Part shown: positions 1 through 64,000 of the stretch, one piece after another
How the letters are laid out: each line of letters begins with the position of its first letter
How positions within the stretch are numbered: position 1 is the stretch's first letter
Origin: Agromyces sp. NDB4Y10
GTDB lineage: Bacteria; Actinomycetota; Actinomycetes; Actinomycetales; Microbacteriaceae
Length of the DNA: 64,000 nucleotides
Direction: 5' to 3'
NCBI RefSeq assembly: GCF_001620055.1
Contig: NZ_LQGY01000022.1
Coordinates: forward strand, 1 to 64,000
The notes under the pieces: model-generated
Told to the model about the DNA's origin: nothing
The model's input: only the letters and a program-made list of their open reading frames with translations
Database searches by the model: none
Position numbers and translations under genes: made by a program

Positions 1-660
1 CCGGCGCCCGATCGCGGCTCGGCGCCGCAGCGCCCGGCCGCGGGGGAGTCGCCGCCGCGATCCGCGGCACGGCCCGAGGCCCCGCACCGTTCGGCACCGC
101 ACCAGGCGCCGATCCGGGCGGCCGCGCCGCACACGACCGTCGACGCGGGTCTCGATGAGCCGGTCGTCGCACCGAAACCGGTCGGCCACTGGACGTCGCA
201 GCTGAACCTGCCGGACGACCGCGAGGAGCCCTACGACCAGGTGCTCTCCCGTGGGGGCTCGCCTCGTGGCGTTCCCACGACCACGAACGCGCTCATCCTC
301 CCCACTCTGCCGGACCATGGTGCGCTCGGCACGCCGCTCGCGCCCACTGGCGAGATCATGGTGACCGGCTCGATCGACCTGCCGCGGAGCTACGGCGCCA
401 CCGGAGTGCACCCGAGCCAGATCGACTCCGCCGACGTCGACCGGCTCTTCGACAGCAGCGTCGAGGACGTCGCGGGTCCGGGCGTCGCGCCCGTCGCCGC
501 GACCCGCGCGATCAGCACGCAGGGCCAGAACCGCGCGATGGTGGCGCCGCCGTCGAAGGAGGGCATGAACGTCCCGCTCGTGCTCGCCGTCACCGCCGGC
601 GTGCTCGCGCTCGGTGTGGTGGCCACCCTCGTCGTCGGCGCCATCGCCGGGCTCTTCTAG
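1..660 (+). CDS. C-terminal part of an alanine/proline-rich, membrane-anchored hypothetical protein
   Basis: The frame is open from the first base, so the N-terminus lies outside the window. The visible 219 residues are a low-complexity Ala/Pro/Arg-rich stretch (about residues 1-60), a more ordinary region with GHWTSQLNLPDD, and one hydrophobic segment at the extreme C-terminus, from NVPLVLAVTAG to GAIAGLF, followed directly by the stop. This looks like a tail-anchored protein with a long disordered cytoplasmic part. It ends 35 bp before rsfS on the same strand and probably shares a transcript with it. I do not recognise a family and assign no function. Confidence 0.75.
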   Translation, partial: PAPDRGSAPQRPAAGESPPRSAARPEAPHRSAPHQAPIRAAAPHTTVDAGLDEPVVAPKPVGHWTSQLNLPDDREEPYDQVLSRGGSPRGVPTTTNALILPTLPDHGALGTPLAPTGEIMVTGSIDLPRSYGATGVHPSQIDSADVDRLFDSSVEDVAGPGVAPVAATRAISTQGQNRAMVAPPSKEGMNVPLVLAVTAGVLALGVVATLVVGAIAGLF

Positions 661-695
661 GCATCCATCGTGTCCGCAACCAGGAAGTCGAGTAC

Positions 696-1103
696 ATGAC
701 CGCATCCGACCACGCACATCGCCTGCTCGCCGTCGCCGCACGCGCGGCGGACGCCAAGGGGGGCGAGGACCTGGTCGCGCTGGACGTGTCCGAGCCGTTG
801 CCGTTCGCGGACGTCTTCCTCCTCGTCAGCGGCAATTCGGAGCGGAACGTCGTCGCGATCGCCGATGCCGTGGTCGAGGCCGTCCGCGAGGCCGGACAGG
901 ACGTCGCGCGGCGTGAGGGGCGCGACGGCGGACGCTGGGCGCTGCTCGACTTCGGCGACCTCGTGGTCCATGTCTTCCACCAGGAGGAGCGCCTCTACTA
1001 CGGGCTCGAGCGGCTGTGGCGGGACTGCCCGGCGATCCCCGTGGCACCGCTGCTGGAGCGCCACGACACCTCGACCGGGGGGCCTGCGGCGCCGTCCGCG
1101 TGA
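696..1103 (+). CDS. rsfS: Ribosome silencing factor RsfS
   Basis: The 135-residue product matches the RsfS/Iojap family in length and conserved blocks: an N-terminal helix (HRLLAVAARAADAKGGEDL), the strand LDVSEPLPFADVFLLVSG, the N-E-R-N region after it, and the C-terminal signature WALLDFGDLVVHVFHQEER followed by YYGLERLW. RsfS binds ribosomal protein L14 on the free 50S subunit and blocks joining with 30S, lowering translation during starvation. The ATG lies 35 bp after the preceding gene. The last 20 or so residues are a variable Pro/Ala tail. tRNA-Ala begins 77 bp after the stop. Confidence 0.96.
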   Translation: MTASDHAHRLLAVAARAADAKGGEDLVALDVSEPLPFADVFLLVSGNSERNVVAIADAVVEAVREAGQDVARREGRDGGRWALLDFGDLVVHVFHQEERLYYGLERLWRDCPAIPVAPLLERHDTSTGGPAAPSA

Positions 1104-1180
1104 GGCTCCCTCGATTTCATTTCGGGGCCGGGGCTGGTGTACGCTGAATCCGTTGCCCCGCACAGGGCGGCATCCCGAAC

Positions 1181-1256
1181 GGGTCTGTGGCGCAGCTGGT
1201 AGCGCACCTGCATGGCATGCAGGGGGTCAGGGGTTCGAGTCCCCTCAGATCCACCA
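1181..1256 (+). tRNA. tRNA-Ala (GGC anticodon)
   Basis: A full cloverleaf can be drawn. Acceptor arms GGGTCTG and CAGATCC pair with a G3-U70 wobble, the alanine identity element. The D arm is GCGC/GCGC, the anticodon arm is CCTGC/GCAGG with loop ATGGCAT (anticodon GGC at 1214-1216), and the T arm is AGGGG/CCCCT around TTCGAGT. The discriminator A is at 1253 and CCA (1254-1256) is encoded. It reads GCC, a very common codon here. Confidence 0.97.
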
Positions 1257-1262
1257 TCATCG

Positions 1263-1293
1263 AGAACCCCGCCACCGAGTGTGGCGGGGTTCT
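1263..1293 (+). terminator. Intrinsic terminator after tRNA-Ala
   Basis: A perfect 13-bp inverted repeat (AGAACCCCGCCAC at 1263-1275, its complement at 1281-1293) with a 5-nt loop starts 7 nt after the tRNA 3' end. Only a weak T-rich tail follows, as is usual in very high G+C actinobacteria. It can also stop leftward transcripts from the minus-strand genes beyond. Confidence 0.85.
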
Positions 1294-1334
1294 TGCGTTC
1301 TCAGGATGAGGTTCGCGTCCGGCGGGGTGCCGGA

Positions 1335-1550
1335 TCACGCGGCCTGCAACGACCCCGAGCGACGGACGCGGGTCACGGCGTCGGGTGCTGCGGTGAATCG
1401 GCCGGCGTGCCCGGCCTCGGTCACGTAGTGCACACGGATGCCGCGGCCGACGCGCGCGAGCTTGGTGATCTCGTACACGCTGCCGGTCGCGCTGACCAGC
1501 GTGTCGCCGACGGCGAGCTGGATGGTCTGCTTGAGTTCGACGGCTTCCAT
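1335..1550 (-). CDS. Small conserved-looking hypothetical protein (71 aa)
   Basis: A 71-residue protein beginning MEAVELKQTIQLAVGDTLVS. The pattern (alternating hydrophobics, GDTLVSATGSVYEITKLARVG, then basic residues) suggests a small beta-barrel domain. It contains no cysteine and no membrane segment. It lies 12 bp downstream of the alpha/beta hydrolase on the same strand and is probably cotranscribed. A short inverted repeat occupies the gap where a ribosome binding site would be expected, and I see no good Shine-Dalgarno sequence. Its function is unknown. Confidence 0.6.
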   Translation of the reverse strand: MEAVELKQTIQLAVGDTLVSATGSVYEITKLARVGRGIRVHYVTEAGHAGRFTAAPDAVTRVRRSGSLQAA

Positions 1551-1551
1551 A

Positions 1552-1566
1552 CTGAGAGCATCTCAG
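1552..1566. repeat. 15-bp inverted repeat between two minus-strand genes
   Basis: CTGAGA-GCA-TCTCAG is a perfect 6-bp palindrome with a 3-nt centre. It overlaps the stop codon of the hydrolase gene (1563-1565) and ends one base before the ATG of the 71-residue gene. In RNA it would form a tiny hairpin abutting that start codon; as DNA it could be an operator. Either role is inference. Confidence 0.45.
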
Positions 1567-2327
1567 GACCCACCGACATCCGCGGCGGGACCACCGGCCA
1601 GGCGGACCAGCTCGGCGGCGAGCCGCTCGGGGGAGGTGCGGGGGACCACGTGACGGTCGCCCGCGACCGACACGAGGCGCGCCTCGGCGCCGTTCTCCGC
1701 GACGAGGCGCCGGCACCACGCCTCGCGGGCGATCGGGTCCCGCTCGCCGCGCACCACCGTCGCAGGAACCGTGCAACCCGGCATGCGTTCGAGGGTGGGG
1801 TACCGCATCATCTCGCGAAGCATCTTCAGGTACCAGCGGACGCCGCCGCGGAAGTAGTCGCGCACCACGAGCGCGTTCACCGGCATCGGCTCGCCCAGGG
1901 TGTCGCGCGCCAGGTCGAGCGCCTGCTGCCGGACCGAGCGCCGCTCCACGTCGACCACGGGCCCGACCATGACGACGTGGCGCACGCCGTCGGGCCGGAG
2001 CCGCGCCAGCTCGAGCACGATCTGCGTGCCCATCGAGTGGCCCGCGGCGACCACCGGCCACGCGTCGAGCCGATCGAGCAGCTCGGCGAGGTCCTGCGCG
2101 TACTCCTCGACGCTCGTCGCCCGCGCGGGCCGCTCCGTGTCGCCGAACCCGGCGAGGTCGACGTTCCACGTCCGCACGGACGGCGGGATCCGCCCCTGGA
2201 CCGTGGCGAGCGACGCATGGGTCATGCCGATGCCGTGGACCAGCAGGATCGAGGTGGCCGCGACCTCCGCACCGCCCGACCGGTGCATGCCGTACTGCCG
2301 GTCGTTCACCCGGTACGCCTCGTGCAC
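1563..2327 (-). CDS. Alpha/beta-fold hydrolase
   Basis: The 254-residue protein has the hallmarks of the alpha/beta hydrolase superfamily: an oxyanion loop HGIG (about residues 31-34), nucleophile elbow GHSMG (Ser98), an acid in RGERDPIARE and a terminal His in VAGDRHVVPR. The substrate cannot be read from the sequence; esterase, lipase-like and C-C bond hydrolase activities are all possible. I chose the GTG at 2327 because VHEAYRVNDRQYG reads like the first strand of the fold and a GGAG lies 3 nt upstream; an internal ATG at 2288 lacks a ribosome site. It is divergent from the gene at 2538. Confidence 0.88.
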   Translation of the reverse strand: MHEAYRVNDRQYGMHRSGGAEVAATSILLVHGIGMTHASLATVQGRIPPSVRTWNVDLAGFGDTERPARATSVEEYAQDLAELLDRLDAWPVVAAGHSMGTQIVLELARLRPDGVRHVVMVGPVVDVERRSVRQQALDLARDTLGEPMPVNALVVRDYFRGGVRWYLKMLREMMRYPTLERMPGCTVPATVVRGERDPIAREAWCRRLVAENGAEARLVSVAGDRHVVPRTSPERLAAELVRLAGGPAADVGGS

Positions 2328-2474
2328 GGTCTCCGGGGGGCCGCTCGAGCGCGGGCCCTCGCGCGTCCCCGCGCGCCGCGCAGCGTCACCTGGCACCGTG
2401 CCTCCGTTCGTCGACGATTCCGACGGTACCGTCCGGTGTCCGCGGCGGGCACCCCTTGCGCGCGGCGCGCTTCC

Positions 2475-2504
2475 TTGACCGCCTCGTGACGGCGGCGGGA
2501 CAAT
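2475..2504 (+). promoter_or_regulatory. Candidate housekeeping promoter for the gene at 2538
   Basis: TTGACC (2475-2480) and GACAAT (2499-2504) are separated by 18 bp, close to the primary sigma factor consensus. Transcription would start near 2511 and give a leader of about 27 nt containing AAGGGG before the ATG at 2538. This is one of few places here with a recognisable -35 element. The rest of the 210-bp gap (2328-2537) shows nothing else. Confidence 0.5.
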
Positions 2505-2537
2505 GAGGGCACGATCCGAACGCAAGGGGCACCATCG

Positions 2538-3062
2538 ATGAGCGACACCACCACCCGTCCGACCGACCCGGCGCTCGTGGATCCCGCGCACGGCGACACC
2601 GCCGTGCTCGGGGCCGACGACGTCCAGGCGACCGCCGGAGGTGGTGCACAGCCCTCGGCGGGCGCGACCCGGTCGCGTGGCGCGTGGAGCCGGGACCTGC
2701 GGTTCATGGCCGTCGTCCTCGCCGCCATCGTGGTCCTGTTCCTGGCGTTCGCGCTCGTGGTCGCCTTCGCGCCCGACGCCTCCGGGGTCACCGCGCTCGC
2801 GATCGTCGCGGCGCCGATCGCCACCATGGTCGCCGCCTACTACGGCATCACCATCGTGCTCCGGCAGGTCTCCGAGGCCCGCCGGGCAGCGGATGCCGCC
2901 GAGGCCCGCGCTCGCGCCGCCGAGGCGACCGCGCGCGAATCCGATGCATGGGCCGCGCAGATGGAGTCGGGCCTCAGGCTCGCCGTCTCCAAGCTGGCCG
3001 GAGCGCGCATCGACACGCGCGACGTGGAGCGCGCCGCCGGCACCCCCGACGACTTCTTCTAG
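2538..3062 (+). CDS. Hypothetical two-helix membrane protein with coiled coil
   Basis: The 174-residue protein has a polar N-terminal tail (about 1-50), two hydrophobic segments (MAVVLAAIVVLFLAFALVV, then a second around GVTALAIVAAPIATMVAAYY), and an Ala/Arg/Glu-rich helix after QVSEARRAADAAEARARAAE that should form a coiled coil. The layout suggests a helical hairpin in the membrane with both ends in the cytoplasm. No enzymatic motif is visible. It is monocistronic, bounded by its own promoter and a strong bidirectional terminator. Function unknown. Confidence 0.8.
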   Translation: MSDTTTRPTDPALVDPAHGDTAVLGADDVQATAGGGAQPSAGATRSRGAWSRDLRFMAVVLAAIVVLFLAFALVVAFAPDASGVTALAIVAAPIATMVAAYYGITIVLRQVSEARRAADAAEARARAAEATARESDAWAAQMESGLRLAVSKLAGARIDTRDVERAAGTPDDFF

Positions 3063-3082
3063 ACCGGCCGGAGCCCGGAAAC

Positions 3083-3117
3083 GATCGAGGCGCATCCCGA
3101 CGGGATGCGCCTCGATC
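3083..3117. terminator. Bidirectional terminator between convergent genes
   Basis: A perfect 16-bp inverted repeat (GATCGAGGCGCATCCC at 3083-3098 and its complement at 3102-3117, 3-nt loop) lies between the plus-strand gene ending at 3062 and the E2 gene ending at 3129. The long G+C stem should stop polymerase from either side; there is no T tract. Confidence 0.88.
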
Positions 3118-3128
3118 CGTTCAGCGGC

Positions 3129-4625
3129 TCAGAGGTCGGCGAGCAGCGCGATGGGCCGCTCGATGCACCCGGCCACGTAGGTCAGGAACGCGGCGGCCTC
3201 GGCGCCGTCGCAGACGCGGTGGTCGAACGAGATCGTCAGCTCCGTGACGGTGCGCACGGCGAGCTCGCCGTCGACAACCCACGGGCGCTGGACGAGCCGG
3301 CCGATCCCGAGCATCGCGGCCTCCGGGTGGTTGATGATCGCGGCCGAGCCGTCCACGCCGAGGGTGCCGTAGTTGTTCAGCGTGAACGTGCCGCCCGACA
3401 GGGCGTCGGGCGGGAACGCGCCCGTGGACGCCTGCTCGGTGCGCGCCTGCACGGCGTCGCGCAGCTCGCGCAGCGACATCCGCTCGGCACCGTGCACCAC
3501 CGGCACGAGGAGCCCGCGCGGGGTCTGGGCGGCCAGGCCGAGGTTGACGGCCGAGTGCAGCACCAGTTCGTCGCGGTCGGCGTCGAAGCTCGCGTTCAAC
3601 GACGGATGCCGCTTCAGCCCGGCCACGACGAATCGTGCGACGAGCGCCGTCATCCCGAAGCGCTCGCCGGTCGCCTCCTGGAGCTGCCGCTTCGCGGCGA
3701 CCAGTTCGGTCGCGTCGACGTCCAGCCACACGGTCGCCTCGGGGACCTCGCGACGGGAGCGCGTGAAGTGCGCGGCGGCGGCACGCTGCAGCCGGTCGAG
3801 CGGAACGCGCCGGTCGCCGCCGGGGGTCGGCGCGGTGACCGCCGGAGCAGCCGGCGCGGCCGCGGTCTCGGCCGGAGCGCGGCGGGCGTCGTCCAGCTCG
3901 CGGATGAAGGCCTCCACGTCGCCCCGGGTGACGAGGCCGTCCGGTCCGGTGCCGAGCAGTTCGCTCGCGTCGAAGCCGTGCTCGCGGGCCAGGCGCCGCA
4001 CGATGGGCGAGATGACGGGGGAGCGGCGTCCCTGCTCGAGGAGTCCCTGGTGCTCGCCGCCGTCCGCGGTCTCCGCCGCCGGAGCGGACGGTCCGGATGC
4101 CTCGGACGACGTCTCCGTCGGCTCCGCGGTCGGGCGCTCGGGTCCGCCCGGGCCCTCGCTCCGCCGCCGTCCGAAGCGGGACGGCGCCGACGAGGAGCGG
4201 GCCGAGGCCGCGGCGGTGCGGGTGCCGTAGCCGATGAGCACGGCGCCGGACTCCTCGCCCGCGGCATCCGTCGGCACCGCGATGCCGGGCTCGGCCGCCG
4301 CCGGTGCCGTGGTCGTGTCCGAGTGCTCGGCGGTCGCGGCCGGCGCGGTCTCGGGCGCGGCATCCGTGCCCTCGACGGTCGCCCCCACGGGCGCGAGCCG
4401 GAGCAGGACCTCGCCCGCGTGGAGCACCTGGCCGACCTCGCCGCCGAGGGACTCGACGACTCCGGCGATCGGCGTCGGGAGTTGCACGACCGACTTGGCC
4501 GACTCGAGCTCGACGACGGGCTGGTCGACGCTCACCTCGTCGCCGGGCTGCACCAGCCAGGCGACGACCTCGGCCTCGGTGAGGCCCTCGCCGAGGTCGG
4601 GCAGGATGAATTCGTGCGCGCTCAT
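3129..4625 (-). CDS. bkdC: 2-oxoacid dehydrogenase E2 (dihydrolipoyl acyltransferase), branched-chain type
   Basis: E2 forms the core of the complex and passes acyl groups from lipoate to CoA. The 498 residues show, in order: a lipoyl domain with the lysine to be lipoylated in ELESAKSVV (Lys44), a long Ala/Pro/Glu-rich linker, a peripheral-subunit-binding domain (SPVISPIVRRLAREHGFDAS), a second linker, and the catalytic domain ending with FDHRVCDG (His469, Asp473), the H-x-x-x-D-G active site. Start ATG 4625 overlaps the E1 beta stop by ATGA, so translation is coupled. No E3 gene is nearby. Assignment to branched-chain rather than pyruvate substrates rests on the E1 alpha/beta split and the Lrp-type neighbour. 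Confidence 0.9.
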   Translation of the reverse strand: MSAHEFILPDLGEGLTEAEVVAWLVQPGDEVSVDQPVVELESAKSVVQLPTPIAGVVESLGGEVGQVLHAGEVLLRLAPVGATVEGTDAAPETAPAATAEHSDTTTAPAAAEPGIAVPTDAAGEESGAVLIGYGTRTAAASARSSSAPSRFGRRRSEGPGGPERPTAEPTETSSEASGPSAPAAETADGGEHQGLLEQGRRSPVISPIVRRLAREHGFDASELLGTGPDGLVTRGDVEAFIRELDDARRAPAETAAAPAAPAVTAPTPGGDRRVPLDRLQRAAAAHFTRSRREVPEATVWLDVDATELVAAKRQLQEATGERFGMTALVARFVVAGLKRHPSLNASFDADRDELVLHSAVNLGLAAQTPRGLLVPVVHGAERMSLRELRDAVQARTEQASTGAFPPDALSGGTFTLNNYGTLGVDGSAAIINHPEAAMLGIGRLVQRPWVVDGELAVRTVTELTISFDHRVCDGAEAAAFLTYVAGCIERPIALLADL

Positions 4626-5650
4626 GCGAGGTCCCATTCCCACGAGGCGAGCGCGTCGAGCACCCGGTCGGGCGTCGGCAGGTAGTGCTCCTCGAGCTTC
4701 GGCGACGGGTACGGGATGTCGTACCCCGTGATGCGGAGGATCGGCGCGGCGAGGTGGAAGAAGTTCCGTTCGGTGAGCCGGGCGGCGACCTCGGCGCCGT
4801 AGCCGCCGAACTGCGCGGCCTCGTGGATGACGGCGGCGCGCGAGGTCTTCCGCACCGAGGCGCTCACGGTCTCGTCGTCGAACGGCGAGAGGCTCCGCAG
4901 GTCGACGACCTCGACCGACAGCCCTTCGGCCTCGGCAGCGGATGCCGCGTCGAGGGCGGTCCGCACGGTCGGCCCGTACCCGATGAGCGTGACGTCCGTG
5001 CCCTCGCGGACGACCTTCGCCCGGTTCATCGGTTCCGTGCGGACGGGCAGCTCGAGGCTCGCCTTGGACCAGTAGCGGCTCTTCGGCTCCATGAACACGA
5101 CCGGATCGTCGCTGTCGATCGCCTCGCGCAGCATCGAGTACGCGTCGGCGGGGTTGGACGGCATGACCACCGTCAGGCCGGGCGTGGCGGCCCAGTACGC
5201 CTCGGACGAGTCGGAGTGGTGCTCGACCCCGCCGATGGCGCCGGCGCAGGGGATCCGGATCACCATGGGCAGCTCGAGGCGGCCCTTGGTGCGATTCCGC
5301 ATCTTCGCGACGTGCGAGACGATCTGCTCGAACGCCGGATAGCTGAACGCGTCGAACTGCATCTCGACGACGGGCCGCATGCCGTACATGGCCATGCCGA
5401 CGGCGGTGCCGATGATGCCGGACTCGGCGAGCGGCGAGTCCCACACGCGCTCGTCGCCGAACCGGGACTGCAGGCCGTCGGTGACGCGGAAGACCCCGCC
5501 GAGCGGGCCGACGTCCTCGCCGTAGACGACCACGCGGTCGTCGGCCTCCATCGCGTCGCGGAGGGCCGCGTTGAGCGCGCCCGCCATGGTCATCGGCTGG
5601 GCGGCGGCGGCCGCGGCGTCGGCGGCGCGTTCGGTCGCGGTGCGGCTCAT
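4622..5650 (-). CDS. bkdB: 2-oxoacid dehydrogenase E1 beta subunit, branched-chain type
   Basis: The 342-residue protein matches the transketolase-like beta subunit of E1. Recognisable blocks are VVVYGEDVGPLGGVFRVTDG near the N-terminus, SPLAESGIIGTAVGMAMYGM, MQFDAFSYPAFEQIVSHVAK, and the C-terminal domain with VEVVDLRSLSPFD and HEAAQFGGYGAEVAA. With the alpha subunit it forms the thiamine diphosphate site that decarboxylates 2-oxoacids and acylates the E2 lipoyl group. Both ends overlap neighbours by 4 nt (ATGA at 5650 with E1 alpha, ATGA at 4625 with E2), so the three subunits are probably made by coupled translation. Confidence 0.93.
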   Translation of the reverse strand: MSRTATERAADAAAAAAQPMTMAGALNAALRDAMEADDRVVVYGEDVGPLGGVFRVTDGLQSRFGDERVWDSPLAESGIIGTAVGMAMYGMRPVVEMQFDAFSYPAFEQIVSHVAKMRNRTKGRLELPMVIRIPCAGAIGGVEHHSDSSEAYWAATPGLTVVMPSNPADAYSMLREAIDSDDPVVFMEPKSRYWSKASLELPVRTEPMNRAKVVREGTDVTLIGYGPTVRTALDAASAAEAEGLSVEVVDLRSLSPFDDETVSASVRKTSRAAVIHEAAQFGGYGAEVAARLTERNFFHLAAPILRITGYDIPYPSPKLEEHYLPTPDRVLDALASWEWDLA

Positions 5651-6777
5651 CGGGCCGTCACCTCCTCCTCGGTGCGGTGGGCGGCGAGCTCGGCCTCGAG
5701 GGCGGCGCGCTGCTCGGCGAGCGCGGTGCGCGGAGTCGAGTAGACGTGGTCGAACAGCTCCAGCGGGTCGAGCTCGGGCTGCTCGTTCATCGCCTCCCGG
5801 GTGCGGGCGGCGAGCGCCTCGGCGGCCTCGCCGATCTCGGCGCGGACCTCGTCGGTGAGGGCCCCCTCGGACACCAGGTACTTCTCGAGGCGCTCGATGG
5901 GGTCGCGGCGCTTCCAGTGCTCGACCTCGCGGCCCTGGCGGTAGCGCGTCGGGTCGTCGGAGTTCGTGTGCGGTTCGATGCGGTAGGTGAGCCCCTCGAT
6001 CAGCGTCGGGCCGCCGCCGGCTCGCGCCCGATCGACCGCGGCGGTGGCGACGGCGTACATCGCGGCGACGTCGTTGCCGTCGACGTGGTAGCCGGGCATG
6101 CCGTAGCCGACCGCCTTGTCGGCGAGGGTCGTCGCGTGCGACTGACGCGAGAGCGGCGTGCTGATCGCGAACTGGTTGTTCTGCACGAGGAAGACGGTCG
6201 GGGTCTGCCAGACCGCCGCGAAGTTGAACGCCTCGTGCGCGTCGCCCTCGCTGGTGGCGCCGTCGCCGAGGTAGGTGAGGGTCACGATCGGGTCGTGGCG
6301 CAGGCGCGCGGCGTGGGCGAGGCCGACGGCGTGCAGCGCCTGCGTGGCCAGGGGCGTGGCCTGCGCGGCGGTGCGGTGCGCCCGCTGGTCGTAGCCGTTG
6401 TGCCAGTCGCCCCGGAAGGACTGCAGGATGTCGGCCGGCTCGAGGCCGCGGGTGAGGAGGGCGATGCTGTCGCGGTACGTGGGGAAGAACCAGTCGTCGG
6501 CGGTGATCGCCGAGACGACGCCGATCTCGCAGGCCTCCTGGCCGTACGCGGACGGATACGTGGCGAGCCGGCCCTGCTTGGTGAGCGCCGTGACCTGGAC
6601 GTCGAACCGCCGGGCGATCACCATCCGCCGGTAGAGCTCGAGGAGGGTCTCGGTGGCGGGCAGCTCGAAGCCGCCGGTCTCGGGCCCGCGCAACGCGTGA
6701 CCCGCGTTGTCGAGGAGTCGCACTGGCTTCTCGGAGGGCAGGACCCGTGATTCGTGGTGCTCGACGTTGAGGCTCAT
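5647..6777 (-). CDS. bkdA: 2-oxoacid dehydrogenase E1 alpha subunit, branched-chain type
   Basis: The 376-residue alpha subunit carries the thiamine diphosphate signature GDGATSEGDAHEAFNF (from residue 171) ending in QNN (199-201), plus the family blocks RRMVIARRFD, YPSAYGQEACEIG and RIEPHTNSDDPTRYR. It catalyses the committed decarboxylation of branched-chain 2-oxoacids, supplying primers for iso and anteiso fatty acids. The ATG at 6777 has no Shine-Dalgarno sequence; instead it overlaps the stop of a three-codon ATG-GCC-GTA-TGA mini-ORF that could itself be leaderless. First gene of the operon, 109 bp downstream of an Lrp-type regulator. Confidence 0.92.
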   Translation of the reverse strand: MSLNVEHHESRVLPSEKPVRLLDNAGHALRGPETGGFELPATETLLELYRRMVIARRFDVQVTALTKQGRLATYPSAYGQEACEIGVVSAITADDWFFPTYRDSIALLTRGLEPADILQSFRGDWHNGYDQRAHRTAAQATPLATQALHAVGLAHAARLRHDPIVTLTYLGDGATSEGDAHEAFNFAAVWQTPTVFLVQNNQFAISTPLSRQSHATTLADKAVGYGMPGYHVDGNDVAAMYAVATAAVDRARAGGGPTLIEGLTYRIEPHTNSDDPTRYRQGREVEHWKRRDPIERLEKYLVSEGALTDEVRAEIGEAAEALAARTREAMNEQPELDPLELFDHVYSTPRTALAEQRAALEAELAAHRTEEEVTAR

Positions 6778-6818
6778 ACGGCCATGGTGCGCCAGTCTGC
6801 AGCACCCCCGCTGGGGGT
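6774..6818 (-). promoter_or_regulatory. Leader of the dehydrogenase operon: -10 hexamer, mini-ORF and palindrome
   Basis: Reading leftward: a perfect 15-bp palindrome ACCCCC-GCT-GGGGGT (6804-6818), a -10-like CAGACT (6799-6794), then 8 nt later ATG-GCC-GTA-TGA (6785-6774), whose TGA overlaps the E1 alpha ATG at 6777. The palindrome would fall in the promoter spacer, a good place for a repressor such as the Lrp-type protein encoded just upstream. All roles are inferred from position. Confidence 0.45.
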
Positions 6819-6886
6819 ACGCGGCAACGGTGAACGAACGGCACGCGAGGGGGCGAACGGATGCCGCGCGTCCCTCGGGAGGGCGG

Positions 6887-7381
6887 TCAGGAGCGCCAGA
6901 TGTCCAGCGATTGCGCAGGCGGCCGACCGTCGATCTCGGCGAGGATCAGGTGCGAACGGGTCGACACCACGCCGGGCATGTCGTGGATGTCCCGGAGGAT
7001 CGCCTGGCTCAGCTGCTCGTGGTCGGGAGCGCTCACGGTGAGCATGATGTCGATGTCGCCCGAGACCGCCTGGACCTTCTCGACGAACGGCAGCGTCGCG
7101 AGCTTCGCCGCGATCTCCTCCCACGAGACATCGCCGATGCGCACCACCACGAGCGCGGAGATGTTCAGGCCGATCGCCTTGCGATCGATCTGCGCACCGA
7201 ATCCGGTGATGACACCGCGCTGCTGCAGTGCGAGCACGCGGTTGTGCGCCGCCGTCCGGGAGATGTGGACGCGTTCGGCGAGGGTGCGGACGGACAGTCG
7301 GCCGTCACGACTGAGCTCTGCGACGATCCGCCGGTCGATCGCGTCGAGCGGTTCGCCTCGATGTGCTGCCTGCTGGGTCAT
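6887..7381 (-). CDS. Lrp/AsnC-family transcriptional regulator
   Basis: The 164-residue protein has the two Lrp domains: an N-terminal winged helix (LDAIDRRIVAELSRDGRLS, recognition helix region SRTAAHNRVLALQQRGVI) and a C-terminal RAM effector-binding domain (ALVVVRIGDVSWEEIAAKL through VSGDIDIMLTVSAPDHEQL). Its place directly upstream of the branched-chain dehydrogenase genes, same strand, 109 bp apart, parallels BkdR-type regulators that sense branched-chain amino acids. Its ATG overlaps the stop of the MpaB-like gene by ATGA, so the two are cotranscribed and the dehydrogenase operon has its own promoter in the gap. Confidence 0.9.
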   Translation of the reverse strand: MTQQAAHRGEPLDAIDRRIVAELSRDGRLSVRTLAERVHISRTAAHNRVLALQQRGVITGFGAQIDRKAIGLNISALVVVRIGDVSWEEIAAKLATLPFVEKVQAVSGDIDIMLTVSAPDHEQLSQAILRDIHDMPGVVSTRSHLILAEIDGRPPAQSLDIWRS

Positions 7382-8196
7382 CCTCGTCCTCGCGGTTCGG
7401 TTCCAGCGTACCGGCTGCGCCGACGGAGCCGTCGGAGCGAGACGCGCGTGGGCAGGGCCCGGAGCCTCGCCGGCACGATGCGGCGCGCGACGCCCAAGCC
7501 CCGCAACCAGGCCGCGGCGACCCGCCGCGCACGAGGAGTCCAGCGGAACCCGTACGCCTCCCGAAGCGCCGGGGGGAGGAGCGCGGCCGTCAGCAGGCGC
7601 ACCGCCGGCATGAGCGCCCGCAACGAAGCCGGCAGTCCGGTCCCGGCGAGCAGGTCGCGCGCCACCGCTCGCGCGTCGTCACCCACCTCCAGCCGCGGCA
7701 TCCGCTCGGCCCACCACGCATCGAACTCGCGACGCGTCGCCGGCCACCCGGCATCCGCCCCCTGCAGCCGCGCCGCGATCGGCGCATAACCGCGAACGAG
7801 CGCGTCCGCGGTCGCCGCATCCAGCGGGCGCCCGGTGAGTCGCTCCTCCAGTTCGAGCGCCACGGCGAGGATGGTCGCCGCGACCCACCGCTGCGCATCC
7901 GCATCACGCGCGTCGTACGGACGCGGGCGGTCGCCCCGCACGCGCGCATGCCGCGCGTCGACGACGCGGACCACGTGATCGATGTCGCGATCGTCGCCGA
8001 ACACCAGCGCGGTCAGGTACTGGTGCGTCCCGTCCAGCCGATCCAGCGGACGCTCACGGAACGCGCTGTGCCGGGCGACCCCCGCCGCGACGCGCGGATC
8101 GGCCAGTTGCAGCAGGATCGCCGCCGCGCCGCCGGCCATGAGCGTCCCGTCCGCCGCATGCCGGCGCAGGATCGCGCGGTCGTGTGCCTCATCCAT
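7378..8196 (-). CDS. MpaB-like oxygenase family protein (DUF2236)
   Basis: The 272-residue protein has the DUF2236 pattern: GGAAAILLQLADPRVAAGVA, then RPLDRLDGTHQYLTALVFGD and a histidine-containing HVVRVVDARHARVRG. The family includes the latex-clearing protein and MpaB, heme or metal oxygenases, and many actinobacterial members of unknown substrate. Start ATG 8196 (MDEAHDRAIL) is preceded 7 nt upstream by TAGAAC, a weak -10 for a leaderless message; a longer frame upstream lacks support. It is divergent from the glycosidase gene and overlaps the Lrp-type gene by 4 nt. The Arg-rich C-terminus is unusual. Confidence 0.8.
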   Translation of the reverse strand: MDEAHDRAILRRHAADGTLMAGGAAAILLQLADPRVAAGVARHSAFRERPLDRLDGTHQYLTALVFGDDRDIDHVVRVVDARHARVRGDRPRPYDARDADAQRWVAATILAVALELEERLTGRPLDAATADALVRGYAPIAARLQGADAGWPATRREFDAWWAERMPRLEVGDDARAVARDLLAGTGLPASLRALMPAVRLLTAALLPPALREAYGFRWTPRARRVAAAWLRGLGVARRIVPARLRALPTRVSLRRLRRRSRYAGTEPRGRG

Positions 8197-8259
8197 CCCA
8201 TCCGTTCTACCGCGCCCGCATCCGGTCGGCTCGCAGGCTGGGCCGCGTAGACTCACCGG

Positions 8260-9441
8260 GTGCGCCGGAGCCTACCCACCACCCTCGCCGCCCTCGCCCT
8301 CGCGGGCACGGCGGTGCTCGCCGGATGCTCGGCCCCGGCCCCGGCCTCACCCACCCCGAGCGAAGCCGTCACGACCCCGTCCCCGACGCCGACGCCCACC
8401 CCGCAGACGGCCGAGGAATGGGCGACCGACCGGGTGTCGGGCATGACCCTCGACGAGAGGGCCGCCTCGGTGCTCATGCTCCACGCCCCCGGAACCGACC
8501 CGGCCGCCATGCGCGCCCTCCTCGACGAGGGCATCGCCGGAGTCATCCTCATGGGCGACAACATGCCCGGCGACGAGGCCTCCCTCGCCGCCCTCACCGC
8601 CGACCTGCAGCACGACCCCGACGCGGCGACCCTCATCGGGATCGACCAGGAGGGCGGCATCGTCAGCCGGATCGACTGGGATCCCGCACCGGGCCCCGCC
8701 GACGTGCGCGCCGAGCCCCCGCAGGCCGCGCAGGAGGCCTTCGCGGCGCGCGCCGCCGCCCTGTCGGCCGCGGGCGTCAACGTCAACTTCGGCATCGTGG
8801 CGGACGTCACGGCCGACCCCGCCTCGTTCATCTTCGACCGCGTCCTCGGCACCGACCCGGCCGGCGCCGGCGAGCGCGTCGCCGCCGCCGTCGCCGGGGA
8901 ACGCGGCACCGTCGCGAGCACCGTCAAGCACTTCCCCGGCCACGGCGCCGCGCCGGGCGACTCGCACGTCTCCGTACCGTCCGCGCCCCTCACGCTCGAC
9001 GAGTGGCGCGCCGGCCCGGCGCTGCCGTTCGCCGCCGCGATCGACGCCGACGTCGAACTCGTCATGACCGGTCACCTGGCGTACCCCGCCGTCGACCCCG
9101 CGCCGGCCTCGCTGTCGCCCGAGTGGCACCGGATCCTGCGCGAGGAACTCGGCTTCGACGGAGTCGTCGTCACCGACGACATGCTCATGCTGCAGCACAA
9201 CCAGCTGCCGGAGTACGCCGACCCCGGGGAGAACGCGGTGCGCGCGCTCGCCGCGGGCGGTGACCTGCTGCTGTACGTGCTGCCCGCCGATCCCGGGGAG
9301 TTCGGGATCAGCGTCGACGGGCTGGTCGCCTCGATCTCCGAGGCCGTCGCGTCCGGTCGGATCCCGGAGGCGCGACTCGATGAGGCGGCCACGCGGGTCC
9401 TCGAACTCCGCCGGGAACTCGTCGTGGGATCCGGGGAATAG
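8260..9441 (+). CDS. Glycoside hydrolase family 3 lipoprotein, NagZ-like beta-N-acetylhexosaminidase
   Basis: The 393-residue protein begins with a lipoprotein signal (lipobox LAGC, Cys23), a Pro/Thr/Ser spacer (about 25-50), and a GH3 TIM barrel. Key motifs are GIDQEGGIVSR, KHFPGHG (223-229, the NagZ His-Asp dyad loop with the following GDSH) and the nucleophile region VVVTDDM (Asp306). It should release N-acetylglucosamine from muropeptides at the outer membrane face of the cell, for wall recycling. The GTG start at 8260 lies 6 nt after TAGACT (8248-8253), so the message may be leaderless. An 8-bp hairpin (9424-9448) spans its stop codon. Confidence 0.92.
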   Translation: MRRSLPTTLAALALAGTAVLAGCSAPAPASPTPSEAVTTPSPTPTPTPQTAEEWATDRVSGMTLDERAASVLMLHAPGTDPAAMRALLDEGIAGVILMGDNMPGDEASLAALTADLQHDPDAATLIGIDQEGGIVSRIDWDPAPGPADVRAEPPQAAQEAFAARAAALSAAGVNVNFGIVADVTADPASFIFDRVLGTDPAGAGERVAAAVAGERGTVASTVKHFPGHGAAPGDSHVSVPSAPLTLDEWRAGPALPFAAAIDADVELVMTGHLAYPAVDPAPASLSPEWHRILREELGFDGVVVTDDMLMLQHNQLPEYADPGENAVRALAAGGDLLLYVLPADPGEFGISVDGLVASISEAVASGRIPEARLDEAATRVLELRRELVVGSGE

Positions 9442-9448
9442 ATCCCAC
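9424..9448 (+). terminator. Hairpin across the glycosidase stop codon
   Basis: GTGGGATC (9424-9431) pairs with GATCCCAC (9441-9448) around a 9-nt loop that holds most of the TAG stop codon. It could be a short terminator. A second small hairpin GGCCGG-AA-CCGGCC (9474-9487) lies in the leader of the next gene. No T tract follows either, so termination is only a suggestion. Confidence 0.4.
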
Positions 9449-9514
9449 TGCTCCATGCGTTTGCATTGAATGTGGCCGGAACCGGCCGAGAATGCATCGA
9501 AGGAGCATGACCGA

Positions 9515-10081
9515 ATGACGACGACCGAGACGACCATCGAGATCCCGGGCTACAAGGCCGGAACCTGGAAGATCGACCCGACGCACAGCGAGGTGGCCTT
9601 CAGCGTCCGCCACCTCATGATCAGCAAGGTCAAGGGCAAGTTCGAGCGCTTCGACGCGACCTTCGTCACCGGCGAGGACCCGCTCGACTCCCGCGTGACG
9701 GCCACCGCCGAGGTCGCCTCGATCAACACGAACGAGCCGAACCGCGACGCGCACCTGCGCACGAACGACTTCTTCCAGGCCGACCAGTACCCGACGATCG
9801 AGTTCGTCTCGACCGGCGTCCGCGTCGTCGACGGCGACTTCAAGGTGGACGGCGACCTCACGATCAAGGGCGTGACCAAGCCGGTCACGTTCGACTTCGA
9901 CTTCGGCGGCTTCGGCACCGACCCCTACGGCAACTACAAGGGCGGCGCCACGGCGAAGACCGTGATCAACCGCGAGGACTTCGGCCTGTCGTGGAACGCG
10001 GCCCTCGAGACCGGCGGCGTGCTCGTCGGCGAGCAGGTCACGATCACGATCGAGCTGCAGGCGGCGCTCGTCCAGGAGTGA
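9515..10081 (+). CDS. YceI-family protein
   Basis: The 188-residue protein matches the YceI lipocalin-like family end to end: WKIDPTHSEVAFSVRHLMIS, the central RDAHLRTNDFFQADQYPTI, the strand DLTIKGVTKPVTFDFDFGG, and NREDFGLSWN near the C-terminus. YceI proteins bind polyprenoid or amide lipids; many are periplasmic, but this one has no signal peptide and should be cytoplasmic. ATG 9515 has AGGAG 9 nt upstream (9501-9505). The leader contains the imperfect palindrome TTGCAT-TGAATGTGG, reminiscent of a MarR operator, which is only a guess. A strong terminator follows. Confidence 0.93.
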   Translation: MTTTETTIEIPGYKAGTWKIDPTHSEVAFSVRHLMISKVKGKFERFDATFVTGEDPLDSRVTATAEVASINTNEPNRDAHLRTNDFFQADQYPTIEFVSTGVRVVDGDFKVDGDLTIKGVTKPVTFDFDFGGFGTDPYGNYKGGATAKTVINREDFGLSWNAALETGGVLVGEQVTITIELQAALVQE

Positions 10082-10104
10082 ACGCGCCGCGCGTGGTCGC
10101 GCTG

Positions 10105-10136
10105 AGGGCGGCCCGGGCTCCGGCCCGGGCCGCCCT
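10105..10136. terminator. Bidirectional terminator
   Basis: AGGGCGGCCCGGG (10105-10117) and its exact complement (10124-10136) form a 13-bp all but pure G+C stem with a 6-nt loop, between the convergent yceI and winged-helix genes. Its last base is the first base of the minus-strand stop codon, so the stem touches the coding end. Confidence 0.85.
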
Positions 10137-11242
10137 CACTCGTCCGTCGCCGAATCGATCCCGTGCAGTTCGACACCGTGGAATCGCGCCCAGGCCGCGA
10201 GCGGACGCGTGAACCGATCGGATGCCGCCCGGCTCGGCGGCTCGAACCAGCGGAGCTCCACCCGCGGCTTCGCGGCGGTGCCCGCGCGACGCCAGGTGCC
10301 GACCACGCGCCCGTCCAGCACGAGCAGCGGCTGGAACACGCCGTTCCCGCCGGGGATCACGCGATCGGCGAAGCGGGGATCGCACACGGGGGAGCGGTCG
10401 GCGTAGCCGAGGAAGTACTCGTCGAAGGCCGCGAGCGCGAGTGCACCCCGGGGGCGGGATGCCGCGGCATCCGTCGACCCGGCTGCGACGAAGCGGTCGG
10501 GCTCGGGCCCGAACCGCTCGACGCGGCCGCCCGCCGCCGCGAGCGCCGTCGCAGCGTCGGTCTTCGTGACCCCCATCCACCACGCGAAGTCGGCGACCGT
10601 CGCAGGACCGTGGCCCGTCACGTACGCGGTGAACAGCTCGGCCAGCGTCTCGTCGCGCTCGGCCGGCTCGCCCCCGTCGGCGGGCGCCCAGTCGTCGAGC
10701 AGCGCGAATCGCTGGCTGCGCCCGTCGACGGGGCCGCAGCACAGCACCCCGTCGCGCGCGAGCCACGCGATGAGGTGGTAGGCACGCTGTCCGTCCGGAC
10801 GGATGCCCGCGGCCGCCCACGTCGCCGCGAGCTCGTCTCGCGATGCGGTGCCGGATGCCGCGAGCAGCCGCTCGGCGGCATCGCGCGCGACTCGGTAGTC
10901 GGTGTCGTCGAGCTCGAGCTGCACGAGTCGGGATCGGGACGCGGCGGTGATCCGCGGGCCGGTGATCCTCAGCGCGGGCCGCAGCAGCCGGGCCGGCATG
11001 AGGTGGAGGGTGCCGCGCATCGGCCACGACCGCACGATGCGCCGGGACTCGATGGCCGCGTCGACCGCCGCCACCGACGGTCGCGACATCCGACTGCCCA
11101 CCGCCCACTTCGCGGCACCGAGGTCCTGCGCCTGCACCGCGCCCAGCCGCTCGACGACCGCGACGGGATCATCGGCGAGCTCGCGGAATCCGTGCGAGGC
11201 GAGTCGTGCGGCGCGCATCGCGGGGGAGTCTCCGGCCGGCAT
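10136..11242 (-). CDS. Winged-helix DNA glycosylase-like protein (AlkZ/YcaQ family, HTH_42)
   Basis: The 368-residue product belongs to the HTH_42 family that includes the antibiotic self-resistance glycosylase AlkZ and YcaQ, which unhook interstrand crosslinks and remove bulky N7-alkyl adducts. The N-terminal VERLGAVQAQDLG contains Gln-Ala-Gln (residues 37-39 from the ATG at 11242), the position and form of the catalytic Q-x-Q motif. Other family blocks are SRRIVRSWPMRGTLHLM, AFDEYFLGYADRS and FQPLLVLDGRVVGTW. The frame also allows an earlier start at 11278. It may act in repair of alkylated DNA or of an unknown natural product's lesions; no biosynthetic genes are adjacent. Confidence 0.82.
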   Translation of the reverse strand: MPAGDSPAMRAARLASHGFRELADDPVAVVERLGAVQAQDLGAAKWAVGSRMSRPSVAAVDAAIESRRIVRSWPMRGTLHLMPARLLRPALRITGPRITAASRSRLVQLELDDTDYRVARDAAERLLAASGTASRDELAATWAAAGIRPDGQRAYHLIAWLARDGVLCCGPVDGRSQRFALLDDWAPADGGEPAERDETLAELFTAYVTGHGPATVADFAWWMGVTKTDAATALAAAGGRVERFGPEPDRFVAAGSTDAAASRPRGALALAAFDEYFLGYADRSPVCDPRFADRVIPGGNGVFQPLLVLDGRVVGTWRRAGTAAKPRVELRWFEPPSRAASDRFTRPLAAWARFHGVELHGIDSATDE

Positions 11243-11353
11243 GCCGCCAGTCTGCCGTGGACCGCCGACCTGCGGCACCCGTCACCGCCCGGTAGACTGG
11301 AGGGCTGTGCCGCTCGGCACGCCCACCCCGCCCATCCCGACCGGAGGTCGTCC

Positions 11354-12952
11354 GTGCTCGCCGTCCAGGACCTCGAGATCCGCGTTGGCGCGCGCCTGCT
11401 CATGGAGGGCGTCAACTTCCGCGTCTCCGACGGCGACAAGATCGGCCTCGTCGGTCGCAACGGCGCCGGCAAGACGACGCTCACGAAGACGCTCGCGGGC
11501 GAGACGCTGCCCACCGGCGGTCGCATCGACCGATCGGGCGAGATCGGCTACCTGCCGCAGGACCCGCGGTCGGGCGACCCCGAGATGCTGGCGCGCACGC
11601 GCATCCTCGACGCCCGCGGTCTCGGTTCGCTCGTGCTCGGCATGCGCGAGGCGTCCGAGAAGATGGGCTCCGACGATCCGGCGGTCGCCGAGAAGGCCAT
11701 GAAGCGCTACGGCACCCTGACCGACCGGTTCCAGGCGCTCGGCGGCTACGCCGCCGAAGCCGAGGCGGCGTCGATCGCGTCGAACCTCAACCTGCCCGAC
11801 CGGATCCTCGACCAGCCGCTGAAGACCCTCTCGGGTGGTCAGCGCCGGCGCATCGAGCTCGCGCGCATCCTGTTCTCCGACGCCGACACGATGATCCTCG
11901 ACGAGCCGACGAACCACCTCGACGCCGACTCCGTCGTGTGGCTCCGCGAGTTCCTGAAGAACTACAAGGGCGGCGTCATCGTCATCAGCCACGACGTCGA
12001 GCTCGTGGGCGAGGTCGTGAACCGCGTGTTCTACCTCGACGCGAACCGCGCGCTCATCGACATCTACAACATGGGCTGGAAGCACTACCTCCGCCAGCGC
12101 GCCGCCGACGAGGAGCGCCGCAAGAAGGAGCGGGCCAACGCCGAGAAGAAGGCGGGAGCGCTGCAGGCGCAGGCGGCGAAGTTCGGCGCGAAGGCGTCGA
12201 AGGCGGCGGCCGCACACCAGATGGTCGCGCGCGCCGAGAAGCTGCTCGCCGGCCTCGAGGAGGTGCGGGCGGTCGACCGGGTGGCGAAGCTGCGGTTCCC
12301 GACGCCGGCCCCCTGCGGTCGCACGCCGCTCACGGCATCCGACCTCTCGAAGAGCTACGGGTCGCTCGAGATCTTCACCGCCGTCGACCTCGCGATCGAT
12401 CGTGGCTCCAAGGTGGTCATCATCGGCCTGAACGGCGCCGGCAAGACGACGCTGCTGCGCATCCTCGCGGGCGTCGACCGACCCGACACCGGCGTCGTCG
12501 AGGCCGGCCACGGGCTGCGCATCGGCTACTACGCCCAGGAGCACGAGACCCTGGACGTCGCTCGCACGGTGCTGCAGAACATGGTCAGCGCGTCGCCGAA
12601 CCTCACCGAGACCGAGGCGCGCAAGGTGCTCGGGTCCTTCCTGTTCACCGGTGACGACGTGCACAAGCCCGCCGGAGTGCTCTCCGGCGGCGAGAAGACC
12701 CGGCTGGCGCTCGCCATGATCGTCGTCTCGGGCGCGAACGTGCTCCTGCTCGACGAGCCCACGAACAACCTCGACCCGGCGAGCCGCGCGGAGATCCTCG
12801 ACGCGCTCGCCCACTACGAGGGCTCGGTCGTGCTCGTCTCGCACGACCCGGGCGCGGTCGAGGCGCTGAACCCCGAGCGGGTGCTCATCATGCCGGATGG
12901 CACGGAGGACCACTGGAGCCGGGACTACCAGGAGCTCATCGAGCTCGCCTGA
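11354..12952 (+). CDS. ABC-F family ATPase
   Basis: The 532-residue protein has two ABC domains and no membrane segment, the ABC-F layout. Domain 1: Walker A GLVGRNGAGKTT, signature LSGGQRRRIELARIL, Walker B MILDEPTNHLD. A charged linker follows (RQRAADEERRKKERANAEKK). Domain 2: GLNGAGKTT, LSGGEKTRLALA, LLLDEPTNNLD. ABC-F proteins bind the ribosomal E site and rescue or tune translation; some give antibiotic resistance, but nothing here points to a drug. The GTG at 11354 follows GGAGG (11343-11347) at good spacing. A TAGACT sits at about 11292, suggesting a leader of roughly 55 nt. Confidence 0.94.
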   Translation: MLAVQDLEIRVGARLLMEGVNFRVSDGDKIGLVGRNGAGKTTLTKTLAGETLPTGGRIDRSGEIGYLPQDPRSGDPEMLARTRILDARGLGSLVLGMREASEKMGSDDPAVAEKAMKRYGTLTDRFQALGGYAAEAEAASIASNLNLPDRILDQPLKTLSGGQRRRIELARILFSDADTMILDEPTNHLDADSVVWLREFLKNYKGGVIVISHDVELVGEVVNRVFYLDANRALIDIYNMGWKHYLRQRAADEERRKKERANAEKKAGALQAQAAKFGAKASKAAAAHQMVARAEKLLAGLEEVRAVDRVAKLRFPTPAPCGRTPLTASDLSKSYGSLEIFTAVDLAIDRGSKVVIIGLNGAGKTTLLRILAGVDRPDTGVVEAGHGLRIGYYAQEHETLDVARTVLQNMVSASPNLTETEARKVLGSFLFTGDDVHKPAGVLSGGEKTRLALAMIVVSGANVLLLDEPTNNLDPASRAEILDALAHYEGSVVLVSHDPGAVEALNPERVLIMPDGTEDHWSRDYQELIELA

Positions 12953-13148
12953 TCGGCGTCGCGGTGCGGGCCGAGCCGGTCTCGGGCGCGCTTCGGGCGA
13001 GCCGTATCCTACGCGCAATCGTTGCGTCAAAACGCGGGCGGACGCATGGATGATGCGCATGGTGGCGTTGACGCGCTGTCGAGTTGCATCCGGCCGGTCT
13101 TTGACGCACACTTGCGCAGGCTCCAGATCGACCGGAGGGATTCCCCGC

Positions 13149-14549
13149 ATGACCACGTCCGAACCGTCGCGCTCGCCCCGCCCCACCCGCATGCACGAGG
13201 TGTCCGCCGAGACCACCGACCTCGTCGACCTCGTGCTGGACTACTCGCGCCGCCGCCTGCTCGCCGACGACACCCCGCTCGACCGACCGATCTCGGAGTT
13301 CGAGCTCGACCGTCGCGCCGGTCGCAGCATCGATGAGCACGGCATCGGCGCGGAGCAGGCGCTGTCGCGCTTCGAGCACGTGCTCGCACCGGCCTGCATC
13401 ACGACCGACCACGCCCAGTACCTGTCGTTCATCCCGACCGCGCCGACCAAGGCCGCGATCGCATTCGACCTCGTGGTGTCCGCGAGCGCCCTCTACGGCG
13501 GATCCTGGCTCGAGGGCGCAGGTGCCGTGTACGCCGAGAACGAGGTGCTCGCGTGGCTCGCCCGCGAATTCGGCCTGCCCGCCACCGCGGGCGGCGTCTT
13601 CGTGCAGGGCGGCACCCTCGGCAACCTCTCCGCGCTCGTCGCCGCGCGCGAGCACGCCCGCCTCGCGATGACCCTCGCGGGCGCGCCGATGCCGGATCGC
13701 TGGCGCGTGGTGTGCAGCGGCGAGGCACATTCGTCCATCGCCTCCGCGGCCCGGGTCATGGACGTGGAGGTGGTCCCCGTGGCGCCGGGCGACGACGGGA
13801 TGCTGCGAGGCGACGCCGTGCGCGCCGCGCTCGACGAACACGGGCCCTCCGTGTTCGCCGTCGTCGCGACCGCGGGATCGACGAACTTCGGCATCGTCGA
13901 CGACCTCGCCTCGATCGCGGCCCTGAAGGACGAGTACGACTTCTGGCTCCACGTCGACGGGGCCTACGGCCTGGCCGCGATGCTCTCGCCCCTCGCGCGC
14001 GACCGGTTCACCGGGGTGGAGCGCGCCGACTCGGTCATCGTCGACCCGCACAAGTGGCTGTTCGCGCCCTTCGACGCCTGCGCGCTGATCTACCGCGACC
14101 CCGAGGCCGGCCGGCGTGCGCACACCCAGCACGCCGAGTACCTGGACACGCTCACCGAGACGAGCGAGTGGAGCCCGTCGGACTACGCCGCGCACCTCAC
14201 GCGCCGGGCGCGTGGCCTCCCGCTGTGGTTCTCGCTCGCCACCCACGGTGCCGCGGCGTACCGGGACGCCATCACCGCCTCGATCCGGCTCGCGCACGAG
14301 ATCGCCGCGGAGATCGACCGGCGCGACGGGTTCCGCCTGGTTCGCGACCCGCAGCTCTCCGTCGTCGTCTTCGAGCGCGAGGGCTGGACGAAGGCCGACT
14401 ACGACGCGTGGTCCGCGCGACTCCTCGAGGCCCAGCACGCGTTCGTCACGCCGAGCTCCCACGCCGGCCGGCCGAACACCCGCTTCGCCATCGTGAACCC
14501 GCTCACGACGTTCGAGCAGCTCGCCGCCATCCTCGACACGATGCGATGA
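13149..14549 (+). CDS. Pyridoxal phosphate-dependent decarboxylase (group II)
   Basis: The 466-residue protein is a group II amino acid decarboxylase. The PLP lysine is Lys302 in VDPHKWLFAPFDACAL, with the cofactor Asp-x-Ala in WLHVDGAYG and the substrate-binding block FVQGGTLGNLSALVAAREHA. Relatives decarboxylate aromatic amino acids, glutamate or 2,4-diaminobutyrate; the sequence alone does not decide. ATG 13149 follows GGAGGG by 8 nt. The 196-bp gap before it (12953-13148) has TTGACG near 13066 but no matching -10. No terminator is evident after it; the convergent SURF1 gene ends 73 bp away. Confidence 0.9.
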   Translation: MTTSEPSRSPRPTRMHEVSAETTDLVDLVLDYSRRRLLADDTPLDRPISEFELDRRAGRSIDEHGIGAEQALSRFEHVLAPACITTDHAQYLSFIPTAPTKAAIAFDLVVSASALYGGSWLEGAGAVYAENEVLAWLAREFGLPATAGGVFVQGGTLGNLSALVAAREHARLAMTLAGAPMPDRWRVVCSGEAHSSIASAARVMDVEVVPVAPGDDGMLRGDAVRAALDEHGPSVFAVVATAGSTNFGIVDDLASIAALKDEYDFWLHVDGAYGLAAMLSPLARDRFTGVERADSVIVDPHKWLFAPFDACALIYRDPEAGRRAHTQHAEYLDTLTETSEWSPSDYAAHLTRRARGLPLWFSLATHGAAAYRDAITASIRLAHEIAAEIDRRDGFRLVRDPQLSVVVFEREGWTKADYDAWSARLLEAQHAFVTPSSHAGRPNTRFAIVNPLTTFEQLAAILDTMR

Positions 14550-14622
14550 CCCCGATCGAATCGTGAACTCGGGTAACGATGCAGCAGGTTCCGATTCGCT
14601 CCCGTGATGACGCGCCGACGCG

Positions 14623-15474
14623 TCATCGGCGATCGAGGATCTCGTCCTCCACGTCGGCGTCGCTCCGGCTGCGCGACGGCTTGGGTGGCCGCTTGGGCTC
14701 GGTCGACGGATGCCGCGGCGGGCTCGACCGCTCTGCGGCATCCGCAGCGAGCAGCTTGCGCTCCTGGTTGGCGAACCAGCCCAGGGCGACGAAGCCCATG
14801 AGGGCGAACACGAACCACTGCAGCGCATAGGAGAGGTGCGGGCCCTCGTCGCGCTCGGGGCGGGGCAGGGCTATGGGTGGCTCGGACGCATCCGCCCCGG
14901 TCTGCACGAGGATGCCGTAGGCGCCCGTGTAGGTGGGTTCGCCGACCCGCTCGGCGAGCTCGTCGAGGTCGATGGTGGCGAACTCGGCACCCGACGAGGT
15001 TCTGCCGGCGATCTGCTGCTCGCCCGCCTTGAGGCGCGCCGTCACCTCCACGCGGCCGTCGGGCGCGGCCGGGAACTCGGACGGGCGCCCTTCGGAGTCC
15101 TGCGGGATCCATCCGCGATCGACCACGAACACCGTGCCGTCGTCGAGCCGCAGGGGCGTCAGCACCTCGAAGCCGGTGCTCCCGGCCCCCGGGCGGTTGC
15201 GCACCACGACCTCCTCGTCGTGGAGGTACTCGCCCGACAGGGCCACGACCTGCCAGCGCTGGTCGATGTCGAACGAGTCGGGATCGGGCAGCGCCTCGGC
15301 GACCGGGATCGGGTCGGCGTCGTAGTTCGCGTCGATCCGCGCGACCTCGGCGAGCGCCTCGGCGCGGCGATTGAACTGCCAGGTGCCGAGCGCCGAGCAG
15401 GCGATCGCGAAGACCACCACGAGCGCGAGGTACCCCGCCCAGCGCGGCGAGGCGAGGAATCGCCATCGGCTCAC
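14623..15474 (-). CDS. SURF1 family cytochrome oxidase assembly protein
   Basis: The 283-residue protein has the SURF1 plan: an N-terminal membrane helix (YLALVVVFAIACSALGTWQF), a large extracytoplasmic domain with VFVVDRGWIPQ, and a C-terminal helix (LQWFVFALMGFVALGWF) followed by a charged cytoplasmic tail. SURF1 helps insert heme a into cytochrome c oxidase subunit I. The GTG start at 15474 overlaps the preceding stop by GTGA. The gene is last in a three-gene coupled operon. Confidence 0.92.
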   Translation of the reverse strand: MSRWRFLASPRWAGYLALVVVFAIACSALGTWQFNRRAEALAEVARIDANYDADPIPVAEALPDPDSFDIDQRWQVVALSGEYLHDEEVVVRNRPGAGSTGFEVLTPLRLDDGTVFVVDRGWIPQDSEGRPSEFPAAPDGRVEVTARLKAGEQQIAGRTSSGAEFATIDLDELAERVGEPTYTGAYGILVQTGADASEPPIALPRPERDEGPHLSYALQWFVFALMGFVALGWFANQERKLLAADAAERSSPPRHPSTEPKRPPKPSRSRSDADVEDEILDRR

Positions 15475-15743
15475 GCCGAGCCACCCCCGACCGCGCCGGC
15501 GCCGGGCGAGGGCGCGGGTGCTGCGGCATCCGTCGCCTCGAAGGACGACACGCGCACCGGGAACGAGCGTGCGGCGAGGAACTCGCGCAGGTAGTCGACG
15601 TGCTCGTCGCACGCGAGCCAGGTCTTCACGCGGTCCTCGGCGTGGATCTTCGGGTTGCGCCAGTCGATGCGGCTGGTCGCCGCCTCGCGGCACCCCGCGC
15701 GGGAGCAGCCGCCCGCGGGGGCGGCGTCGAGCGAGCCGATCAC
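15471..15743 (-). CDS. Small Cys-containing hypothetical protein
   Basis: The 90-residue protein starts with GTG 15743 (GTGA overlap with the DUF3099 stop) and ends in a GTGA overlap with SURF1. CSRAGCREAATSRIDWRNPK followed by TWLACDEHVDYLREFLAAR shows a CxxxxC pair and a C-x-x-H, a likely zinc or iron ligand set. I have seen this small protein beside SURF1 genes in related actinobacteria but know no function. A role in oxidase assembly is suggested by context only. Confidence 0.75.
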   Translation of the reverse strand: MIGSLDAAPAGGCSRAGCREAATSRIDWRNPKIHAEDRVKTWLACDEHVDYLREFLAARSFPVRVSSFEATDAAAPAPSPGAGAVGGGSA

Positions 15744-16093
15744 GCGGCGTCCCCCCGGGAGCGCGGCTCGCGCGTCTCGTCGTCGCCCGCCGCCGCGTCG
15801 TCGGACAGGGGAGCGCCGGGCGAACCCGGGGGCAGCGGCATCAGCCCGCCGGGCCGCAGCACCTCCTGGTCGCGGCGCGACGTGCCGACGTTCGCGACGA
15901 TCACCGCGAAGTAGGGGAGGAAGACCGCACCGGCGGCGAAGACGAGGATCCACCAGCCCTGCGCGAACAGCAGCGCGAAGATGCAGGCGACGCGGATGCC
16001 CATCATGACCGAGTACTTGATCATGCGCGCACGCCGCTCGTCGTCCGGCGACGCCGGCAACGACGTGATCGACTGGGTGGGCTGGTGCTTCAT
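15740..16093 (-). CDS. DUF3099 membrane protein
   Basis: The 117-residue protein fits DUF3099: short cytoplasmic start (MKHQPTQSITSLPASPDDER), two adjacent hydrophobic helices (IKYSVMMGIRVACIFALLF, then WILVFAAGAVFLPYFAVIVA) and a polar tail rich in Pro, Asp and Arg. Function unknown. First gene of the coupled operon with the small Cys protein and SURF1, so it may serve respiratory membrane assembly. Confidence 0.85.
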   Translation of the reverse strand: MKHQPTQSITSLPASPDDERRARMIKYSVMMGIRVACIFALLFAQGWWILVFAAGAVFLPYFAVIVANVGTSRRDQEVLRPGGLMPLPPGSPGAPLSDDAAAGDDETREPRSRGDAA

Positions 16094-16235
16094 GGTGGTC
16101 GCCGGGGCTGGCGGCGCTCCTCACCTCCAAGGGTACGTCCGATAGGGGCAGCGGATGCCGCTACACGGCAACCTCTATGCTGGGACGGGCCGTTCGGCCT
16201 TGACGCGCACCCCTTGGAGAGAGACGGAGTCCGCC

Positions 16236-16946
16236 ATGACCACGAGCCGTACCGTTCTGGTGACCGGGGGCAACCGCGGCATCGGCTACGCGATCGCCGA
16301 GGAGTTCCTCGCGCAGGGGCACCGGGTCGCCGTGACGGCGCGCTCCGGCGAGGGTCCCGAGGGGGCGCTCACCGTGCGGGCCGACGTCACCGACGCGGAG
16401 TCGATCGACCGCGCGTTCACCGAGATCGAGGCCGCGCTCGGACCCGTCGAGGTCGTCGTCGCCAACGCCGGCATCACCCGCGACACCCTGCTCATGCGCA
16501 TGTGCGAGGAGGAGTTCACGAGTGTCGTCGACACGAACCTCACGGGCGCCTTCCGCGTCGTCAAGCGCGCGTCGAAGGGCATGCTGAAGGCGCGCTTCGG
16601 TCGCATCGTGCTCATCTCGAGCGTCGTGGGGCTGTTCGGCGGTGCCGGGCAGGTGAACTACTCGTCGTCGAAGGCGGGCCTCGTGGGCATGGCGCGCTCG
16701 ATCACGCGCGAGCTCGGCGCGAGGAACATCACCGCCAACGTCGTCGCCCCCGGGTTCATCGAGACCGACATGACGGACGCGCTGCCCGCGGAGCAGCAGG
16801 CCGAGTACATGAAGAGCATCCCCGCCGGCCGGTTCGCCACGCCCGGCGAGGTCGCGAAGGTCGTCGCGTGGCTCGCGGGCGACGACGCCGGCTACATCTC
16901 GGGTGCCGTCATCCCGGTCGACGGCGGCCTCGGCATGGGGCACTGA
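16236..16946 (+). CDS. fabG: 3-oxoacyl-ACP reductase FabG (MabA-like)
   Basis: The 236-residue classical SDR has TGGNRGIGYAIAEEF for NADPH binding, NAGITRD after strand 4, catalytic Ser in LISSVVG, and YSSSKAGLVG (Tyr-x-x-x-Lys). The early reduced segment and VVAPGFIETDMTDAL match FabG/MabA, which reduces 3-oxoacyl-ACP in fatty acid elongation. ATG 16236 lies after a GGAGT. Divergent from the DUF3099 operon; no inhA-like gene follows. Confidence 0.92.
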   Translation: MTTSRTVLVTGGNRGIGYAIAEEFLAQGHRVAVTARSGEGPEGALTVRADVTDAESIDRAFTEIEAALGPVEVVVANAGITRDTLLMRMCEEEFTSVVDTNLTGAFRVVKRASKGMLKARFGRIVLISSVVGLFGGAGQVNYSSSKAGLVGMARSITRELGARNITANVVAPGFIETDMTDALPAEQQAEYMKSIPAGRFATPGEVAKVVAWLAGDDAGYISGAVIPVDGGLGMGH

Positions 16947-16980
16947 CCACCGCCGACACGGGAGCGCGGTCGCGCCGGGA

Positions 16981-17931
16981 TCAGCGGTCGATCCGGTTCG
17001 CCGAGTACTCGGCGCCCTGCGGAGGCGTGCCGAAGCGCGCGTTCGGCAGGTAGAGCGAGTTCGCGTACGACGCGACCGTCGTGGGCACGTCGAACGTCTG
17101 GCTCGTGAGCTGGTCGACGTACGTCCCGCTCCGACCGTCGGCGGCGAGCTCCACCACGCCGACGAGGTTCAGCCGGTTCTGCACCACGTACAGGGTGCGT
17201 CCCTCGACGAGGAGTCCGTCGCCGTTCGTGAGCGGCACGCCGCCGAGGTCGACCGCGGTCGCGACACCGGTGGCGGGATCCACCCGGAAGAGGGTCGAGG
17301 TAGCGGACTGGATGACGAGCAGCGCCTTCCCGTCCGGCGTCACCTCGATGCCGTTCGCGTTGAATCCCGGCTGCAGGACGAAGTCGCCGGTGAGCGGAAG
17401 GGCCTCGACCGCGTCCTGCGGGGGCAGCGCCCCGGCCGGTCCGAGGGGGAGCCGGTAGAGCTGCGCCTGCTGGCTGTCGGTGAACCATGCGGCGTCCCGC
17501 GTGACGATGACATCGTTGACGAACGTCGCGCCGGACCCGAGCCGGTAGCTCGCGAGCAACTCGCCCGTGCGCGTGTCGATGACGCGGGCATCGCCGGCCG
17601 GGCCGCCGGCGACGAACAGGCGGCCGCGCTGGTCGACGTCGAGGCCGACCGACGGCGTGCCGGGACCTTCGGCGATGACGTCGCCGGCGCCGCTGCGCAC
17701 GTCGGCCGCGTAGATGTCGCCGTCGGCCAGCGACCCGAAGTAGGCGGTGCCGCGCGCGTCGATGGCGATCCCCTCGGGCTGGAAGCCGTCGGGGAGTGGA
17801 ATGGCGTCCTGCAGGGCCCCGCGTGGGGCTGCAGGCGCCGGCGCCGCCGTGGCGGCCGGGGCGACCCCGAGGGCGACGAGCGCCAGGGCGGCGAGGGAAG
17901 CGGACGAGACGACGATGGTTCGAGTCTTCAT
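16981..17931 (-). CDS. Secreted beta-propeller protein (SMP-30/superoxide dismutase-like)
   Basis: The 316-residue protein starts with a Sec signal peptide (MKTRTIVVSSASLAALALVA, cleavage near ATAAPA). The mature part repeats propeller strands such as PEGIAIDARGTAYFGSLADG and ANGIEVTPDGKALLVIQS, as in SMP-30/gluconolactonase-like and YncE-like proteins. Catalytic metal residues of gluconolactonases are not obvious, so I make no reaction claim. The ATG at 17931 is 6 nt from TAGCGT on its strand (17943-17938), another leaderless candidate. It converges on fabG with a 34-bp gap and has no clear terminator. Confidence 0.82.
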   Translation of the reverse strand: MKTRTIVVSSASLAALALVALGVAPAATAAPAPAAPRGALQDAIPLPDGFQPEGIAIDARGTAYFGSLADGDIYAADVRSGAGDVIAEGPGTPSVGLDVDQRGRLFVAGGPAGDARVIDTRTGELLASYRLGSGATFVNDVIVTRDAAWFTDSQQAQLYRLPLGPAGALPPQDAVEALPLTGDFVLQPGFNANGIEVTPDGKALLVIQSATSTLFRVDPATGVATAVDLGGVPLTNGDGLLVEGRTLYVVQNRLNLVGVVELAADGRSGTYVDQLTSQTFDVPTTVASYANSLYLPNARFGTPPQGAEYSANRIDR

Positions 17932-18044
17932 GCCCTCACGCTAGGCCGGACGCGATCGCGATCCATGCATTCGGATGGAACTCGCAGACCTCGACCAGCC
18001 GGCAGCCAGACCGTCGACCGAGGAGGACGGCGCTCCCCGAGCCG

Positions 18045-18707
18045 CTACCCGCGGAGCCCGGCGAGCGCGAGCACGCCGCTGAGGTCGACGCGGTCGATCG
18101 CGACATCCGCCTGCGCCCGAACCACGGGCTTGGCGCAGAACGCGACACCGAGCGCCGCGCGATCGAGCATGCGCAGGTCGTTCGCACCGTCGCCCACGGC
18201 GATCGTCCGGGAGATCGGGGTGCCGGATGCCGCCGCCCACTCCTCGAGCGCACGACGCTTCGCCTCGGCGTCGACGACGTCGCCGAGCACGCGCCCGGTG
18301 AGCCGATCGCCGTCCGCCTCGAGCCGGTTCGCACGGCAGAAGTCGAGTCCCAGCCGCTCGGCGAGCGGATCGAGCAGCTCGTGGAACCCGCCGGAGACTA
18401 CGCCGACGCGGCCGCCCGCGGCGTGCACCCCGTCGATGAGCTCCCGGACCCCCGGCGTGGGCGTGAGCCGGTCGCGGGCCGCCAGGACCTCGGCGACGGG
18501 CAACCCCGCGAGCGTCGCGACGCGCTCCCTGAGGCTCGCGGCGAAGTCGAGTTCGCCGCGCATGGCGCGCTCCGTCACGTCGGCGACGTGCTGCAGGCTC
18601 CCGGCCGCCTCGGCGAGCAGCTCGATCGCCTCCTCGCGGATGAGCGTCGAGTCGGCGTCGAGCACGACGAGCAGGCCGCCCTCGCGGCCGGATGGGCCCG
18701 CGGTCAC
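18045..18707 (-). CDS. serB: Phosphoserine phosphatase SerB
   Basis: The 220-residue HAD phosphatase has motif [11 protein letters not shown] (nucleophile Asp, then D-S-T), motif [10 protein letters not shown], and motif [20 protein letters not shown], all with SerB character. It converts phosphoserine to serine, the last step of serine synthesis. No ACT domain precedes it, shorter than the mycobacterial form. GTG 18707 overlaps the glgC stop by GTGA, so serB translation is coupled to the glycogen pathway enzyme. The 113 bp after serB up to the propeller gene hold nothing I can name. Confidence 0.93.
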
Positions 18708-19954
18708 GCCGAGGCTCGCACGTGCGAGCCCTTGCCCACCACGGTCACGCCGCTCTCGGTGACGACGAAGCCGCGCGCGAGGTCCTCGGCGCGGTTCAGC
18801 CCGATGTGGGCGCCCTCCTCGACGACGACCTCCTTGTCGAGGATGGCGCGACGCACCGTCGCCCCGGCCTCGATGCGCGCGCGGTCGAACAGGATCGAGT
18901 CGGACACGTTCGCGCCCGAGCCGACGATCGCCCAGGGACCGAGCACGCTCCGCTCGACGTGCGCGCCCGAGATGACCGAACCCAGCGACACGATCGAGTC
19001 GATGACCGTGCCGAGCGAACCGCGGGCGTCGCGCGTGAACTTCGCGGGCGGCGAGTTCACCTGCTGGCTGAAGATCGGCCACTCGCGGTTGTACAGGTTG
19101 AAGATCGGCAGCACCGAGATGAGGTCCTGGTGCGCCTCGAAGAACGAGTCGATCGTTCCCACGTCCCGCCAGTAGTAGCGGTCGCGATCGGTCGAGCCGG
19201 GCACGTCGTTGCGTTTGAGGTCGTAGACGCCCGCGTTTCCCTGGGCCACGAACGCGGGGATGATGTCGCCGCCCATGTCGTGGCTGGAGTCCGTGCGCTC
19301 GCCGTCGCGCAGCACGGCGTCGATCAGGGCGTCGGCGTTGAAGACGTAGTTGCCCATCGAGGCGAGCACCTCGTTCGGCGAATCGGGCAGCCCTTCGGGG
19401 TCGCTCGGCTTCTCGAGGAACTGGTGGATGCGGTCGGGCGCGTTCGGGTCGACCTCGATGACGCCGAACTGGTTGGCGAGTGAGATCGGCTGGCGGATGG
19501 CGGCCACCGTGGCATCCGCTCCGGACTCGATGTGCGCCTCGATCATCTGGCTGAAGTCCATGCGGTAGACGTGGTCGGCGCCGACCACGACGATGATGTC
19601 GGGCTGCTCGTCGTAGATGAGGTTGAGGCTCTGCAGGATCGCGTCGGCCGAGCCGGAGAACCACCGCTTGCCGAGTCGCTGCTGCGCGGGCACCGAGGCG
19701 ACGTACGACCCGAGGAGCCCGTCGAGGTGCCAGGTCTGCGACACGTGCCGGTCGAGGCTGTGCGACTTGTACTGGGTGAGCACCACGATCTGGCGCAGGC
19801 CCGAGTTCACGAGGTTCGACAGCGCGAAGTCGATGAGCCGGTACTGCCCCCCGAACGGCACCGCGGGCTTCGCGCGGTCCTCGGTCAGGGGCATCAGGCG
19901 CTTCCCCTCGCCGCCAGCGAGGACAATGCCGAAGATCTTGCGCGTCGCCACCAT
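18704..19954 (-). CDS. glgC: Glucose-1-phosphate adenylyltransferase GlgC
   Basis: The 416-residue protein has the nucleotide-binding [20 protein letters not shown], the substrate-site strand [46 protein letters not shown], and a C-terminal left-handed beta helix. It makes ADP-glucose for GlgM/GlgE-type alpha-glucan synthesis. The ATG at 19954 has TACGCT (19966-19961) 6 nt upstream and no Shine-Dalgarno, so a leaderless message is likely. It is divergent from glgM. Confidence 0.96.
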
Positions 19955-20032
19955 GTGCCCAGCGTAGTCAGACGGATGCCGCATGGCACAGGAGGTTGAC
20001 GGCGCGTGACCGCGACGGGCTAACGTTGCCGC

Positions 20033-21223
20033 ATGCGCGTCGACCTGCTCACCCGCGAGTACCCGCCCGAGATCTACGGAGGGGCCGGGGTGCACGTCGC
20101 CGAACTGGTCCGAGCGCTCCGCCGCGACGTCGACGTGCGGGTCCGCGCGTTCGGCGCGCCCCGCGACGAGGAGGGCACGACCGGCTACGGCACGCCCGCC
20201 GAGTTCGCCGACGTCAACGCGGCGCTGTCGACGATGGGCGTCGACCTGCTGATGGCCGCGGATGCCGCGGGCGCCGACCTGGTCCACTCGCACACGTGGT
20301 ACGCCAACTTCGCCGGCTTCGTCGCCAAGAAGCTGCACGGGATCCCGCACGTGGTCACGGCGCACAGCCTCGAGCCGCTCCGGCCGTGGAAGGCGGAGCA
20401 GCTCGGCGGGGGCTACCGCGTCTCGAGCTGGGTCGAGCGCGCCGCCTTCGAGGACGCCGACGCGGTGGTCGCGGTGAGCGACGGCATGCGACGCGACATC
20501 CTGCGGTCGTACCCCTCGATCGACCCCGCTCGCGTGTCGGTCGTCTACAACGGCATCGACCTCGAGGACTGGCGTCCGAACCACGACCCCGACCTGGTGC
20601 GCTCGCTGGGGGTCGACCCCGACCTGCCGTCGATCGTGTTCGTCGGGCGCATCACTCGGCAGAAGGGCCTGCCGTACCTGCTGCGCGCGGCGCGCTCGCT
20701 ACCGGACGACGTGCAGCTCGTGCTGTGCGCGGGCGCCCCCGACACGCCCGAGATCATGGCCGAGGTCTCCGGGCTCGTCGCCGAGCTCGCCGAGACCCGC
20801 CGGGGCGTCGTGTGGATCGACCGGCACCTCCCGCGCAACGAGCTCACGGCGCTGCTCACCTCGGCCACCTGCTTCGTGTGCCCGTCGGTGTACGAGCCGC
20901 TCGGCATCGTGAACCTCGAGGCGATGGCGTGCGGCGCGGCGGTCGTCGGCACGGCCACGGGCGGCATCCCCGAGGTGGTCGAGGACGGGGTGACCGGCGT
21001 GCTCGTGCCGATCGAGCAGTCGGACGACGGGACGGGCACGCCGCTCGATCCGGAGCGGTTCGTGGCCGACCTCGCGGAGGCCCTCACGCGCGTCGTGAGC
21101 AACCCGGAGCGCGCCCGCGAGATGGGTGCCGCGGGGCGGCTCCGGGCCGAGCGGCACTTCGCCTGGGCCGCGATCGCCGACGAGACGCGCGCGCTCTACG
21201 CGCGGGTCCTCGCCGGGCGCTGA
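20033..21223 (+). CDS. glgM: GT4 glycosyltransferase, alpha-maltose-1-phosphate synthase / glycogen synthase type
   Basis: The 396-residue GT-B enzyme starts [20 protein letters not shown], has [12 protein letters not shown], the phosphate-binding [17 protein letters not shown] and the retaining GT4 motif [18 protein letters not shown]. Length and divergence from glgC match mycobacterial Rv1212c (GlgM), which makes maltose 1-phosphate from ADP-glucose and glucose 1-phosphate; direct glycogen synthase activity is the alternative. The ATG at 20033 is 6 nt after TAACGT (20021-20026), so leaderless. Confidence 0.9.
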
Positions 21224-21275
21224 GCCCTCCGCGGATGCGCGGGACGGGTCCGACCGTCCCACTAGCATGGTCAGC

Positions 21276-22064
21276 ATGGCGTCTACGGTTCTGCAGTTCC
21301 AGCACGTGTCGGTGGTCCGCGACGGGAACGCGATCCTCGACGACATCGACTGGAACGTCGCCTCCGACGAGCGCTGGGTGATCCTCGGTCCGAACGGTGC
21401 CGGCAAGACCACGCTGCTGCAGATCGCCGCCGCCGCCATGCACCCGACCAAGGGGTCCGTCGAGGTCCTCGGCGAGCCGCTCGGCAAGACCGACGTCTTC
21501 GAGCTCCGTCCGATGATCGGGTTCGCCTCCACCGCGATGGCGCGCCGGATCCCGAAGAACGAGACCGTCATCGACTCGGTCCTCACCGCCGCGTACTCGG
21601 TCACGGGCCGGTGGAACGAGGAGTACGAGACGATCGACGACCGCCGCGCCCAGCGGGTGCTCAAGGAATGGCAGCTCGAGGGCTTCGCCGACCGACGCTT
21701 CGGCAGCCTCTCCGACGGCGAGCAGAAGCGCGTGCAGATCGCCCGCTCGGTCATGACCGACCCCGAGCTGCTGCTGCTCGACGAGCCCGCGGCGTCGCTC
21801 GACCTGGGTGCGCGCGAGGAGCTCGTCGAGCTGCTCGGCGGCTACGCGTCGTCGGCCTCGTCGCCGGCGATCGTCATGGTGACCCACCACGTCGAGGAGA
21901 TCCCGCAGGGCTTCACGCACGCCATGCTGCTCGCCGACGGCACGATCCGGTCCGCCGGGCCGATCGGCGAGGCGCTGACGTCCGAGACGCTCACCGAGAC
22001 GTTCGGACTTCCGATCGAGCTCACCGAGCGCGACGGGCGCTACGCGGCGCGCGCCGCCCGCTGA
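21276..22064 (+). CDS. ABC transporter ATP-binding protein without adjacent permease
   Basis: The 262-residue ATPase has Walker A LGPNGAGKTT, the signature region LSDGEQKRVQIARSV, Walker B LLLLDEPAASLD and the switch VMVTHH. It resembles the soluble ModF/YlmA-like ATPases. No permease or binding protein lies nearby, so it may serve a permease encoded elsewhere or act without one. Start chosen at ATG 21276; TAGCAT (21263-21268) lies 7 nt before it, and an earlier in-frame ATG (21267) sits inside that hexamer. Confidence 0.88.
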   Translation: MASTVLQFQHVSVVRDGNAILDDIDWNVASDERWVILGPNGAGKTTLLQIAAAAMHPTKGSVEVLGEPLGKTDVFELRPMIGFASTAMARRIPKNETVIDSVLTAAYSVTGRWNEEYETIDDRRAQRVLKEWQLEGFADRRFGSLSDGEQKRVQIARSVMTDPELLLLDEPAASLDLGAREELVELLGGYASSASSPAIVMVTHHVEEIPQGFTHAMLLADGTIRSAGPIGEALTSETLTETFGLPIELTERDGRYAARAAR

Positions 22065-22087
22065 CGCGCCATCCGCTCACCCTCTGC

Positions 22088-22174
22088 TAGACTTGTGTGC
22101 TGGCCCGACGGCCGACATGCTTTCCCTGCCCGAAGGCGGGGCGAATCCGAATCCGAATCAACAAGGAAGTCTCC
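22088..22174 (+). promoter_or_regulatory. Promoter and leader of rpmE2
   Basis: TAGACT (22088-22093) would start transcription near 22100, giving a leader of about 75 nt. The leader holds a GAATCC hexamer twice and a third partial copy in tandem (22143-22159) and an AAGGAAG ribosome site before ATG 22175. A ribosomal protein or zinc-linked control might act here; I see no Zur-like palindrome. Confidence 0.45.
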
Positions 22175-22423
22175 ATGAAGACCGACATCCACCCCGCCTA
22201 CAACGCCGTCGTCTTCCGCGACCTCGCCTCGGGCGAGACGTTCCTCACGCGCTCGACGGTGACCAGCGACAAGACGATCGAGCTCGACGGCCAGACCTAC
22301 CCGGTCATCGACGTCGAGATCTCGTCGGCCTCGCACCCGTTCTACACGGGCAAGCAGCGCATCATGGACTCGGCCGGTCGCGTCGAGAAGTTCAACCAGC
22401 GCTTCAAGAACTTCGGCAAGTAA
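22175..22423 (+). CDS. rpmE2: 50S ribosomal protein L31 type B
   Basis: The 82-residue protein starts [20 protein letters not shown] and contains [20 protein letters not shown], the L31 signature. It lacks the four zinc-binding cysteines of type A, so it is the C-minus, zinc-independent form, in many bacteria made when zinc is scarce. AAGGAAG lies 8-9 nt before the ATG. A clear terminator follows. Confidence 0.97.
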
Positions 22424-22438
22424 GAACCTGCCGCACTC

Positions 22439-22467
22439 GAAGGCCCCGTCGCATCGACGGGGCCTTC
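22439..22467 (+). terminator. Terminator after rpmE2
   Basis: GAAGGCCCCGTC (22439-22450) and its complement (22456-22467) make a perfect 12-bp stem with loop GCATC, 15 nt after the stop. It lies between the convergent rpmE2 and the gene ending at 22505. Confidence 0.88.
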
Positions 22468-22504
22468 GTCGTGCCCGTGCCGCCGCAGCGGACGCGCCCG
22501 CCGA

Positions 22505-22996
22505 TCACGCCCCGTGGGCGGCGGTGACGCGGAGGTAGCGAGCCGCCTCGTCGATCGCGGCGAGCTGCGCCTCGTGCGGGGTGAGCCGCCCCGCGTCGAG
22601 CTCGTCGCCGATCTCGACGAAGCGGCGCGCCTCGCCGGGGTCGGCGTCGCCGACGACGCCGCGCGCCCAGTCGACGAGCTCGCGCACCGAGATGCGGTCG
22701 CGGAGCAGCAGTGCCGCGAGTGCGCGCATCGCCATCGGACGGGTTCCGGGGTCGGGGTCGGGCACCGGGATGCCGAGTTCGCCCAGCGCGCGTTCCAGGG
22801 CGGCACGCAGTTCCCACGCCTCATCGGAGTCCGACAGGCCGGCGAGTTCGTGGAGCGCGGGAGCGTCGAGTCCCGCGACGACCGCCTCGACGGCGGCGTC
22901 GATGAGGAACGACGGAGGGCTGTCGCCCACGAGCCACAGGGCGCTCGCCTCCGTGAACGCGTCAACTGCCGGTCGGTCCTCGAGCGGGCTCGTCAT
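22505..22996 (-). CDS. Hypothetical acidic helical protein (163 aa)
   Basis: The protein is acidic, Ala-rich and predicted helical (ASALWLVGDSPPSFLIDAAV, MRALAALLLRDRISVRELVD, GRLTPHEAQLAAIDEAARYL). It has no membrane segment or catalytic motif I can name. It converges on rpmE2 and stands 82 bp after the exonuclease gene on the same strand. Function unknown. Confidence 0.65.
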   Translation of the reverse strand: MTSPLEDRPAVDAFTEASALWLVGDSPPSFLIDAAVEAVVAGLDAPALHELAGLSDSDEAWELRAALERALGELGIPVPDPDPGTRPMAMRALAALLLRDRISVRELVDWARGVVGDADPGEARRFVEIGDELDAGRLTPHEAQLAAIDEAARYLRVTAAHGA

Positions 22997-23078
22997 GGGT
23001 CCAGCGTCGCAGACGAACGCGATCCGCGCGACGGCCGTTCGTCCCGTCCGGCGAGGTGGAGCGCGGCCGTGCCGCGGC

Positions 23079-23780
23079 TCAGCGCAGCGGCCACGCCCCC
23101 GACGTCGTGAACTCCGGCTCGCCGTTCGCCCGCCGCCACTGCTGATAGCTCTCGGCCTGCTCCCGGCACCAGTCGACCTGGCGTGCGTGCAGTTCGGCGA
23201 CCGCGATCGCGGCGAGCTCGGGGAACGCCCGGGCGATCGCCTGCGCCACCCGCCCCGCGGCGATCGCGTCGGCGCCGGCGTCGTGCGCCGCGGTCAGCTC
23301 GACGCCGTAGTGCTCGCACGCGGCGGTGAGCGTTCGCTTGCCCCTGCGGAAGCGGTCGACGGCCTTGTCGATGACGAGGGGGTCGACCACGTGCGCCGGC
23401 CCGCAGAACGCCTCGTGTCCGTACCGCTCGGCCTCGCGGTGCAGGACCGAGAGGTCGTAGGCGGCGTTGTACGCCACGATCGGCAGGCCCCGCGCCGCGG
23501 CATCCGTCAGCGCCTCGATGATCTCGGCCACGCCCTGCACGGCCGGCACCCCCTCGAGCCGTGCGCGCTCGGTCGTCACCCCGTGGATGAGCGTGGCCGC
23601 GGTCGGGATCTCGACGCCGGGATCGACGATCCACTGCCGCTGCTCGAGCACCTCGCCCGAGGGGCCGATCACGCCCACGTGGGCGGTGACGATGCGGCAG
23701 GTGTCGATGTCGATGCCGGTCGTCTCGAGGTCGAAGACCGCGAGGGTGTCGGCCCAGGATGCGGCGGGGGAGTGCTCCAT
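23079..23780 (-). CDS. DEDDh 3'-5' exonuclease (DNA polymerase III epsilon-like)
   Basis: The 233-residue protein shows exonuclease motif I LAVFDLETTGID (Asp, Glu), motif II in VAYNAAYDLSVL, and motif III HDAGADAIAAGRVA (His-x4-Asp). It degrades single strands or proofreads; members also trim RNA (oligoribonuclease-like). The C-terminal extension (ELHARQVDWCREQAESYQQW) is shared by actinobacterial standalone exonucleases. ATG 23780 lies 7 nt after TACCGT on its strand (23793-23788). It is divergent from the hydrolase gene, with opposing -10 boxes about 35 bp apart. Confidence 0.9.
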   Translation of the reverse strand: MEHSPAASWADTLAVFDLETTGIDIDTCRIVTAHVGVIGPSGEVLEQRQWIVDPGVEIPTAATLIHGVTTERARLEGVPAVQGVAEIIEALTDAAARGLPIVAYNAAYDLSVLHREAERYGHEAFCGPAHVVDPLVIDKAVDRFRRGKRTLTAACEHYGVELTAAHDAGADAIAAGRVAQAIARAFPELAAIAVAELHARQVDWCREQAESYQQWRRANGEPEFTTSGAWPLR

Positions 23781-23841
23781 GCCCGTCACGGTATCCACGC
23801 CCTCCGACAGCGCTCGGCAGCCGCGCCGTAGGATGGCCGGG

Positions 23842-24753
23842 ATGATCGCCTCTCCGTACGCCGACGACCTCGCGCGCATCCCGGTCCGCGAACACCGTGC
23901 CCTCGTCGCGGGCAGCGACACCGCGTGGTGGGAGTACGGCGACCGCGACGCCCCCGCCATCGTGATGGTGCACGGCTTCCGCGGCGACCACCACGGGCTC
24001 GAGCCCATCGTCGCGAAGCTGCCCGGCTACCGCGTGATCGTGCCCGACCTGCCCGGCTTCGGGGCGTCGTCGACGTTCGCCGGCGCCGAGCACGACATCG
24101 ACGGCTACGCGGCCTGGCTCACGGCGTTCGTCGCCGCGTCCGGCGCGACGGATGCCGCCGCCCGAGCCGCCGGCGGCTACACGCTGCTCGGCCACTCCTT
24201 CGGCTCGATCATCGTCTCGGCGGCGGTCGCCGGGGGCCTCGAGCCCGACCGGCTCGTGCTGGTGAACCCGATCGGCGCGCCCGCGCTCGACGGACCCCGC
24301 GCGATCATGACCCGTCTCGCGATCGGGTACTACCGCGCCGCCGCCGCGCTCCCCGAGAGGCTCGGCTTCGCGCTGCTGCGCAACCGGGCGATCGTCCGCG
24401 TCATGAGCGTCACCATGGCCAAGACCGAGGAACCCGCCCTCCGCCGGTTCATCCACGACCAGCACGACCGCTACTTCTCCGCGTTCAGCGACCGCGACGC
24501 GGTGCTCGCCGCGTTCCGCGCGTCGGTGAGCCACGACGTGCGCGAGTACGCGCCCGCCATTCAGGTGCCGGTCCTCCTCGTGGTGGCCGAGAAGGACGAC
24601 ATCACCCCGCTCGCCGCCCAGCACCGCCTCGCGCCGCTGTTCGCCGACGGCACCATCGCGGTCATCGACGGGGTCGGCCACCTCATCCACTACGAGACGC
24701 CCGCCGAGGCGGCCGGGCACATCCGCGTGTTCATCGAGGGGGAGCGCGCGTGA
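23842..24753 (+). CDS. Alpha/beta hydrolase
   Basis: The 303-residue protein has oxyanion HGFRG, nucleophile elbow LLGHSFGSI, an acid in VVAEKDDITP and the His in GVGHLIHYETPAE. The family includes epoxide hydrolases, haloalkane dehalogenases and esterases; none is singled out. ATG 23842 is 7 nt after TAGGAT (23829-23834). Its stop overlaps the next gene's GTG by GTGA, so the glycosyltransferase is made by coupled translation and the two may modify one lipid or wall precursor. Confidence 0.88.
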   Translation: MIASPYADDLARIPVREHRALVAGSDTAWWEYGDRDAPAIVMVHGFRGDHHGLEPIVAKLPGYRVIVPDLPGFGASSTFAGAEHDIDGYAAWLTAFVAASGATDAAARAAGGYTLLGHSFGSIIVSAAVAGGLEPDRLVLVNPIGAPALDGPRAIMTRLAIGYYRAAAALPERLGFALLRNRAIVRVMSVTMAKTEEPALRRFIHDQHDRYFSAFSDRDAVLAAFRASVSHDVREYAPAIQVPVLLVVAEKDDITPLAAQHRLAPLFADGTIAVIDGVGHLIHYETPAEAAGHIRVFIEGERA

Positions 24754-25826
24754 GGCTCGTCGTCGACTGCCGCTACGTGCGCGTCGGGCACCACGACGGC
24801 ATCAGCCGGTTCACCGCCGGCCTCGTGGGCGAGCTCGCGGAGCGGCATCCGCTCACGATGCTGATCAGCGACCACCGCCAGCTCGAGAAGCTCCCGGCGC
24901 TGCCGTGGGAACTCGTCAGCAGCCCGACGAGCGTGCGCGAGCCGTGGGTCGCCCGGCAGGTGCGCAAGCTGCGGCCCGACGTCGTCTTCTCGCCCATGCA
25001 GACCATGGGCTCGTGGGGCCGCGACTACGCGCTCGTCCTGACGCTGCACGACCTCATCTACTACGAGAACCGCACCCCGCCGCGCGACCTGCCGGCGTTC
25101 GTCCGCGGCCTGTGGCGCCTCTACCACCTGGCGTGGTGGCCGCAGCGGATGCTGCTGAACCGGGCCGACGCGATCGTGACCGTCTCCGACACCACCGCGG
25201 GCCTCATCCGCTCGCACCGACTCACGCGACGCCCGGTCACCGTCGTGCCGAACGCCGCCGACGAGCTCGGCACACCCCACCTGCCGCGCAGCCGGCCCGA
25301 GCGGCCACGGCTCGTGTACATGGGATCGTTCATGCCGTACAAGGGCGTCGACACGCTGGTACGCGCGGCCGCCCAGCTGCCCGACCACGAACTGCACCTC
25401 ATGAGCCGGGTCCGCCCCGAGGAGCGCCGCCGGCTCGAGCAGCTCGCACCGCAGGCCCGGCTGGTCTTCCACGACGGAGCGACCGACGCCGAGTACGCCG
25501 ACGTGCTCGCGGGCGCCACGGCGCTCGTCACCGCGTCCAAGGCCGAGGGCTTCGGGATCCCGCTCGTGGAGGCCATGCGACTCGGCACCCCCGTGGTCGT
25601 GAGCGACATCCCGATCTTCCGCGAGATCGGCGGTGACGCCGCCCTGTTCTTCCCCGTCGACGACCCCGCCGCGCTCGCCCAGGCGATCGGCGCGCTCGAG
25701 CGGCCGGGGGAGTGGGAACGCCGCGCCGCGGCATCCGTCGACGCCGCGGCCCGATTCACGTGGGCGGCATCGGCCGATCGCCTGCTCGACCTGCTACGCG
25801 AGGTCGCCGCGCGCCGCGCCCGCTAG
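24750..25826 (+). CDS. Glycosyltransferase family 4 protein
   Basis: The 358-residue GT-B enzyme begins VRLVVDCRYVRVGHHDGISR, carries VYMGSFMPYKGVDTLV and the C-terminal retaining motif SKAEGFGIPLVEAMRLGTPV. The acceptor is unknown; mannosyl or glucosyl transfer to a lipid or polysaccharide is typical. GTG 24750 overlaps the hydrolase stop. Its TAG stop shares CTAG with the converging histidine phosphatase gene, leaving no room for a terminator. Confidence 0.9.
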   Translation: MRLVVDCRYVRVGHHDGISRFTAGLVGELAERHPLTMLISDHRQLEKLPALPWELVSSPTSVREPWVARQVRKLRPDVVFSPMQTMGSWGRDYALVLTLHDLIYYENRTPPRDLPAFVRGLWRLYHLAWWPQRMLLNRADAIVTVSDTTAGLIRSHRLTRRPVTVVPNAADELGTPHLPRSRPERPRLVYMGSFMPYKGVDTLVRAAAQLPDHELHLMSRVRPEERRRLEQLAPQARLVFHDGATDAEYADVLAGATALVTASKAEGFGIPLVEAMRLGTPVVVSDIPIFREIGGDAALFFPVDDPAALAQAIGALERPGEWERRAAASVDAAARFTWAASADRLLDLLREVAARRAR

Positions 25827-26464
25827 CTCCCGGTCGCCTCCACGGGCGCGACCGCGTCGGAGGCCACCAGCTCGAGGCCCGAGGCCGACACGCGCAGCTC
25901 GTGCACCGAGCCGTTCGTGACGGATCCGCTCGGCAGGGACGCGCGCTCCCACAGGTGCAGCAGCACCGACTGGATCACGCCGCCGTGCGTGACCGCGACC
26001 ACCGCGCCACCGGGGTGGCGGGCCGCCAGCCCGAGCAGCGCGGGCACGGCACGCGACACCACGGACACGCGCGACTCCAACCCCTCGATCGGCACCGCCT
26101 CGGCCTCGAGCCGACGCCGCTCGGCGGTCGTGAGCCCCTCGAGCGTGCCGTGACGGCGCTCCGCGAGGGCCGGCAAGAGGTCCGGCGCGTCGAGCCCCAG
26201 GCGATCGGCGATGATCGTCGCGGTCTCGGCCGAGCGCGACAGCGGACTCGTGACGACCGCATCCCAGCACCCGCCGGCGAGGCGTTCGGCCGTCGCCCGC
26301 GACTGCGCCCGGCCCCGGTCGTTCATCGGGATGTCGGTCGCCCCCTGGATGCGGCGCTCGCGGTTCCAGTCGGTCTCGCCGTGGCGCACGAGCGCGATCG
26401 TCGTCGCGGGCGCCGCGCCGACGACGGGCACGGCGACCCCCGGCCCCCAGAGGCGCACCGTCAT
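25823..26464 (-). CDS. Histidine phosphatase family protein
   Basis: The 213-residue protein has the RHG motif IALVRHGETDWN (phospho-accepting His), followed by RIQGATDIPMNDRGRAQSR, SPLSRSAETA, and the second catalytic His in VAVTHGGV. It may be a phosphoglycerate mutase-like or broad phosphatase. ATG 26464 overlaps the sirtuin stop by ATGA, so the two are coupled. It ends in the shared CTAG with the glycosyltransferase gene. Confidence 0.9.
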   Translation of the reverse strand: MTVRLWGPGVAVPVVGAAPATTIALVRHGETDWNRERRIQGATDIPMNDRGRAQSRATAERLAGGCWDAVVTSPLSRSAETATIIADRLGLDAPDLLPALAERRHGTLEGLTTAERRRLEAEAVPIEGLESRVSVVSRAVPALLGLAARHPGGAVVAVTHGGVIQSVLLHLWERASLPSGSVTNGSVHELRVSASGLELVASDAVAPVEATGS

Positions 26465-27306
26465 GCGCCGAGCGCCTCCGCCATCGCGGTCAGCGTCTCC
26501 GACGCGCCCGCGTCGAGCTTCACCGTTGCGCGGTTGTCGCCCTTCGTAACGCCGCGGTTCACGACGACGATGGGGATCCGCCGGCGACGCGCGATCTCCA
26601 GCAGCCGGACACCCGAATTCACCACGAGCGACGACCCGGCCACGAGCAGCACGTCGGCACGCTGCACGAGCGCCGCCGCCTGACGGTAGACCGGCGTCGG
26701 CACGAACTCGCCGAAGAACACGACGTCGGGCTTCAGCACGCCGCCGCAGACCGTGCACTCGGGCAGCACCATCGACTCGACGTCGTCGACCTCCGCGTCG
26801 CCGTCGGGGTTGATCCGCGCGGGCTTCGACAGGTCGATGTGCGGGTTCAGCAGCTCGAGCCGGTCGGCCACCGACTGCCGCGCGAACATCTGCCCGCACG
26901 CGAGGCAGGCGACCCGGTCCGATGCACCGTGCAACTCGACCACGTGCGAACTGCCCGCCTTGCGGTGCAGGCCGTCGACGTTCTGCGTGACGACCCCCGA
27001 GACGACGCCCGCCGACTCCAGGCCGGCGAGCGCCCGGTGCCCGTCGTTCGGCTGCGCCGACGCGAACGCGCGCCACCCGAGGTGGCTGCCCGCCCAATAG
27101 CGCTTCCGAGCGGTCTCGGACGACAGGAACGTCTGCACGGTCATCGGGTTGCGCACCGGCGCGCCCTCGCCGCGGTAGTCCGGGATGCCGGAGTCCGTGC
27201 TCACGCCCGCGCCCGTCAGCACGGCCACGCGCGAGCCGCGCATGAGGTCGATCGCCTCGTCGAACAGCGCGCCCGGCGACGTGGGCGCCTCGATGCCAGT
27301 GACCAC
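26461..27306 (-). CDS. Sirtuin, NAD-dependent protein deacylase
   Basis: The 281-residue sirtuin has GAGVSTDSGIPDYRGEGAPV, VTQNVDGLHRKAG, the catalytic His in ELHGA, a zinc site CLACGQMF with CTVCGGVLKPD, and VFFGEFVP. Sirtuins use NAD to remove acyl groups from lysines. The start is GTG 27306 or GTG 27303; GGGAG lies 4 or 7 nt upstream. TAGACT near 27340 on this strand suggests a leader of about 30 nt. Operon with the histidine phosphatase. Confidence 0.93.
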   Translation of the reverse strand: MVTGIEAPTSPGALFDEAIDLMRGSRVAVLTGAGVSTDSGIPDYRGEGAPVRNPMTVQTFLSSETARKRYWAGSHLGWRAFASAQPNDGHRALAGLESAGVVSGVVTQNVDGLHRKAGSSHVVELHGASDRVACLACGQMFARQSVADRLELLNPHIDLSKPARINPDGDAEVDDVESMVLPECTVCGGVLKPDVVFFGEFVPTPVYRQAAALVQRADVLLVAGSSLVVNSGVRLLEIARRRRIPIVVVNRGVTKGDNRATVKLDAGASETLTAMAEALGA

Positions 27307-27402
27307 ACGGCTCCCTTCGACGGTGCTTGCGGTTCCCAGAGTCTAAACACCGCGCGTTATCGGAATGTTTCCGCCGACTGGCAGGCTGTCCTCGGAGGGT
27401 CC

Positions 27403-28200
27403 ATGCGCATCGAACGAGTCCGCGCCGCGGCATCCGACACCGTCGCCGACTACGCCCGGTTGACGGATGTCGCACTGCGATCGATCACCGAACCCGAACG
27501 CGGCGTCTTCATCGCCGAATCGGCCAAGGTGATCCGTCGTGCCATCGAGGCCGGGCACACGCCGCGGTCGGTGCTCATGGAGGAGAAGTGGCTGCCCGGA
27601 CTGCGCGATGCGCTCGAGCCGTTCGACATCCCCGTGCACCTCGCCGACCCGGCCGAGCTCGAGGCGATCACCGGCTATCGCGTGCACCGCGGCGCGCTCG
27701 CCGCGTTCGAGCGCCCCGCGCTGCCGGATCCGGGGACGCTGCTCGCCGCATCCCGACGGGTCGTGATCCTCGAGGACATCGTCGACCACACGAACGTCGG
27801 CGCCATCATCCGCTCCGTCGCCGCCCTCGGGGCCGACGCCGTGCTCGTGACGCCCCGGTGCGCCGACCCGCTCTACCGTCGGAGCGTCCGCGTGAGCATG
27901 GGCACGGTGTTCCAAGTGCCGTGGACCCGGCTGCCCGAGTGGGGCGAGGCGCGCGAGGTGCTCACGGCGCACGGCTTCACGGTGGCGGCGCTCGCCCTCG
28001 CCGACGAGGCGGTCACGCTGCGCCGGCTCGCGGCCGATCCGCCCGAGCGCCTCGCGCTCGTGTTCGGCGCCGAAGGTGACGGGCTCTCGCGCCAAGCGCT
28101 CGCGGCGGCGGACACGGTGGTCACGATCCCGATGGCGCACGGCGTGGACTCGCTGAACGTCGCCGCCGCCGCGGCCGTCGCGCTGTACGCGCTCGCCTAG
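27403..28200 (+). CDS. TrmH/SpoU-family RNA 2'-O-methyltransferase
   Basis: The 265-residue SPOUT protein has an N-terminal RNA-binding region (ERGVFIAESAKVIRRAIEAG) and knot motifs NVGAIIRSVAALGADAV, LVFGAEGDGLS, and IPMAHGVDSLNVAAAAAV. It methylates 2'-OH of a tRNA or rRNA; the site is not deducible. ATG 27403 has GGAGGG 5 nt upstream. The D-Ala-D-Ala carboxypeptidase follows 23 bp later with its own candidate -10. Confidence 0.93.
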   Translation: MRIERVRAAASDTVADYARLTDVALRSITEPERGVFIAESAKVIRRAIEAGHTPRSVLMEEKWLPGLRDALEPFDIPVHLADPAELEAITGYRVHRGALAAFERPALPDPGTLLAASRRVVILEDIVDHTNVGAIIRSVAALGADAVLVTPRCADPLYRRSVRVSMGTVFQVPWTRLPEWGEAREVLTAHGFTVAALALADEAVTLRRLAADPPERLALVFGAEGDGLSRQALAAADTVVTIPMAHGVDSLNVAAAAAVALYALA

Positions 28201-28223
28201 CCCGGGTCGGTATCCTGCAACGG

Positions 28224-29504
28224 ATGTCACGCACGCTCGATCCGGCCCCGCCCGCGGTTCCCGCGACCCCCGCCCGTCCCTCGCCGCGGGTGTACCGTCG
28301 ACGCCGCATCGCCGTGTTCGGCACGCTCGGCGTGCTCCTCGCGACGCTCATCGGCGGGGGTGCGTATGCGACCACGACGCTCACGGCACCCGTGCCGGAA
28401 CACGCGCCCGTCGTCGTCGACCCGGCGCCGATCGCGGCGACGGCGCAGGCCGTCGCGCAGCCGGGCTTCGGCACGTGGGCGGTCGGCGCGGTCGGCTTCG
28501 ACGGGCTCCTCGCCGCCGGCGGTCAGGACACGCCCATGCCGATGGCGAGCATCGCGAAGGTCGTGACGGCGCTCGTGATCCTCGAGGCGCACCCGATCCC
28601 GGCGGGCGAGGGCGGGCCGGGCATCGCCTACACCGACGCCGACATCGACCTCTACTGGGACATGGTGGCGCAGAACGGCTCGGTGGCCCCGGTGGCGGCG
28701 GGCACGACGCTGAGCCTCCGCCAGAGCCTCGAGGCGATGATGCTGCCGTCGGGCAACAACTACAGCATCTCCCTCGCGCAGTGGGCGTTCGGCTCGGTGG
28801 ACGCCTACCTCGAGCGCGCGCGGGCCTGGGTCGCCGAGCACGGCCTCGCGAACACGGTGATCGCCGACACGAGCGGTCTCTCGCTCGAGAACACCAGCAC
28901 CGCGGCCGACCTCGTCACGCTCGGACAACTCGCCCTGCAGGACCCGACCCTCGCCGAGATCGTCGCGACGAAGCAGGTCGAGATCCCCAGGCTCGGCACC
29001 CTCGAGAACTCCAACAAGCTCCTCGGCGCGCACGGGGTCGACGGCATCAAGACCGGCACGACGGATGACGCGGCGAACCTGCTCTTCTCGGCCGACGTCC
29101 CGGTGGGCTCCGGTTCGGTCACGCTCGTCGGGGTCCTTCTCGGCGGCGCGAACCACCCGCAGGTGCGCGAGGGGATCGCCGCGATGATCGACACGATCGC
29201 GCCCGGCTTCCACGAGGTCGTCGCCGTCGAGGCCGGCAGCACCCTCGCGACCTACGAGACCGCGTGGGGCGACACCGCCACCGCCCGCGCGACCGAGAGC
29301 GCGACCGTCGTCGTGTGGTCCGACACGCCCGTCGACGTCGCCGTGAGCGCCGAGCCGGTGACCCTCGCCGCCGACGGTTCGCCCGCGGGCACCGCCGTCG
29401 TCACCGCAGGCTCGCAGCGCGTCGAGGTGCCGCTCGAGCTCGACGGCACGCTCGACGACCCCGGCGCCTGGTGGCGCCTGACGAACCCGGGCGGGCTGGA
29501 CTAG
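28224..29504 (+). CDS. D-alanyl-D-alanine carboxypeptidase (DacB/DacC type)
   Basis: The 426-residue protein has a cytoplasmic Arg-rich start, one signal-anchor helix (about 29-49) and a class A low-mass penicillin-binding domain: SxxK as SIAK (Ser109, Lys112), SGN (176-178) and KTGT (276-279). It trims the terminal D-Ala of peptidoglycan pentapeptide. The C-terminal domain (about 325-426) is beta-rich and variable. ATG 28224 lies 7 nt after TATCCT (28211-28216), a leaderless candidate. Its stop TAG shares CTAG with the SGNH gene. Confidence 0.92.
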   Translation: MSRTLDPAPPAVPATPARPSPRVYRRRRIAVFGTLGVLLATLIGGGAYATTTLTAPVPEHAPVVVDPAPIAATAQAVAQPGFGTWAVGAVGFDGLLAAGGQDTPMPMASIAKVVTALVILEAHPIPAGEGGPGIAYTDADIDLYWDMVAQNGSVAPVAAGTTLSLRQSLEAMMLPSGNNYSISLAQWAFGSVDAYLERARAWVAEHGLANTVIADTSGLSLENTSTAADLVTLGQLALQDPTLAEIVATKQVEIPRLGTLENSNKLLGAHGVDGIKTGTTDDAANLLFSADVPVGSGSVTLVGVLLGGANHPQVREGIAAMIDTIAPGFHEVVAVEAGSTLATYETAWGDTATARATESATVVVWSDTPVDVAVSAEPVTLAADGSPAGTAVVTAGSQRVEVPLELDGTLDDPGAWWRLTNPGGLD

Positions 29505-30343
29505 CCGCGCTGCGGTCGGGACGCGTCGGCACCGTGCACGCCGGCCTCCGCCGCCTCCGCTGCGGGCAGGGCGTACGGACCGGCATCCGGTCGCTTCGCG
29601 GTGATGAAGTCGCCCGACGACTGGTGGCGGATGCGCCGGATCACCCAGGGCACGAGGTACTCGCGCGCCCAGGAGAGGTCCTGCGTGCGGGCCTGCCGCC
29701 ACGACCGGTCGGGCAGGGGCTCGGGCTTCATGGGCTCGAGGTCGTTCTCGACGTTGAGCGCGCGCAGCACCATCCGCGCCACCTCGTGGTGGCCGAGCGC
29801 GTTCAGGTGCAGCCGGTCGCGGTCCCACATCCGCTGGTCCTGGATCTCGGCGAGGGCCCACTGGTCGGCGACGATGCAGTCGTGCTTCTGGGCGATCGCG
29901 CGGAGGTTCTCGTTGTAGATCGCGACCTTGCCGCGGATGCCGCGGAACACGGGGGAGAAGCCGACGTCGACGCCGGTGAAGATCACGATCGTTGCGCGGT
30001 CGCGGCCGAGGCGCTCGATGGCGTACTCGAACCGCGCCGAGATCTCGTCCGGATCGGTCCGCGGGCGGATCACGTCGTTGCCGCCGGCCGAGATGGTGAT
30101 GAGGTCCGGGCGGAGTTCGAGCGCGGGTTCGACCTGCTCGTCGATGATCTGCTGGATGAGTCGCCCGCGGATCGCGAGGTTGGCGTAGGCGAAGTCCTCG
30201 GTGCCCCGCGAGAGCACCTCGGCGACGCGGTCGGCCCAACCGCGGTGCCCGCCCGGCACGCCGGGCTCGGGGTCGCCGATGCCCTCGGTGAACGAATCGC
30301 CGATCGCGACATATCTCGACCAGGGATGCTGCTGGGTGACCAT
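29501..30343 (-). CDS. SGNH/GDSL hydrolase
   Basis: The 280-residue protein has block I VAIGDSFTEG (Ser17), block III ISAGGNDV and block V DRLHLNALGH (Asp, His), the SGNH esterase set. It has no signal peptide, so it acts inside the cell, perhaps as a lipase or acetyl esterase. ATG 30343 follows CAGAAT at 6 nt; a GGAGGG directly abuts the ATG with no spacing and cannot serve as a normal ribosome site. Divergent from the helicase gene. Confidence 0.9.
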   Translation of the reverse strand: MVTQQHPWSRYVAIGDSFTEGIGDPEPGVPGGHRGWADRVAEVLSRGTEDFAYANLAIRGRLIQQIIDEQVEPALELRPDLITISAGGNDVIRPRTDPDEISARFEYAIERLGRDRATIVIFTGVDVGFSPVFRGIRGKVAIYNENLRAIAQKHDCIVADQWALAEIQDQRMWDRDRLHLNALGHHEVARMVLRALNVENDLEPMKPEPLPDRSWRQARTQDLSWAREYLVPWVIRRIRHQSSGDFITAKRPDAGPYALPAAEAAEAGVHGADASRPQRG

Positions 30344-30447
30344 CCCTCCATTCTGCACAGCGCGCGCGGCGGGCGCGGGCCATCGGACCTGCACGTGTGT
30401 GCGAGATGCCGCCGGTCTGTCGGGCGCCTCGACTAGAGTGCTGCAGA

Positions 30448-32268
30448 GTGAGCAACGCGACCCCCTCCGGCCATCACCTGCCGGGCACCTCGGCCGCCGA
30501 GCACCTCTCACCGTCCTTCCCCGCGCGCGCACCGTGGGGCACCGCGTCGAAGCTCCGCGCCTGGCAGGCCGAGGCGCTCGACCGCTACTTCGAGACGGAG
30601 CCGCGCGACTTCCTCGCCGCCGCGACGCCCGGCGCCGGCAAGACGACCTTCGCGCTGCGCCTCGCGGCGGAGCTGAGGGCACGTCGCACGATCGACCGGA
30701 TCACGGTCGTCGCCCCCACCGATCACCTGAAGCGCCAGTGGGCGGATGCCGCGGCGCGCATCGGGATCCGGCTCGACCCCGGGTTCCGCAACGCGCACGG
30801 CCGGTCGGCGCGGCACTACCACGGCGTCGCGGTCACGTACGCGCAGGTCGCGGTGCGGCCCGCGCTGCATCGCGAATTGACGCTCTCGGGGCGGACGCTC
30901 GTGATCCTCGACGAGGTGCACCACGGCGGTGACACGCTCTCGTGGGGCGACGCCATCCGCGAGGCGTTCGAGCCGGCCACGCGCCGGCTGTCGCTCACCG
31001 GCACCCCGTTCCGCAGCGACACCGCGCCGATCCCGTTCGTGCACTACGAACCGGACGCGCAGGGGATCCGCGTCTCGAAGACCGACTACGACTACGGCTA
31101 CGGGCGGGCCCTGCAGGACGGCGTCGTCCGACCCGTGCTGTTCATGGTCTACGCCGGCAGCATGCGCTGGCGCACCAAGGCGGGCGACGAGATGGAGGCC
31201 CGGCTCGGCGAGGACGCCACGAAGGACATCCACTCAGCCGCATGGCGAACGGCGCTCGAGCCCACGGGGGAGTGGATCCCCGCGGTGCTGCAGGCGGCCG
31301 ACCGACGGCTCACCGAGGTGCGCCACGCGATCCCCGACGCCGGGGGCCTCGTCATCGCGACCGACCAGTCCATGGCCCGCGCCTACGCCGAGATCCTCGA
31401 GCAGGTGTGCGGCGAGAAGGTCACCGTCGTGCTCTCCGACGAGAAGGAGGCGTCCGGCCGGATCGAGGAGTTCTCGAACGGCACGAGCCGCTGGATGGTC
31501 GCGGTGCGCATGGTCTCGGAGGGCGTGGATGTGCCGCGACTGGCTGTCGGGGTCTACGCGACCAGTTCGTCGACGCCGCTGTTTTTCGCGCAGGCCATCG
31601 GCCGCTTCGTGCGCGCACGCCGTCGTGGTGAGACCGCGTCGGTGTTCCTGCCCAACGTTCCCGTGCTGATGGCCCTGGCCGGCGAGCTCGAGCGGCAGCG
31701 GGACCACGCGCTCGACCGGCGTTCGGGCGACGGCGACGACGACCCCGGGCTCGACGACGGACTGCTCGAGTCGGCCAACCGCGACGAGAAGGCGTCCGAC
31801 GAGCTGCAGGACGAGTTCACCTGGCAGGCGCTCGCATCGGATGCCACGTTCGACCGCGTCGTCTACGACGGCACCGACTTCGGGACGTTCGCCGAGCCCG
31901 GCAGTGATGAGGAACTCGACTTCATCGGCCTTCCCGGCATCCTCGAACCCGACCAGGTCGCCGAGCTGCTGCGGCATCGGCAGGCGCGCCAGGCGCGGCG
32001 CGCGTCGGAGCGCCGCAAGCACGCGGCATCCGCCGACGAGGACGAGACCGCGCACGCCGAGCCGGTGGCCCTCTACCGCACGCTCAAGGAGCAGCGCTCG
32101 CTGCTGAACAGCCTGGTGGGGCTGTACGCGAGGCAGACGGGCCAGGCGCACTCGCTCGTGCACGCCGAACTGCGCCGTGCGTGCGGCGGCCCGGAGGTCG
32201 CCCAGGCGACCGTCACGCAGCTGCAGGCGCGCATCGAGCTGCTGCGCAAGCGGCTCTCCGGTCGGTGA
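30448..32268 (+). CDS. DEAD/DEAH-box superfamily 2 helicase, orphan
   Basis: The 606-residue protein has motif I ATPGAGKTTF (Lys65), motif II LVILDEVHHGGD, motif III LTGTPFRSD, and helicase C motifs with MVSEGVDVPRL and AIGRFVRARRRG. The last 150 residues (from about 450) are acidic, then Arg-rich and helical, without a domain I can name. GTG 30448 lies 8 nt after TAGAGT (30434-30439). No partner nuclease or methylase is adjacent, so restriction or defence roles are not supported. Conserved orphan helicases of this type occur in actinobacteria. Confidence 0.86.
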   Translation: MSNATPSGHHLPGTSAAEHLSPSFPARAPWGTASKLRAWQAEALDRYFETEPRDFLAAATPGAGKTTFALRLAAELRARRTIDRITVVAPTDHLKRQWADAAARIGIRLDPGFRNAHGRSARHYHGVAVTYAQVAVRPALHRELTLSGRTLVILDEVHHGGDTLSWGDAIREAFEPATRRLSLTGTPFRSDTAPIPFVHYEPDAQGIRVSKTDYDYGYGRALQDGVVRPVLFMVYAGSMRWRTKAGDEMEARLGEDATKDIHSAAWRTALEPTGEWIPAVLQAADRRLTEVRHAIPDAGGLVIATDQSMARAYAEILEQVCGEKVTVVLSDEKEASGRIEEFSNGTSRWMVAVRMVSEGVDVPRLAVGVYATSSSTPLFFAQAIGRFVRARRRGETASVFLPNVPVLMALAGELERQRDHALDRRSGDGDDDPGLDDGLLESANRDEKASDELQDEFTWQALASDATFDRVVYDGTDFGTFAEPGSDEELDFIGLPGILEPDQVAELLRHRQARQARRASERRKHAASADEDETAHAEPVALYRTLKEQRSLLNSLVGLYARQTGQAHSLVHAELRRACGGPEVAQATVTQLQARIELLRKRLSGR

Positions 32269-32330
32269 GGCCGGCGCCGGGGTCCCGCTCGACCCGGGTC
32301 GCGTCACCGGGACGACGTAGCATGGCGCGC

Positions 32331-33746
32331 ATGGATCGCCGCGCTCGCGTGCTCGTCATCGCGATCGTCGTCGCGTTCATCGCCTTCCTCGACGGTGCGG
32401 TCATCAACATCGCGCTCCCGGCCATCGAAGCCGACCTCGGGGGCGGACTCGCGCTGCAGCAGTGGGCGGTCGACGCGTACCTGCTGACGCTCGGATCGCT
32501 CATCCTGCTCGCGGGCTCGCTGTCCGACTCGTTCGGGCGGCTGCGCATCCTGCGGATCGGACTGTACGGCTTCGGGCTCACCTCGGTCGTCTGCGCCATC
32601 GCGACGGACGGCACGATCCTCGTCGTCGCCCGCGCGCTGCAGGGTGCGGCCGGCGCCCTGCTAGTGCCGAGCTCGCTCGCGCTGATCATCGCGACGTTCC
32701 CGCGCAGCGAGCAGGGTCGCGCGATCGGCCGGTGGACCGCCTGGACGACGAGCGCGTTCCTCGTCGGGCCGCTGCTCGGCGGTGCGCTCGTGGACCTCGT
32801 GTCCTGGCGGCTCGTGTTCGCGATCAACGTGCTGCCGATCGCGGCCGCCCTCGTGATGCTGCGCCCGCTCGGTCGCGACGAGCCGAATCCCGATCGGGCC
32901 CGCGTCGACTGGCTGGGCGCGGCATTGGGGGTGTTCGGCCTCGCCGGCACCGTCTTCGCCCTGATCGAGCAGGGGCGACTCGGCTGGGCCGACCCGCTCG
33001 TGTTCGTGCTCGTGACGGTCGGACTCGTGTCGCTCGTCGCGTTCGTGGCCTGGGAGCGCCGGGCGCCGGCTCCCATGCTGCCGCTCACGCTGTTCCGCGC
33101 CCGGAATTTCGCCGCGGGCAACCTCGCCACCCTGTTCATCTACGCCGCGTTCTCGCTCGGACTGTTCGCGCTGCCGATCTTCCTGCAGGAGTCCGGCGGA
33201 TTCCCGGCGACCCTCGCGGGACTCGCGACCCTGCCGCCGACCGTGATGCTGGTCCTGCTCGGATCGTGGTTCGGCGGACTGGGCGGTCGGTACGGGCCGC
33301 GGCTGTTCATGGCGCTGGGGCCGATGATCGTCGCGATCGGCTGGCTGCTGACCCTCGCCCTCGACCTGCCGGTGGACTACTGGTGGCAGGTGTTCCCCGG
33401 CATGGTCGTCGCCGGGCTCGGCATGGCGATGACCGTGGCGCCGCTCACGGCGGCGATCCTCGGCGCAGTCGACCCGGCGCGCGCCGGGATCGGGTCGGCC
33501 GTGAACAACGCCGTCGCCCGCATCGCCGGACTCGTCGCGATCGCCTCGATCGGCGTCATCGTGGCCGGGCGGCTCGACGTCGACGGCTACCACCGGGTCG
33601 CGATTGCGACCGCCCTGCTGCTGGTCGTCGGCGGGGCGGTGTCGTGGATCGGCATCCGCAACCCCGCCCCGCCCGCGGACGAGGGCGATCAGCCGGCGAC
33701 GCCGGCCTCCGGGACGGCGGGAGCCGACGAGCGCCCCAGGTCCTGA
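32331..33746 (+). CDS. MFS transporter, DHA2 (14-helix) family
   Basis: The 471-residue permease has about 14 hydrophobic helices; FLDGAVINIALPAIEADLG after helix 1 is the DHA2 motif, GSLSDSFGRLRIL is motif A, and LVPSSLALIIATFP precedes motif C (GPLLGGALVD). Members export drugs or dyes by proton antiport. ATG 32331 is 7 nt after TAGCAT (32318-32323). The last 58 bp overlap the converging PLP gene tail to tail. No regulator is paired with it. Confidence 0.92.
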   Translation: MDRRARVLVIAIVVAFIAFLDGAVINIALPAIEADLGGGLALQQWAVDAYLLTLGSLILLAGSLSDSFGRLRILRIGLYGFGLTSVVCAIATDGTILVVARALQGAAGALLVPSSLALIIATFPRSEQGRAIGRWTAWTTSAFLVGPLLGGALVDLVSWRLVFAINVLPIAAALVMLRPLGRDEPNPDRARVDWLGAALGVFGLAGTVFALIEQGRLGWADPLVFVLVTVGLVSLVAFVAWERRAPAPMLPLTLFRARNFAAGNLATLFIYAAFSLGLFALPIFLQESGGFPATLAGLATLPPTVMLVLLGSWFGGLGGRYGPRLFMALGPMIVAIGWLLTLALDLPVDYWWQVFPGMVVAGLGMAMTVAPLTAAILGAVDPARAGIGSAVNNAVARIAGLVAIASIGVIVAGRLDVDGYHRVAIATALLLVVGGAVSWIGIRNPAPPADEGDQPATPASGTAGADERPRS

Positions 33747-34927
33747 GGCACGGCCGCCGCATCCAGTGCGGCCATGAGGTCGGCGGTCAGGTCGTCGACG
33801 TGCTCGAGGCCGATCGAGAGTCGCACGACGCCGGCGTTCGGCTTGGCGTGCGCGGCGACGGGACGGTGCGTGAGCGAGGCGGGGTGCTGCACGAGCGAAT
33901 CGACGCCGCCGAGCGAGACGGCGTGCGTCACCAGCTCGCACGCCTCGGTGAACCGGCAGGCGGCGTCGTAGCCGCCGGCGAGTTCGATCGCGATGATCGA
34001 ACCGGGACCGGCCATCTGGCGGCCGACGAGCCCCTGCGGGTCCTGGCCCGGAAGACCCGGGTACCGCACGCTCGCGACGGCCGGGTGCGTCTCGAGGCGG
34101 CGCGCCAGCTCGGCGGCCGTCTCCTGCTGCGCGCGGACGCGCACCGGGAGGGTCCGGATGCCGCGGTGCAGGAGGTACGCGCCCATCGGGTGCAGGAGCC
34201 CGCCGGTGAGCGCACGGACGCGCCGGAGCTTCTCGACCCACTCGATGGGGCCGGCGACCACGCCGCCCATCGCGTCACCGTGGCCGCCGAGATACTTCGT
34301 CGCGCTGTGCAGCACGAGGGTCGCGCCGTGCTCGATGGGGCGCTGCAGCACGGGGGTGGCGAAGGTGTTGTCGACGAGGAGCGGCAGGTCGCCTGCGGCA
34401 TCCGCGGCACGTCGCAGGTCGATGAGTTCGAGGGTGGGGTTCGCGGGCGTCTCGACGATGACCAGTCCGGTGTCGGGGCGGACCGCGTCGGCGATGCCGT
34501 CGACGTCCGTCCAGGCCACCCGGGTGCCGAGCAGGCCGCTCTCCAGGACGTGGTCCGAGCCGCCGTAGAGCGGACGCACGGCCACGACGTGCGGGCGACC
34601 GTCGGAGACGGTGGCGATGAGCGTCGCGGCGAGCGCGGCCATGCCGGTGCCGAACGCGACCGAGCCCTCGGCGCCCTCGAGGTCGGCGAGCGCCGTCTCG
34701 AATCGGGCGACACCCGGATGCCACAGCCGCTGGTAGACGGCGGACCGGCCCTCGGTGAGGCTGCCGCCCGTGGCGAGCTCCTCGTAGGACAGTCCGCCGG
34801 TCTCGACGTCGCCGAGCGGGTTGGTCGTGGAAAGATCGATCGTGGGAACGTGCGAGCCCTGCTCGCGGACGCCCTCCATGCCGGCGTGGACGGCGCGGGT
34901 CTCGAGGTTCGACGACGGTGTCAACAT
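33689..34927 (-). CDS. Cystathionine gamma-synthase/lyase or methionine gamma-lyase-like PLP enzyme
   Basis: The 412-residue protein is a Cys/Met metabolism PLP enzyme: VYQRLWHPGVARFETALADL, EGSVAFGTGMAALAA, VDNTFATPVLQRPIEHGA, the PLP lysine in SATKYLGGHGD, and SLGGVDSLVQHPASLTH near the C-terminus. A synthase, lyase or methionine gamma-lyase reaction cannot be told apart from sequence alone; a divergent Lrp-type gene favours an inducible catabolic lyase. ATG 34927 follows TAGCCT (34939-34934) at 6 nt, leaderless. Its 3' end overlaps the MFS gene by 58 bp. Confidence 0.88.
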   Translation of the reverse strand: MLTPSSNLETRAVHAGMEGVREQGSHVPTIDLSTTNPLGDVETGGLSYEELATGGSLTEGRSAVYQRLWHPGVARFETALADLEGAEGSVAFGTGMAALAATLIATVSDGRPHVVAVRPLYGGSDHVLESGLLGTRVAWTDVDGIADAVRPDTGLVIVETPANPTLELIDLRRAADAAGDLPLLVDNTFATPVLQRPIEHGATLVLHSATKYLGGHGDAMGGVVAGPIEWVEKLRRVRALTGGLLHPMGAYLLHRGIRTLPVRVRAQQETAAELARRLETHPAVASVRYPGLPGQDPQGLVGRQMAGPGSIIAIELAGGYDAACRFTEACELVTHAVSLGGVDSLVQHPASLTHRPVAAHAKPNAGVVRLSIGLEHVDDLTADLMAALDAAAVPQDLGRSSAPAVPEAGVAG

Positions 34928-34938
34928 GACAGCAGGCT

Positions 34939-35012
34939 ACAGAATCTGTGGCTGGGCGAAGGTCTGTCCGAAGATGCTTGCGGATCGGTTGGATTTGGCG
35001 CAGAATCTTCTG
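34939..35012. promoter_or_regulatory. Two candidate Lrp-type operators in the divergent gap
   Basis: The 109-bp gap between the PLP enzyme and its divergent regulator holds ACAGAATCTGT (34939-34949, perfect arms) and CAGAATCTTCTG (35001-35012, perfect arms), sharing CAGAATCT, 62 bp apart start to start. The first touches the PLP gene's -10 hexamer (34934-34939), so binding would block that promoter. Assignment to the adjacent regulator is inference. Confidence 0.5.
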
Positions 35013-35036
35013 AGTTGAGCTGAGAGGATCCGCATC

Positions 35037-35513
35037 ATGCCGCAGAAAGCCGAACTGGATCGGGTCGACCGAGCGCTGCTGGCGGCGCTGTCGAAGAACG
35101 CCCGCGCCTCCGGTGCGGCGCTCGCGGCCGAGGTGGGCGTCGCCGAGTCCACGGTGTCGCTCCGGCTCCGCCGTCTGCAGAGCCTCGGCACGGTGAAGGG
35201 ATACCGCGTCGACGTCGACCTCGCCTCGCTCGGCGTCTCGCTCCAGGCCCTCATCGCGATCCGCCTCGTCAAGCACGACCGCAGCGAGATCGACGCCTTC
35301 CGCAACGCCGTTCCGCACCTGCCCGGCGTGCTCGGCGTCTTCCACGTCGCCGGCGCCGAAGACTACCTGCTGCACGTCGCCGCGCGCGACGCCGAGGAGC
35401 TCCGCCAGTTCGTGCTCGCACACCTCACCGGTCATCCGGCCGTCGCGCACACCGAGACGAACCTCATCTTCGAGTACGCCGACGGCGACGGCTGGCAGTC
35501 GCTCGTCGGCTGA
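35037..35513 (+). CDS. Lrp/AsnC-family transcriptional regulator
   Basis: The 158-residue protein has an AsnC winged helix (LDRVDRALLAALSKNARASG, recognition part AESTVSLRLRRLQSLG) and an RAM ligand domain (LIAIRLVKHDRSEIDAF to HVAGAEDYLLHVAARDAEEL). Divergent from a methionine/cystathionine-type lyase, it likely senses a sulfur amino acid, like MdeR. GAGAGGA lies 8 nt before ATG 35037. Confidence 0.92.
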   Translation: MPQKAELDRVDRALLAALSKNARASGAALAAEVGVAESTVSLRLRRLQSLGTVKGYRVDVDLASLGVSLQALIAIRLVKHDRSEIDAFRNAVPHLPGVLGVFHVAGAEDYLLHVAARDAEELRQFVLAHLTGHPAVAHTETNLIFEYADGDGWQSLVG

Positions 35514-35619
35514 GCCCGCGGCATCCGCTCACGAGGGCCTGCAGGGCGGGCCCCCGGTTCGGCGATCCGAAATGCTGCCAATTCCTCACGCCAGGCCGCT
35601 CGGACGCCATCCGCCCCGC

Positions 35620-35645
35620 TAGCCTTTCGGAGGCCCCGCGGGGCC
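35620..35645 (+). promoter_or_regulatory. Candidate -10 and palindrome before the ferritin-VIT1 gene
   Basis: TAGCCT (35620-35625) would start transcription near 35632, exactly at a perfect 14-bp palindrome GGCCCCGCGGGGCC (35632-35645), with an 81-nt leader to ATG 35713. The palindrome could be an operator or a 5' hairpin. It does not resemble an IdeR/DtxR box. The rest of the 199-bp gap is unremarkable. Confidence 0.4.
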
Positions 35646-35712
35646 GACACGCGACGAGGCGGGCGCCGGACCGCCCAGGTCGCGACCGTCGCCCGCGACC
35701 GGATGGAGCACG

Positions 35713-36807
35713 ATGACCGCCCACGAACCGCAGGGGACGCCCGCCGACCGCGCGCGCTGGAAGCGCTACCTCGCCGACGAGCGCGCCGAGGCCGCCGTCT
35801 ACCGCGAGCTCGCGGCTCGCCGCGACGGCGAGGAGCGCGAGATCCTCCTCGCCCTGGCTGCCGCCGAAGGACGCCACGAGGCGCACTGGCTCGCGCTGCT
35901 CGACGGCGACGACGGGGGGATCCCGCGCGCCGATCTGCGAACCCGCCTGCTCGCAGGGCTCGCCCGCCGATTCGGCTCCATCTTCGTCCTCGCGCTCGCA
36001 CAGCGCGCCGAGGCGCGGTCGCCGTACTCGACCGACCCGCACGCGACCGCCGCGATGGCCGCCGATGAGCGCATCCACGGCGAGGTCGTCCGCGGGCTCG
36101 CCGCGCGGGGGCGCCGCCGGCTCGCGGGCACGTTCCGCGCCGCGGTCTTCGGCGCGAACGACGGGCTCGTCTCCAACCTCGCGCTCGTCCTCGGCATCGG
36201 CGCCACCGGCGTCCCCGCGCCCGTCGTGCTGTTCACCGGCATCGCCGGCCTTCTCGCGGGAGCCCTCTCGATGGGCGCCGGCGAGTACGTGTCGGTCCGG
36301 TCGCAGCGTGAGCTGCTCGAGGCATCCGCCCCCGACCCCGGCGCGCGCGAGGCCCTCGTCGACCTCGACATCGACGCCAACGAGCTCGCGCTCGTCTACC
36401 GCGCGCGAGGCATGGCCGAGCAGGACGCCGTCGAGCAGGCGGCCCTCGTCGTCGCACGCGTCCAGGCGGCCGGTCGCACGCCCGCCCCGACCGACGCGAT
36501 CGGCGTCGTCGAGCACGACGACGAGGCCGTCGGGACGGGGATGAGCGCGGCCGTCTCGAGCTTCCTCTTCTTCGCGTCGGGCGCGCTGATCCCGGTGCTG
36601 CCGTGGATCTTCGGCATGTCCGGCACGGCGGCGATCGTCACCGCGACGGTGCTCGTCAGCCTCGCACTGCTCCTCACGGGCGCCACCGTGGGCCTGCTCT
36701 CCGGGGCGTCGCCGCTGAAGCGCGCGCTCCGGCAGCTCGCCATCGGCCTCGGCGCCGCCGCGGTCACCTACCTGCTCGGCCTCGCATTCGGCACCACCCT
36801 CGGTTAG
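35713..36807 (+). CDS. Ferritin-like domain fused to VIT1/CCC1 iron-manganese transporter
   Basis: The 364-residue protein joins an N-terminal rubrerythrin-like helical bundle (about 10-130) with a VIT1 membrane domain (about 140-364). Likely diiron ligands include Glu23/Glu26, the EGRHEAHW helix (Glu52, His55, Glu56) and ADERIHGEV (Glu119, His122, Glu124). The membrane part has FGANDGLVSNLALVLG and the MGAGEYVSVRSQRE loop. Members such as MbfA export iron after oxidising it and protect from peroxide. GGAG is 4 nt before the ATG. The SDR gene follows 8 bp downstream. Confidence 0.9.
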   Translation: MTAHEPQGTPADRARWKRYLADERAEAAVYRELAARRDGEEREILLALAAAEGRHEAHWLALLDGDDGGIPRADLRTRLLAGLARRFGSIFVLALAQRAEARSPYSTDPHATAAMAADERIHGEVVRGLAARGRRRLAGTFRAAVFGANDGLVSNLALVLGIGATGVPAPVVLFTGIAGLLAGALSMGAGEYVSVRSQRELLEASAPDPGAREALVDLDIDANELALVYRARGMAEQDAVEQAALVVARVQAAGRTPAPTDAIGVVEHDDEAVGTGMSAAVSSFLFFASGALIPVLPWIFGMSGTAAIVTATVLVSLALLLTGATVGLLSGASPLKRALRQLAIGLGAAAVTYLLGLAFGTTLG

Positions 36808-36815
36808 GAGCGCCC

Positions 36816-37568
36816 ATGGCCCGACCCGTCGCCCTCGTCACCGGAGCCGGTCGACGCAACGGGATCGCCTACGCCATCGCGTCGGACCTCGCCGCCGACG
36901 GCTGGGACGTCGCGTTCACCTACTGGCGCGCCTACGAGCACCGGATGTCCCTCGGCGGCGACCCGGAGGCGGACCCGGCGAGCCTCACCCGCGAGCTCGA
37001 GGCCGCCGGGGCCCGCGCGCTCGCGATCGAGGCGGACCTCGCCGACCCCGAGACCCCGGACCGGATCGTCCGCGCGGTGCGCGACGAGCTCGGCCCGGTG
37101 CGCGCACTCGTGCTCGCGCATTCGGAGAGCGTCGACAGCGGCATCCTCGACACCTCCGTCGACGCCTTCGACCGGCACCTCGCCGTGAACGCACGAGCCG
37201 CCTGGCTGCTGATCCGCTCCCTTGCCGAGCACGTGCCCGCCGACGGCGCCCGGATCGTGGCGCTCACGAGCGACCACGTCGTGGGCAACCTCGCCTACGG
37301 CGTGAGCAAGGGGGCACTCGACCGCGTCGTCCTGGCCGCCGCCGGCGAGCTCGCGGCTCGGGGCATCACCGCGAACTCGGTGAACCCGGGCCCCGTGGAC
37401 ACCGGGTGGATGGACGACGCCACCCGCGCCGCGCTGGTCGCGCGACAGCCGACGGGACGCCTCGGTACGCCGCACGACGTCGCCCGCCTCGTCCGCTTCC
37501 TGGTCTCGCCCGACGCTGGCTGGGTGACGGGCCAGCTGATCACCAGCGACGGCGGCTTCTCCATCTGA
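36816..37568 (+). CDS. SDR-family oxidoreductase
   Basis: The 250-residue protein has TGAGRRNGIAYAIASDLA for NAD(P) binding, a long variable loop, VLAHSESVDSGIL in place of the usual N-N-A-G strand, and YGVSKGALDRVV with Tyr-x-x-x-Lys. GPVDTGWMDDAT and VTGQLITSDGGF are standard. Substrate unknown. ATG 36816 has TTAGGAGC upstream (the TAG is the previous stop), so ribosome site and stop overlap and it is probably cotranscribed with the VIT1 gene. Confidence 0.86.
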   Translation: MARPVALVTGAGRRNGIAYAIASDLAADGWDVAFTYWRAYEHRMSLGGDPEADPASLTRELEAAGARALAIEADLADPETPDRIVRAVRDELGPVRALVLAHSESVDSGILDTSVDAFDRHLAVNARAAWLLIRSLAEHVPADGARIVALTSDHVVGNLAYGVSKGALDRVVLAAAGELAARGITANSVNPGPVDTGWMDDATRAALVARQPTGRLGTPHDVARLVRFLVSPDAGWVTGQLITSDGGFSI

Positions 37569-37607
37569 GGCGCCGGCGCCGCCCGGTCGCGGCCGCCCGC
37601 CTGAGGA

Positions 37608-38468
37608 TCACCCGGGTGCGGTGACGAAGTCGATGAGCTCCTCCACGCGGCCGAGCAGGGCCGGCTCGAGGTCGCCGTACCCGCGGACGCGGCCGAGGAT
37701 GTGCTGCCAGGCACGGGCGATGTCGGCCTGGTCGGCGTGCGGCCAGCCGAAGGCCGCGCACACGCCGTGCTTCCACGACGTGCCGCGGGGGATCGTCGGC
37801 CAGGCGTCCTTCCCGAGGCGGGCGGGCTTCACGGCCTGCCAGATGTCGACGTAGGGGTGGCCGACGACGAGCACGTCACCCCGGTGCCGGCCGCGCATCA
37901 CCGCGTCGGCGATGCGCTGCTCCTTCGAGCCGGGCACGAGATGGTCGACCAGTACGCCCACGCGGCGGCCGGGGCCCGGCCGGAACTCGTCGAGCACGTC
38001 GTCGAGGACGTCGACGCCCTCGAGGTACTCGACCACGACACCCTCGACCCGGAGGTCGGCGCCCCAGATCTTCTCCACGAGCTCGGCGTCGTGGCGGCCC
38101 TCGACGAAGATCCGGCTCGGCAGCGCCACCTTCGCCGGCCCCGACTCGGCCGCGAACGAACCCGACGCCGTTCGGAGTCGACCCCGGGGCGCGGACGGCG
38201 TCGGGGCGACGAGCTTCACGGGCTCGCCGTCGACGAGGAAGCCGTGCCCGAGGGGGAACATGCGGGTCCGCCCGTGGCGGTCCTCGAGCGTCACCGTCTG
38301 CTTCTCGACCCGCACCACGGCACCGCAGTATCCGTCGGCGGCGAGTTCGACGACGAGGTCCCGCTCCGCGGCCACCTCGCGGATGGTGCGGCGGCCGGTG
38401 GCACGCCAGTCGCCGGCGAGCACGTCGGTGCCGTATCGGTCGGGTCCGGATGCGTCGAAGGGAGGCAC
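37608..38468 (-). CDS. DUF3097 protein with Toprim-like segment
   Basis: The 286-residue protein begins with a small beta-rich region (about 30-90, RVEKQTVTLEDRHGRTRMFP) and then a segment resembling a Toprim domain: IFVEGRHDAELVEKIWG (Glu123), VVVEYLEGVDVLDDVLDEF, VGVLVDHLVPGSKEQRIADA (Asp175) and DVLVVGHPYVDIW. This parallels RNase M5 and related nucleases (E-G-x-x-D, D-x-D-x-x-G), but the second acid is replaced. DUF3097 has no known function. GTG 38468 is 6 nt after TAATCT (38480-38475) on its strand. Confidence 0.85.
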   Translation of the reverse strand: MPPFDASGPDRYGTDVLAGDWRATGRRTIREVAAERDLVVELAADGYCGAVVRVEKQTVTLEDRHGRTRMFPLGHGFLVDGEPVKLVAPTPSAPRGRLRTASGSFAAESGPAKVALPSRIFVEGRHDAELVEKIWGADLRVEGVVVEYLEGVDVLDDVLDEFRPGPGRRVGVLVDHLVPGSKEQRIADAVMRGRHRGDVLVVGHPYVDIWQAVKPARLGKDAWPTIPRGTSWKHGVCAAFGWPHADQADIARAWQHILGRVRGYGDLEPALLGRVEELIDFVTAPG

Positions 38469-38524
38469 CGCACGAGATTAGCCCGATGGCCCGCCGCAGG
38501 ATCGGTGACACGGCCGTGAGACGC

Positions 38525-39739
38525 TCAGTCCGGACGAGGGCGCCGCCGATATGCGAGACCGGCCGTCCACGCTGCTCCGCCGCCGGCGATCGCCGCGGCG
38601 ACCGCGAACGCCCACGGGATGCCGAACGGCGCCGCGACCAGCCCCAGCAGGATCGGCCCGATGCCGAGTCCCAGATCGATGGCCGCGCTTCCCGTCCCCG
38701 CCGCGATGCCTCGCTCGCTCGGCGTCGCCGTCGCGAAGATCGCCGAGAAGAACGCCGGCGTGCTGAACGAGACGCCGACCGCCATGATGACGGTCGCGAC
38801 CAGGAAGCCGGTCGGCTGCTGCCAGACGGTCGCGAGGGCCGCCCCGAACCCGATCGCGCAGAGCGCAGCACTGCCCAGCACGAGTGGAGGGACGCGATCC
38901 GGGACCCGGGCGAATGCGACTCGGCACACCACGACGGTTCCGCCGTAGACGAAGAGCACCACGCTCGGGTTCGGGAAGCCGAGTCGAGTCGCGTGCAGCG
39001 AGGCGAACGCGAGCAGACCTCCCATCGCGATGAGCGAGGTCAGGAATCCGAGCGCTGCCGGGATCGCCGGCCGGTGGATGATGCGCAGCGGTTCGCCGAC
39101 GGCTGGTCGGGCCACGCGCGTCTCCCCGACGATCAACACGACGACGGCGGCCACCGCCGCCAGGAGCGCCGCGCCGACCCAGACAGCTCCGAACGCGCCC
39201 GTCTCGAGGAGCAGTTCGCCGAACGGCGGTCCGAGCGCCAGCCCGAGGTAGAGCCCGAGCGAGTTGTACGACAGCGCTTCGCCCATCCGTTCGGCAGGCG
39301 CGATGTCGGCCAGAGCGGCGAAGCTCGCCACGAAGAAGGCCGCCTCGCCCACGCCGGCCACCAGCCGGAGCGCGACGACGGCGATGAGGGAATCGGCGAT
39401 GCCGGTCAGGGCGAGGGCCGTGCTGGCGAGCAGAGCACCGCCCACGAGCAGCGGCCGTCGACCGAACCGGTCGGCGAACCGTCCGGCGATGGGGCGCAGG
39501 ACGAGGGCGGAGACCGCGAATGCGCCGAAGGCGATACCCGCCGAGGCCTCGTCGCCGCCGACGGGGCCGACCACGAACAGCGGAAGTGCGAAGATCGCCG
39601 CGCCGGCCGCGGTGAAGTAGGCGAGATCGGCGATCGCGAGGGCGATGAACGACCTCGTGAAGAGTGGTGCCCGCGATCGCGGCGCCACTGGATTCCCGAT
39701 GTTCGAGCGGCGTCCGTCGCGCCCGGGGCGCGCGGCCAT
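38525..39739 (-). CDS. MFS transporter (12-helix)
   Basis: The 404-residue permease shows about 12 hydrophobic helices, the motif A loop GRFADRFGRRPLLVGG between helices 2 and 3, and RMGEALSYNSLGLYLGLALG. It belongs to the sugar-efflux/drug-efflux MFS branch. I chose ATG 39739 (MAARPGRDGR) because TACGCT (39750-39745) lies 5 nt upstream; an ATG at 39760 is the alternative. It stands 30 bp downstream of dnaE2 on the same strand. Confidence 0.86.
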   Translation of the reverse strand: MAARPGRDGRRSNIGNPVAPRSRAPLFTRSFIALAIADLAYFTAAGAAIFALPLFVVGPVGGDEASAGIAFGAFAVSALVLRPIAGRFADRFGRRPLLVGGALLASTALALTGIADSLIAVVALRLVAGVGEAAFFVASFAALADIAPAERMGEALSYNSLGLYLGLALGPPFGELLLETGAFGAVWVGAALLAAVAAVVVLIVGETRVARPAVGEPLRIIHRPAIPAALGFLTSLIAMGGLLAFASLHATRLGFPNPSVVLFVYGGTVVVCRVAFARVPDRVPPLVLGSAALCAIGFGAALATVWQQPTGFLVATVIMAVGVSFSTPAFFSAIFATATPSERGIAAGTGSAAIDLGLGIGPILLGLVAAPFGIPWAFAVAAAIAGGGAAWTAGLAYRRRPRPD

Positions 39740-39769
39740 GCTCCAGCGTACCGCCGACATGCGAACGGA

Positions 39770-42700
39770 TCATCGGAAGTCGCGCGACCGGTTCGTGGTC
39801 GACACGGTGAGCGGCTCGAACCGGTCGGCGACGAGGTTCACGACCCCCTCGGGCGAGCGCTCCAGGATGCCGCGAACCACCATCGCGGGCGCCTCCCGGG
39901 CGATCCGCCGGTACCGGCTCCAGACCCCGACGCTCGCGATCACGTTGAGCGTGCCGGACTCGTCCTCCAGGTTCATGAACGTGATGCCGCTCGCGGTCGC
40001 CGGCCGCTGCCGGTGCGTGACCACGCCGCCGACCTCGATTCGGCGCCCCGACTCGGCCCGCTGCAGGCGGTCGATGCGGACCACGCCGCGCTCGTCGAGC
40101 CGGTCGCGCACGTGGCGGATCGGGTGGTCGTCGGGGGAGATGCCGGTCGCCCACAGGTCGTACACCACCTGCTCGGCGTCGTTCAGCATCGGCAGCAGCG
40201 GCGGCTGCACCACGACGACCGCGCCGGGCAGGTAGTCGGCGCGGTCCTGCGCCGCTTCGCCGGCGAGCCACAGCGCCTGGCGCGGCTGCAGGTCGAAGCA
40301 CTCGAACGCGCCGGCCGCGGCGAGCGCCTCGAGCTGCGTCGCGTCGAGGCCGGCGCGCCGGGAGAGGTCGGCCATGTCGCGGTACGGCCCGTGCTGCTCG
40401 CGCTCGGCGACGATGCGCTCGGCGACCTTCTCGCCGATCGAGGTGACGTCGGCGAGGCCCAGCCGCACGGCGAACGCGCCGTCGCGGCGGTGCTCCGCCG
40501 AGCGGTCGGGCGCCGCCCGGTCGAAGTCGCCGACGGGCGGCTGGGTCGGGTGGGCGCACTCGGGCATGCCCGTGGGGCGACGGATGCCGCGTGCCCCCGC
40601 CGCGGCATCCGTCGCCGGCTCATCGCGGCCGTCGCCGTCGACCGGCTCGAGCCCCGCGTGCACGCCCGAGCGCGCGAGATCGGGCCGCCGCAGCTCGACG
40701 CCGTGCCGGCGCGCGTCGGACGTGAGCGTGTGCGGCGAGTAGAAGCCCATCGGCTGGGCGCGGAGCAGGGCGGCGAGGAACGCCGCCGGGTAGTGCAGCT
40801 TCAGCCACGAGCTCGCATAGACCAGCAGCCCGAAGCTGATGGCGTGGCTCTCGGCGAAGCCGAAGTTCGCGAACGCCTCGATCTTCTCGTAGATGGAGTC
40901 GGCCACATCGGGCTCGACGCCGTTGCGGGCCATGCCGTCGTAGAGCTTCGCGCGCAGCCGCTCGATCTTCTCGACGCCGCGCTTGGAACCCATGGCACGC
41001 CGCAGCAGGTCGGCGTCGGCAGCATCGCAGTCGCCCACCGCGACGGCCATCTGCATGAGCTGCTCCTGGAACAGCGGCACCCCGAGGGTGCGCCGCAGCA
41101 CGGGCACGAGCTTCGGGTGCAGGTAGCTGATCGGCTCCTCGCCCGTGCGCCGGCGGATGTACGGGTGCACCGCGCCGCCCTGCACCGGTCCGGGGCGGAT
41201 GAGCGCGATCTCGACGACGAGATCGTAGAAGCAGCGGGGCTTCAGGCGGGGGAGGGTGCCCATCTGCGCACGCGACTCGACCTGGAACACCCCGATCGAG
41301 TCGGCCCGGCACAGCATGTCGTAGACGGCCGGCTCCTCCTTCGGGATCGTCGCGAGCTCCCACTCCTCGCCGGTGCACTCGCGCACGAGGTCGAACGTGT
41401 ACTGCAGCGCCGCGAGCATGCCGAGGCCGAGCAGGTCGAACTTCACGAGGCCCATCCACGCGCAGTCGTCCTTGTCCCATTGCAGCACCGTGCGGTTCTC
41501 CATGCGGGCGTGCTCGATGGGGCACACCTCGCCCACGGGCCGGTCGGTGAGCACCATGCCGCCCGAGTGGATGCCGAGGTGCCGCGGGAAGGTGAGCAAC
41601 TGCTCGGCGAGCTCGACGACCGCGTCGGGGATGTCGTGGTCCTCCGTCTCGACCACGGCGCCCCACCGCTCCACCTGGCGCGACCACGCATCCTGCTGGC
41701 CCGTGGAGTAGCCGAGCGCCTTCGCCATGTCGCGTACCGCGCCCTTCGGGCGGTAGCTGATCACGTTCGCCACCTGCGCGGCGTTCTGCCGGCCGTACTT
41801 GCCGTAGACGTACTGGATGATCTCCTCCCGTCGGTCGGAGTCGAAGTCGACGTCGATGTCGGGCTCCTCGTCGCGCAGCGACGACAGGAAGCGCTCGAAC
41901 GGCAGTTCGTAGAAGATCGAGTCGACCCCGGTGATGTCGAGCACGTAGCAGACCGCCGAGTTCGCCGCCGAACCGCGACCCTGGCACAGGATGCCGCGGC
42001 GTCGAGCCTCCTGCACGAGATCGTGCACGATCAGGAAGTAGCCGGGGAAGTCCTTCTGCTCGATCACGTCGAGCTCCTTCGCGAGCCGGTCGCGCACGTG
42101 GTCCGGGAGTCCCGGATAGCGTCGCTCGGCGCCGCGCCACACGAGTTCGCGGAGCCACGACATGGGCGTGTGCCCCTCGGGCACCTCCTGTCGGGGCAGC
42201 TTCGGCCGGGCGCTGCGCAGCCGGAACGACAGGTCGCGCGCGAGGGTCGCCGAGTGGGCGACGGCACCCGGGTAGCGGTCGAACCGCGCGAGCATCTCGG
42301 CGCCGGAGCGCAGGTGGAGTCCGTCGGTCGCCGGGAGCCACCCGTCGAGCTCGTCGAGGCTGCGCCGCGCCCGCACCGCCGCGAGCGCCGACGCCAGCCG
42401 GTGCTCGCCGGGGGTCGCGTAGTGCACGGCGTTCGTCGCGAGCACGGGCAGGTGCGCCCGGGCGGCGAGCCCGGCGAGCGCGTCGTTGCGGACCTGGTCG
42501 AGCGGGTCGCCGTGGTCGGTGAGCTCGACGACGACGTGGTCGCGGCCGAACAGGGCGACGAGCCGGTCGAGTTCGCGCCACGCGGCATCCGCCCCGCCCT
42601 CGCCCGCGAGCGCACGTCGCACCGCGCCCTTGCGGCACCCCGTGGAGACGACCCAGTGCCCGCCGCTGCGTTCGGCCAGGTCGTCGAGGTCGTACACCGG

Positions 42701-43225
42701 GCGGCCCTTCTCGCCGCCCGCGAGCTGGCCCGCGGTGATCGCCGACGCCAGCCGGTGGTAGCCCTCCTCGCGCCCGGCGAGCACGAGCAGGTGGTCGCCC
42801 TCGGGGTCGGCGGCGCCCATCTGCGGTTCGGTGAGGCCGAACGACAGCTCGGCGCCGAAGACCGTGTCGAGATCGGGGTACGCCTCGGCGGCCTCGGCGA
42901 AGCGCACGACGCCGTAGAAGCCGTCGTGGTCGGTGATGGCGATGCCGCTGAGGCCGAGCCGGTGCGCCTCCTCGACCAGCCGTTCCGGCCCCGACGCGCC
43001 GTCGAGGAAGCTGAACGTCGAATGCGCGTGCAGCTCGGCGTACGGCACGATGGGGCCGGCCGGTCGTTCCTCGACGTCGCCCGAGGGGCGGTACGGATGC
43101 CGCTTCCGGCTCCATCCCGGGCTGTCGCCGCCGTCGGCGACGACCTTGGAACCGCTCGGCCGCTGCCGGTCGGAGAGCCGGCGTTCGAGCTCGGACCATG
43201 GGATCTCGGGGTTGTTCCAGCCCAT
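39770..43225 (-). CDS. dnaE2: Error-prone DNA polymerase DnaE2
   Basis: The 1151-residue polymerase has a PHP domain (AELHAHSTFSFLDGAS), the C-family catalytic acids in DEEPDIDVDFDSDRREEII and GLVKFDLLGLGML, the GRGSAANSAVCYVLDITGVD block, and a C-terminal OB fold (GITFMNLEDESGTLNVIASV). DnaE2 does translesion synthesis with ImuA' and ImuB in damage-induced mutagenesis. A 45-residue low-complexity insert (about 920-965) precedes FAVRLGLADVTSIGEKVA. ATG 43225 overlaps the imuB stop by 1 nt (TGATG). Confidence 0.95.
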   Translation of the reverse strand: MGWNNPEIPWSELERRLSDRQRPSGSKVVADGGDSPGWSRKRHPYRPSGDVEERPAGPIVPYAELHAHSTFSFLDGASGPERLVEEAHRLGLSGIAITDHDGFYGVVRFAEAAEAYPDLDTVFGAELSFGLTEPQMGAADPEGDHLLVLAGREEGYHRLASAITAGQLAGGEKGRPVYDLDDLAERSGGHWVVSTGCRKGAVRRALAGEGGADAAWRELDRLVALFGRDHVVVELTDHGDPLDQVRNDALAGLAARAHLPVLATNAVHYATPGEHRLASALAAVRARRSLDELDGWLPATDGLHLRSGAEMLARFDRYPGAVAHSATLARDLSFRLRSARPKLPRQEVPEGHTPMSWLRELVWRGAERRYPGLPDHVRDRLAKELDVIEQKDFPGYFLIVHDLVQEARRRGILCQGRGSAANSAVCYVLDITGVDSIFYELPFERFLSSLRDEEPDIDVDFDSDRREEIIQYVYGKYGRQNAAQVANVISYRPKGAVRDMAKALGYSTGQQDAWSRQVERWGAVVETEDHDIPDAVVELAEQLLTFPRHLGIHSGGMVLTDRPVGEVCPIEHARMENRTVLQWDKDDCAWMGLVKFDLLGLGMLAALQYTFDLVRECTGEEWELATIPKEEPAVYDMLCRADSIGVFQVESRAQMGTLPRLKPRCFYDLVVEIALIRPGPVQGGAVHPYIRRRTGEEPISYLHPKLVPVLRRTLGVPLFQEQLMQMAVAVGDCDAADADLLRRAMGSKRGVEKIERLRAKLYDGMARNGVEPDVADSIYEKIEAFANFGFAESHAISFGLLVYASSWLKLHYPAAFLAALLRAQPMGFYSPHTLTSDARRHGVELRRPDLARSGVHAGLEPVDGDGRDEPATDAAAGARGIRRPTGMPECAHPTQPPVGDFDRAAPDRSAEHRRDGAFAVRLGLADVTSIGEKVAERIVAEREQHGPYRDMADLSRRAGLDATQLEALAAAGAFECFDLQPRQALWLAGEAAQDRADYLPGAVVVVQPPLLPMLNDAEQVVYDLWATGISPDDHPIRHVRDRLDERGVVRIDRLQRAESGRRIEVGGVVTHRQRPATASGITFMNLEDESGTLNVIASVGVWSRYRRIAREAPAMVVRGILERSPEGVVNLVADRFEPLTVSTTNRSRDFR

Positions 43226-44781
43226 CAGTCGTACCTCGCCTCGGCCCACCAGCCCTCGGCGTCGCGGACGAGCAGCCACGCGCAGCCGTCGTGGTCGACG
43301 ACCTGGAAGCGGTGGACGCGCCGCGCGCGCTCCGCATCCCACCAGCGCTCGACGACCGGCCACGGCCCCGCCCACGCCCGGACCGGCGCGGGCCGTGCGG
43401 CGCCCGCCGCGAACGACACGGGTGCCGCCGAGATCGCCCCGCGGGCGTCGACGGCGACGGGCGAGCCGCCGTCGTCGACGAGCGTCACCGGCATCCGTTC
43501 GCGGAACACGCTCGCGGGGGCGAGCGCCGGGAGGCTGCCGGGCCACGGCGCCGCGGCCGTCGCGCGCTCCGGTGCGCGGTCGCCCCACGGTACGAGCACC
43601 TGCCGGTCGGCGAGCATGCGGCCGCCGCCGACCGCCGCCGTCACGACGCCCTCGTGCCCGAGCATGCTCTGCACGCGGGTGAGCCCGTGGTGCACGCGCT
43701 CGTCGGGCCCGCCGCCCCACAGGCCGGCCTCGTGGTTGCCCGTCGAGTCGACGCGCTCGGGTACGACGCGCAGCCGCACGATCGGGGAATCGAGCCCGGC
43801 GTCGGCGGTGCCCGCGCCCTGCAACTGCCACCGCACCCGGTCGACCACGTCGGCGGGCGTGAACCAGTGCGGATGCAGCCAGCTTCGGCTCGAGTGCCCG
43901 CCGCGCTCGTCGTCGAGCTCGACGCGGATGCCCGTGCACACGAGCCGGACCGCCCGCATGCGCTCGATGAACTCGTCGGCCCGCACGCGGAACGCGAACG
44001 CGAGCTGGTCGATGCGGTCGAGCGGCGGCTCGAAGTGCTGCTCGATCTCGAAGTCGGGCGGGGGAGTGCGGGGAGCCACCCGCGACTGCTCACGGCCTGC
44101 GGCGCGGTCGTGGGCGAACGCACCGGCCGCGCCGAAGCGCCGTCGCACGTCGTCGTCGGGCAGCGCGGCGAACTCGCCGAGCGTGCGCACGCCGAGCCGG
44201 TGCAGCAGCGTCGCCGTGCGCGCGTCGACGACGAGCGACACGGACAACGGGGCGAGGAAGGCGGCCGCCCCGCCCGTCGCCACCAGGTGCACGGGCGACC
44301 GCGAACCGGCACGGGAGGCCGCACGCGCCGCCTGCTCGGCCGCGAACGGTCCGTCGGCGACCCCGACCCGGGCGCCGACCACGCCGAGCCCGGCGGCCGC
44401 GTCGAGCAGCGCCCGAGCCGCCGCCTCCTCGCCGCCGTAGTACCGTGCCGGGCCGCGGGCGCGCATCGCGAGCGTGCCCGGTCGCAGCACCTGCACGCCC
44501 GGCACGATGGCCTCGATGCCGCGCACCACCGGCTCGAACGCGCGATGGTCGAGCGCGGCGTCGTACTCGAGCACCGTGAGGGCGGTCGAGCGGTACTGCG
44601 CCTCGCGGAGCTTCAGCCCGCGCGTCACGCCGTCGCGCCGGGCGGCCGCCGAGCACGAGTGCACGAGCCCCTTCTCGGTGAGCGCCACCGGGAGGGCGGG
44701 GTCGACGCCGTGCTCGCGGCACGCAGCGAGCACGGGCCAGTCGGGACACCACAGCACGATGGTGCGCACCGCCGCGCTCAT
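43225..44781 (-). CDS. imuB: ImuB, non-catalytic Y-family polymerase adaptor
   Basis: The 518-residue protein has a Y-family fold start (AVRTIVLWCPDWPVLAA) but not the two catalytic acidic motifs: the region where S-L-D-E is expected reads RPGTLAMRARGPARYYG. So it is the inactive adaptor that links DnaE2 to the sliding clamp. Palm and little-finger regions continue with PDFEIEQHFEPPLDRIDQL. The C-terminus includes a region like HRFQVVDHDGCAWLLVRD. ATG 44781 overlaps the imuA' stop by ATGA. Middle gene of the mutasome operon. Confidence 0.92.
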   Translation of the reverse strand: MSAAVRTIVLWCPDWPVLAACREHGVDPALPVALTEKGLVHSCSAAARRDGVTRGLKLREAQYRSTALTVLEYDAALDHRAFEPVVRGIEAIVPGVQVLRPGTLAMRARGPARYYGGEEAAARALLDAAAGLGVVGARVGVADGPFAAEQAARAASRAGSRSPVHLVATGGAAAFLAPLSVSLVVDARTATLLHRLGVRTLGEFAALPDDDVRRRFGAAGAFAHDRAAGREQSRVAPRTPPPDFEIEQHFEPPLDRIDQLAFAFRVRADEFIERMRAVRLVCTGIRVELDDERGGHSSRSWLHPHWFTPADVVDRVRWQLQGAGTADAGLDSPIVRLRVVPERVDSTGNHEAGLWGGGPDERVHHGLTRVQSMLGHEGVVTAAVGGGRMLADRQVLVPWGDRAPERATAAAPWPGSLPALAPASVFRERMPVTLVDDGGSPVAVDARGAISAAPVSFAAGAARPAPVRAWAGPWPVVERWWDAERARRVHRFQVVDHDGCAWLLVRDAEGWWAEARYD

Positions 44782-45536
44782 GACGCCCTCGCGCCGAAGT
44801 CGGGGCGATGCACGACGGATGCCGCACCCGGGCCGACCGCGTCGGGCGTCGCGTCGACCGCCGCGAATCCGAGGTCGCCCGCGGGCAACCGCAGGCGCCG
44901 TCGGCTGCCCCGGCCGACCTCGCCGCGACCCGTCACCCGGACCACGACCTCGCGCTCGGCGAGGTGCCCGTGACCGCGGTCGAGCCCGGTCCAGTCGCTC
45001 TGCTCGAGCTCGAGGCGCGCATCGCTGCCGGGCCAGTCGCCGTCGACCAGCAGCAGGGCGCCGCGCTGGCGGAGCCGCGCCGCGAACCGCGACGCCTCGG
45101 CGGGCGCCAGGCGCCCCGCCGGGCGCACGGCCACCACGGGGATGACGTCGGCGAGCGCCGCCGCGACCGTGAGCCACTGCCGGCCGGGATCGGGCACGAG
45201 CACGAGCCGCTCGAGATCGATGCCGAACCGCGAGGCCGCCTCGACGCCGAACTCGGGAATGCCCGAGACCGCGACCCAGCGACCGCTCCGCGACGGACCA
45301 GCGAGCGCCGCCATGAGCAGCGTGATCGACCCCTCGACCTGCACCACCGCGCCCTCGCGCAGGGCGCCGCCGGGCAGCACCGCGGCGAGCGCCGGATGCG
45401 TCGGCACCGCCCGCGAGTCGAGCCGCGTGGCCTGCATGCCCCGGATGCGCGCCTGGAGCTCCTCCACCCGCTCGACCCGGCCCGCGGCCGCGACGGAGGC
45501 GGTCGGCACGGATCGGGGAGCGGTCATCGTCACCAC
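44778..45536 (-). CDS. imuA: ImuA' mutasome protein (RecA/SulA-like)
   Basis: The 252-residue protein resembles the RecA core but its Walker A is degenerate (QVEGSITLLMAALAGP; no Gly-Lys-Thr). It is the third part of the mutasome with ImuB and DnaE2. The start is GTG 45536 or ATG 45527; the LexA box ends 8 bp before the GTG, so the transcript is probably leaderless or nearly so. It is first in the operon imuA'-imuB-dnaE2. Confidence 0.88.
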   Translation of the reverse strand: MVTMTAPRSVPTASVAAAGRVERVEELQARIRGMQATRLDSRAVPTHPALAAVLPGGALREGAVVQVEGSITLLMAALAGPSRSGRWVAVSGIPEFGVEAASRFGIDLERLVLVPDPGRQWLTVAAALADVIPVVAVRPAGRLAPAEASRFAARLRQRGALLLVDGDWPGSDARLELEQSDWTGLDRGHGHLAEREVVVRVTGRGEVGRGSRRRLRLPAGDLGFAAVDATPDAVGPGAASVVHRPDFGARAS

Positions 45537-45543
45537 TCAATGT

Positions 45544-45559
45544 TCGAACACATGTTCGA
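45544..45559. promoter_or_regulatory. LexA (SOS) box of the imuA'-imuB-dnaE2 operon
   Basis: TCGAAC-ACAT-GTTCGA is a perfect match to the actinobacterial LexA operator TCGAAC-N4-GTTCGA. It lies 8 nt upstream of the imuA' GTG. On the minus strand it falls between a TTGCCG-like -35 and an AACATT -10 with 18-bp spacing, so LexA would block the promoter core. Confidence 0.93.
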
Positions 45560-45855
45560 ATACGGCAAGTCCCGGATGCCACGCGTCCGCGCCCCCGGGC
45601 AGGGGTCGCCGACCGCGGCGGCACCCCGCGGCATCCGCTCGCACCCGCCGACCGCGGCGCGCGACGCGCGACACCGGGGTGCCTCGATGCCGGGATGTCT
45701 CGACGCCTGGATGCCGCGACACCGTGCTGCCTCGACGTGGGGATGCCGTTCTCAGGAGATCTCGGCCGGATCGCACGTTCCTCAGGACGACACGCCGTGC
45801 CGGACGGCGACCCGCCGGGGGGACTCCTGAAAACGGGTTCGAAACCCCGGAAACG
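45560..45855. other. Gene-free stretch with degenerate repeats
   Basis: The 296 bp between the SOS promoter and the tRNA-Leu terminator has no supported gene. It contains an imperfect 31-bp repeat (45667-45697 and 45715-45745, 5 mismatches, about 48 bp apart), three related 16-mers of form CTCGAYGNNNGGATGY (45683, 45699, 45731), and four copies of the GGATGCC/GGCATCC word. It may be a promoter spacer or old repeat; I see no RNA gene. Confidence 0.5.
45667..45745. repeat. Imperfect 31-bp repeat pair
   Basis: Copies at 45667-45697 and 45715-45745 start CGCGACACCG and end GGGATG; they differ at five positions. Each contains TGCCTCGAYG. The unit is too diverged and too few for a CRISPR array. 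Meaning unknown. Confidence 0.5.
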
Positions 45856-45889
45856 CGAGAAGGCCGGATCCGAAGATCCGGCCTTCTCG
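45856..45889 (-). terminator. Terminator after tRNA-Leu
   Basis: CGAGAAGGCCGGATC (45856-45870) and its complement (45875-45889) form a perfect 15-bp stem with loop CGAA, 8 bp beyond the tRNA-Leu 3' end on the minus strand. Confidence 0.88.
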
Positions 45890-45897
45890 ACAACGCG

Positions 45898-45982
45898 TGC
45901 GCGAGGGGGGACTTGAACCCCCACGCCCTATACGGGCACTAGCACCTCAAGCTAGCGCGTCTGCCAATTCCGCCACCCGCGC
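45898..45982 (-). tRNA. tRNA-Leu (GAG anticodon)
   Basis: On the minus strand an 85-nt tRNA with a long variable arm, class II. Acceptor GCGCGGG pairs with CTCGCGC (one G-U), the anticodon stem CTAGC/GCTAG encloses TTGAGGT (anticodon GAG, plus-strand 45946-45948), a variable arm TGCCCGTATAGGGCGT, and a T arm GGGGGTTCAAGTCCCCC. Discriminator A at 45898; CCA is not encoded, unlike tRNA-Ala. Reads CTC/CTT. Confidence 0.97.
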
Positions 45983-46074
45983 GTTGTCTCGGCCCTGATC
46001 GCTCAGCGGCCGTAGAAGACATTAGCACGGTTTTCGAGGCCCACTGAACACGGCCCGGCGCTAGCGTGGACCGC

Positions 46075-47430
46075 ATGGCCGAGACCACCCCGACCGACGC
46101 CCGCCCGACCACCGGAGGCGCCGCAGCTGGCCTTCCGGACGGACTCGACGAGACCGCGCTGATCGCCCGCGACCTCATCCGGTTCGACACGACCAACCAC
46201 GGCGAGGGCCGGTCGAACGGCGAGCGCGAGGCCGCCGAGTACGTCGAGGCGCGGTTGCGGGCCATGGGCCTCGAGCCGGCCGTGTACGAGTCCGCGCCCG
46301 GCCGCGCGAGCGTCGTGGCGCGGGTTCCGGGCGCGAACCCGGACAAGCCCGCCCTGGTGCTCCACGGCCACCTCGACGTGGTGCCGGCCGACCCGCGGAA
46401 CTGGAGCGTGGACCCGTTCGCGGGCGAGATCCGCGACGGCATGCTCTGGGGCCGCGGCGCGGTCGACATGAAGGACATGGACGCGATGATCCTCACGGCG
46501 GTCGGCGACATCCTCGCCGAGGGCCGACTGCCCGAGCGCGAGCTCGTGCTCGGGTTCTTCGCCGACGAGGAGGCCGGCGGCCTCTACGGCGCGAGCTGGC
46601 TCGTCGACGAGCACCCCGAGCTGTTCGCCGGCGCCACCGAGGCCATCAGCGAGGTCGGCGGCTACTCGATCACGGTCGGCGGGCAGCGCGCCTACCTGCT
46701 CCAGACGGGGGAGAAGTCGCTCGTCTGGGTGCGCCTCGTCGCGCACGGCACGGCCGCGCACGGCTCGCGCCTGGTGGGCGACAACGCCGTCACGAAGCTC
46801 GCCGAGGCGATCGCCCGCATCGGCCGCCGCGAATGGCCCCTGCGACTCACCGACACGACGCGCGAACTGCTCGCGGCGATCGCGGCGGCCATCGGCGCCG
46901 ACCCCGAGCAGGTCTCGCCCGACGAGCTGGCGCTCGCCACCGGATCCGCCTCCGGCTTCATCACCGCGACGCTCCGCACGACGTCGAACCCGACGCTGCT
47001 CGACGCCGGGTACAAGCACAACGTCATCCCCGACCGCGCCGAGGCCCTCGTCGACATCCGGACGCTGCCGGGCGAGGAGGAGGCGGTCCTCGCGGAGATC
47101 CGCGAGCTCATCGGCCCCGACATCGAGATCCAGACCGTGCACCGCGACGTCGGACTCGAGGCGCCCACGCACGGACCGCTCGTCGATGCGGTCACCAGCG
47201 CCCTGCACGCGCACGATCCGGAGGCGACCGTGTTCCCGTACCTGCTGAGCGGCGGCACCGACAACAAGTCGCTGTCGCGACTCGGCATCGCCGGCTACGG
47301 GTTCGCGCCGCTCCGCCTGCCCGACGGACTCGACTTCCCGGCGATGTTCCACGGCGTCGACGAGCGCGTGCCGCTCGACGCACTAGTCTTCGGTAGGCGG
47401 GTCCTGCGCGACCTGCTCCTCGCGTACTGA
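46075..47430 (+). CDS. M20 family metallopeptidase
   Basis: The 451-residue protein has the M20 metal ligands and catalytic acids: [38 protein letters not shown], and a dimerisation lid region. It resembles dipeptidase/succinyl-diaminopimelate desuccinylase-like enzymes with unknown specificity. ATG 46075 lies 7 nt after TAGCGT (46062-46067); GTG 46066 is too close to that hexamer. Divergent from tRNA-Leu by 93 bp. Confidence 0.9.
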
Positions 47431-47481
47431 CGTCCTCGTACCGAAGCGCGCTCCGACACACTCCGACCACGACGGTCCCGT

Positions 47482-47502
47482 GCCCTCCGCCGTCCGGAGG
47501 GC
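47482..47502 (+). other. Hairpin before uppP
   Basis: GCCCTCCG (47482-47489) and CGGAGGGC (47495-47502) form an 8-bp stem with a 5-nt loop, 17 nt before the uppP TTG. It holds a GGAGGG in its 3' arm. It could end the M20 transcript or control uppP; position fits either. Confidence 0.4.
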
Positions 47503-47519
47503 GGAAGGGCGATATCCAG

Positions 47520-48338
47520 TTGATCGAAGCGATCATCCTCGGCCTCGTGCAGGGCCTGACCGAGTTCCTGCCGATCTCCTCGAGCGCGCACCTGCGGATC
47601 CTCGGCGAGTTCCTGCCGAACGCGGCCGACCCCGGCGCGGCCTTCACCGCGATCACGCAGCTCGGCACCGAGGCCGCGGTCGTCGTCTTCTTCTGGCGCG
47701 ACATCGTCCGCATCGTGCGCAACTGGTTCGCCTCGCTCGCCGGCCGCGTGCCGCGGAACGACCCGGACGCGCGCATGGGCTGGCTGATCATCGTCGGCTC
47801 GATCCCGATCGTGGTGCTCGGCCTGCTGTTCCAGGACCAGATCGAGACGGTGTTCCGCTCGCTCTACGTGGTGGCGACGATGCTCATCGTGTTCGGCATC
47901 GTGCTCGGCCTCGCCGACTGGGCGGGCGCCAAGCGCCGCAAGCTCGACGACCTCACCGTGCCGCACGGCCTCTACTTCGGGCTGGCGCAGTCGCTGGCGC
48001 TGATCCCCGGCGTCTCGCGCTCGGGCGGCACGATCACGATGGGACTTCTGCTCGGCTACGAGCGGGCCGCGGCGGCGCGGTACGCGTTCCTGCTGGCGAT
48101 CCCCGCGGTGTTCGGCTCGGGCTTCTACCAGCTGTTCAAGAGCTGGGGCGAACCGGCCGTCTACGGGCCGCTCGAGACAGCCGTGGCGACCGCGGTCGCG
48201 TTCGTCGTCGCCATCCTCGTGATCGCGTTCTTCATGAGCTACATCTCGAAGCGCAGCTTCCTGCCGTTCGTGATCTACCGCATCGCGCTCGGGCTCACGA
48301 TCTTCGTCCTGCTCGGCACGGGGGTGCTGCAGCCCTAG
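47520..48338 (+). CDS. uppP: Undecaprenyl-diphosphatase UppP (BacA)
   Basis: The 272-residue membrane protein begins [20 protein letters not shown], with SSSAHLRI (active-site Ser/His region) and [16 protein letters not shown], the UppP signatures, and about eight hydrophobic helices. It recycles the wall lipid carrier by removing a phosphate from undecaprenyl diphosphate. The start is a TTG at 47520 with GGAAGGG 10 nt upstream; the family start aligns there. Position follows the M20 peptidase with an 89-bp gap. Confidence 0.95.
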
Positions 48339-48409
48339 GCGAGCGGATGCCGCGCCGCGGGCGTGCGCGCGGCATAACGGCTTCCGCCCCGGCCGGTCGG
48401 GTCCGCGGC

Positions 48410-49369
48410 TCAGGCCCCGTCGCGAGGGCGCCAGGGGCCGCTCCCGCCGGGCTGGTCGCCGCGGCGGCGCAGGTACCGCTCGAACTCCTGCGCGATCGCC
48501 TCGCCGGAGGCCTCGGGGGCGTCGGCGGCGTCGCGGGCCTGCTCGAGCTGCTGGATGTAGCCGGCCATCTCGTCGTCGTCGGAGGCGAGGGCGTCCACGC
48601 TCGCCTCCCAGGCCTGCGCCTCGTCCTCGAGGGAGCCGCGCGGGATGCTGAGGCCGGTGAGCTCCTCGACCTTGCCGAGCAGCGCGAGCACGGCCTTGGG
48701 GGACGGCGCGTTGTGCACGTAGTGGGGCACGGACGCCCAGAGCGAGACGGTCGGGATCCCGACCCGCTCGGCCTGGTCGGCGATCACGCTGAGGATCCCG
48801 ACGGGACCCTCGTAGGTCGATCGCTCGACGCCGAGCGCGGCGCGCACCTCGGGGTTCTCGCTCGAGGCGAAGACGGCGAGCGGGCGCGTGTGGGGCGCGT
48901 CGGCGAGCATCGCGCCGAGCAGCACGATGCCCTCGATGTCGGCCGACAGCGCGGCGTCGACGAGCTCGGCGGCGAAGCCCTTCCACGTGCGCGCGGGCTC
49001 GGCGCCGAGGAGCACGTGGAGCGCGTCGGCACCGGGTCCGGTGACGCCCTCCTCGTCGGGCTCGGCGGGGATGCCGCTCGGGCCGAGGATCGCCGCGCCG
49101 GGCCAGGAGAGCCGCCGCGAGCCGTCCGGCTCGGACTGGATCGTCGGGCGCGTGAACTGGTAGTCGAAGTAGAGCTCGGGATCGACGGCCGCGACCTCGA
49201 CGAGGCGGAGTCGCTCGGCGAGGAGCCGGGCGGCGCCGGTGGCCGCCTCGCCCGCGTCGTTCCACCCCTCGAATGCGACGATGAGGAGTCGTCCGCCCTG
49301 GAACCCGGTCGGCTGCTGCACTCGGTTCGCCCCGCTTCCCGAACCCGGGACCTCCGGGCTCACCTCCAC
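48410..49369 (-). CDS. PAC2 family protein
   Basis: The 319-residue protein has the PAC2 start LLIVAFEGWNDAGEAATGAA, TWKGFAAELVDAA, IEGIVLLGAMLADAPHTRPL and TVSLWASVPHYVHNAPSPKA. PAC2 proteins are named after a proteasome assembly chaperone, and actinobacterial members sit beside the trmI-pup-proteasome locus. Starts are uncertain: GTG 49369, 49363 and 49321 are in frame. A TATTGT (49373-49368) lies 4 nt before the 49363 GTG. It is divergent from the HAD gene. Confidence 0.9.
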   Translation of the reverse strand: MEVSPEVPGSGSGANRVQQPTGFQGGRLLIVAFEGWNDAGEAATGAARLLAERLRLVEVAAVDPELYFDYQFTRPTIQSEPDGSRRLSWPGAAILGPSGIPAEPDEEGVTGPGADALHVLLGAEPARTWKGFAAELVDAALSADIEGIVLLGAMLADAPHTRPLAVFASSENPEVRAALGVERSTYEGPVGILSVIADQAERVGIPTVSLWASVPHYVHNAPSPKAVLALLGKVEELTGLSIPRGSLEDEAQAWEASVDALASDDDEMAGYIQQLEQARDAADAPEASGEAIAQEFERYLRRRGDQPGGSGPWRPRDGA

Positions 49370-49390
49370 AATAGGCCGTGCGGATAGAAT
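49368..49390. promoter_or_regulatory. Overlapping divergent -10 elements
   Basis: TATTGT on the minus strand (49373-49368) and TAGAAT on the plus strand (49385-49390) lie 11 bp apart and would drive the PAC2 and HAD genes in opposite directions. The expected -35 region of each falls over the other's -10, so both polymerases could not bind at once. Confidence 0.5.
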
Positions 49391-49398
49391 CGCCGGTT

Positions 49399-50073
49399 GT
49401 GACCCCAGCCCTCCCCGCCGCCGTCCTGTGGGACATGGACGGCACCCTCGTCGACACCGAGCCCTACTGGATGCGAGCCGAAGGCGAGCTCGTCCGCGAG
49501 TTCGGCGGCAGCTGGACCGACGAGGACGCCCTGCAGGTCGTCGGCGCCGGCCTCTGGGAGGCCGCCGCCGTGTTCCAGCGCGCGGGGGTCGACCTCGACG
49601 CCGACACGATCGTCGCGCGCCTGACCGCGCGCGTCCGCGAGCAGCTCGCCGAGCACGGCGTGCCGTGGCAGCCGGGCGCGCAGGCGCTGCTGAAGTCCGT
49701 TCGCGACGCGGGCATCCCGACGGCGCTCGTCACCATGTCGGTGCGCTCGATGGCCGAGGACATCGTCGCGGCGATCCCGTTCGAGGCGTTCGACCTGCTC
49801 GTCACGGGTGACGAGGTCGCCGAGCCGAAGCCCCACCCCGAGCCGTACCTGACGGCCGCCGAGCGGCTCGGCGTGGCCATCGGCGACTGCGTCGCGATCG
49901 AGGACTCGGTGCCCGGGCTCCGTTCCGCGGCATCCGCCGGCACCGTCGCGATCGGCGTGCCGCACATGGTGCCCCTCGACCCGGCCGCCGCGCAGGTCAT
50001 CTGGGACTCGCTCGACGGGCGGACCGTCGACGACATCGCCCGCGTCGTGGCATCCGCGAGGGAGACCGCATGA
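49399..50073 (+). CDS. HAD-family hydrolase (beta-phosphoglucomutase-like)
   Basis: The 224-residue protein has motif I VLWDMDGTLVDTEP (Asp12, Asp14), a helical cap, motif II VTMS, and motif III VAIEDSVPGLRSAASAG. It is a HAD sugar-phosphatase or mutase. GTG 49399 lies 8 nt after TAGAAT. Its stop overlaps the trmI ATG by ATGA, so translation is coupled, as in other actinobacterial trmI loci. Confidence 0.9.
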   Translation: MTPALPAAVLWDMDGTLVDTEPYWMRAEGELVREFGGSWTDEDALQVVGAGLWEAAAVFQRAGVDLDADTIVARLTARVREQLAEHGVPWQPGAQALLKSVRDAGIPTALVTMSVRSMAEDIVAAIPFEAFDLLVTGDEVAEPKPHPEPYLTAAERLGVAIGDCVAIEDSVPGLRSAASAGTVAIGVPHMVPLDPAAAQVIWDSLDGRTVDDIARVVASARETA

Positions 50074-51086
50074 GCCGCGGGGAGGCGAGCGGACCCTTCC
50101 GCGCCGGCGACCGCGTGCAGCTGACCGGCCCCAAGGGACGCCTGCACACGATCACCCTCGAGCCGGGCAAGCTGTTCCACTCGCACAAGGGCGCGATCGC
50201 GCACGACGACCTCATCGGCCTGCCCGACGGCTCGGTCGTGGCCAACCAGGTCGGTGTCGAGTACCTGGCCCTCCGGCCGCTGCTCAGCGACTTCGTGATG
50301 TCGATGCCGCGCGGCGCAGCGATCGTGTACCCGAAGGACGCGGCGCAGATCCTCGCGCAGGCCGACGTCTTCCCGGGCGCGACCGTCGTCGAGGCCGGCG
50401 TCGGCTCCGGCGCGCTGTCGCTGTGGCTCCTCCGCGCGATCGGCGCGCACGGCCGACTGATGTCGTTCGAGCGTCGCGAGGAGTTCGCCGACGTCGCCCG
50501 CGGCAACGTGGCCACCTTCCACGGCGAGGACCCCGAGAACTGGACCATCACCCTCGGCGATCTCGCCGAGGCCCTGCCGGAGCAGGCGCCCGAGGCATCC
50601 GTCGACCGCGTCGTGCTCGACATGCTCGCGCCGTGGGAGTGCATCGACGCCGTGTCGACCGCGCTCAAGCCCGGCGGCGTGCTGCTCTGCTACATCGCGA
50701 CGGTCACCCAGCTCTCGCGCGTCGCCGAGGCGATCCGTGCGACCGGCCGGTACACCGAGCCGCAGGCGAGCGAGACGATGGTCCGCGGATGGCACGTGCA
50801 GGGCCTCGCGGTCCGGCCCGACCACCGCATGATCGCGCACACCGGCTTCCTGCTCACCGCACGCCGGCTCGCCCCCGGCACCGTGCTGCCCGAGCTCAAG
50901 CGCCGCCCCTCGAAGACGGAGTTCAGCGACGAGGACGTCGAGGCGTGGACGCCCGGTGCGCTCGGCGAACGCAACGTCAGCGACAAGGTGCTGCGCAAGC
51001 GCGCACGCGCAGCGGATGCCGCGGCCCGCCGCTCGCGCGGCGACGACGACTCCCGACCCGACACCGAGGCGCCCGACGCCGACTAG
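50070..51086 (+). CDS. trmI: tRNA (adenine-N1)-methyltransferase TrmI (m1A58)
   Basis: The 338-residue protein matches TrmI: an N-terminal region (QLTGPKGRLHTITLEPGK), IVYPKDAAQILAQADVFPGA, SAM motif I VVEAGVGSGALSLWLL, VVLDMLAPWE, and RPDHRMIAHTGFL. A basic tail ends with SRGDDDSRPDTEAPDAD. It methylates A58 in the T loop. In Mycobacterium and Streptomyces the arc gene follows here, but here an FKBP gene follows after 39 bp. Confidence 0.93.
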   Translation: MSRGEASGPFRAGDRVQLTGPKGRLHTITLEPGKLFHSHKGAIAHDDLIGLPDGSVVANQVGVEYLALRPLLSDFVMSMPRGAAIVYPKDAAQILAQADVFPGATVVEAGVGSGALSLWLLRAIGAHGRLMSFERREEFADVARGNVATFHGEDPENWTITLGDLAEALPEQAPEASVDRVVLDMLAPWECIDAVSTALKPGGVLLCYIATVTQLSRVAEAIRATGRYTEPQASETMVRGWHVQGLAVRPDHRMIAHTGFLLTARRLAPGTVLPELKRRPSKTEFSDEDVEAWTPGALGERNVSDKVLRKRARAADAAARRSRGDDDSRPDTEAPDAD

Positions 51087-51125
51087 GCTGTCTGCGCCCG
51101 TTCCACCCAGACGAAACGAGGACCC

Positions 51126-52067
51126 GTGCGACTCCCGCTCGCGCTTCTGGCCACCGCGACCGCCGTCGCGGTCACGCTCACCGGCTGCACCGCGGCACCC
51201 GAACCCGAGGCGACCGCCGGCGCGTCGTCCGACCTCGTCGAGGTCGAGGGCGACTTCGGCCAGGAGCCCCGGGTCGACTTCCCGACGCCCGTCTCCCCGG
51301 CCGAGACGCAGTGCACCGAGATCATCGAGGGCGAAGGCGACCGGCTCGTGGCCGGCCAGCAGGCGCTCGTCGGCCTCGCGGTGTACAACGGGACGACCGG
51401 CGAGGAGATCGACGTCAACGGGTTCGGCGACCAGGAGCCCGTGCCGATCCTCCTCAGCGAGGGCGGGCTCCCCGGCATCCGGAAGGGCCTCTCGTGCGCC
51501 AGCGAGGGCTCGCGCGTCGTGATCGTCGCCCCGCCCGCCGACGCCTTCGGCGAGGAGGGCAACGCCCAGCTCGGCATCGAGCCGGACGACAGCCTCGTCA
51601 TGGTGTTCGACGTGCACCGCGCGTTCCTGCTCAAGGCGAACGGCGCGCCGCAGATCGCCCGCGACGGGTTCCCCGCCGTGGTGACGGCTCCCGACGGGCG
51701 TCCGGGCATCACCGTGCCCGACACCGAGCCCTTCGAGTCGACCGAGGTCGAGGTGCTGAAGGCCGGCTCCGGCGCGGTAGTCGAGGACGGCGACCAGGTC
51801 GTCGTGCACTACACGGGCGTGCTGTGGGACGACAACTCCGTCTTCGACTCCACTTGGGAGCGCAACGGCCCGACGGCGTTCGTCGTCGCCGAGGGCGAGG
51901 GCTCGCAGGTCGTGCCCGGGTTCGCCGAGGCGCTCATCGGCCAGAAGGTCGGCTCGCAGGTCGGAGTGGTCATCGCACCGGAGGACGGCTACGGCGACGC
52001 CGAGCAGGCGGGCATCCCGGCCGGCTCGACGCTGTTCTTCGTCATCGACATCCTCGGCGTGGTGTGA
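51126..52067 (+). CDS. FKBP-type peptidyl-prolyl isomerase lipoprotein
   Basis: The 313-residue protein has a lipoprotein signal (lipobox LTGC, Cys21) and two FKBP-like repeats: a degenerate one (about 55-170, VAGQQALVGLAVYNGTTGEE) and a C-terminal one (about 205-313) with VVVHYTGVLWDDNSVFDSTW, VVPGFAEALIGQKVGSQVG and PEDGYGD. Likely an exported folding helper. In other actinobacteria such genes lie between pafA and pafB. GTG 51126 with a GAGG upstream. Confidence 0.92.
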   Translation: MRLPLALLATATAVAVTLTGCTAAPEPEATAGASSDLVEVEGDFGQEPRVDFPTPVSPAETQCTEIIEGEGDRLVAGQQALVGLAVYNGTTGEEIDVNGFGDQEPVPILLSEGGLPGIRKGLSCASEGSRVVIVAPPADAFGEEGNAQLGIEPDDSLVMVFDVHRAFLLKANGAPQIARDGFPAVVTAPDGRPGITVPDTEPFESTEVEVLKAGSGAVVEDGDQVVVHYTGVLWDDNSVFDSTWERNGPTAFVVAEGEGSQVVPGFAEALIGQKVGSQVGVVIAPEDGYGDAEQAGIPAGSTLFFVIDILGVV

Positions 52068-52118
52068 CCGGCGGGCGCGTCGTCCGCCCGTCGCACGCCG
52101 GTCAGTATGATCGCTGAC

Positions 52119-53138
52119 GTGGCGTCATCCAAGCGCTCGGGGGAGCCGAGGATCCCGGTCGAGGACCGGCTCTTCAGCCTCGTCCTCGCGCTGCTCGCGA
52201 CCGAGACCGGGCTGCTGAAGTCCGAGATCCTCTCGACGGTGCGCGGCTACGCCGAGCGCTACGACGATCGCGGCGGCAACGCCAACCTCGAGCGCCAGTT
52301 CGAGCGCGACAAGGACGAGATCCGCGACCTCGGCATCCCGCTCGAGACGATCGAGTCGCCCGACCGACCGGGCGACAACCAGGCGCTGCGCTACCGGATC
52401 CCGAAGGGCGACTACGACCTCCCGGTCGACGTCCGGTTCACGCCCGACGAGCTCGCCCTGCTCGGCCTCGCCGCCGAGGTCTGGCGCGAGGCCTCGCTGT
52501 CCTCCGACTCGCAGCGTGCGCTCACGAAGCTCCGATCGCTCGGCATCGAGCCGCGTGAGCCCGTGATCGGCTACGCGCCGCGGCTCCGGGTGCGAGAGGC
52601 CGCGTTCGAGCCGATCCGGCAGGCGCTCGACAAGCGGCAGCGCGTCCGGTTCCGCTACCTCAAGCCGGGGGAGCGCGAGCCGAGGCTGCGCACCGTCGAG
52701 CCGCACGCGGTCGTGCTCCACGAGGGTCGCTGGCACCTGCACGGCCGTGACGTCGACGCGGGCGCCCCGCGCACGTTCCTCCTCTCGCGCATCGTCGGCG
52801 ACGTGCAGTCGCTGGCCGGCAGGCCCTTCGATCCGCCGCCCGCCGACGTGCAGGACCGGGCGCTCGCCGACCTGCGGGCGCTGCGGCAGGCCAACATCGC
52901 CGACCTCGCGGTGACCGCGGGCTCCGACGCCGAGGTGCGCCTCGGCAAGCGGGCGGTGGAGGCCGACGACGACGCGGGCGTCATCCGGCTGCACTACACG
53001 GATGCCGCCGTCTTCGCCGACGAACTGGCCTCGTACGGCCCGGAGGTCCGTGTGCTCTCACCCTCGACGCTGCGTGACGCCGTCCGCGAGCGGCTCGCCG
53101 CGGTCGCGGCCACCCACCGCCCGGGAGCCGATCGATGA
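52119..53138 (+). CDS. pafB: WYL-domain transcriptional regulator PafB
   Basis: The 339-residue protein has an N-terminal winged helix (VEDRLFSLVLALLATETGLL) and a WYL domain (RVRFRYLKPGEREPRLRTVE, HEGRWHLHGRD in the W-Y-L position), then a C-terminal WCX region. With PafC it activates LexA-independent DNA-damage genes in mycobacteria. GTG 52119 lies 7 nt after TATGAT (52106-52111). The upstream pup-proteasome genes are absent. Confidence 0.9.
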   Translation: MASSKRSGEPRIPVEDRLFSLVLALLATETGLLKSEILSTVRGYAERYDDRGGNANLERQFERDKDEIRDLGIPLETIESPDRPGDNQALRYRIPKGDYDLPVDVRFTPDELALLGLAAEVWREASLSSDSQRALTKLRSLGIEPREPVIGYAPRLRVREAAFEPIRQALDKRQRVRFRYLKPGEREPRLRTVEPHAVVLHEGRWHLHGRDVDAGAPRTFLLSRIVGDVQSLAGRPFDPPPADVQDRALADLRALRQANIADLAVTAGSDAEVRLGKRAVEADDDAGVIRLHYTDAAVFADELASYGPEVRVLSPSTLRDAVRERLAAVAATHRPGADR

Positions 53139-54151
53139 GCGCGTCGCCGCGTCGGCCCGCCGGGATGCGCGGGCCCGACAAGCTCGTGTTCCTGCTCGCC
53201 CTCGTCCCGTACCTGCTCGAGCAGCGCGTGGTCGACGTCTCCGAGGCCGCTGCGCACTTCGGGGTGGGCGAGGAGGAGATCCGCGACGCGGTCCGGCTGA
53301 TCGCCACGTCGGGCCTGCCGGGCGCGACCGGGACCTACCAGCCGAACGACCTGTTCGACATCGACTGGGACTCCTTCGAGGAGGACGACGTCATCGTGAT
53401 CGTCCACCACGTGGCGATCGACGACGCCCCCCGGCTGTCGGCGCGCGAGGCGGCGGCGCTCATCGCCGGACTCCAGTACCTCTCGGCGTCGCCCGAGAAC
53501 GCCGGGAGCGCCTCGCTCGCCGCGCTCACCGAGAAGCTCCGCGCGGGCGCGTCCGCCGCTCCCAGCCGGCTCGCCGTCGCCGAGGAGGCCGCCGATGCAT
53601 CGCTCGCCGTGGTTCGGCGGGCCGTGGCATCCGGTCGTCAGCTCGAGTTCGACTACCTCAACGCGCGAGGGGAGCGCCGACGCCGGCGCGTGGATCCCCT
53701 GCGCATCGCCTCGCTCGGCGCCGACTGGTACCTGCAGGCGTTCGACCACCTCCGCGAGGAGGTCCGGAACTTCCGCATCGACCGGATGAGCGGGCTCGAG
53801 GTCGCCGACGAGCCGATCGCCGACCACTCCGACCGGCCGATCCCCGAGACGCTCTTCCAGGCGTCCGACACCGATCTCGAGGTCGTCGTCGACGTGGCGC
53901 CGGCGACGCTGCCACTCCTGGCGGACTACCTCGCCGACTCGACCACGACCGAGGTCGACGGGCGGCTCCGCGTGACCCTTCGCCTCGCCCACGTGCACGG
54001 CCTCAAGCGCCTGGTCGCGGGTCTGCCCGGACTGGTGACGGTCGTCGCCCCGGAGGAGGCGCGTGCGGTGGTCGCGGAGTGGGCCGAGGCGGGCCTGGCC
54101 GGCTACCCGGATGACGACCCCGGTGCGTCGTCCGCGCCGGCCGACGGGTGA
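53135..54151 (+). CDS. pafC: WYL-domain transcriptional regulator PafC
   Basis: The 338-residue partner of PafB has its own winged helix (DKLVFLLALVPYLLEQRVVD), a WYL domain with LEFDYLNARGERRRRRVDPL and ADWYLQAFD, and a WCX-like end. ATG 53135 overlaps the pafB stop by ATGA. Tandem coupled pafBC matches the mycobacterial arrangement. Confidence 0.92.
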   Translation: MSASPRRPAGMRGPDKLVFLLALVPYLLEQRVVDVSEAAAHFGVGEEEIRDAVRLIATSGLPGATGTYQPNDLFDIDWDSFEEDDVIVIVHHVAIDDAPRLSAREAAALIAGLQYLSASPENAGSASLAALTEKLRAGASAAPSRLAVAEEAADASLAVVRRAVASGRQLEFDYLNARGERRRRRVDPLRIASLGADWYLQAFDHLREEVRNFRIDRMSGLEVADEPIADHSDRPIPETLFQASDTDLEVVVDVAPATLPLLADYLADSTTTEVDGRLRVTLRLAHVHGLKRLVAGLPGLVTVVAPEEARAVVAEWAEAGLAGYPDDDPGASSAPADG

Positions 54152-54215
54152 GGCGAACGCCGCCGGCGACCGGTTAGACTGAGCGGACCATCCCGCCAGA
54201 ATTGGACGAGCACCT

Positions 54216-54515
54216 ATGTTTGGAAACGCCTTCACCGGTTGGCACGCGCTGATCATCCTGCTGGTGATCCTGCTGCTGTTCGGTGCGCCGAAGCTTCCCG
54301 CCCTCGCGCGGAGCCTGGGCCAGTCGATGAAGATCCTGAAGAACGAGGTCCGGTCGGACTCCGACGAGCGCACCGACGCGTCCGACGGCACGACGACCAC
54401 CGACGCGCCCGTCACGGGCACGTCGACCGCGTCGAACGCATCGACCACCACGCCGCCCGCGTCGTCGACGACCGGTGATCCGGCGAAGCGCACGGACGCC
54501 GGCCCGAACGCCTAG
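54216..54515 (+). CDS. tatA: Twin-arginine translocase subunit TatA
   Basis: The 99-residue protein has one N-terminal helix (WHALIILLVILLLFGAPKLP) ending in the F-G-x-x-K-L-P hinge, an amphipathic helix ARSLGQSMKILKNEV and a Thr/Ser/Asp-rich tail. It forms the Tat pore. TAGACT (54175-54180) gives a short leader. tatC follows 3 bp after its stop. Confidence 0.93.
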   Translation: MFGNAFTGWHALIILLVILLLFGAPKLPALARSLGQSMKILKNEVRSDSDERTDASDGTTTTDAPVTGTSTASNASTTTPPASSTTGDPAKRTDAGPNA

Positions 54516-54518
54516 CCC

Positions 54519-55319
54519 GTGTCGGCCGTGAAGGATCGCGGCACCGCGAACCGCGAGAAGCGGATGTCGCTCGGCGCGCACCTCCTCGAGTTGCGCAAGC
54601 GCCTCTTCACGTCGGCGATCGCCATCGTCGTCGGTGCGGTCGCCGGGTGGATCCTCACCGACCTGTTCGTGTGGAACGCCCTGCAGGCGCCGGTCCAGGC
54701 CGTCGCCGAGGCGCACGGCGGCGACGGGTCGGGCATCATCTTCCCGACCATCTCGAGCGCGTTCGACCTGCGGCTGCAGGTCGCGTTCACGGTGGGCATC
54801 GTCATCTCGAGCCCGGTCTGGCTGTACCAGATCTTCGCGTTCCTGGTCCCCGGGCTGAACGCTCGCGAACGCCGCTTCACCTACATCTTCCTGGCCTCCG
54901 CCATCCCGCTCTTCCTCGCCGGGTGCGCCGCCGGGTGGTTCGTGCTGCCGAACATCGTGAAGCTCATGACCGGGTTCGTCCCGGAGGGCAGCGAGTCGCT
55001 GCTCCTCGCGAAGGAGTACTACGACTTCGTGCTGAAGCTGGTCCTGGCGATCGGCATCGCGTTCGTCGTGCCGGTGTTCATCGTGCTGCTGAACCTCGCC
55101 GGGGTGCTCAGCGCGGCGTCGATCATCAAGAGCTGGCGGGTCGCCATCCTCGTCATCACGCTGTTCACCGCGATCGCCACCCCGTCGGCCGACGTCGTCT
55201 CGATGTTCATGCTCGCGATCCCGATGATCGGGCTCTACTTCGCGGCGTGGGGCATCGCGCATCTGCACGACAAGCGCGTCGCCAAGCGCAATCAGCTGGA
55301 GTTCGGCAGTCCTGTCTAG
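54519..55319 (+). CDS. tatC: Twin-arginine translocase subunit TatC
   Basis: The 266-residue protein has six membrane helices and the N-terminal MSLGAHLLELRKRLFTSAIA (TatC signature with charged start), FPTISSAFDLRLQVAFTVG, and PTTP-like FSAIATPSADVVSMFML near the end. It recognises twin-arginine signal peptides. The start is GTG 54519 (or GTG 54528). Its TAG stop lies inside the next gene's -10 hexamer. Confidence 0.93.
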   Translation: MSAVKDRGTANREKRMSLGAHLLELRKRLFTSAIAIVVGAVAGWILTDLFVWNALQAPVQAVAEAHGGDGSGIIFPTISSAFDLRLQVAFTVGIVISSPVWLYQIFAFLVPGLNARERRFTYIFLASAIPLFLAGCAAGWFVLPNIVKLMTGFVPEGSESLLLAKEYYDFVLKLVLAIGIAFVVPVFIVLLNLAGVLSAASIIKSWRVAILVITLFTAIATPSADVVSMFMLAIPMIGLYFAAWGIAHLHDKRVAKRNQLEFGSPV

Positions 55320-55328
55320 GCTGGGGGG

Positions 55329-57758
55329 ATGAGCCTCTCGCCGGCGGAACGCTACGCATTGTCCCGGCAGCAACGGCGCCAGCCGAGGCTGCAGGAGTTC
55401 GCGGCGAACCTGTCCTTCGACCTCGACCCGTTCCAGCGCGCCGCGTGCGGCGCCCTCGACGAAGGGCGGAGCGTGCTGGTCGCCGCACCCACCGGCGCGG
55501 GCAAGACGGTGGTCGCGGAGTACGCGGTCTACCTCGCGATGGAGTCGGGCGACGAGAAGGTGTTCTACACGACGCCCATCAAGGCGCTCTCGAACCAGAA
55601 GTACCAGGAGTTCGTCGACACCTGGGGGGCCCGCAACGTCGGCCTGCTCACCGGCGACACGAACATCAACTCCGGCGCTCGCATCGTGGTGATGACCACC
55701 GAGGTCCTCCGCAACATGCTCTACGCCGACTCGCCGCTGCTCGACCGGCTCGCGTACGTCGTCATGGACGAGGTGCACTACCTCGCCGACCGATTCCGCG
55801 GCGCGGTGTGGGAGGAGGTCATCATCCACCTCCCGGAGGTGGTGCGCCTGGTCTCCCTGAGCGCCACGGTGTCCAACGCCGAGGAGTTCGGCGACTGGCT
55901 GCAGGCCGTGCGCGGCGACACGGACGTGATCGTCTCCGAGCAGCGGCCGGTACCCCTCGAGCAGCACGTGCTCGCGGGCGGGAAGCTCGTGGACCTCTTC
56001 GACTCATCGGGGCAGGCGGCCACCCATCGGGTGAATCCCGAGCTCCAGCGCCTCGCCCGCGCGGGCGGGCGGTCGATCCGGGGCCGTTCGGAACGCGGGC
56101 GGCGCGGAAGCGACCGCGGCCGGTTCCACCAGGGCGGGCACGGTGCCTCGCGCATCGACCGGCCGGATGTGGTCGCCCTGCTGCACTCCAAGCACCTGCT
56201 GCCCGCGATCGTGTTCATCTTCTCCCGCGCCGGCTGCGACCAGGCGGTCCGCCAGGTGCTCCGCAGCGGCATCCGCCTCACCGACACGGCCGAACGAGAT
56301 GAGATCCGATCCATCGTCGAGGAGCGCGCCCGGATGCTGCGCGACGACGACCTGGCCGTGCTCGGCTACTGGGAGTGGCTCGAGGGCCTGCAGCGAGGCG
56401 TGGCGGCGCACCACGCGGGCATGCTGCCGACCTTCAAGGAGATCGTCGAGGACCTCTTCCAGCGCAAGCTCCTGAAGGTCGTGTTCGCCACCGAGACCCT
56501 GGCGCTCGGCGTCAACATGCCCGCGCGCTCGGTCGTGCTCGAGAAGCTGGAGAAGTTCAACGGCGAGGCGCGCGTGCCCATCACGCCGGGGGAGTACACC
56601 CAGCTCACCGGTCGAGCGGGGCGACGTGGCATCGACGTCGAGGGCCATTCCGTGATCCAGTGGGTCGACGGGCTCGATCCCGAGGCGGTGGCCTCGCTGG
56701 CGTCCCGGCGCAGCTATCCGCTGAACTCCAGCTTCTCGCCGACCTACAACATGGCCGTGAACCTCGTCGACCAGTTCGGCCGCGAGCGGACCCGTCAGGT
56801 GCTCGAGCTGTCGTTCGCGCAGTTCCAGGCCGACCGCGCGGTCGTCGACCTCGCCCGAACCCTGCGCAAGCAGGAGGAGTCGATGGCCGGCTTCGAGCGC
56901 GCGATGCAGTGCCACCTGGGCGACTTCGGCGAGTACGCGGGGATCCGTCGGCGCATCGCCGACCTCGAGCGGCAGCAGGCGAAGGGCAACCCGACCCACG
57001 CCCAACGCGAGCGGATGCAGCGGGAGCTGGCCTCCGAGCGCAAGCGCCTCCGGGCGCATCCGTGCCACGGTTGCGCCGAGCGCGAGCAGCACGCCCGCTG
57101 GGCCGAGCGGTGGTGGCGCCTGAAGCGAGACCACGACGACCTCAGCCGCCAGATCCGGACCCGCACCGGCCAGGTCGCCAAGCGGTTCGACCGGGTCGCC
57201 GAGGTGCTCGTGCAGCTCGGCTACCTCGAGTCGGACGGGCAGGGCGGGCTCGTCTCCACGGCGGCGGGTCGCACCCTGAAGCGCATCTACGGCGAACGCG
57301 ACCTGCTCGTGGCCGAATCCCTCCGGCGCGACCTGTGGGCCGGCCTCGACGTCGCGGGCATCGCCGCGATGGCGGCCGCGCTCGTGTACGAGCCGCGTCG
57401 GGACGAGCGCGGCCTGCAGTTCCGGCTCCCGAAGGGACCGTTCCGCGCGGCGTTCGATCGCACGACCGATGCGTGGAGCGAACTCGACGACGTCGAGCGC
57501 GACCACCGCCTGCCGGGGACCGAGCAGCCGTCTCCGGCGCTCTCGGCGGCCATGCACGCCTGGGCCCGCGGCGCGGCGCTCGGCAGCGTCCTGTCGGAGA
57601 CCGAGCTCGCCGCGGGCGACTTCGTGCGCCTGTCCAAGCAGGTCATCGACCTCCTCGACCAGATCTCGATCGTGGCCGACGCCGAGCTGGGCGCCACCGC
57701 GCGCGCCGCGATCGACGCCGTCCGGCGCGGCGTGGTCGCGTACGGTGCCGCCGCATGA
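55329..57758 (+). CDS. helY: HelY/Ski2-like DEAD/DEAH-box helicase
   Basis: The 809-residue helicase has a Walker A loop AAPTGAGKTVVAEYAVYLAM, TTPIKALSNQKYQEF, motif II VVMDEVHYLADRFRGAVWE, SLSATVSNAEEFGDW, a charged insert (SIRGRSERGRRGSDRGRF), and the HGAGMLP-like HHAGMLPTFKEIVEDLF. Ski2/Mtr4-like family, probably acting on RNA. ATG 55329 is 6 nt after TAGGCT (55317-55322), whose TAG is the tatC stop. Confidence 0.93.
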   Translation: MSLSPAERYALSRQQRRQPRLQEFAANLSFDLDPFQRAACGALDEGRSVLVAAPTGAGKTVVAEYAVYLAMESGDEKVFYTTPIKALSNQKYQEFVDTWGARNVGLLTGDTNINSGARIVVMTTEVLRNMLYADSPLLDRLAYVVMDEVHYLADRFRGAVWEEVIIHLPEVVRLVSLSATVSNAEEFGDWLQAVRGDTDVIVSEQRPVPLEQHVLAGGKLVDLFDSSGQAATHRVNPELQRLARAGGRSIRGRSERGRRGSDRGRFHQGGHGASRIDRPDVVALLHSKHLLPAIVFIFSRAGCDQAVRQVLRSGIRLTDTAERDEIRSIVEERARMLRDDDLAVLGYWEWLEGLQRGVAAHHAGMLPTFKEIVEDLFQRKLLKVVFATETLALGVNMPARSVVLEKLEKFNGEARVPITPGEYTQLTGRAGRRGIDVEGHSVIQWVDGLDPEAVASLASRRSYPLNSSFSPTYNMAVNLVDQFGRERTRQVLELSFAQFQADRAVVDLARTLRKQEESMAGFERAMQCHLGDFGEYAGIRRRIADLERQQAKGNPTHAQRERMQRELASERKRLRAHPCHGCAEREQHARWAERWWRLKRDHDDLSRQIRTRTGQVAKRFDRVAEVLVQLGYLESDGQGGLVSTAAGRTLKRIYGERDLLVAESLRRDLWAGLDVAGIAAMAAALVYEPRRDERGLQFRLPKGPFRAAFDRTTDAWSELDDVERDHRLPGTEQPSPALSAAMHAWARGAALGSVLSETELAAGDFVRLSKQVIDLLDQISIVADAELGATARAAIDAVRRGVVAYGAAA

Positions 57759-59371
57759 GTACCACTCCGATGCGAACGGATGCCGCAGCCGAGGCATCCG
57801 CTGACCGCACCCGGCCCGTCATGCCGCTGTGGGCCGCGCTGCTCGTGTCCGCGCTCGGCGGCGTCGTGTACGACCTCGGGTTTCCCGGAGCGAGCGTCTG
57901 GCCGCTGGCGTTCGTCGGCATCGGCATGGCGCTCGTCTCCCTGATCGGGCGTTCCTCCTGGGCGGCCTTCCACATCGGACTCGTCTTCGGGCTCGGCTTC
58001 TACCTCACGCACGTGTCGTGGACCTCGTTGTACCTCGGGCCCGTGCCGTGGCTCGCCCTCTCGATCCTCCAGTCGTTGTTCGTGGCGGGCGGAGCCGTCC
58101 TCATCGCCCTGGCGTACCGGTGGCTGCCGCGCGCGACGTCGTCCCGCTGGGCTCGCCTCGTGCTGCTGCCGCTCCTCGTCGCCGGATTGTGGATCGTGCG
58201 CGAGACCGCGACGGGCAGCATCCCCTACGGCGGATTCCCATGGGGGCGCGCTGCCCTCAGCCAGTCCGAGAGCCCGTTCGCGCAGGTCGTGTCGTGGGTC
58301 GGCTCGAGCGGCCTGGGCCTCGTCATGGTCGCGCTCGTCGCCGGTGTCATCGAGTGGGTGCGGTTGCGCGGGTGGCGCGACGTTCGCCGCGCGGTCCCGG
58401 TCGTCGCGCTCCTCGTGGTCGCCGTGGCGGTGCCCGCCTGGCCGACGACACCGACGGGGGAGCTCCGCGTGGCGAGCGTGCAGGGCAACGGGCCGTCGGG
58501 CTACTTCGACGAGCGCGAACCCGGCGACATCCTCGCAGCGCAGCTCGACGCGACCGAGCCGGTGCTCGACGAACCCGGCATCGACGTGCTGCTCTGGCCC
58601 GAGGGCGGCTCGGACGTCGACCCGACCCGCAGCGCCGGGGCCGCGCGCACCTTCGACGACCTGAGCGAACGCATCGGCGCGCCCGTCGTGCTGAACACGG
58701 TGACGGTCGACGACGAGGAGCGGTTCTACAACACCTCGCTGCTCTGGGAGTCCGGCGCCGGCGCGGTCGACCGGTTCTCGAAGCGGAACCCGGTGCCCTT
58801 CGGCGAGTACATCCCCGACCGCTGGTTCTACGACGCCCTCGTCCCCGAGCTCACGGGCCTCATCCAGCGCGGCTACTCGCCGGGCACGGAACCACCCGTC
58901 TTCGACGTGGGCGGCGCGGTCGCCGGGCTCGCGATCTGCTTCGACGTCATCTACGACGGCCTCATCTGGGAGGGCGCGCGCGACGGCGCGGAGCTCTACC
59001 TCCTGCAGACCAACAACGCCGACTTCCGCGGCACCGACGAGAACCAGCAGCAGCTCGCGATCGCGCGGCTGCGCGCGATCGAGACCGGCCGCTCCGTGGT
59101 GAACATCTCCACGGTCGGCACCAGCCAGGTCATCGACCCCACCGGTCGCACCGTCGACGAACTCCCGGCGTACGAGGCCGGGGCCATGGTGACCGACGTC
59201 GAGCTGCGCGAGGGACTCACGCCGGCGGTCGTGCTGGGCGGATTCGTGCCGACGCTCACGGTGATCGCGGCGATCGGCGGTCTCATCGCGGTCGGGGTGC
59301 GTGGGCGGACGCAGAACGCCCCGCGCCGGACGGGATCCGGGCGGGGCGACGGCGGGGAATCGGCGGTCTAG
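57755..59371 (+). CDS. lnt: Apolipoprotein N-acyltransferase Lnt
   Basis: The 538-residue protein has about seven N-terminal membrane helices and a C-terminal carbon-nitrogen hydrolase domain with the catalytic Glu (LLWPEGGSD), Lys (RFSKRNPVPFGEY) and Cys (GLAICFDVIY). Lnt adds the third acyl chain to lipoproteins. ATG 57755 overlaps the helY stop by ATGA. Its stop shares CTAG with rbpA. Confidence 0.93.
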   Translation: MSTTPMRTDAAAEASADRTRPVMPLWAALLVSALGGVVYDLGFPGASVWPLAFVGIGMALVSLIGRSSWAAFHIGLVFGLGFYLTHVSWTSLYLGPVPWLALSILQSLFVAGGAVLIALAYRWLPRATSSRWARLVLLPLLVAGLWIVRETATGSIPYGGFPWGRAALSQSESPFAQVVSWVGSSGLGLVMVALVAGVIEWVRLRGWRDVRRAVPVVALLVVAVAVPAWPTTPTGELRVASVQGNGPSGYFDEREPGDILAAQLDATEPVLDEPGIDVLLWPEGGSDVDPTRSAGAARTFDDLSERIGAPVVLNTVTVDDEERFYNTSLLWESGAGAVDRFSKRNPVPFGEYIPDRWFYDALVPELTGLIQRGYSPGTEPPVFDVGGAVAGLAICFDVIYDGLIWEGARDGAELYLLQTNNADFRGTDENQQQLAIARLRAIETGRSVVNISTVGTSQVIDPTGRTVDELPAYEAGAMVTDVELREGLTPAVVLGGFVPTLTVIAAIGGLIAVGVRGRTQNAPRRTGSGRGDGGESAV

Positions 59372-59733
59372 GCGCCGATCTTCTGCTGGCCGCGTCGGGC
59401 CCGCAGGTAGTTGAGGCGCTCCTGAAGGAGTTCCTCGAGCTCGGCGCGCGTGCGGCGCTCGAGCAGCATCTCCCAGTGGGTACGGGCGACCTTCTCGCCC
59501 GACCGGTCGATCTCGACCGGCTTCGAGTCCACGAGGAGGACCGCGGAGCTGCCGCAGTGGCGGCATTCCCACATCTCGGGGATCTCGGCCTCCGTCGAGA
59601 AGGTCATGACCGTGTCGCGCCCGCACGCCTCGCACTGGTAGGTGTAGTCGGCACGGTCGGCGAACACGACGCCGTCCTCGCTCTGCAGGCTCTGGGCGCC
59701 GATTCGCATGCCCCGAAGGCTCCGGTCCGCCAT
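59368..59733 (-). CDS. rbpA: RNA polymerase-binding protein RbpA
   Basis: The 121-residue protein has the RbpA start MADRSLRGMRIGAQSLQSED, a zinc-type four-Cys set (Cys34, Cys37, Cys57, Cys60) and the C-terminal sigma-interaction helices LEELLQERLNYLRARRG. It stabilises sigma factors on RNA polymerase in actinobacteria. GAGAGGAG lies just upstream of ATG 59733. A GGGAAG and CGTC spaced by 17 bp in its leader resemble an ECF sigma promoter. Confidence 0.95.
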   Translation of the reverse strand: MADRSLRGMRIGAQSLQSEDGVVFADRADYTYQCEACGRDTVMTFSTEAEIPEMWECRHCGSSAVLLVDSKPVEIDRSGEKVARTHWEMLLERRTRAELEELLQERLNYLRARRGQQKIGA

Positions 59734-59810
59734 GGCGTACTCCTCTCGATCGTCAATCAGGTATAGACGATCAAGCTGGGCGTATTCTTCCCGGGGGCTG
59801 GGGTTTTGCC
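59734..59810 (-). promoter_or_regulatory. Candidate ECF-type promoter of rbpA
   Basis: On the minus strand GGGAAG, 17 bp, then CGTC precedes TATACC and a GAGAGGAG ribosome site. GGAA-N16/17-CGTC is the usual ECF promoter plan; stress control of rbpA by SigR is known in Streptomyces. TATACC could instead be a primary -10. Confidence 0.4.
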
Positions 59811-59819
59811 GGGGAACTC

Positions 59820-60575
59820 TCAGCTTCCCGAGACGACCCGCAGCGCGACGTCGGCCCGGTCGGTGACGATGCCGTCGACGCCGAGTCGCAGCAGCCGTCG
59901 CATGTCCGCCTCGGCGTTGACCGTCCACACGTGCACTTCGAGGCCGGCGGCGTGCGCGCGTTCGAGCAGGCGTGGCGTCAGCAGCGGGACCCGCCCCACG
60001 CGCTCGGGGATCTGGAGCACCTGGGCACCTGCCACCGCCCGACGCAGCAGGGCCGGGCTCCCGACGACGGATGCCGCCCGCGCCCGCAGCACGGAAGCGC
60101 GCCCCGCCGAGGTCACGACCCCCGGAAGCATCGCCGCGAGCCGGCGGCGCCGCGCGTCGGAGAACGCCGTGAGCAGTACCCGATCCCGGGCGTCGGCAGC
60201 CCGGATGGCCTCCACCGTCGCGGCGACCGCCGGATCCGTCTTGACGTCGATGTTGAATCGCGCCGCGGGGAACGCATGCAGTGCTTCGATCAGGGTCGGG
60301 AAGCCCTGGCCGTGTCCGAGGTCGACCCGGCGCAGCGCATCCGCAGTGAGGTCGGCGACCCGCTCGGTCCGACCGGGTGCGACGCGCCCGAGCTCGGGGT
60401 CGTGGGCGATCACGGCCTCGCCGTCGGCACTGAGGTGCACGTCGGTCTCGAGGTAACCGGCACCCGCGCGCACGGCGTGCTCGAAGGCGAGCAGGGTGTT
60501 CTCGGGTGCGTCGAGCGCCAGCCCGCGGTGCGCGAGCACGCGGGGCGCCGCCGGTTCGAACCAGGGCGAGCCCAC
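59820..60575 (-). CDS. Glycerophosphodiester phosphodiesterase
   Basis: The 251-residue GDPD has LAHRGLALDAPENTLLAFEH (His-Arg), YLETDVHLSADGEAVIAHD (Glu, Asp, His) and FNIDVKTDPA, with HVWTVNAEADMRRLL near the end. It hydrolyses glycerophosphodiesters to glycerol 3-phosphate. The GTG at 60575 lies 7 nt after the SPFH stop, so it is in the same operon. Confidence 0.93.
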   Translation of the reverse strand: MGSPWFEPAAPRVLAHRGLALDAPENTLLAFEHAVRAGAGYLETDVHLSADGEAVIAHDPELGRVAPGRTERVADLTADALRRVDLGHGQGFPTLIEALHAFPAARFNIDVKTDPAVAATVEAIRAADARDRVLLTAFSDARRRRLAAMLPGVVTSAGRASVLRARAASVVGSPALLRRAVAGAQVLQIPERVGRVPLLTPRLLERAHAAGLEVHVWTVNAEADMRRLLRLGVDGIVTDRADVALRVVSGS

Positions 60576-60582
60576 GGGAGGG

Positions 60583-61512
60583 TCAGCCGGGCAGGTCCGT
60601 GCGGGTACCCGGTGCGCCGGTCGCGCCGTCCTTCGGCGTGAAGGCGCCGCCGATCCCCTTCAGGGCCTCGGTGAGCTCGCTCGGGATGATCCAGAGCTTG
60701 TTCGACGCGCCCTCGGCGAGCTGGGGGAGCATCTGCAGGTACTGGTAGCCGAGCAGCTTGGGGTCGGGGTCGCCCTTGTGGATGGCGTCGAAGACCGTGA
60801 GGATCGCCTCGGCCTCACCCTGTGCACGGAGCACGGCGGCCTTGGCGTCGCCCTCGGCCTTGAGGATCGAGGCCTGCCGGGCACCCTCGGCCTCGAGGAT
60901 GGCGGACTGCTTCGTGCCCTCGGCGGTGAGGATCGCGGCGCGGCGGTCGCGCTCCGCGCGCATCTGCTTCTCCATCGAGTCCTGGATGGACAGGGGCGGA
61001 TCGATCGCCTTGAGCTCGACGCGGGAGACGCGGATGCCCCACTTGCCGGTCGCCTCGTCGAGCACGATGCGGAGCTGGCCGTTGATGTTGTCGCGGCTCG
61101 TGAGTGCCTCTTCGAGGTTCAGGCCGCCGACCACGTTGCGGAGGGTGGTCGTGGTGAGCTGCTCGACCGCGCCGAGGTAGTTGTTGATCTCGTAGGTCGC
61201 CGCGCGGGCGTCGGTGACTTGGAAGTAGACGACCGTGTCGATCGACACGACGAGGTTGTCCTCGGTGATCACCGGCTGCGGAGGGAACGAGACGACCTGC
61301 TCGCGCATGTCGACGAGCGGCAGCAGCCGGTCGATGAAGGGCACGAGGAGGTTCAGGCCGGGGGAGAGGGTCTTGTGGTACCGGCCGAGCCGTTCGACGA
61401 CGCCCGAGTACGCCTGGGGGACGATCCGGATGGATCGCGCGATGACCACGATCGCGAAGATCGCGATCGCCGCGACGACGACCAGGGTGATGATGGGGCC
61501 GATGTCGTTCAC
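60583..61512 (-). CDS. SPFH/Band 7 domain protein (stomatin-like)
   Basis: The 309-residue protein has an N-terminal membrane helix (ITLVVVAAIAIFAIVVIA), an SPFH core (LVPFIDRLLPLVDMREQVVS, VYFQVTDARAATYEI), and a long coiled coil (MRAERDRRAAILTAEGTKQS). Such proteins form membrane scaffolds for quality control. GTG 61512 overlaps the nfeD stop by GTGA, the classical stomatin-nfeD pair. Confidence 0.93.
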   Translation of the reverse strand: MNDIGPIITLVVVAAIAIFAIVVIARSIRIVPQAYSGVVERLGRYHKTLSPGLNLLVPFIDRLLPLVDMREQVVSFPPQPVITEDNLVVSIDTVVYFQVTDARAATYEINNYLGAVEQLTTTTLRNVVGGLNLEEALTSRDNINGQLRIVLDEATGKWGIRVSRVELKAIDPPLSIQDSMEKQMRAERDRRAAILTAEGTKQSAILEAEGARQASILKAEGDAKAAVLRAQGEAEAILTVFDAIHKGDPDPKLLGYQYLQMLPQLAEGASNKLWIIPSELTEALKGIGGAFTPKDGATGAPGTRTDLPG

Positions 61513-61982
61513 GCCTGGGCGCTCCTCTCAATGGGCACGACGACCGCCGTCGCGCCGTCGATGCCGGTGACGAGCACGCGCTCGCCCGCGGCGACGTCCG
61601 CCTGCTCGGTGATGGGCGAGAGCCGCGCCGTCCAGACGTCGCCGTTGTGCAGCTTGACCTGGCCGCCGGCGGCGGTGACCGTGCGCACCACGCTGCCCTC
61701 GGCGCCGATCAGCGCATCGACGTTGCTGCGCGCCGGATCCGCACCGCGGCGCAGCAGCCGCAGCAGCGATGGTCGAAGCGTCAGCAGCAGTGCGACCGCG
61801 ACGACGGCGGCCACGATGAACTGCGCCCACCAGGGGATGCCGGTGAGGCCGGAGAGCAGTCCCGCGACGCTGCCGAGCGCGAGCATGAGGAACGTCATCT
61901 CGAGGGTGAACACCTCGATGGTCGCGAACACGAGGATCAGCACCAGCCAGGCGATCCACGCGTACTGCGTCAGCACATCCAC
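61509..61982 (-). CDS. NfeD-like membrane protein
   Basis: The 157-residue short NfeD has three hydrophobic helices (AWIAWLVLILVFATIEVF, MLALGSVAGLLSGLTG, FIVAAVVAVALLLTL) and a C-terminal OB fold (IGAEGSVVRTVTAAGGQVKL). It pairs with the SPFH gene. The GTG at 61982 has GGAG 8 nt upstream; an alternative GTG lies 6 nt later. Confidence 0.9.
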   Translation of the reverse strand: MDVLTQYAWIAWLVLILVFATIEVFTLEMTFLMLALGSVAGLLSGLTGIPWWAQFIVAAVVAVALLLTLRPSLLRLLRRGADPARSNVDALIGAEGSVVRTVTAAGGQVKLHNGDVWTARLSPITEQADVAAGERVLVTGIDGATAVVVPIERSAQA

Positions 61983-62106
61983 TTCGACTCCTTCGGGCTA
62001 CCTCGAACCTATCAGCGCGCGGGACGCCGGTGGGGGAGTTGGTAGTCTCGGGGGCGGCGCTCCGCGTGGCGCCCAGCCATCCCCGCACCGCATCGAGGAG
62101 CCCATC

Positions 62107-62874
62107 GTGACCAACCCGCTCGCCCCCGGATCGCTCGACGGTCGCGTCGCCGTCGTCACGGGCTCGTCCCGCGGCATCGGCGCCGACACCGCACGGTATC
62201 TCGCCGAAGCGGGCGCCGCCGTCGTGATCAACTACCGCAGCAAGGCGCCGCGAGCCGAGAAGATCGTCGGCGAGATCACCGCCGCGGGCGGTCGGGCGAT
62301 CGCGGTCGGCGCCGACCTGACGGATGCCGCGTCGGTCCGGGCGATGTTCGAGCGCGCCGTCGACGAGTTCGGGCCGATCGACCTCCTCGTGCTCAATGCC
62401 TCGGGCGGCATGGAGTCCGGCATGGGGGAGGACTACGCGATGCGCCTGAACCGCGACGCGCAGGTCAACGTCGTCGAGAACGCGCTGCCCCACCTCGCCG
62501 AGCACTCGCGGATCGTGTTCGTCACCAGCCACCAGGCGCACTTCATCCGTACGACGCCGACGATGCCGGAGTACGAGCCGGTCGCGCTCTCGAAGCGAGC
62601 CGGTGAGGACGCACTCCGGGCGAAGCTGCCCGAACTCGACGCGAAGGGCGTCGAGTTCGTCGTCGTCTCCGGCGACATGATCGAGGGCACCATCACCGCG
62701 ACGCTGCTCGAGCGCGCCAACCCGGGTGCCATCGCCGCGCGCAAGGAGGACGCGGGCAAGCTGTACAACGTCGCGGAGTTCGCCGCCGAGGTCGCGGCCG
62801 CCGCCGTCGACCCGGTCCCGGACGACCACACGCGCTACGTCGGCGACGTCTCCGGCTTCTCGCCCGAGCGCTAG
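62107..62874 (+). CDS. SDR-family oxidoreductase with atypical active site
   Basis: The 255-residue protein has TGSSRGIGADTARYLAEAGA and VVINYRS, but VLNASGGMESG stands where N-N-A-G is usual and the Tyr/Lys segment reads YEPVALSKRAGE (Tyr to Lys seven residues, not four). Catalysis may be altered or lost. Substrate unknown. GTG 62107 follows GAGGAGCCC. Terminator follows. Confidence 0.85.
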   Translation: MTNPLAPGSLDGRVAVVTGSSRGIGADTARYLAEAGAAVVINYRSKAPRAEKIVGEITAAGGRAIAVGADLTDAASVRAMFERAVDEFGPIDLLVLNASGGMESGMGEDYAMRLNRDAQVNVVENALPHLAEHSRIVFVTSHQAHFIRTTPTMPEYEPVALSKRAGEDALRAKLPELDAKGVEFVVVSGDMIEGTITATLLERANPGAIAARKEDAGKLYNVAEFAAEVAAAAVDPVPDDHTRYVGDVSGFSPER

Positions 62875-62882
62875 CGCGAGAG

Positions 62883-62917
62883 GCGGGGCCGGTCGAATCC
62901 GAGACGACCGGCCCCGC
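62883..62917. terminator. Bidirectional terminator
   Basis: GCGGGGCCGGTCG (62883-62895) and its complement (62905-62917) form a 13-bp stem with a 9-nt loop between the convergent SDR and HdeD-like genes. Confidence 0.85.
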
Positions 62918-62940
62918 AGTCCGCCCTGCAGCCCCCCGAC

Positions 62941-63549
62941 TCAGGCGGACACTTGGAGATCACGACCGAACGTGAACGCCCGGACGATCTGCATGATGCC
63001 GAGGATGATCAGCGAGATGCCGGTCACCCAGAAGAGGATGACGGCGCCCCACAGCGGCGAGAAGAGCAGCACGATGCCGGCGATGACGCTGAGCAGGCCG
63101 AAGAAGATCGACCAGCCCTTGGACGCCGAGTTGCCGGCCTGGGCGAGGGCGACCGCACCTTCGACGATCCAGAGGATGCCGACGAGCACGCCGAGGAAGA
63201 TCCCCAGCACCACGGCGCTCTCGCTGGGGCTCGTGAGCATGAGGATGCCGCCGATCACGAAGAGCACGCCGAGGATGATGTCGAGCGCCCTCGCGCCGCC
63301 GGAGAGACCCTTCGAGAAGATGCCGAGTCCGACGTAGGCGAGGCCGGCGATGAGGAAGTAGATCCCGATGAGGACCGTGAGCACGATCGCGGAGTTCTTC
63401 GGCCAGAACGTGATGAAGATCCCGGCGATCAACGCGAGGACGCCGGTGATGCCGAGGGCGACGCGGATGGTGCTGACGGCCGATCTCGTGAGGTCGGCGG
63501 AATCGAACGCGAATGCGGCGAAGCCGCTGCTGGACTGCGGGGACGACAT
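62941..63549 (-). CDS. HdeD family membrane protein (DUF308)
   Basis: The 202-residue protein has about six hydrophobic helices in pairs (TGVLALIAGIFITFWP, LIGIYFLIAGLAYVGLGI, VLFVIGGILMLTSP, LFSPLWGAVILFWVTG), the HdeD/DUF308 pattern. HdeD is tied to acid resistance in Escherichia coli; the role here is unknown. ATG 63549 has GGAG about 9 nt upstream. Confidence 0.88.
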   Translation of the reverse strand: MSSPQSSSGFAAFAFDSADLTRSAVSTIRVALGITGVLALIAGIFITFWPKNSAIVLTVLIGIYFLIAGLAYVGLGIFSKGLSGGARALDIILGVLFVIGGILMLTSPSESAVVLGIFLGVLVGILWIVEGAVALAQAGNSASKGWSIFFGLLSVIAGIVLLFSPLWGAVILFWVTGISLIILGIMQIVRAFTFGRDLQVSA

Positions 63550-63592
63550 GACGACGACTCCTTCCGGCACGCGCGGGGTTGCGTGCTCGCGC

Positions 63593-64000
63593 TCAGCGTA
63601 TGCCCGCGGGTCCTTCGGAGCGCGGAGGAAACCGCGTGCTTCCCGGCGTGTCGCGGTCCTGTCGCCGGTGCTGGCCGATCCAGTCGTCGATGTCCTCCCA
63701 CTCCTGGAGGAGCCAGTCGAACCGTTCCTCGCGGGCGGTCGGGATCTCGTTCCGCGGCACTCGCCAGAACCGCATGACGATGGTCTTGTCGGTCGGGAGC
63801 TCGCGCCAGACGTCCGTGATGGTCCGGATCCGTTCGAGTCCGGTGTGGGCCACGAAGTAGACGTCGGCATCGGGCGCGGCGTCCAGCGCGGCGAAGAAGC
63901 CGCCGGGTCGCGGGGCCATGACGTTCTGCAAGCGCGCAGCCCGGTCTGCGGCTGCGTGGAGCCCCGCGGCGCGCAGCCGCTCGATCGCACGGGTGCGCCG
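63593..64000 (-). CDS. C-terminal part of a lysophospholipid acyltransferase-like protein
   Basis: The frame is open to the window edge, so the gene starts beyond 64000. The visible 136 residues contain RLQNVMAPRPGGFFAALDAA, YFVAHTGLERIRTITDVW and DKTIVMRFWRVPRNEIP, with EERFDWLLQEWEDIDDWI, as in the C-terminal part of actinobacterial 1-acylglycerol-3-phosphate acyltransferase-like proteins. Catalytic HX4D is not in view. It ends 43 bp upstream of the HdeD-like gene on the same strand. Confidence 0.8.
   Translation of the reverse strand, partial: RRTRAIERLRAAGLHAAADRAARLQNVMAPRPGGFFAALDAAPDADVYFVAHTGLERIRTITDVWRELPTDKTIVMRFWRVPRNEIPTAREERFDWLLQEWEDIDDWIGQHRRQDRDTPGSTRFPPRSEGPAGIR

Follow-up and report, generated by a model that had tools for sequence, protein, structure and literature searches.

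The Pup-proteasome block is missing between trmI and FKBP in Agromyces sp. NDB4Y10 and in sampled Microbacteriaceae that retain pafBC

Agromyces sp. NDB4Y10 is a soil bacterium, and PafB and PafC take their name from the term proteasome accessory factor. In the window, i.e. the whole stretch of 64,000 nucleotides analysed here, pafB and pafC lie behind a junction of 39 bp that corresponds to the slot of the Pup-proteasome genes in other families (Table 1). The locus raises the question of what became of this block and whether PafBC can work without pupylation.

Table 1. Genes around the trmI-FKBP junction and two promoter sites, in window positions; Pfam matches are given with their E-values.
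Feature	Positions	Strand	Evidence
PAC2-family protein, left flank	48410..49369	-	PF09754 2.8e-51
HAD-family hydrolase	49378..50073	+	HAD_2 1.9e-28
trmI, tRNA methyltransferase, left edge of missing block	50070..51086	+	TrmI-like_N 1.1e-28, GCD14 4.7e-22
39-bp junction; slot of arc-dop-pup-prcBA-pafA in other families	51087..51125	.	direct reading
FKBP-type peptidyl-prolyl isomerase, right edge of missing block	51126..52067	+	FKBP_C 5.6e-28
pafB (WYL+WCX)	52107..53138	+	WYL 1.3e-18; structure alignments
pafC (HTH_PafC+WYL+WCX)	53135..54151	+	HTH_PafC 1.6e-28; structure alignments
tatA	54216..54515	+	TatA_B_E 1.5e-16
tatC	54519..55319	+	TatC 9.8e-56
helY-type helicase (DEAD+DSHCT)	55329..57758	+	DSHCT 3.3e-36, DEAD 2e-27
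PafBC-type promoter site, 7 nt before RNase_T (exonuclease) gene 23082-23780	23788..23809	-	
PafBC-type promoter site, 8 nt before ResIII/DEAD helicase gene start at 30448	30418..30439	+	

The locus and the search of the genome

Assigning the locus genes from open frames and Pfam profile matches, we find PAC2, HAD, trmI, FKBP, pafB, pafC, tatA, tatC and helY all in place, as the preliminary description had listed them, and the gene boundaries confirm the gap of 39 bp that it gave for trmI-FKBP. This gap leaves no room for a pup, prc, dop, arc or pafA gene, in line with its claim that no such frame exists at the locus, and Agromyces sp. NDB4Y10 thus lacks the set that makes up a Pup-proteasome locus (Pup, PafA/Dop, Mpa/ARC and PrcBA between trmI and pafB). 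The architecture of PafBC is present in the Pfam matches as an adjacent gene pair with WYL and WCX in both proteins and HTH_PafC in PafC; an NCBIfam search at E 1e-3 returned no family for PAC2, PafB or PafC. PafB aligned to the structures 6sj9 (6e-39), 9fnd (3.1e-37) and 7p5x, and PafC to 6sj9 (5.4e-42) and 7p5x (1.4e-23). The top match to both is the naturally fused PafBC of Arthrobacter aurescens (6SJ9; accessible part of PMC6789036), which has arginine at the R211 position, whereas Agromyces has separate pafB and pafC genes and Leu at this position.

The nearest named matches to its TrmI, at 87-94% identity, place the organism in Agromyces. No intact pup-proteasome operon was found elsewhere in the genome: profile searches of the assembly (3.34 Mb, completeness 100, contamination 0.02) gave zero matches for Pup (PF05639), Pup_ligase (PafA/Dop; PF03136), Proteasome (PF00227) and the Mpa/ARC OB domain (PF16450). 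Among the 14 control genomes, Corynebacterium glutamicum was matched by the Pup, Pup_ligase and PF16450 profiles; PF00227 matched 10 of the 14, Corynebacterium not among them. As far as the available text of PMC8223512 goes, some actinobacterial loci have lost the proteasome subunits and retained pupylation. These loci and that of Agromyces are alike in showing a secondary loss at the same locus, but there only prcBA was lost, whereas in Agromyces the loss extends to the ligase, the depupylase, Pup and the ATPase.

Distribution across Microbacteriaceae and the order

The Pup_ligase profile matched none of 299 Microbacteriaceae genomes, single-contig genomes among them. The lack of the Pup-proteasome is thus not peculiar to Agromyces sp. 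NDB4Y10 and holds throughout the family as far as it was sampled. In an order-wide sample, Pup_ligase matches were obtained in 226 of 248 genomes and in 19/19 other families, the absences being confined to one family (f4). Marginal, partial matches to PF16450 appeared in 5/298 genomes (E 2e-4 to 9e-4), two of them scoring 23.1 bits where the cut-off is 23, and were not taken for ARC. One marginal PF00227 match among 269 genomes, spanning 48 positions at E 4e-4 in a genome of 87% completeness, was not taken for a proteasome gene either. Five of the six sites were viewed as open frames alone. HTH_PafC (PF19187) matched 293/299 Microbacteriaceae genomes, a count that overstates strict PafC orthology because the profile is unspecific and also matches E. 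coli and B. subtilis. The opposite case occurs in the order as well: in one genus, 9/9 sampled genomes have a Pup_ligase match and no PafC match.

The locus comparison gives the same picture and bears out the earlier proposal of a clean loss that spared PafBC. The order HAD-trmI-FKBP-pafB-pafC-tatA-tatC-helY is complete in 92 of 100 Microbacteriaceae loci, the other eight either missing a tatA match only (six) or being cut by contig ends (two), and the alignment gap between trmI and FKBP is short in all 100 (range 19-434, median 125). By contrast, trmI and FKBP lie 5.2-15.7 kb apart in all 14 other-family loci (11 families) that have both genes in range, and a Pup_ligase/Dop match falls between them by coordinates in each; in one of these (L134 of genome G378) the full content of the slot is ARC, Pup_ligase, Pup, two proteasome subunits and a second Pup_ligase. 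The other-family stretches L132, L137, L138, L139, L145 and L146 showed neither PafB nor PafC at the locus, and in three other-family genomes of this kind an adjacent PafB-PafC pair sits far away. PAC2 stands at the same place in 20/20 Microbacteriaceae loci, those of the 100 that were tallied for it, and its retention is therefore uninformative on proteasomes.

The available part of PMC4255298 describes proteasomes as nearly universal in actinobacteria and absent from two of the four organisms in an earlier survey. In the openly searchable literature we found no paper on Microbacteriaceae lacking the Pup-proteasome, which subscription papers may state.

PafBC-type promoter sites and the PafB pocket

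PafBC of Mycobacterium smegmatis is a DNA-damage activator that acts by sigma adaptation (PMC5656591 and PMC11804915, in the parts available). The preliminary description had proposed that PafBC works without pupylation and that PafBC-type motifs should be sought upstream of repair genes. Such motifs are found: Agromyces sp. NDB4Y10 has 34 sites of the RecA-independent promoter form TGTCRG-N10-TANNNT compared with 2 in the control, and they precede recA, uvrA, uvrB, polA and ruvA, among others. Of the 34 genes that follow a site, 15 serve DNA repair or replication or code for nucleases or helicases, and the other 19 sites stand before genes without a demonstrated repair role. As in M. smegmatis, where the sites are given as tTGTCRgtg-8nt-TannnT in the accessible sources, they lie before recA and repair genes and fit this pattern, although position 7 is relaxed in Agromyces (T in 7/34 sites). 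Leaderless promoters were rejected as a distinctive feature of the regulon: the chosen start follows at a distance of 6-9 nt for 21/34 sites compared with 111/3000 random positions, but it also does so for 17/54 bare TANNNT hexamers in the window, such that the sites are only partly enriched (p 2.7e-4) and leaderless starts are common here anyway.

In the 43 PafC-bearing genomes smaller than 2 Mb, the motif is only modestly enriched (495 vs 258 in control). Because the genome-wide count is too noisy in small genomes, the recA site was added as a test in 30 chosen genomes, comprising all six Microbacteriaceae without an HTH_PafC match, four of the five with a weak PafC (E above 1e-5), 13 PafC-bearing family members and seven outgroups. 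The exact recA site, with a background of 4.3% per 500 bp, is present in 10/13 PafC-bearing members and in 7/7 Pup_ligase-bearing outgroups, in 1/4 weak-PafC genomes and in 0/5 PafC-less genomes, G277 being left out because its gene is cut by a contig end. The exceptions are G065, which has a weak PafC and the exact site, G202, a PafC-less genome with a one-mismatch site (background 12%), and G030, which bears PafC and has no site. These sites and their distribution, together with the conservation of PafBC, support the proposal that PafBC works without pupylation in this family and suggest that it would activate the genes concerned.

In M. smegmatis, the WYL pocket of PafB binds the activating ssDNA through R181, Y196, R204, R208, R211 and R214 (PMC11804915). 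A new finding is that the predicted ssDNA sensor of PafB is altered in Microbacteriaceae. In Agromyces PafB, the positions of M. smegmatis Y196, R204 and R211 hold H210, A218 and L225, whereas R181, R208 and R214 are kept as R195, R222 and R228; all 29 other-family PafBs have Y, R and R/K at the three replaced positions. Among 98 distinct Microbacteriaceae PafBs Y196 is kept in none and R204 in six, and R211 is Leu in all; of the six positions three are thus replaced, and R181, R208 (as R or K) and R214 are mostly kept. Leu 225, Arg 195 and Arg 228 are each found in 98/98 distinct sequences, Trp 209 in 101/101 rows, and near-invariant columns within the family amount to 22/76 in the HTH and 11/64 in the WYL domain. 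In PafC the WYL pocket is mostly kept, including the WYL motif shared with M. smegmatis (W198-Y199-L200) and R214/R217 (M. smegmatis R201/R204).

Probable loss of the block and fate of PafBC

Combining these data, we consider it highly probable that the arc-to-pafA block was lost in the ancestor of Microbacteriaceae, that PafBC was retained as a damage activator and that the PafB WYL pocket changed. We infer that (i) a single deletion on the stem branch, with breakpoints between trmI and FKBP, took arc to pafA and left pafBC adjoining tatAC-helY, (ii) PafBC would still be a LexA-independent DNA-damage activator steering the housekeeping RNA polymerase to TGTCRG-N10-TANNNT promoters before recA, nucleotide-excision, recombination and polymerase genes, and (iii) the heterodimer most likely still senses ssDNA, with a changed affinity or a larger share of PafC. 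Without pupylation, the response would have to be switched off after damage by the loss of its activating ligand and by other proteases.

An assembly in 69 contigs could conceal a block that split off and now lies at another place in the genome or falls into gaps of the assembly. An assembly gap is ruled out by the absence of Pup_ligase across Microbacteriaceae, single-contig genomes included, and together with the completeness of the assembly and the lack of any match in it this leaves a split-off block with practically no probability. Presence and absence alone do not polarise the change, and Microbacteriaceae might never have had a block that other families gained; the identical slot in loci of 11 families, the Pup_ligase in every other family sampled in the order and the same locus in actinobacteria outside it (PMC8223512, part available) make this very unlikely.

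Alternatively, PafBC could be a relic that is kept through its linkage to tatAC-helY and has ceased to drive a damage response. In favour of this, mutating certain PafB pocket residues in M. smegmatis abolishes the binding of ssDNA (accessible part of PMC11804915), and these residues are replaced here. The conservation of PafB positions within the family, the near-invariant HTH and WYL columns, the enrichment of sites at repair genes and the missing exact recA site where PafC is missing all speak against a relic, which we regard as improbable. Replacement of PafB by a different WYL protein would explain the sensor differences, and the PafB stem branch is long (1.49 changes per column compared with 0.39 for TrmI); the tree itself is compatible with displacement since it contains PafB rows only and has long branches. 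However, the PafC stem is similarly long (stem/depth 1.90 compared with 2.04 for PafB; HelY 1.41, TatC 1.09, TrmI 1.05, FKBP 0.48), and position, gene order and best structure matches are all those of PafB, such that a xenologue appears decidedly improbable.

Returning to loss of the block with retention of PafBC, the gene losses and the changes in PafB map to one branch, which leaves their cause and order inseparable. It is conceivable, albeit tentative, that the sensor was re-engineered such that PafB is no longer the first contact for ssDNA and PafC or another ligand triggers the response, as if loss of the off-switch by turnover had forced a re-tuning of the on-switch.

The link of PafBC to pupylation has been taken as functional (PMC6789036, as far as available). 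In Microbacteriaceae, which are without pupylation and have PafBC and repair promoters, the two are separated. The 98 distinct PafB sequences are natural variants for probing the activation of PafBC by ssDNA, and PafBC of this family provides a case for how a damage response may end without targeted degradation.

Extent of the Pup-proteasome loss

The preliminary description had read the locus in the window as a clean loss of the Pup-proteasome block (arc/mpa, dop, pup, prcBA and pafA) between trmI and pafB that spared the DNA-damage activator PafBC, and this reading is supported and can be widened from one genome to the whole family Microbacteriaceae. The observed gene order is confirmed: only 39 bp separate trmI from the FKBP gene and the flanking genes are in place with Pfam matches (see table); NCBIfam assigns no family to the PAC2 protein, PafB or PafC of the window. 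An intact pup-proteasome operon elsewhere in the genome, named in that description as counter-evidence, was sought in Agromyces sp. NDB4Y10 (3.34 Mb, completeness 100; nearest named TrmI relatives Agromyces, 87-94% identity) with whole-genome profile searches, and Pup (PF05639), Pup ligase/Dop (PF03136), the proteasome subunit (PF00227) and the Mpa/ARC OB domain (PF16450) are all without a match.

Across the family, PF03136 is matched in 0/299 genomes (0/268 among those of good quality), PF00227 has one marginal match among 269 genomes (0 among 241 of good quality) and PF16450 is matched in 5/298, each time marginally and in part; the search for Pup itself covered, controls aside, the genome holding the window. 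In an order-wide sample, 226/248 genomes match PF03136, with at least one match in each of the 19 other families; the 22 genomes without it are 18 Microbacteriaceae and four members of one other family, f4 (G301 and G349 as listed, G468 and G491 by comparison with the HTH_PafC sample).

The 100 family loci compared comprise 20 from the best HTH_PafC (PF19187) matches and 80 named ones (Agromyces, Cryobacterium, Leifsonia, Clavibacter, Frigoribacterium, Microbacterium, Leucobacter, Curtobacterium and others), which are the best 80 of 595 confirmed and hence skewed to close relatives; judged by identical PafB, three named loci duplicate members of the set of 20. All eight plus-strand genes are in order in 92/100; of the rest, six lack only a tatA match and two are truncated where the contig ends. 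In all 100, the alignments of trmI and FKBP are 19-434 apart (median 125). From other families, 18 stretches from 17 genomes were fetched. In the 14 loci (11 families) in which both genes were found, trmI and FKBP lie 5.2-15.7 kb apart and a Pup_ligase match falls between them by coordinates in 14/14. Two such slots were read gene by gene. In one (L134, genome G378), the genes are those for an AAA protein carrying proteasomal-ATPase OB domains, Pup_ligase, Pup, a pair of proteasome subunits and a further Pup_ligase; in the other (L131, genome G299), the frames picked are Pup_ligase, two proteasome subunits and Pup_ligase. Therefore, Microbacteriaceae miss the entire block that lies between trmI and FKBP in these loci. 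Given that the junction is shared and that a single branch separates the family from the other sequences in the trees of TrmI and PafB, we infer a single deletion event on the Microbacteriaceae stem. In both trees, the record named 'Planococcus sp. APC 4015' (L225) groups with Microbacterium and so looks mislabelled.

Loss of the block is ordinary gene loss. The absence may already be known to specialists, since passages of an earlier review (PMC4255298) describe proteasomes as almost universal but not wholly so; our literature search found no statement that Microbacteriaceae lack the Pup-proteasome system.

Features of the window and distant pafB-pafC pairs of three other families
Feature	Coordinates	Strand	Remark
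PAC2	48410-49369	minus	Pfam match
HAD, trmI, FKBP, pafB, pafC, tatA, tatC	between PAC2 and helY	plus	Pfam match for each
trmI	end 51086	plus
FKBP	start 51126	plus
RNase_T exonuclease gene with its preceding PafBC-type site	23082-23809	minus
ResIII/DEAD helicase gene with its preceding PafBC-type site	30418-32265	plus
pafB-pafC, L279	G340:C1:1777100-1781500		~138 kb from best Pup_ligase match
pafB-pafC, L280	G410:C1:2184400-2188900		~173 kb from best Pup_ligase match
pafB-pafC, L281	G362:C1:1783200-1787600		~409 kb from best Pup_ligase match

PafBC-type promoter sites

The mycobacterial PafBC motif is given as tTGTCRgtg-8nt-TannnT in passages of PMC5656591. With one mismatch allowed it has 81 sites in the Agromyces genome vs 25 for the reversed pattern, and a relaxed form picked after inspecting these sites, TGTCRG-N10-TANNNT, has 34 vs 2. 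Pfam scans covered the downstream frames of 30/34 sites (long frames mostly trimmed to 400 residues); RecA was recognized from its sequence, and three (L083, L092, L108) lie outside the scan. Genes for DNA repair or replication, nucleases or helicases make up 15/34: a 5'-3' exonuclease (polA), uvrA, uvrB, uvrD, a second UvrD-type helicase, SRAP, recA, a RadA-like AAA protein, ruvA, MgsA/RarA, dnaX, a UvrB_inter protein taken for mfd, a ResIII helicase and two RNase_T exonucleases, gene names that go beyond those of Pfam being our assignment. Among the remaining 19 are transporters, hydrolases and proteins for which there is no match. Two-pathway control of recA would predict an SOS-like element beside the PafBC site, and an SOS-like palindrome lies 88 bp upstream of the site at this genome's own recA. 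Leaderless-looking sites number 21/34. A plausible start codon also lies 6-9 nt downstream of 17/54 TANNNT hexamers in all of the window, which points to widespread leaderless transcription in this genome, so that this look is only partly a regulon feature.

Does the site follow PafC or pupylation? The ~450 bp upstream of recA were examined in 30 selected genomes. Of the PafC-bearing Microbacteriaceae, 10/13 have the exact site (two more have one mismatch, one has none), compared with 1/4 of those with only a weak HTH_PafC match (G065) and 0/5 of those without a match. In this last group G202 shows a site with one mismatch, and a further genome of the same kind, G277, was excluded because a contig end cuts recA. 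Pup_ligase-bearing genomes of other families have the exact site in 7/7, against a background per 500 bp of 4.3% for the exact site and 12% for a one-mismatch site. One-sided Fisher tests, with G051 outside the counts, give p 0.009 (9/12 vs 0/5) and p 0.006 (9/12 vs 1/9), values that are optimistic because the PafC-less genomes come from few genera and are not independent events. Genome-wide counts agree: among 52 genomes below 2 Mb, the nine with no or weak PafC hold 98 sites vs 101 for the control, and the other 43 hold 495 vs 258 (p 1.7e-5). Thus, the site tracks PafC, not pupylation.

The ssDNA pocket of PafB

According to passages of PMC11804915, binding of ssDNA in its WYL pockets activates M. 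smegmatis PafBC, the PafB variants R211A/R214A, R181A, R181A/R204A/R208A and Y196A lose ssDNA binding in vitro, and in cells the R211A/R214A strain is only moderately less viable. Aligned to the solved chains, the PafB of the window has H210, A218 and L225 in place of Y196, R204 and R211, respectively, and retains R195 (R181), R222 (R208) and R228 (R214). R211 and R204 are mutated only jointly with other residues in the variants described there (PMC11804915), so that binding by the Agromyces PafB is not predictable from them.

Among 98 distinct Microbacteriaceae PafBs, window included, the Y196 position is H in 84, M in 7, L in 6 and F in 1; R204 is R in 6/98; R208 is R in 79 and K in 19; R211 is L in 98/98; and R181 and R214 are R in 98/98. 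The 29 PafBs from other families have Y at Y196 and R at R204, R208 and R214 throughout, R in 28 and V in 1 at R181, and R in 27 and K in two at R211. Only four PafB columns qualified as switched against nine outgroup rows, and of these R211 alone was invariant within both groups; in the larger set of 29 it contains the two Lys. In 97 distinct PafCs, the WYL motif keeps Trp in 97 and Tyr in 96, and R204 is kept in 94. PafC R201 is His in 24/97 and Leu in 1/97; 22 of these 25 loci are titled Microbacterium (lying between L191 and L227). Since the altered PafB pocket is itself conserved, these comparisons argue for a pocket that was re-tuned rather than decayed.

PafBC without the Pup system

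HTH_PafC is matched in 293/299 Microbacteriaceae genomes, a count that is not proof of orthology since the model also matches E. coli and B. subtilis; PafC adjoins PafB in 99/100 family loci, the exception (L156) being a 3.7-kb contig that ends in PafB. The reverse case is found in genus g105 of f4, in which 9/9 genomes of the order sample have Pup_ligase matches and no HTH_PafC match, and three other families each supply one genome whose adjacent pafB-pafC pair lies far from the best Pup_ligase match (see table). In total, linkage of PafBC to the Pup-proteasome locus is thus common, not obligatory.

FastTree stem-to-depth ratios, descriptive values with 5-7 outgroup rows, are 2.04 for PafB, 1.90 for PafC, 1.05 for TrmI, 1.09 for TatC, 1.41 for HelY and 0.48 for FKBP; by this measure, PafB and PafC each diverged more than the neighbouring proteins did along the branch of Pup-system loss. 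The PafB change and the loss of the block share one branch, a coincidence that does not by itself imply that one caused the other.

Our comparisons support the view that the PafBC regulon was retained in Microbacteriaceae and that the PafB pocket changed. With this combination, the family is a useful natural test of damage sensing by PafBC, as well as of how a damage response ends without pupylation.
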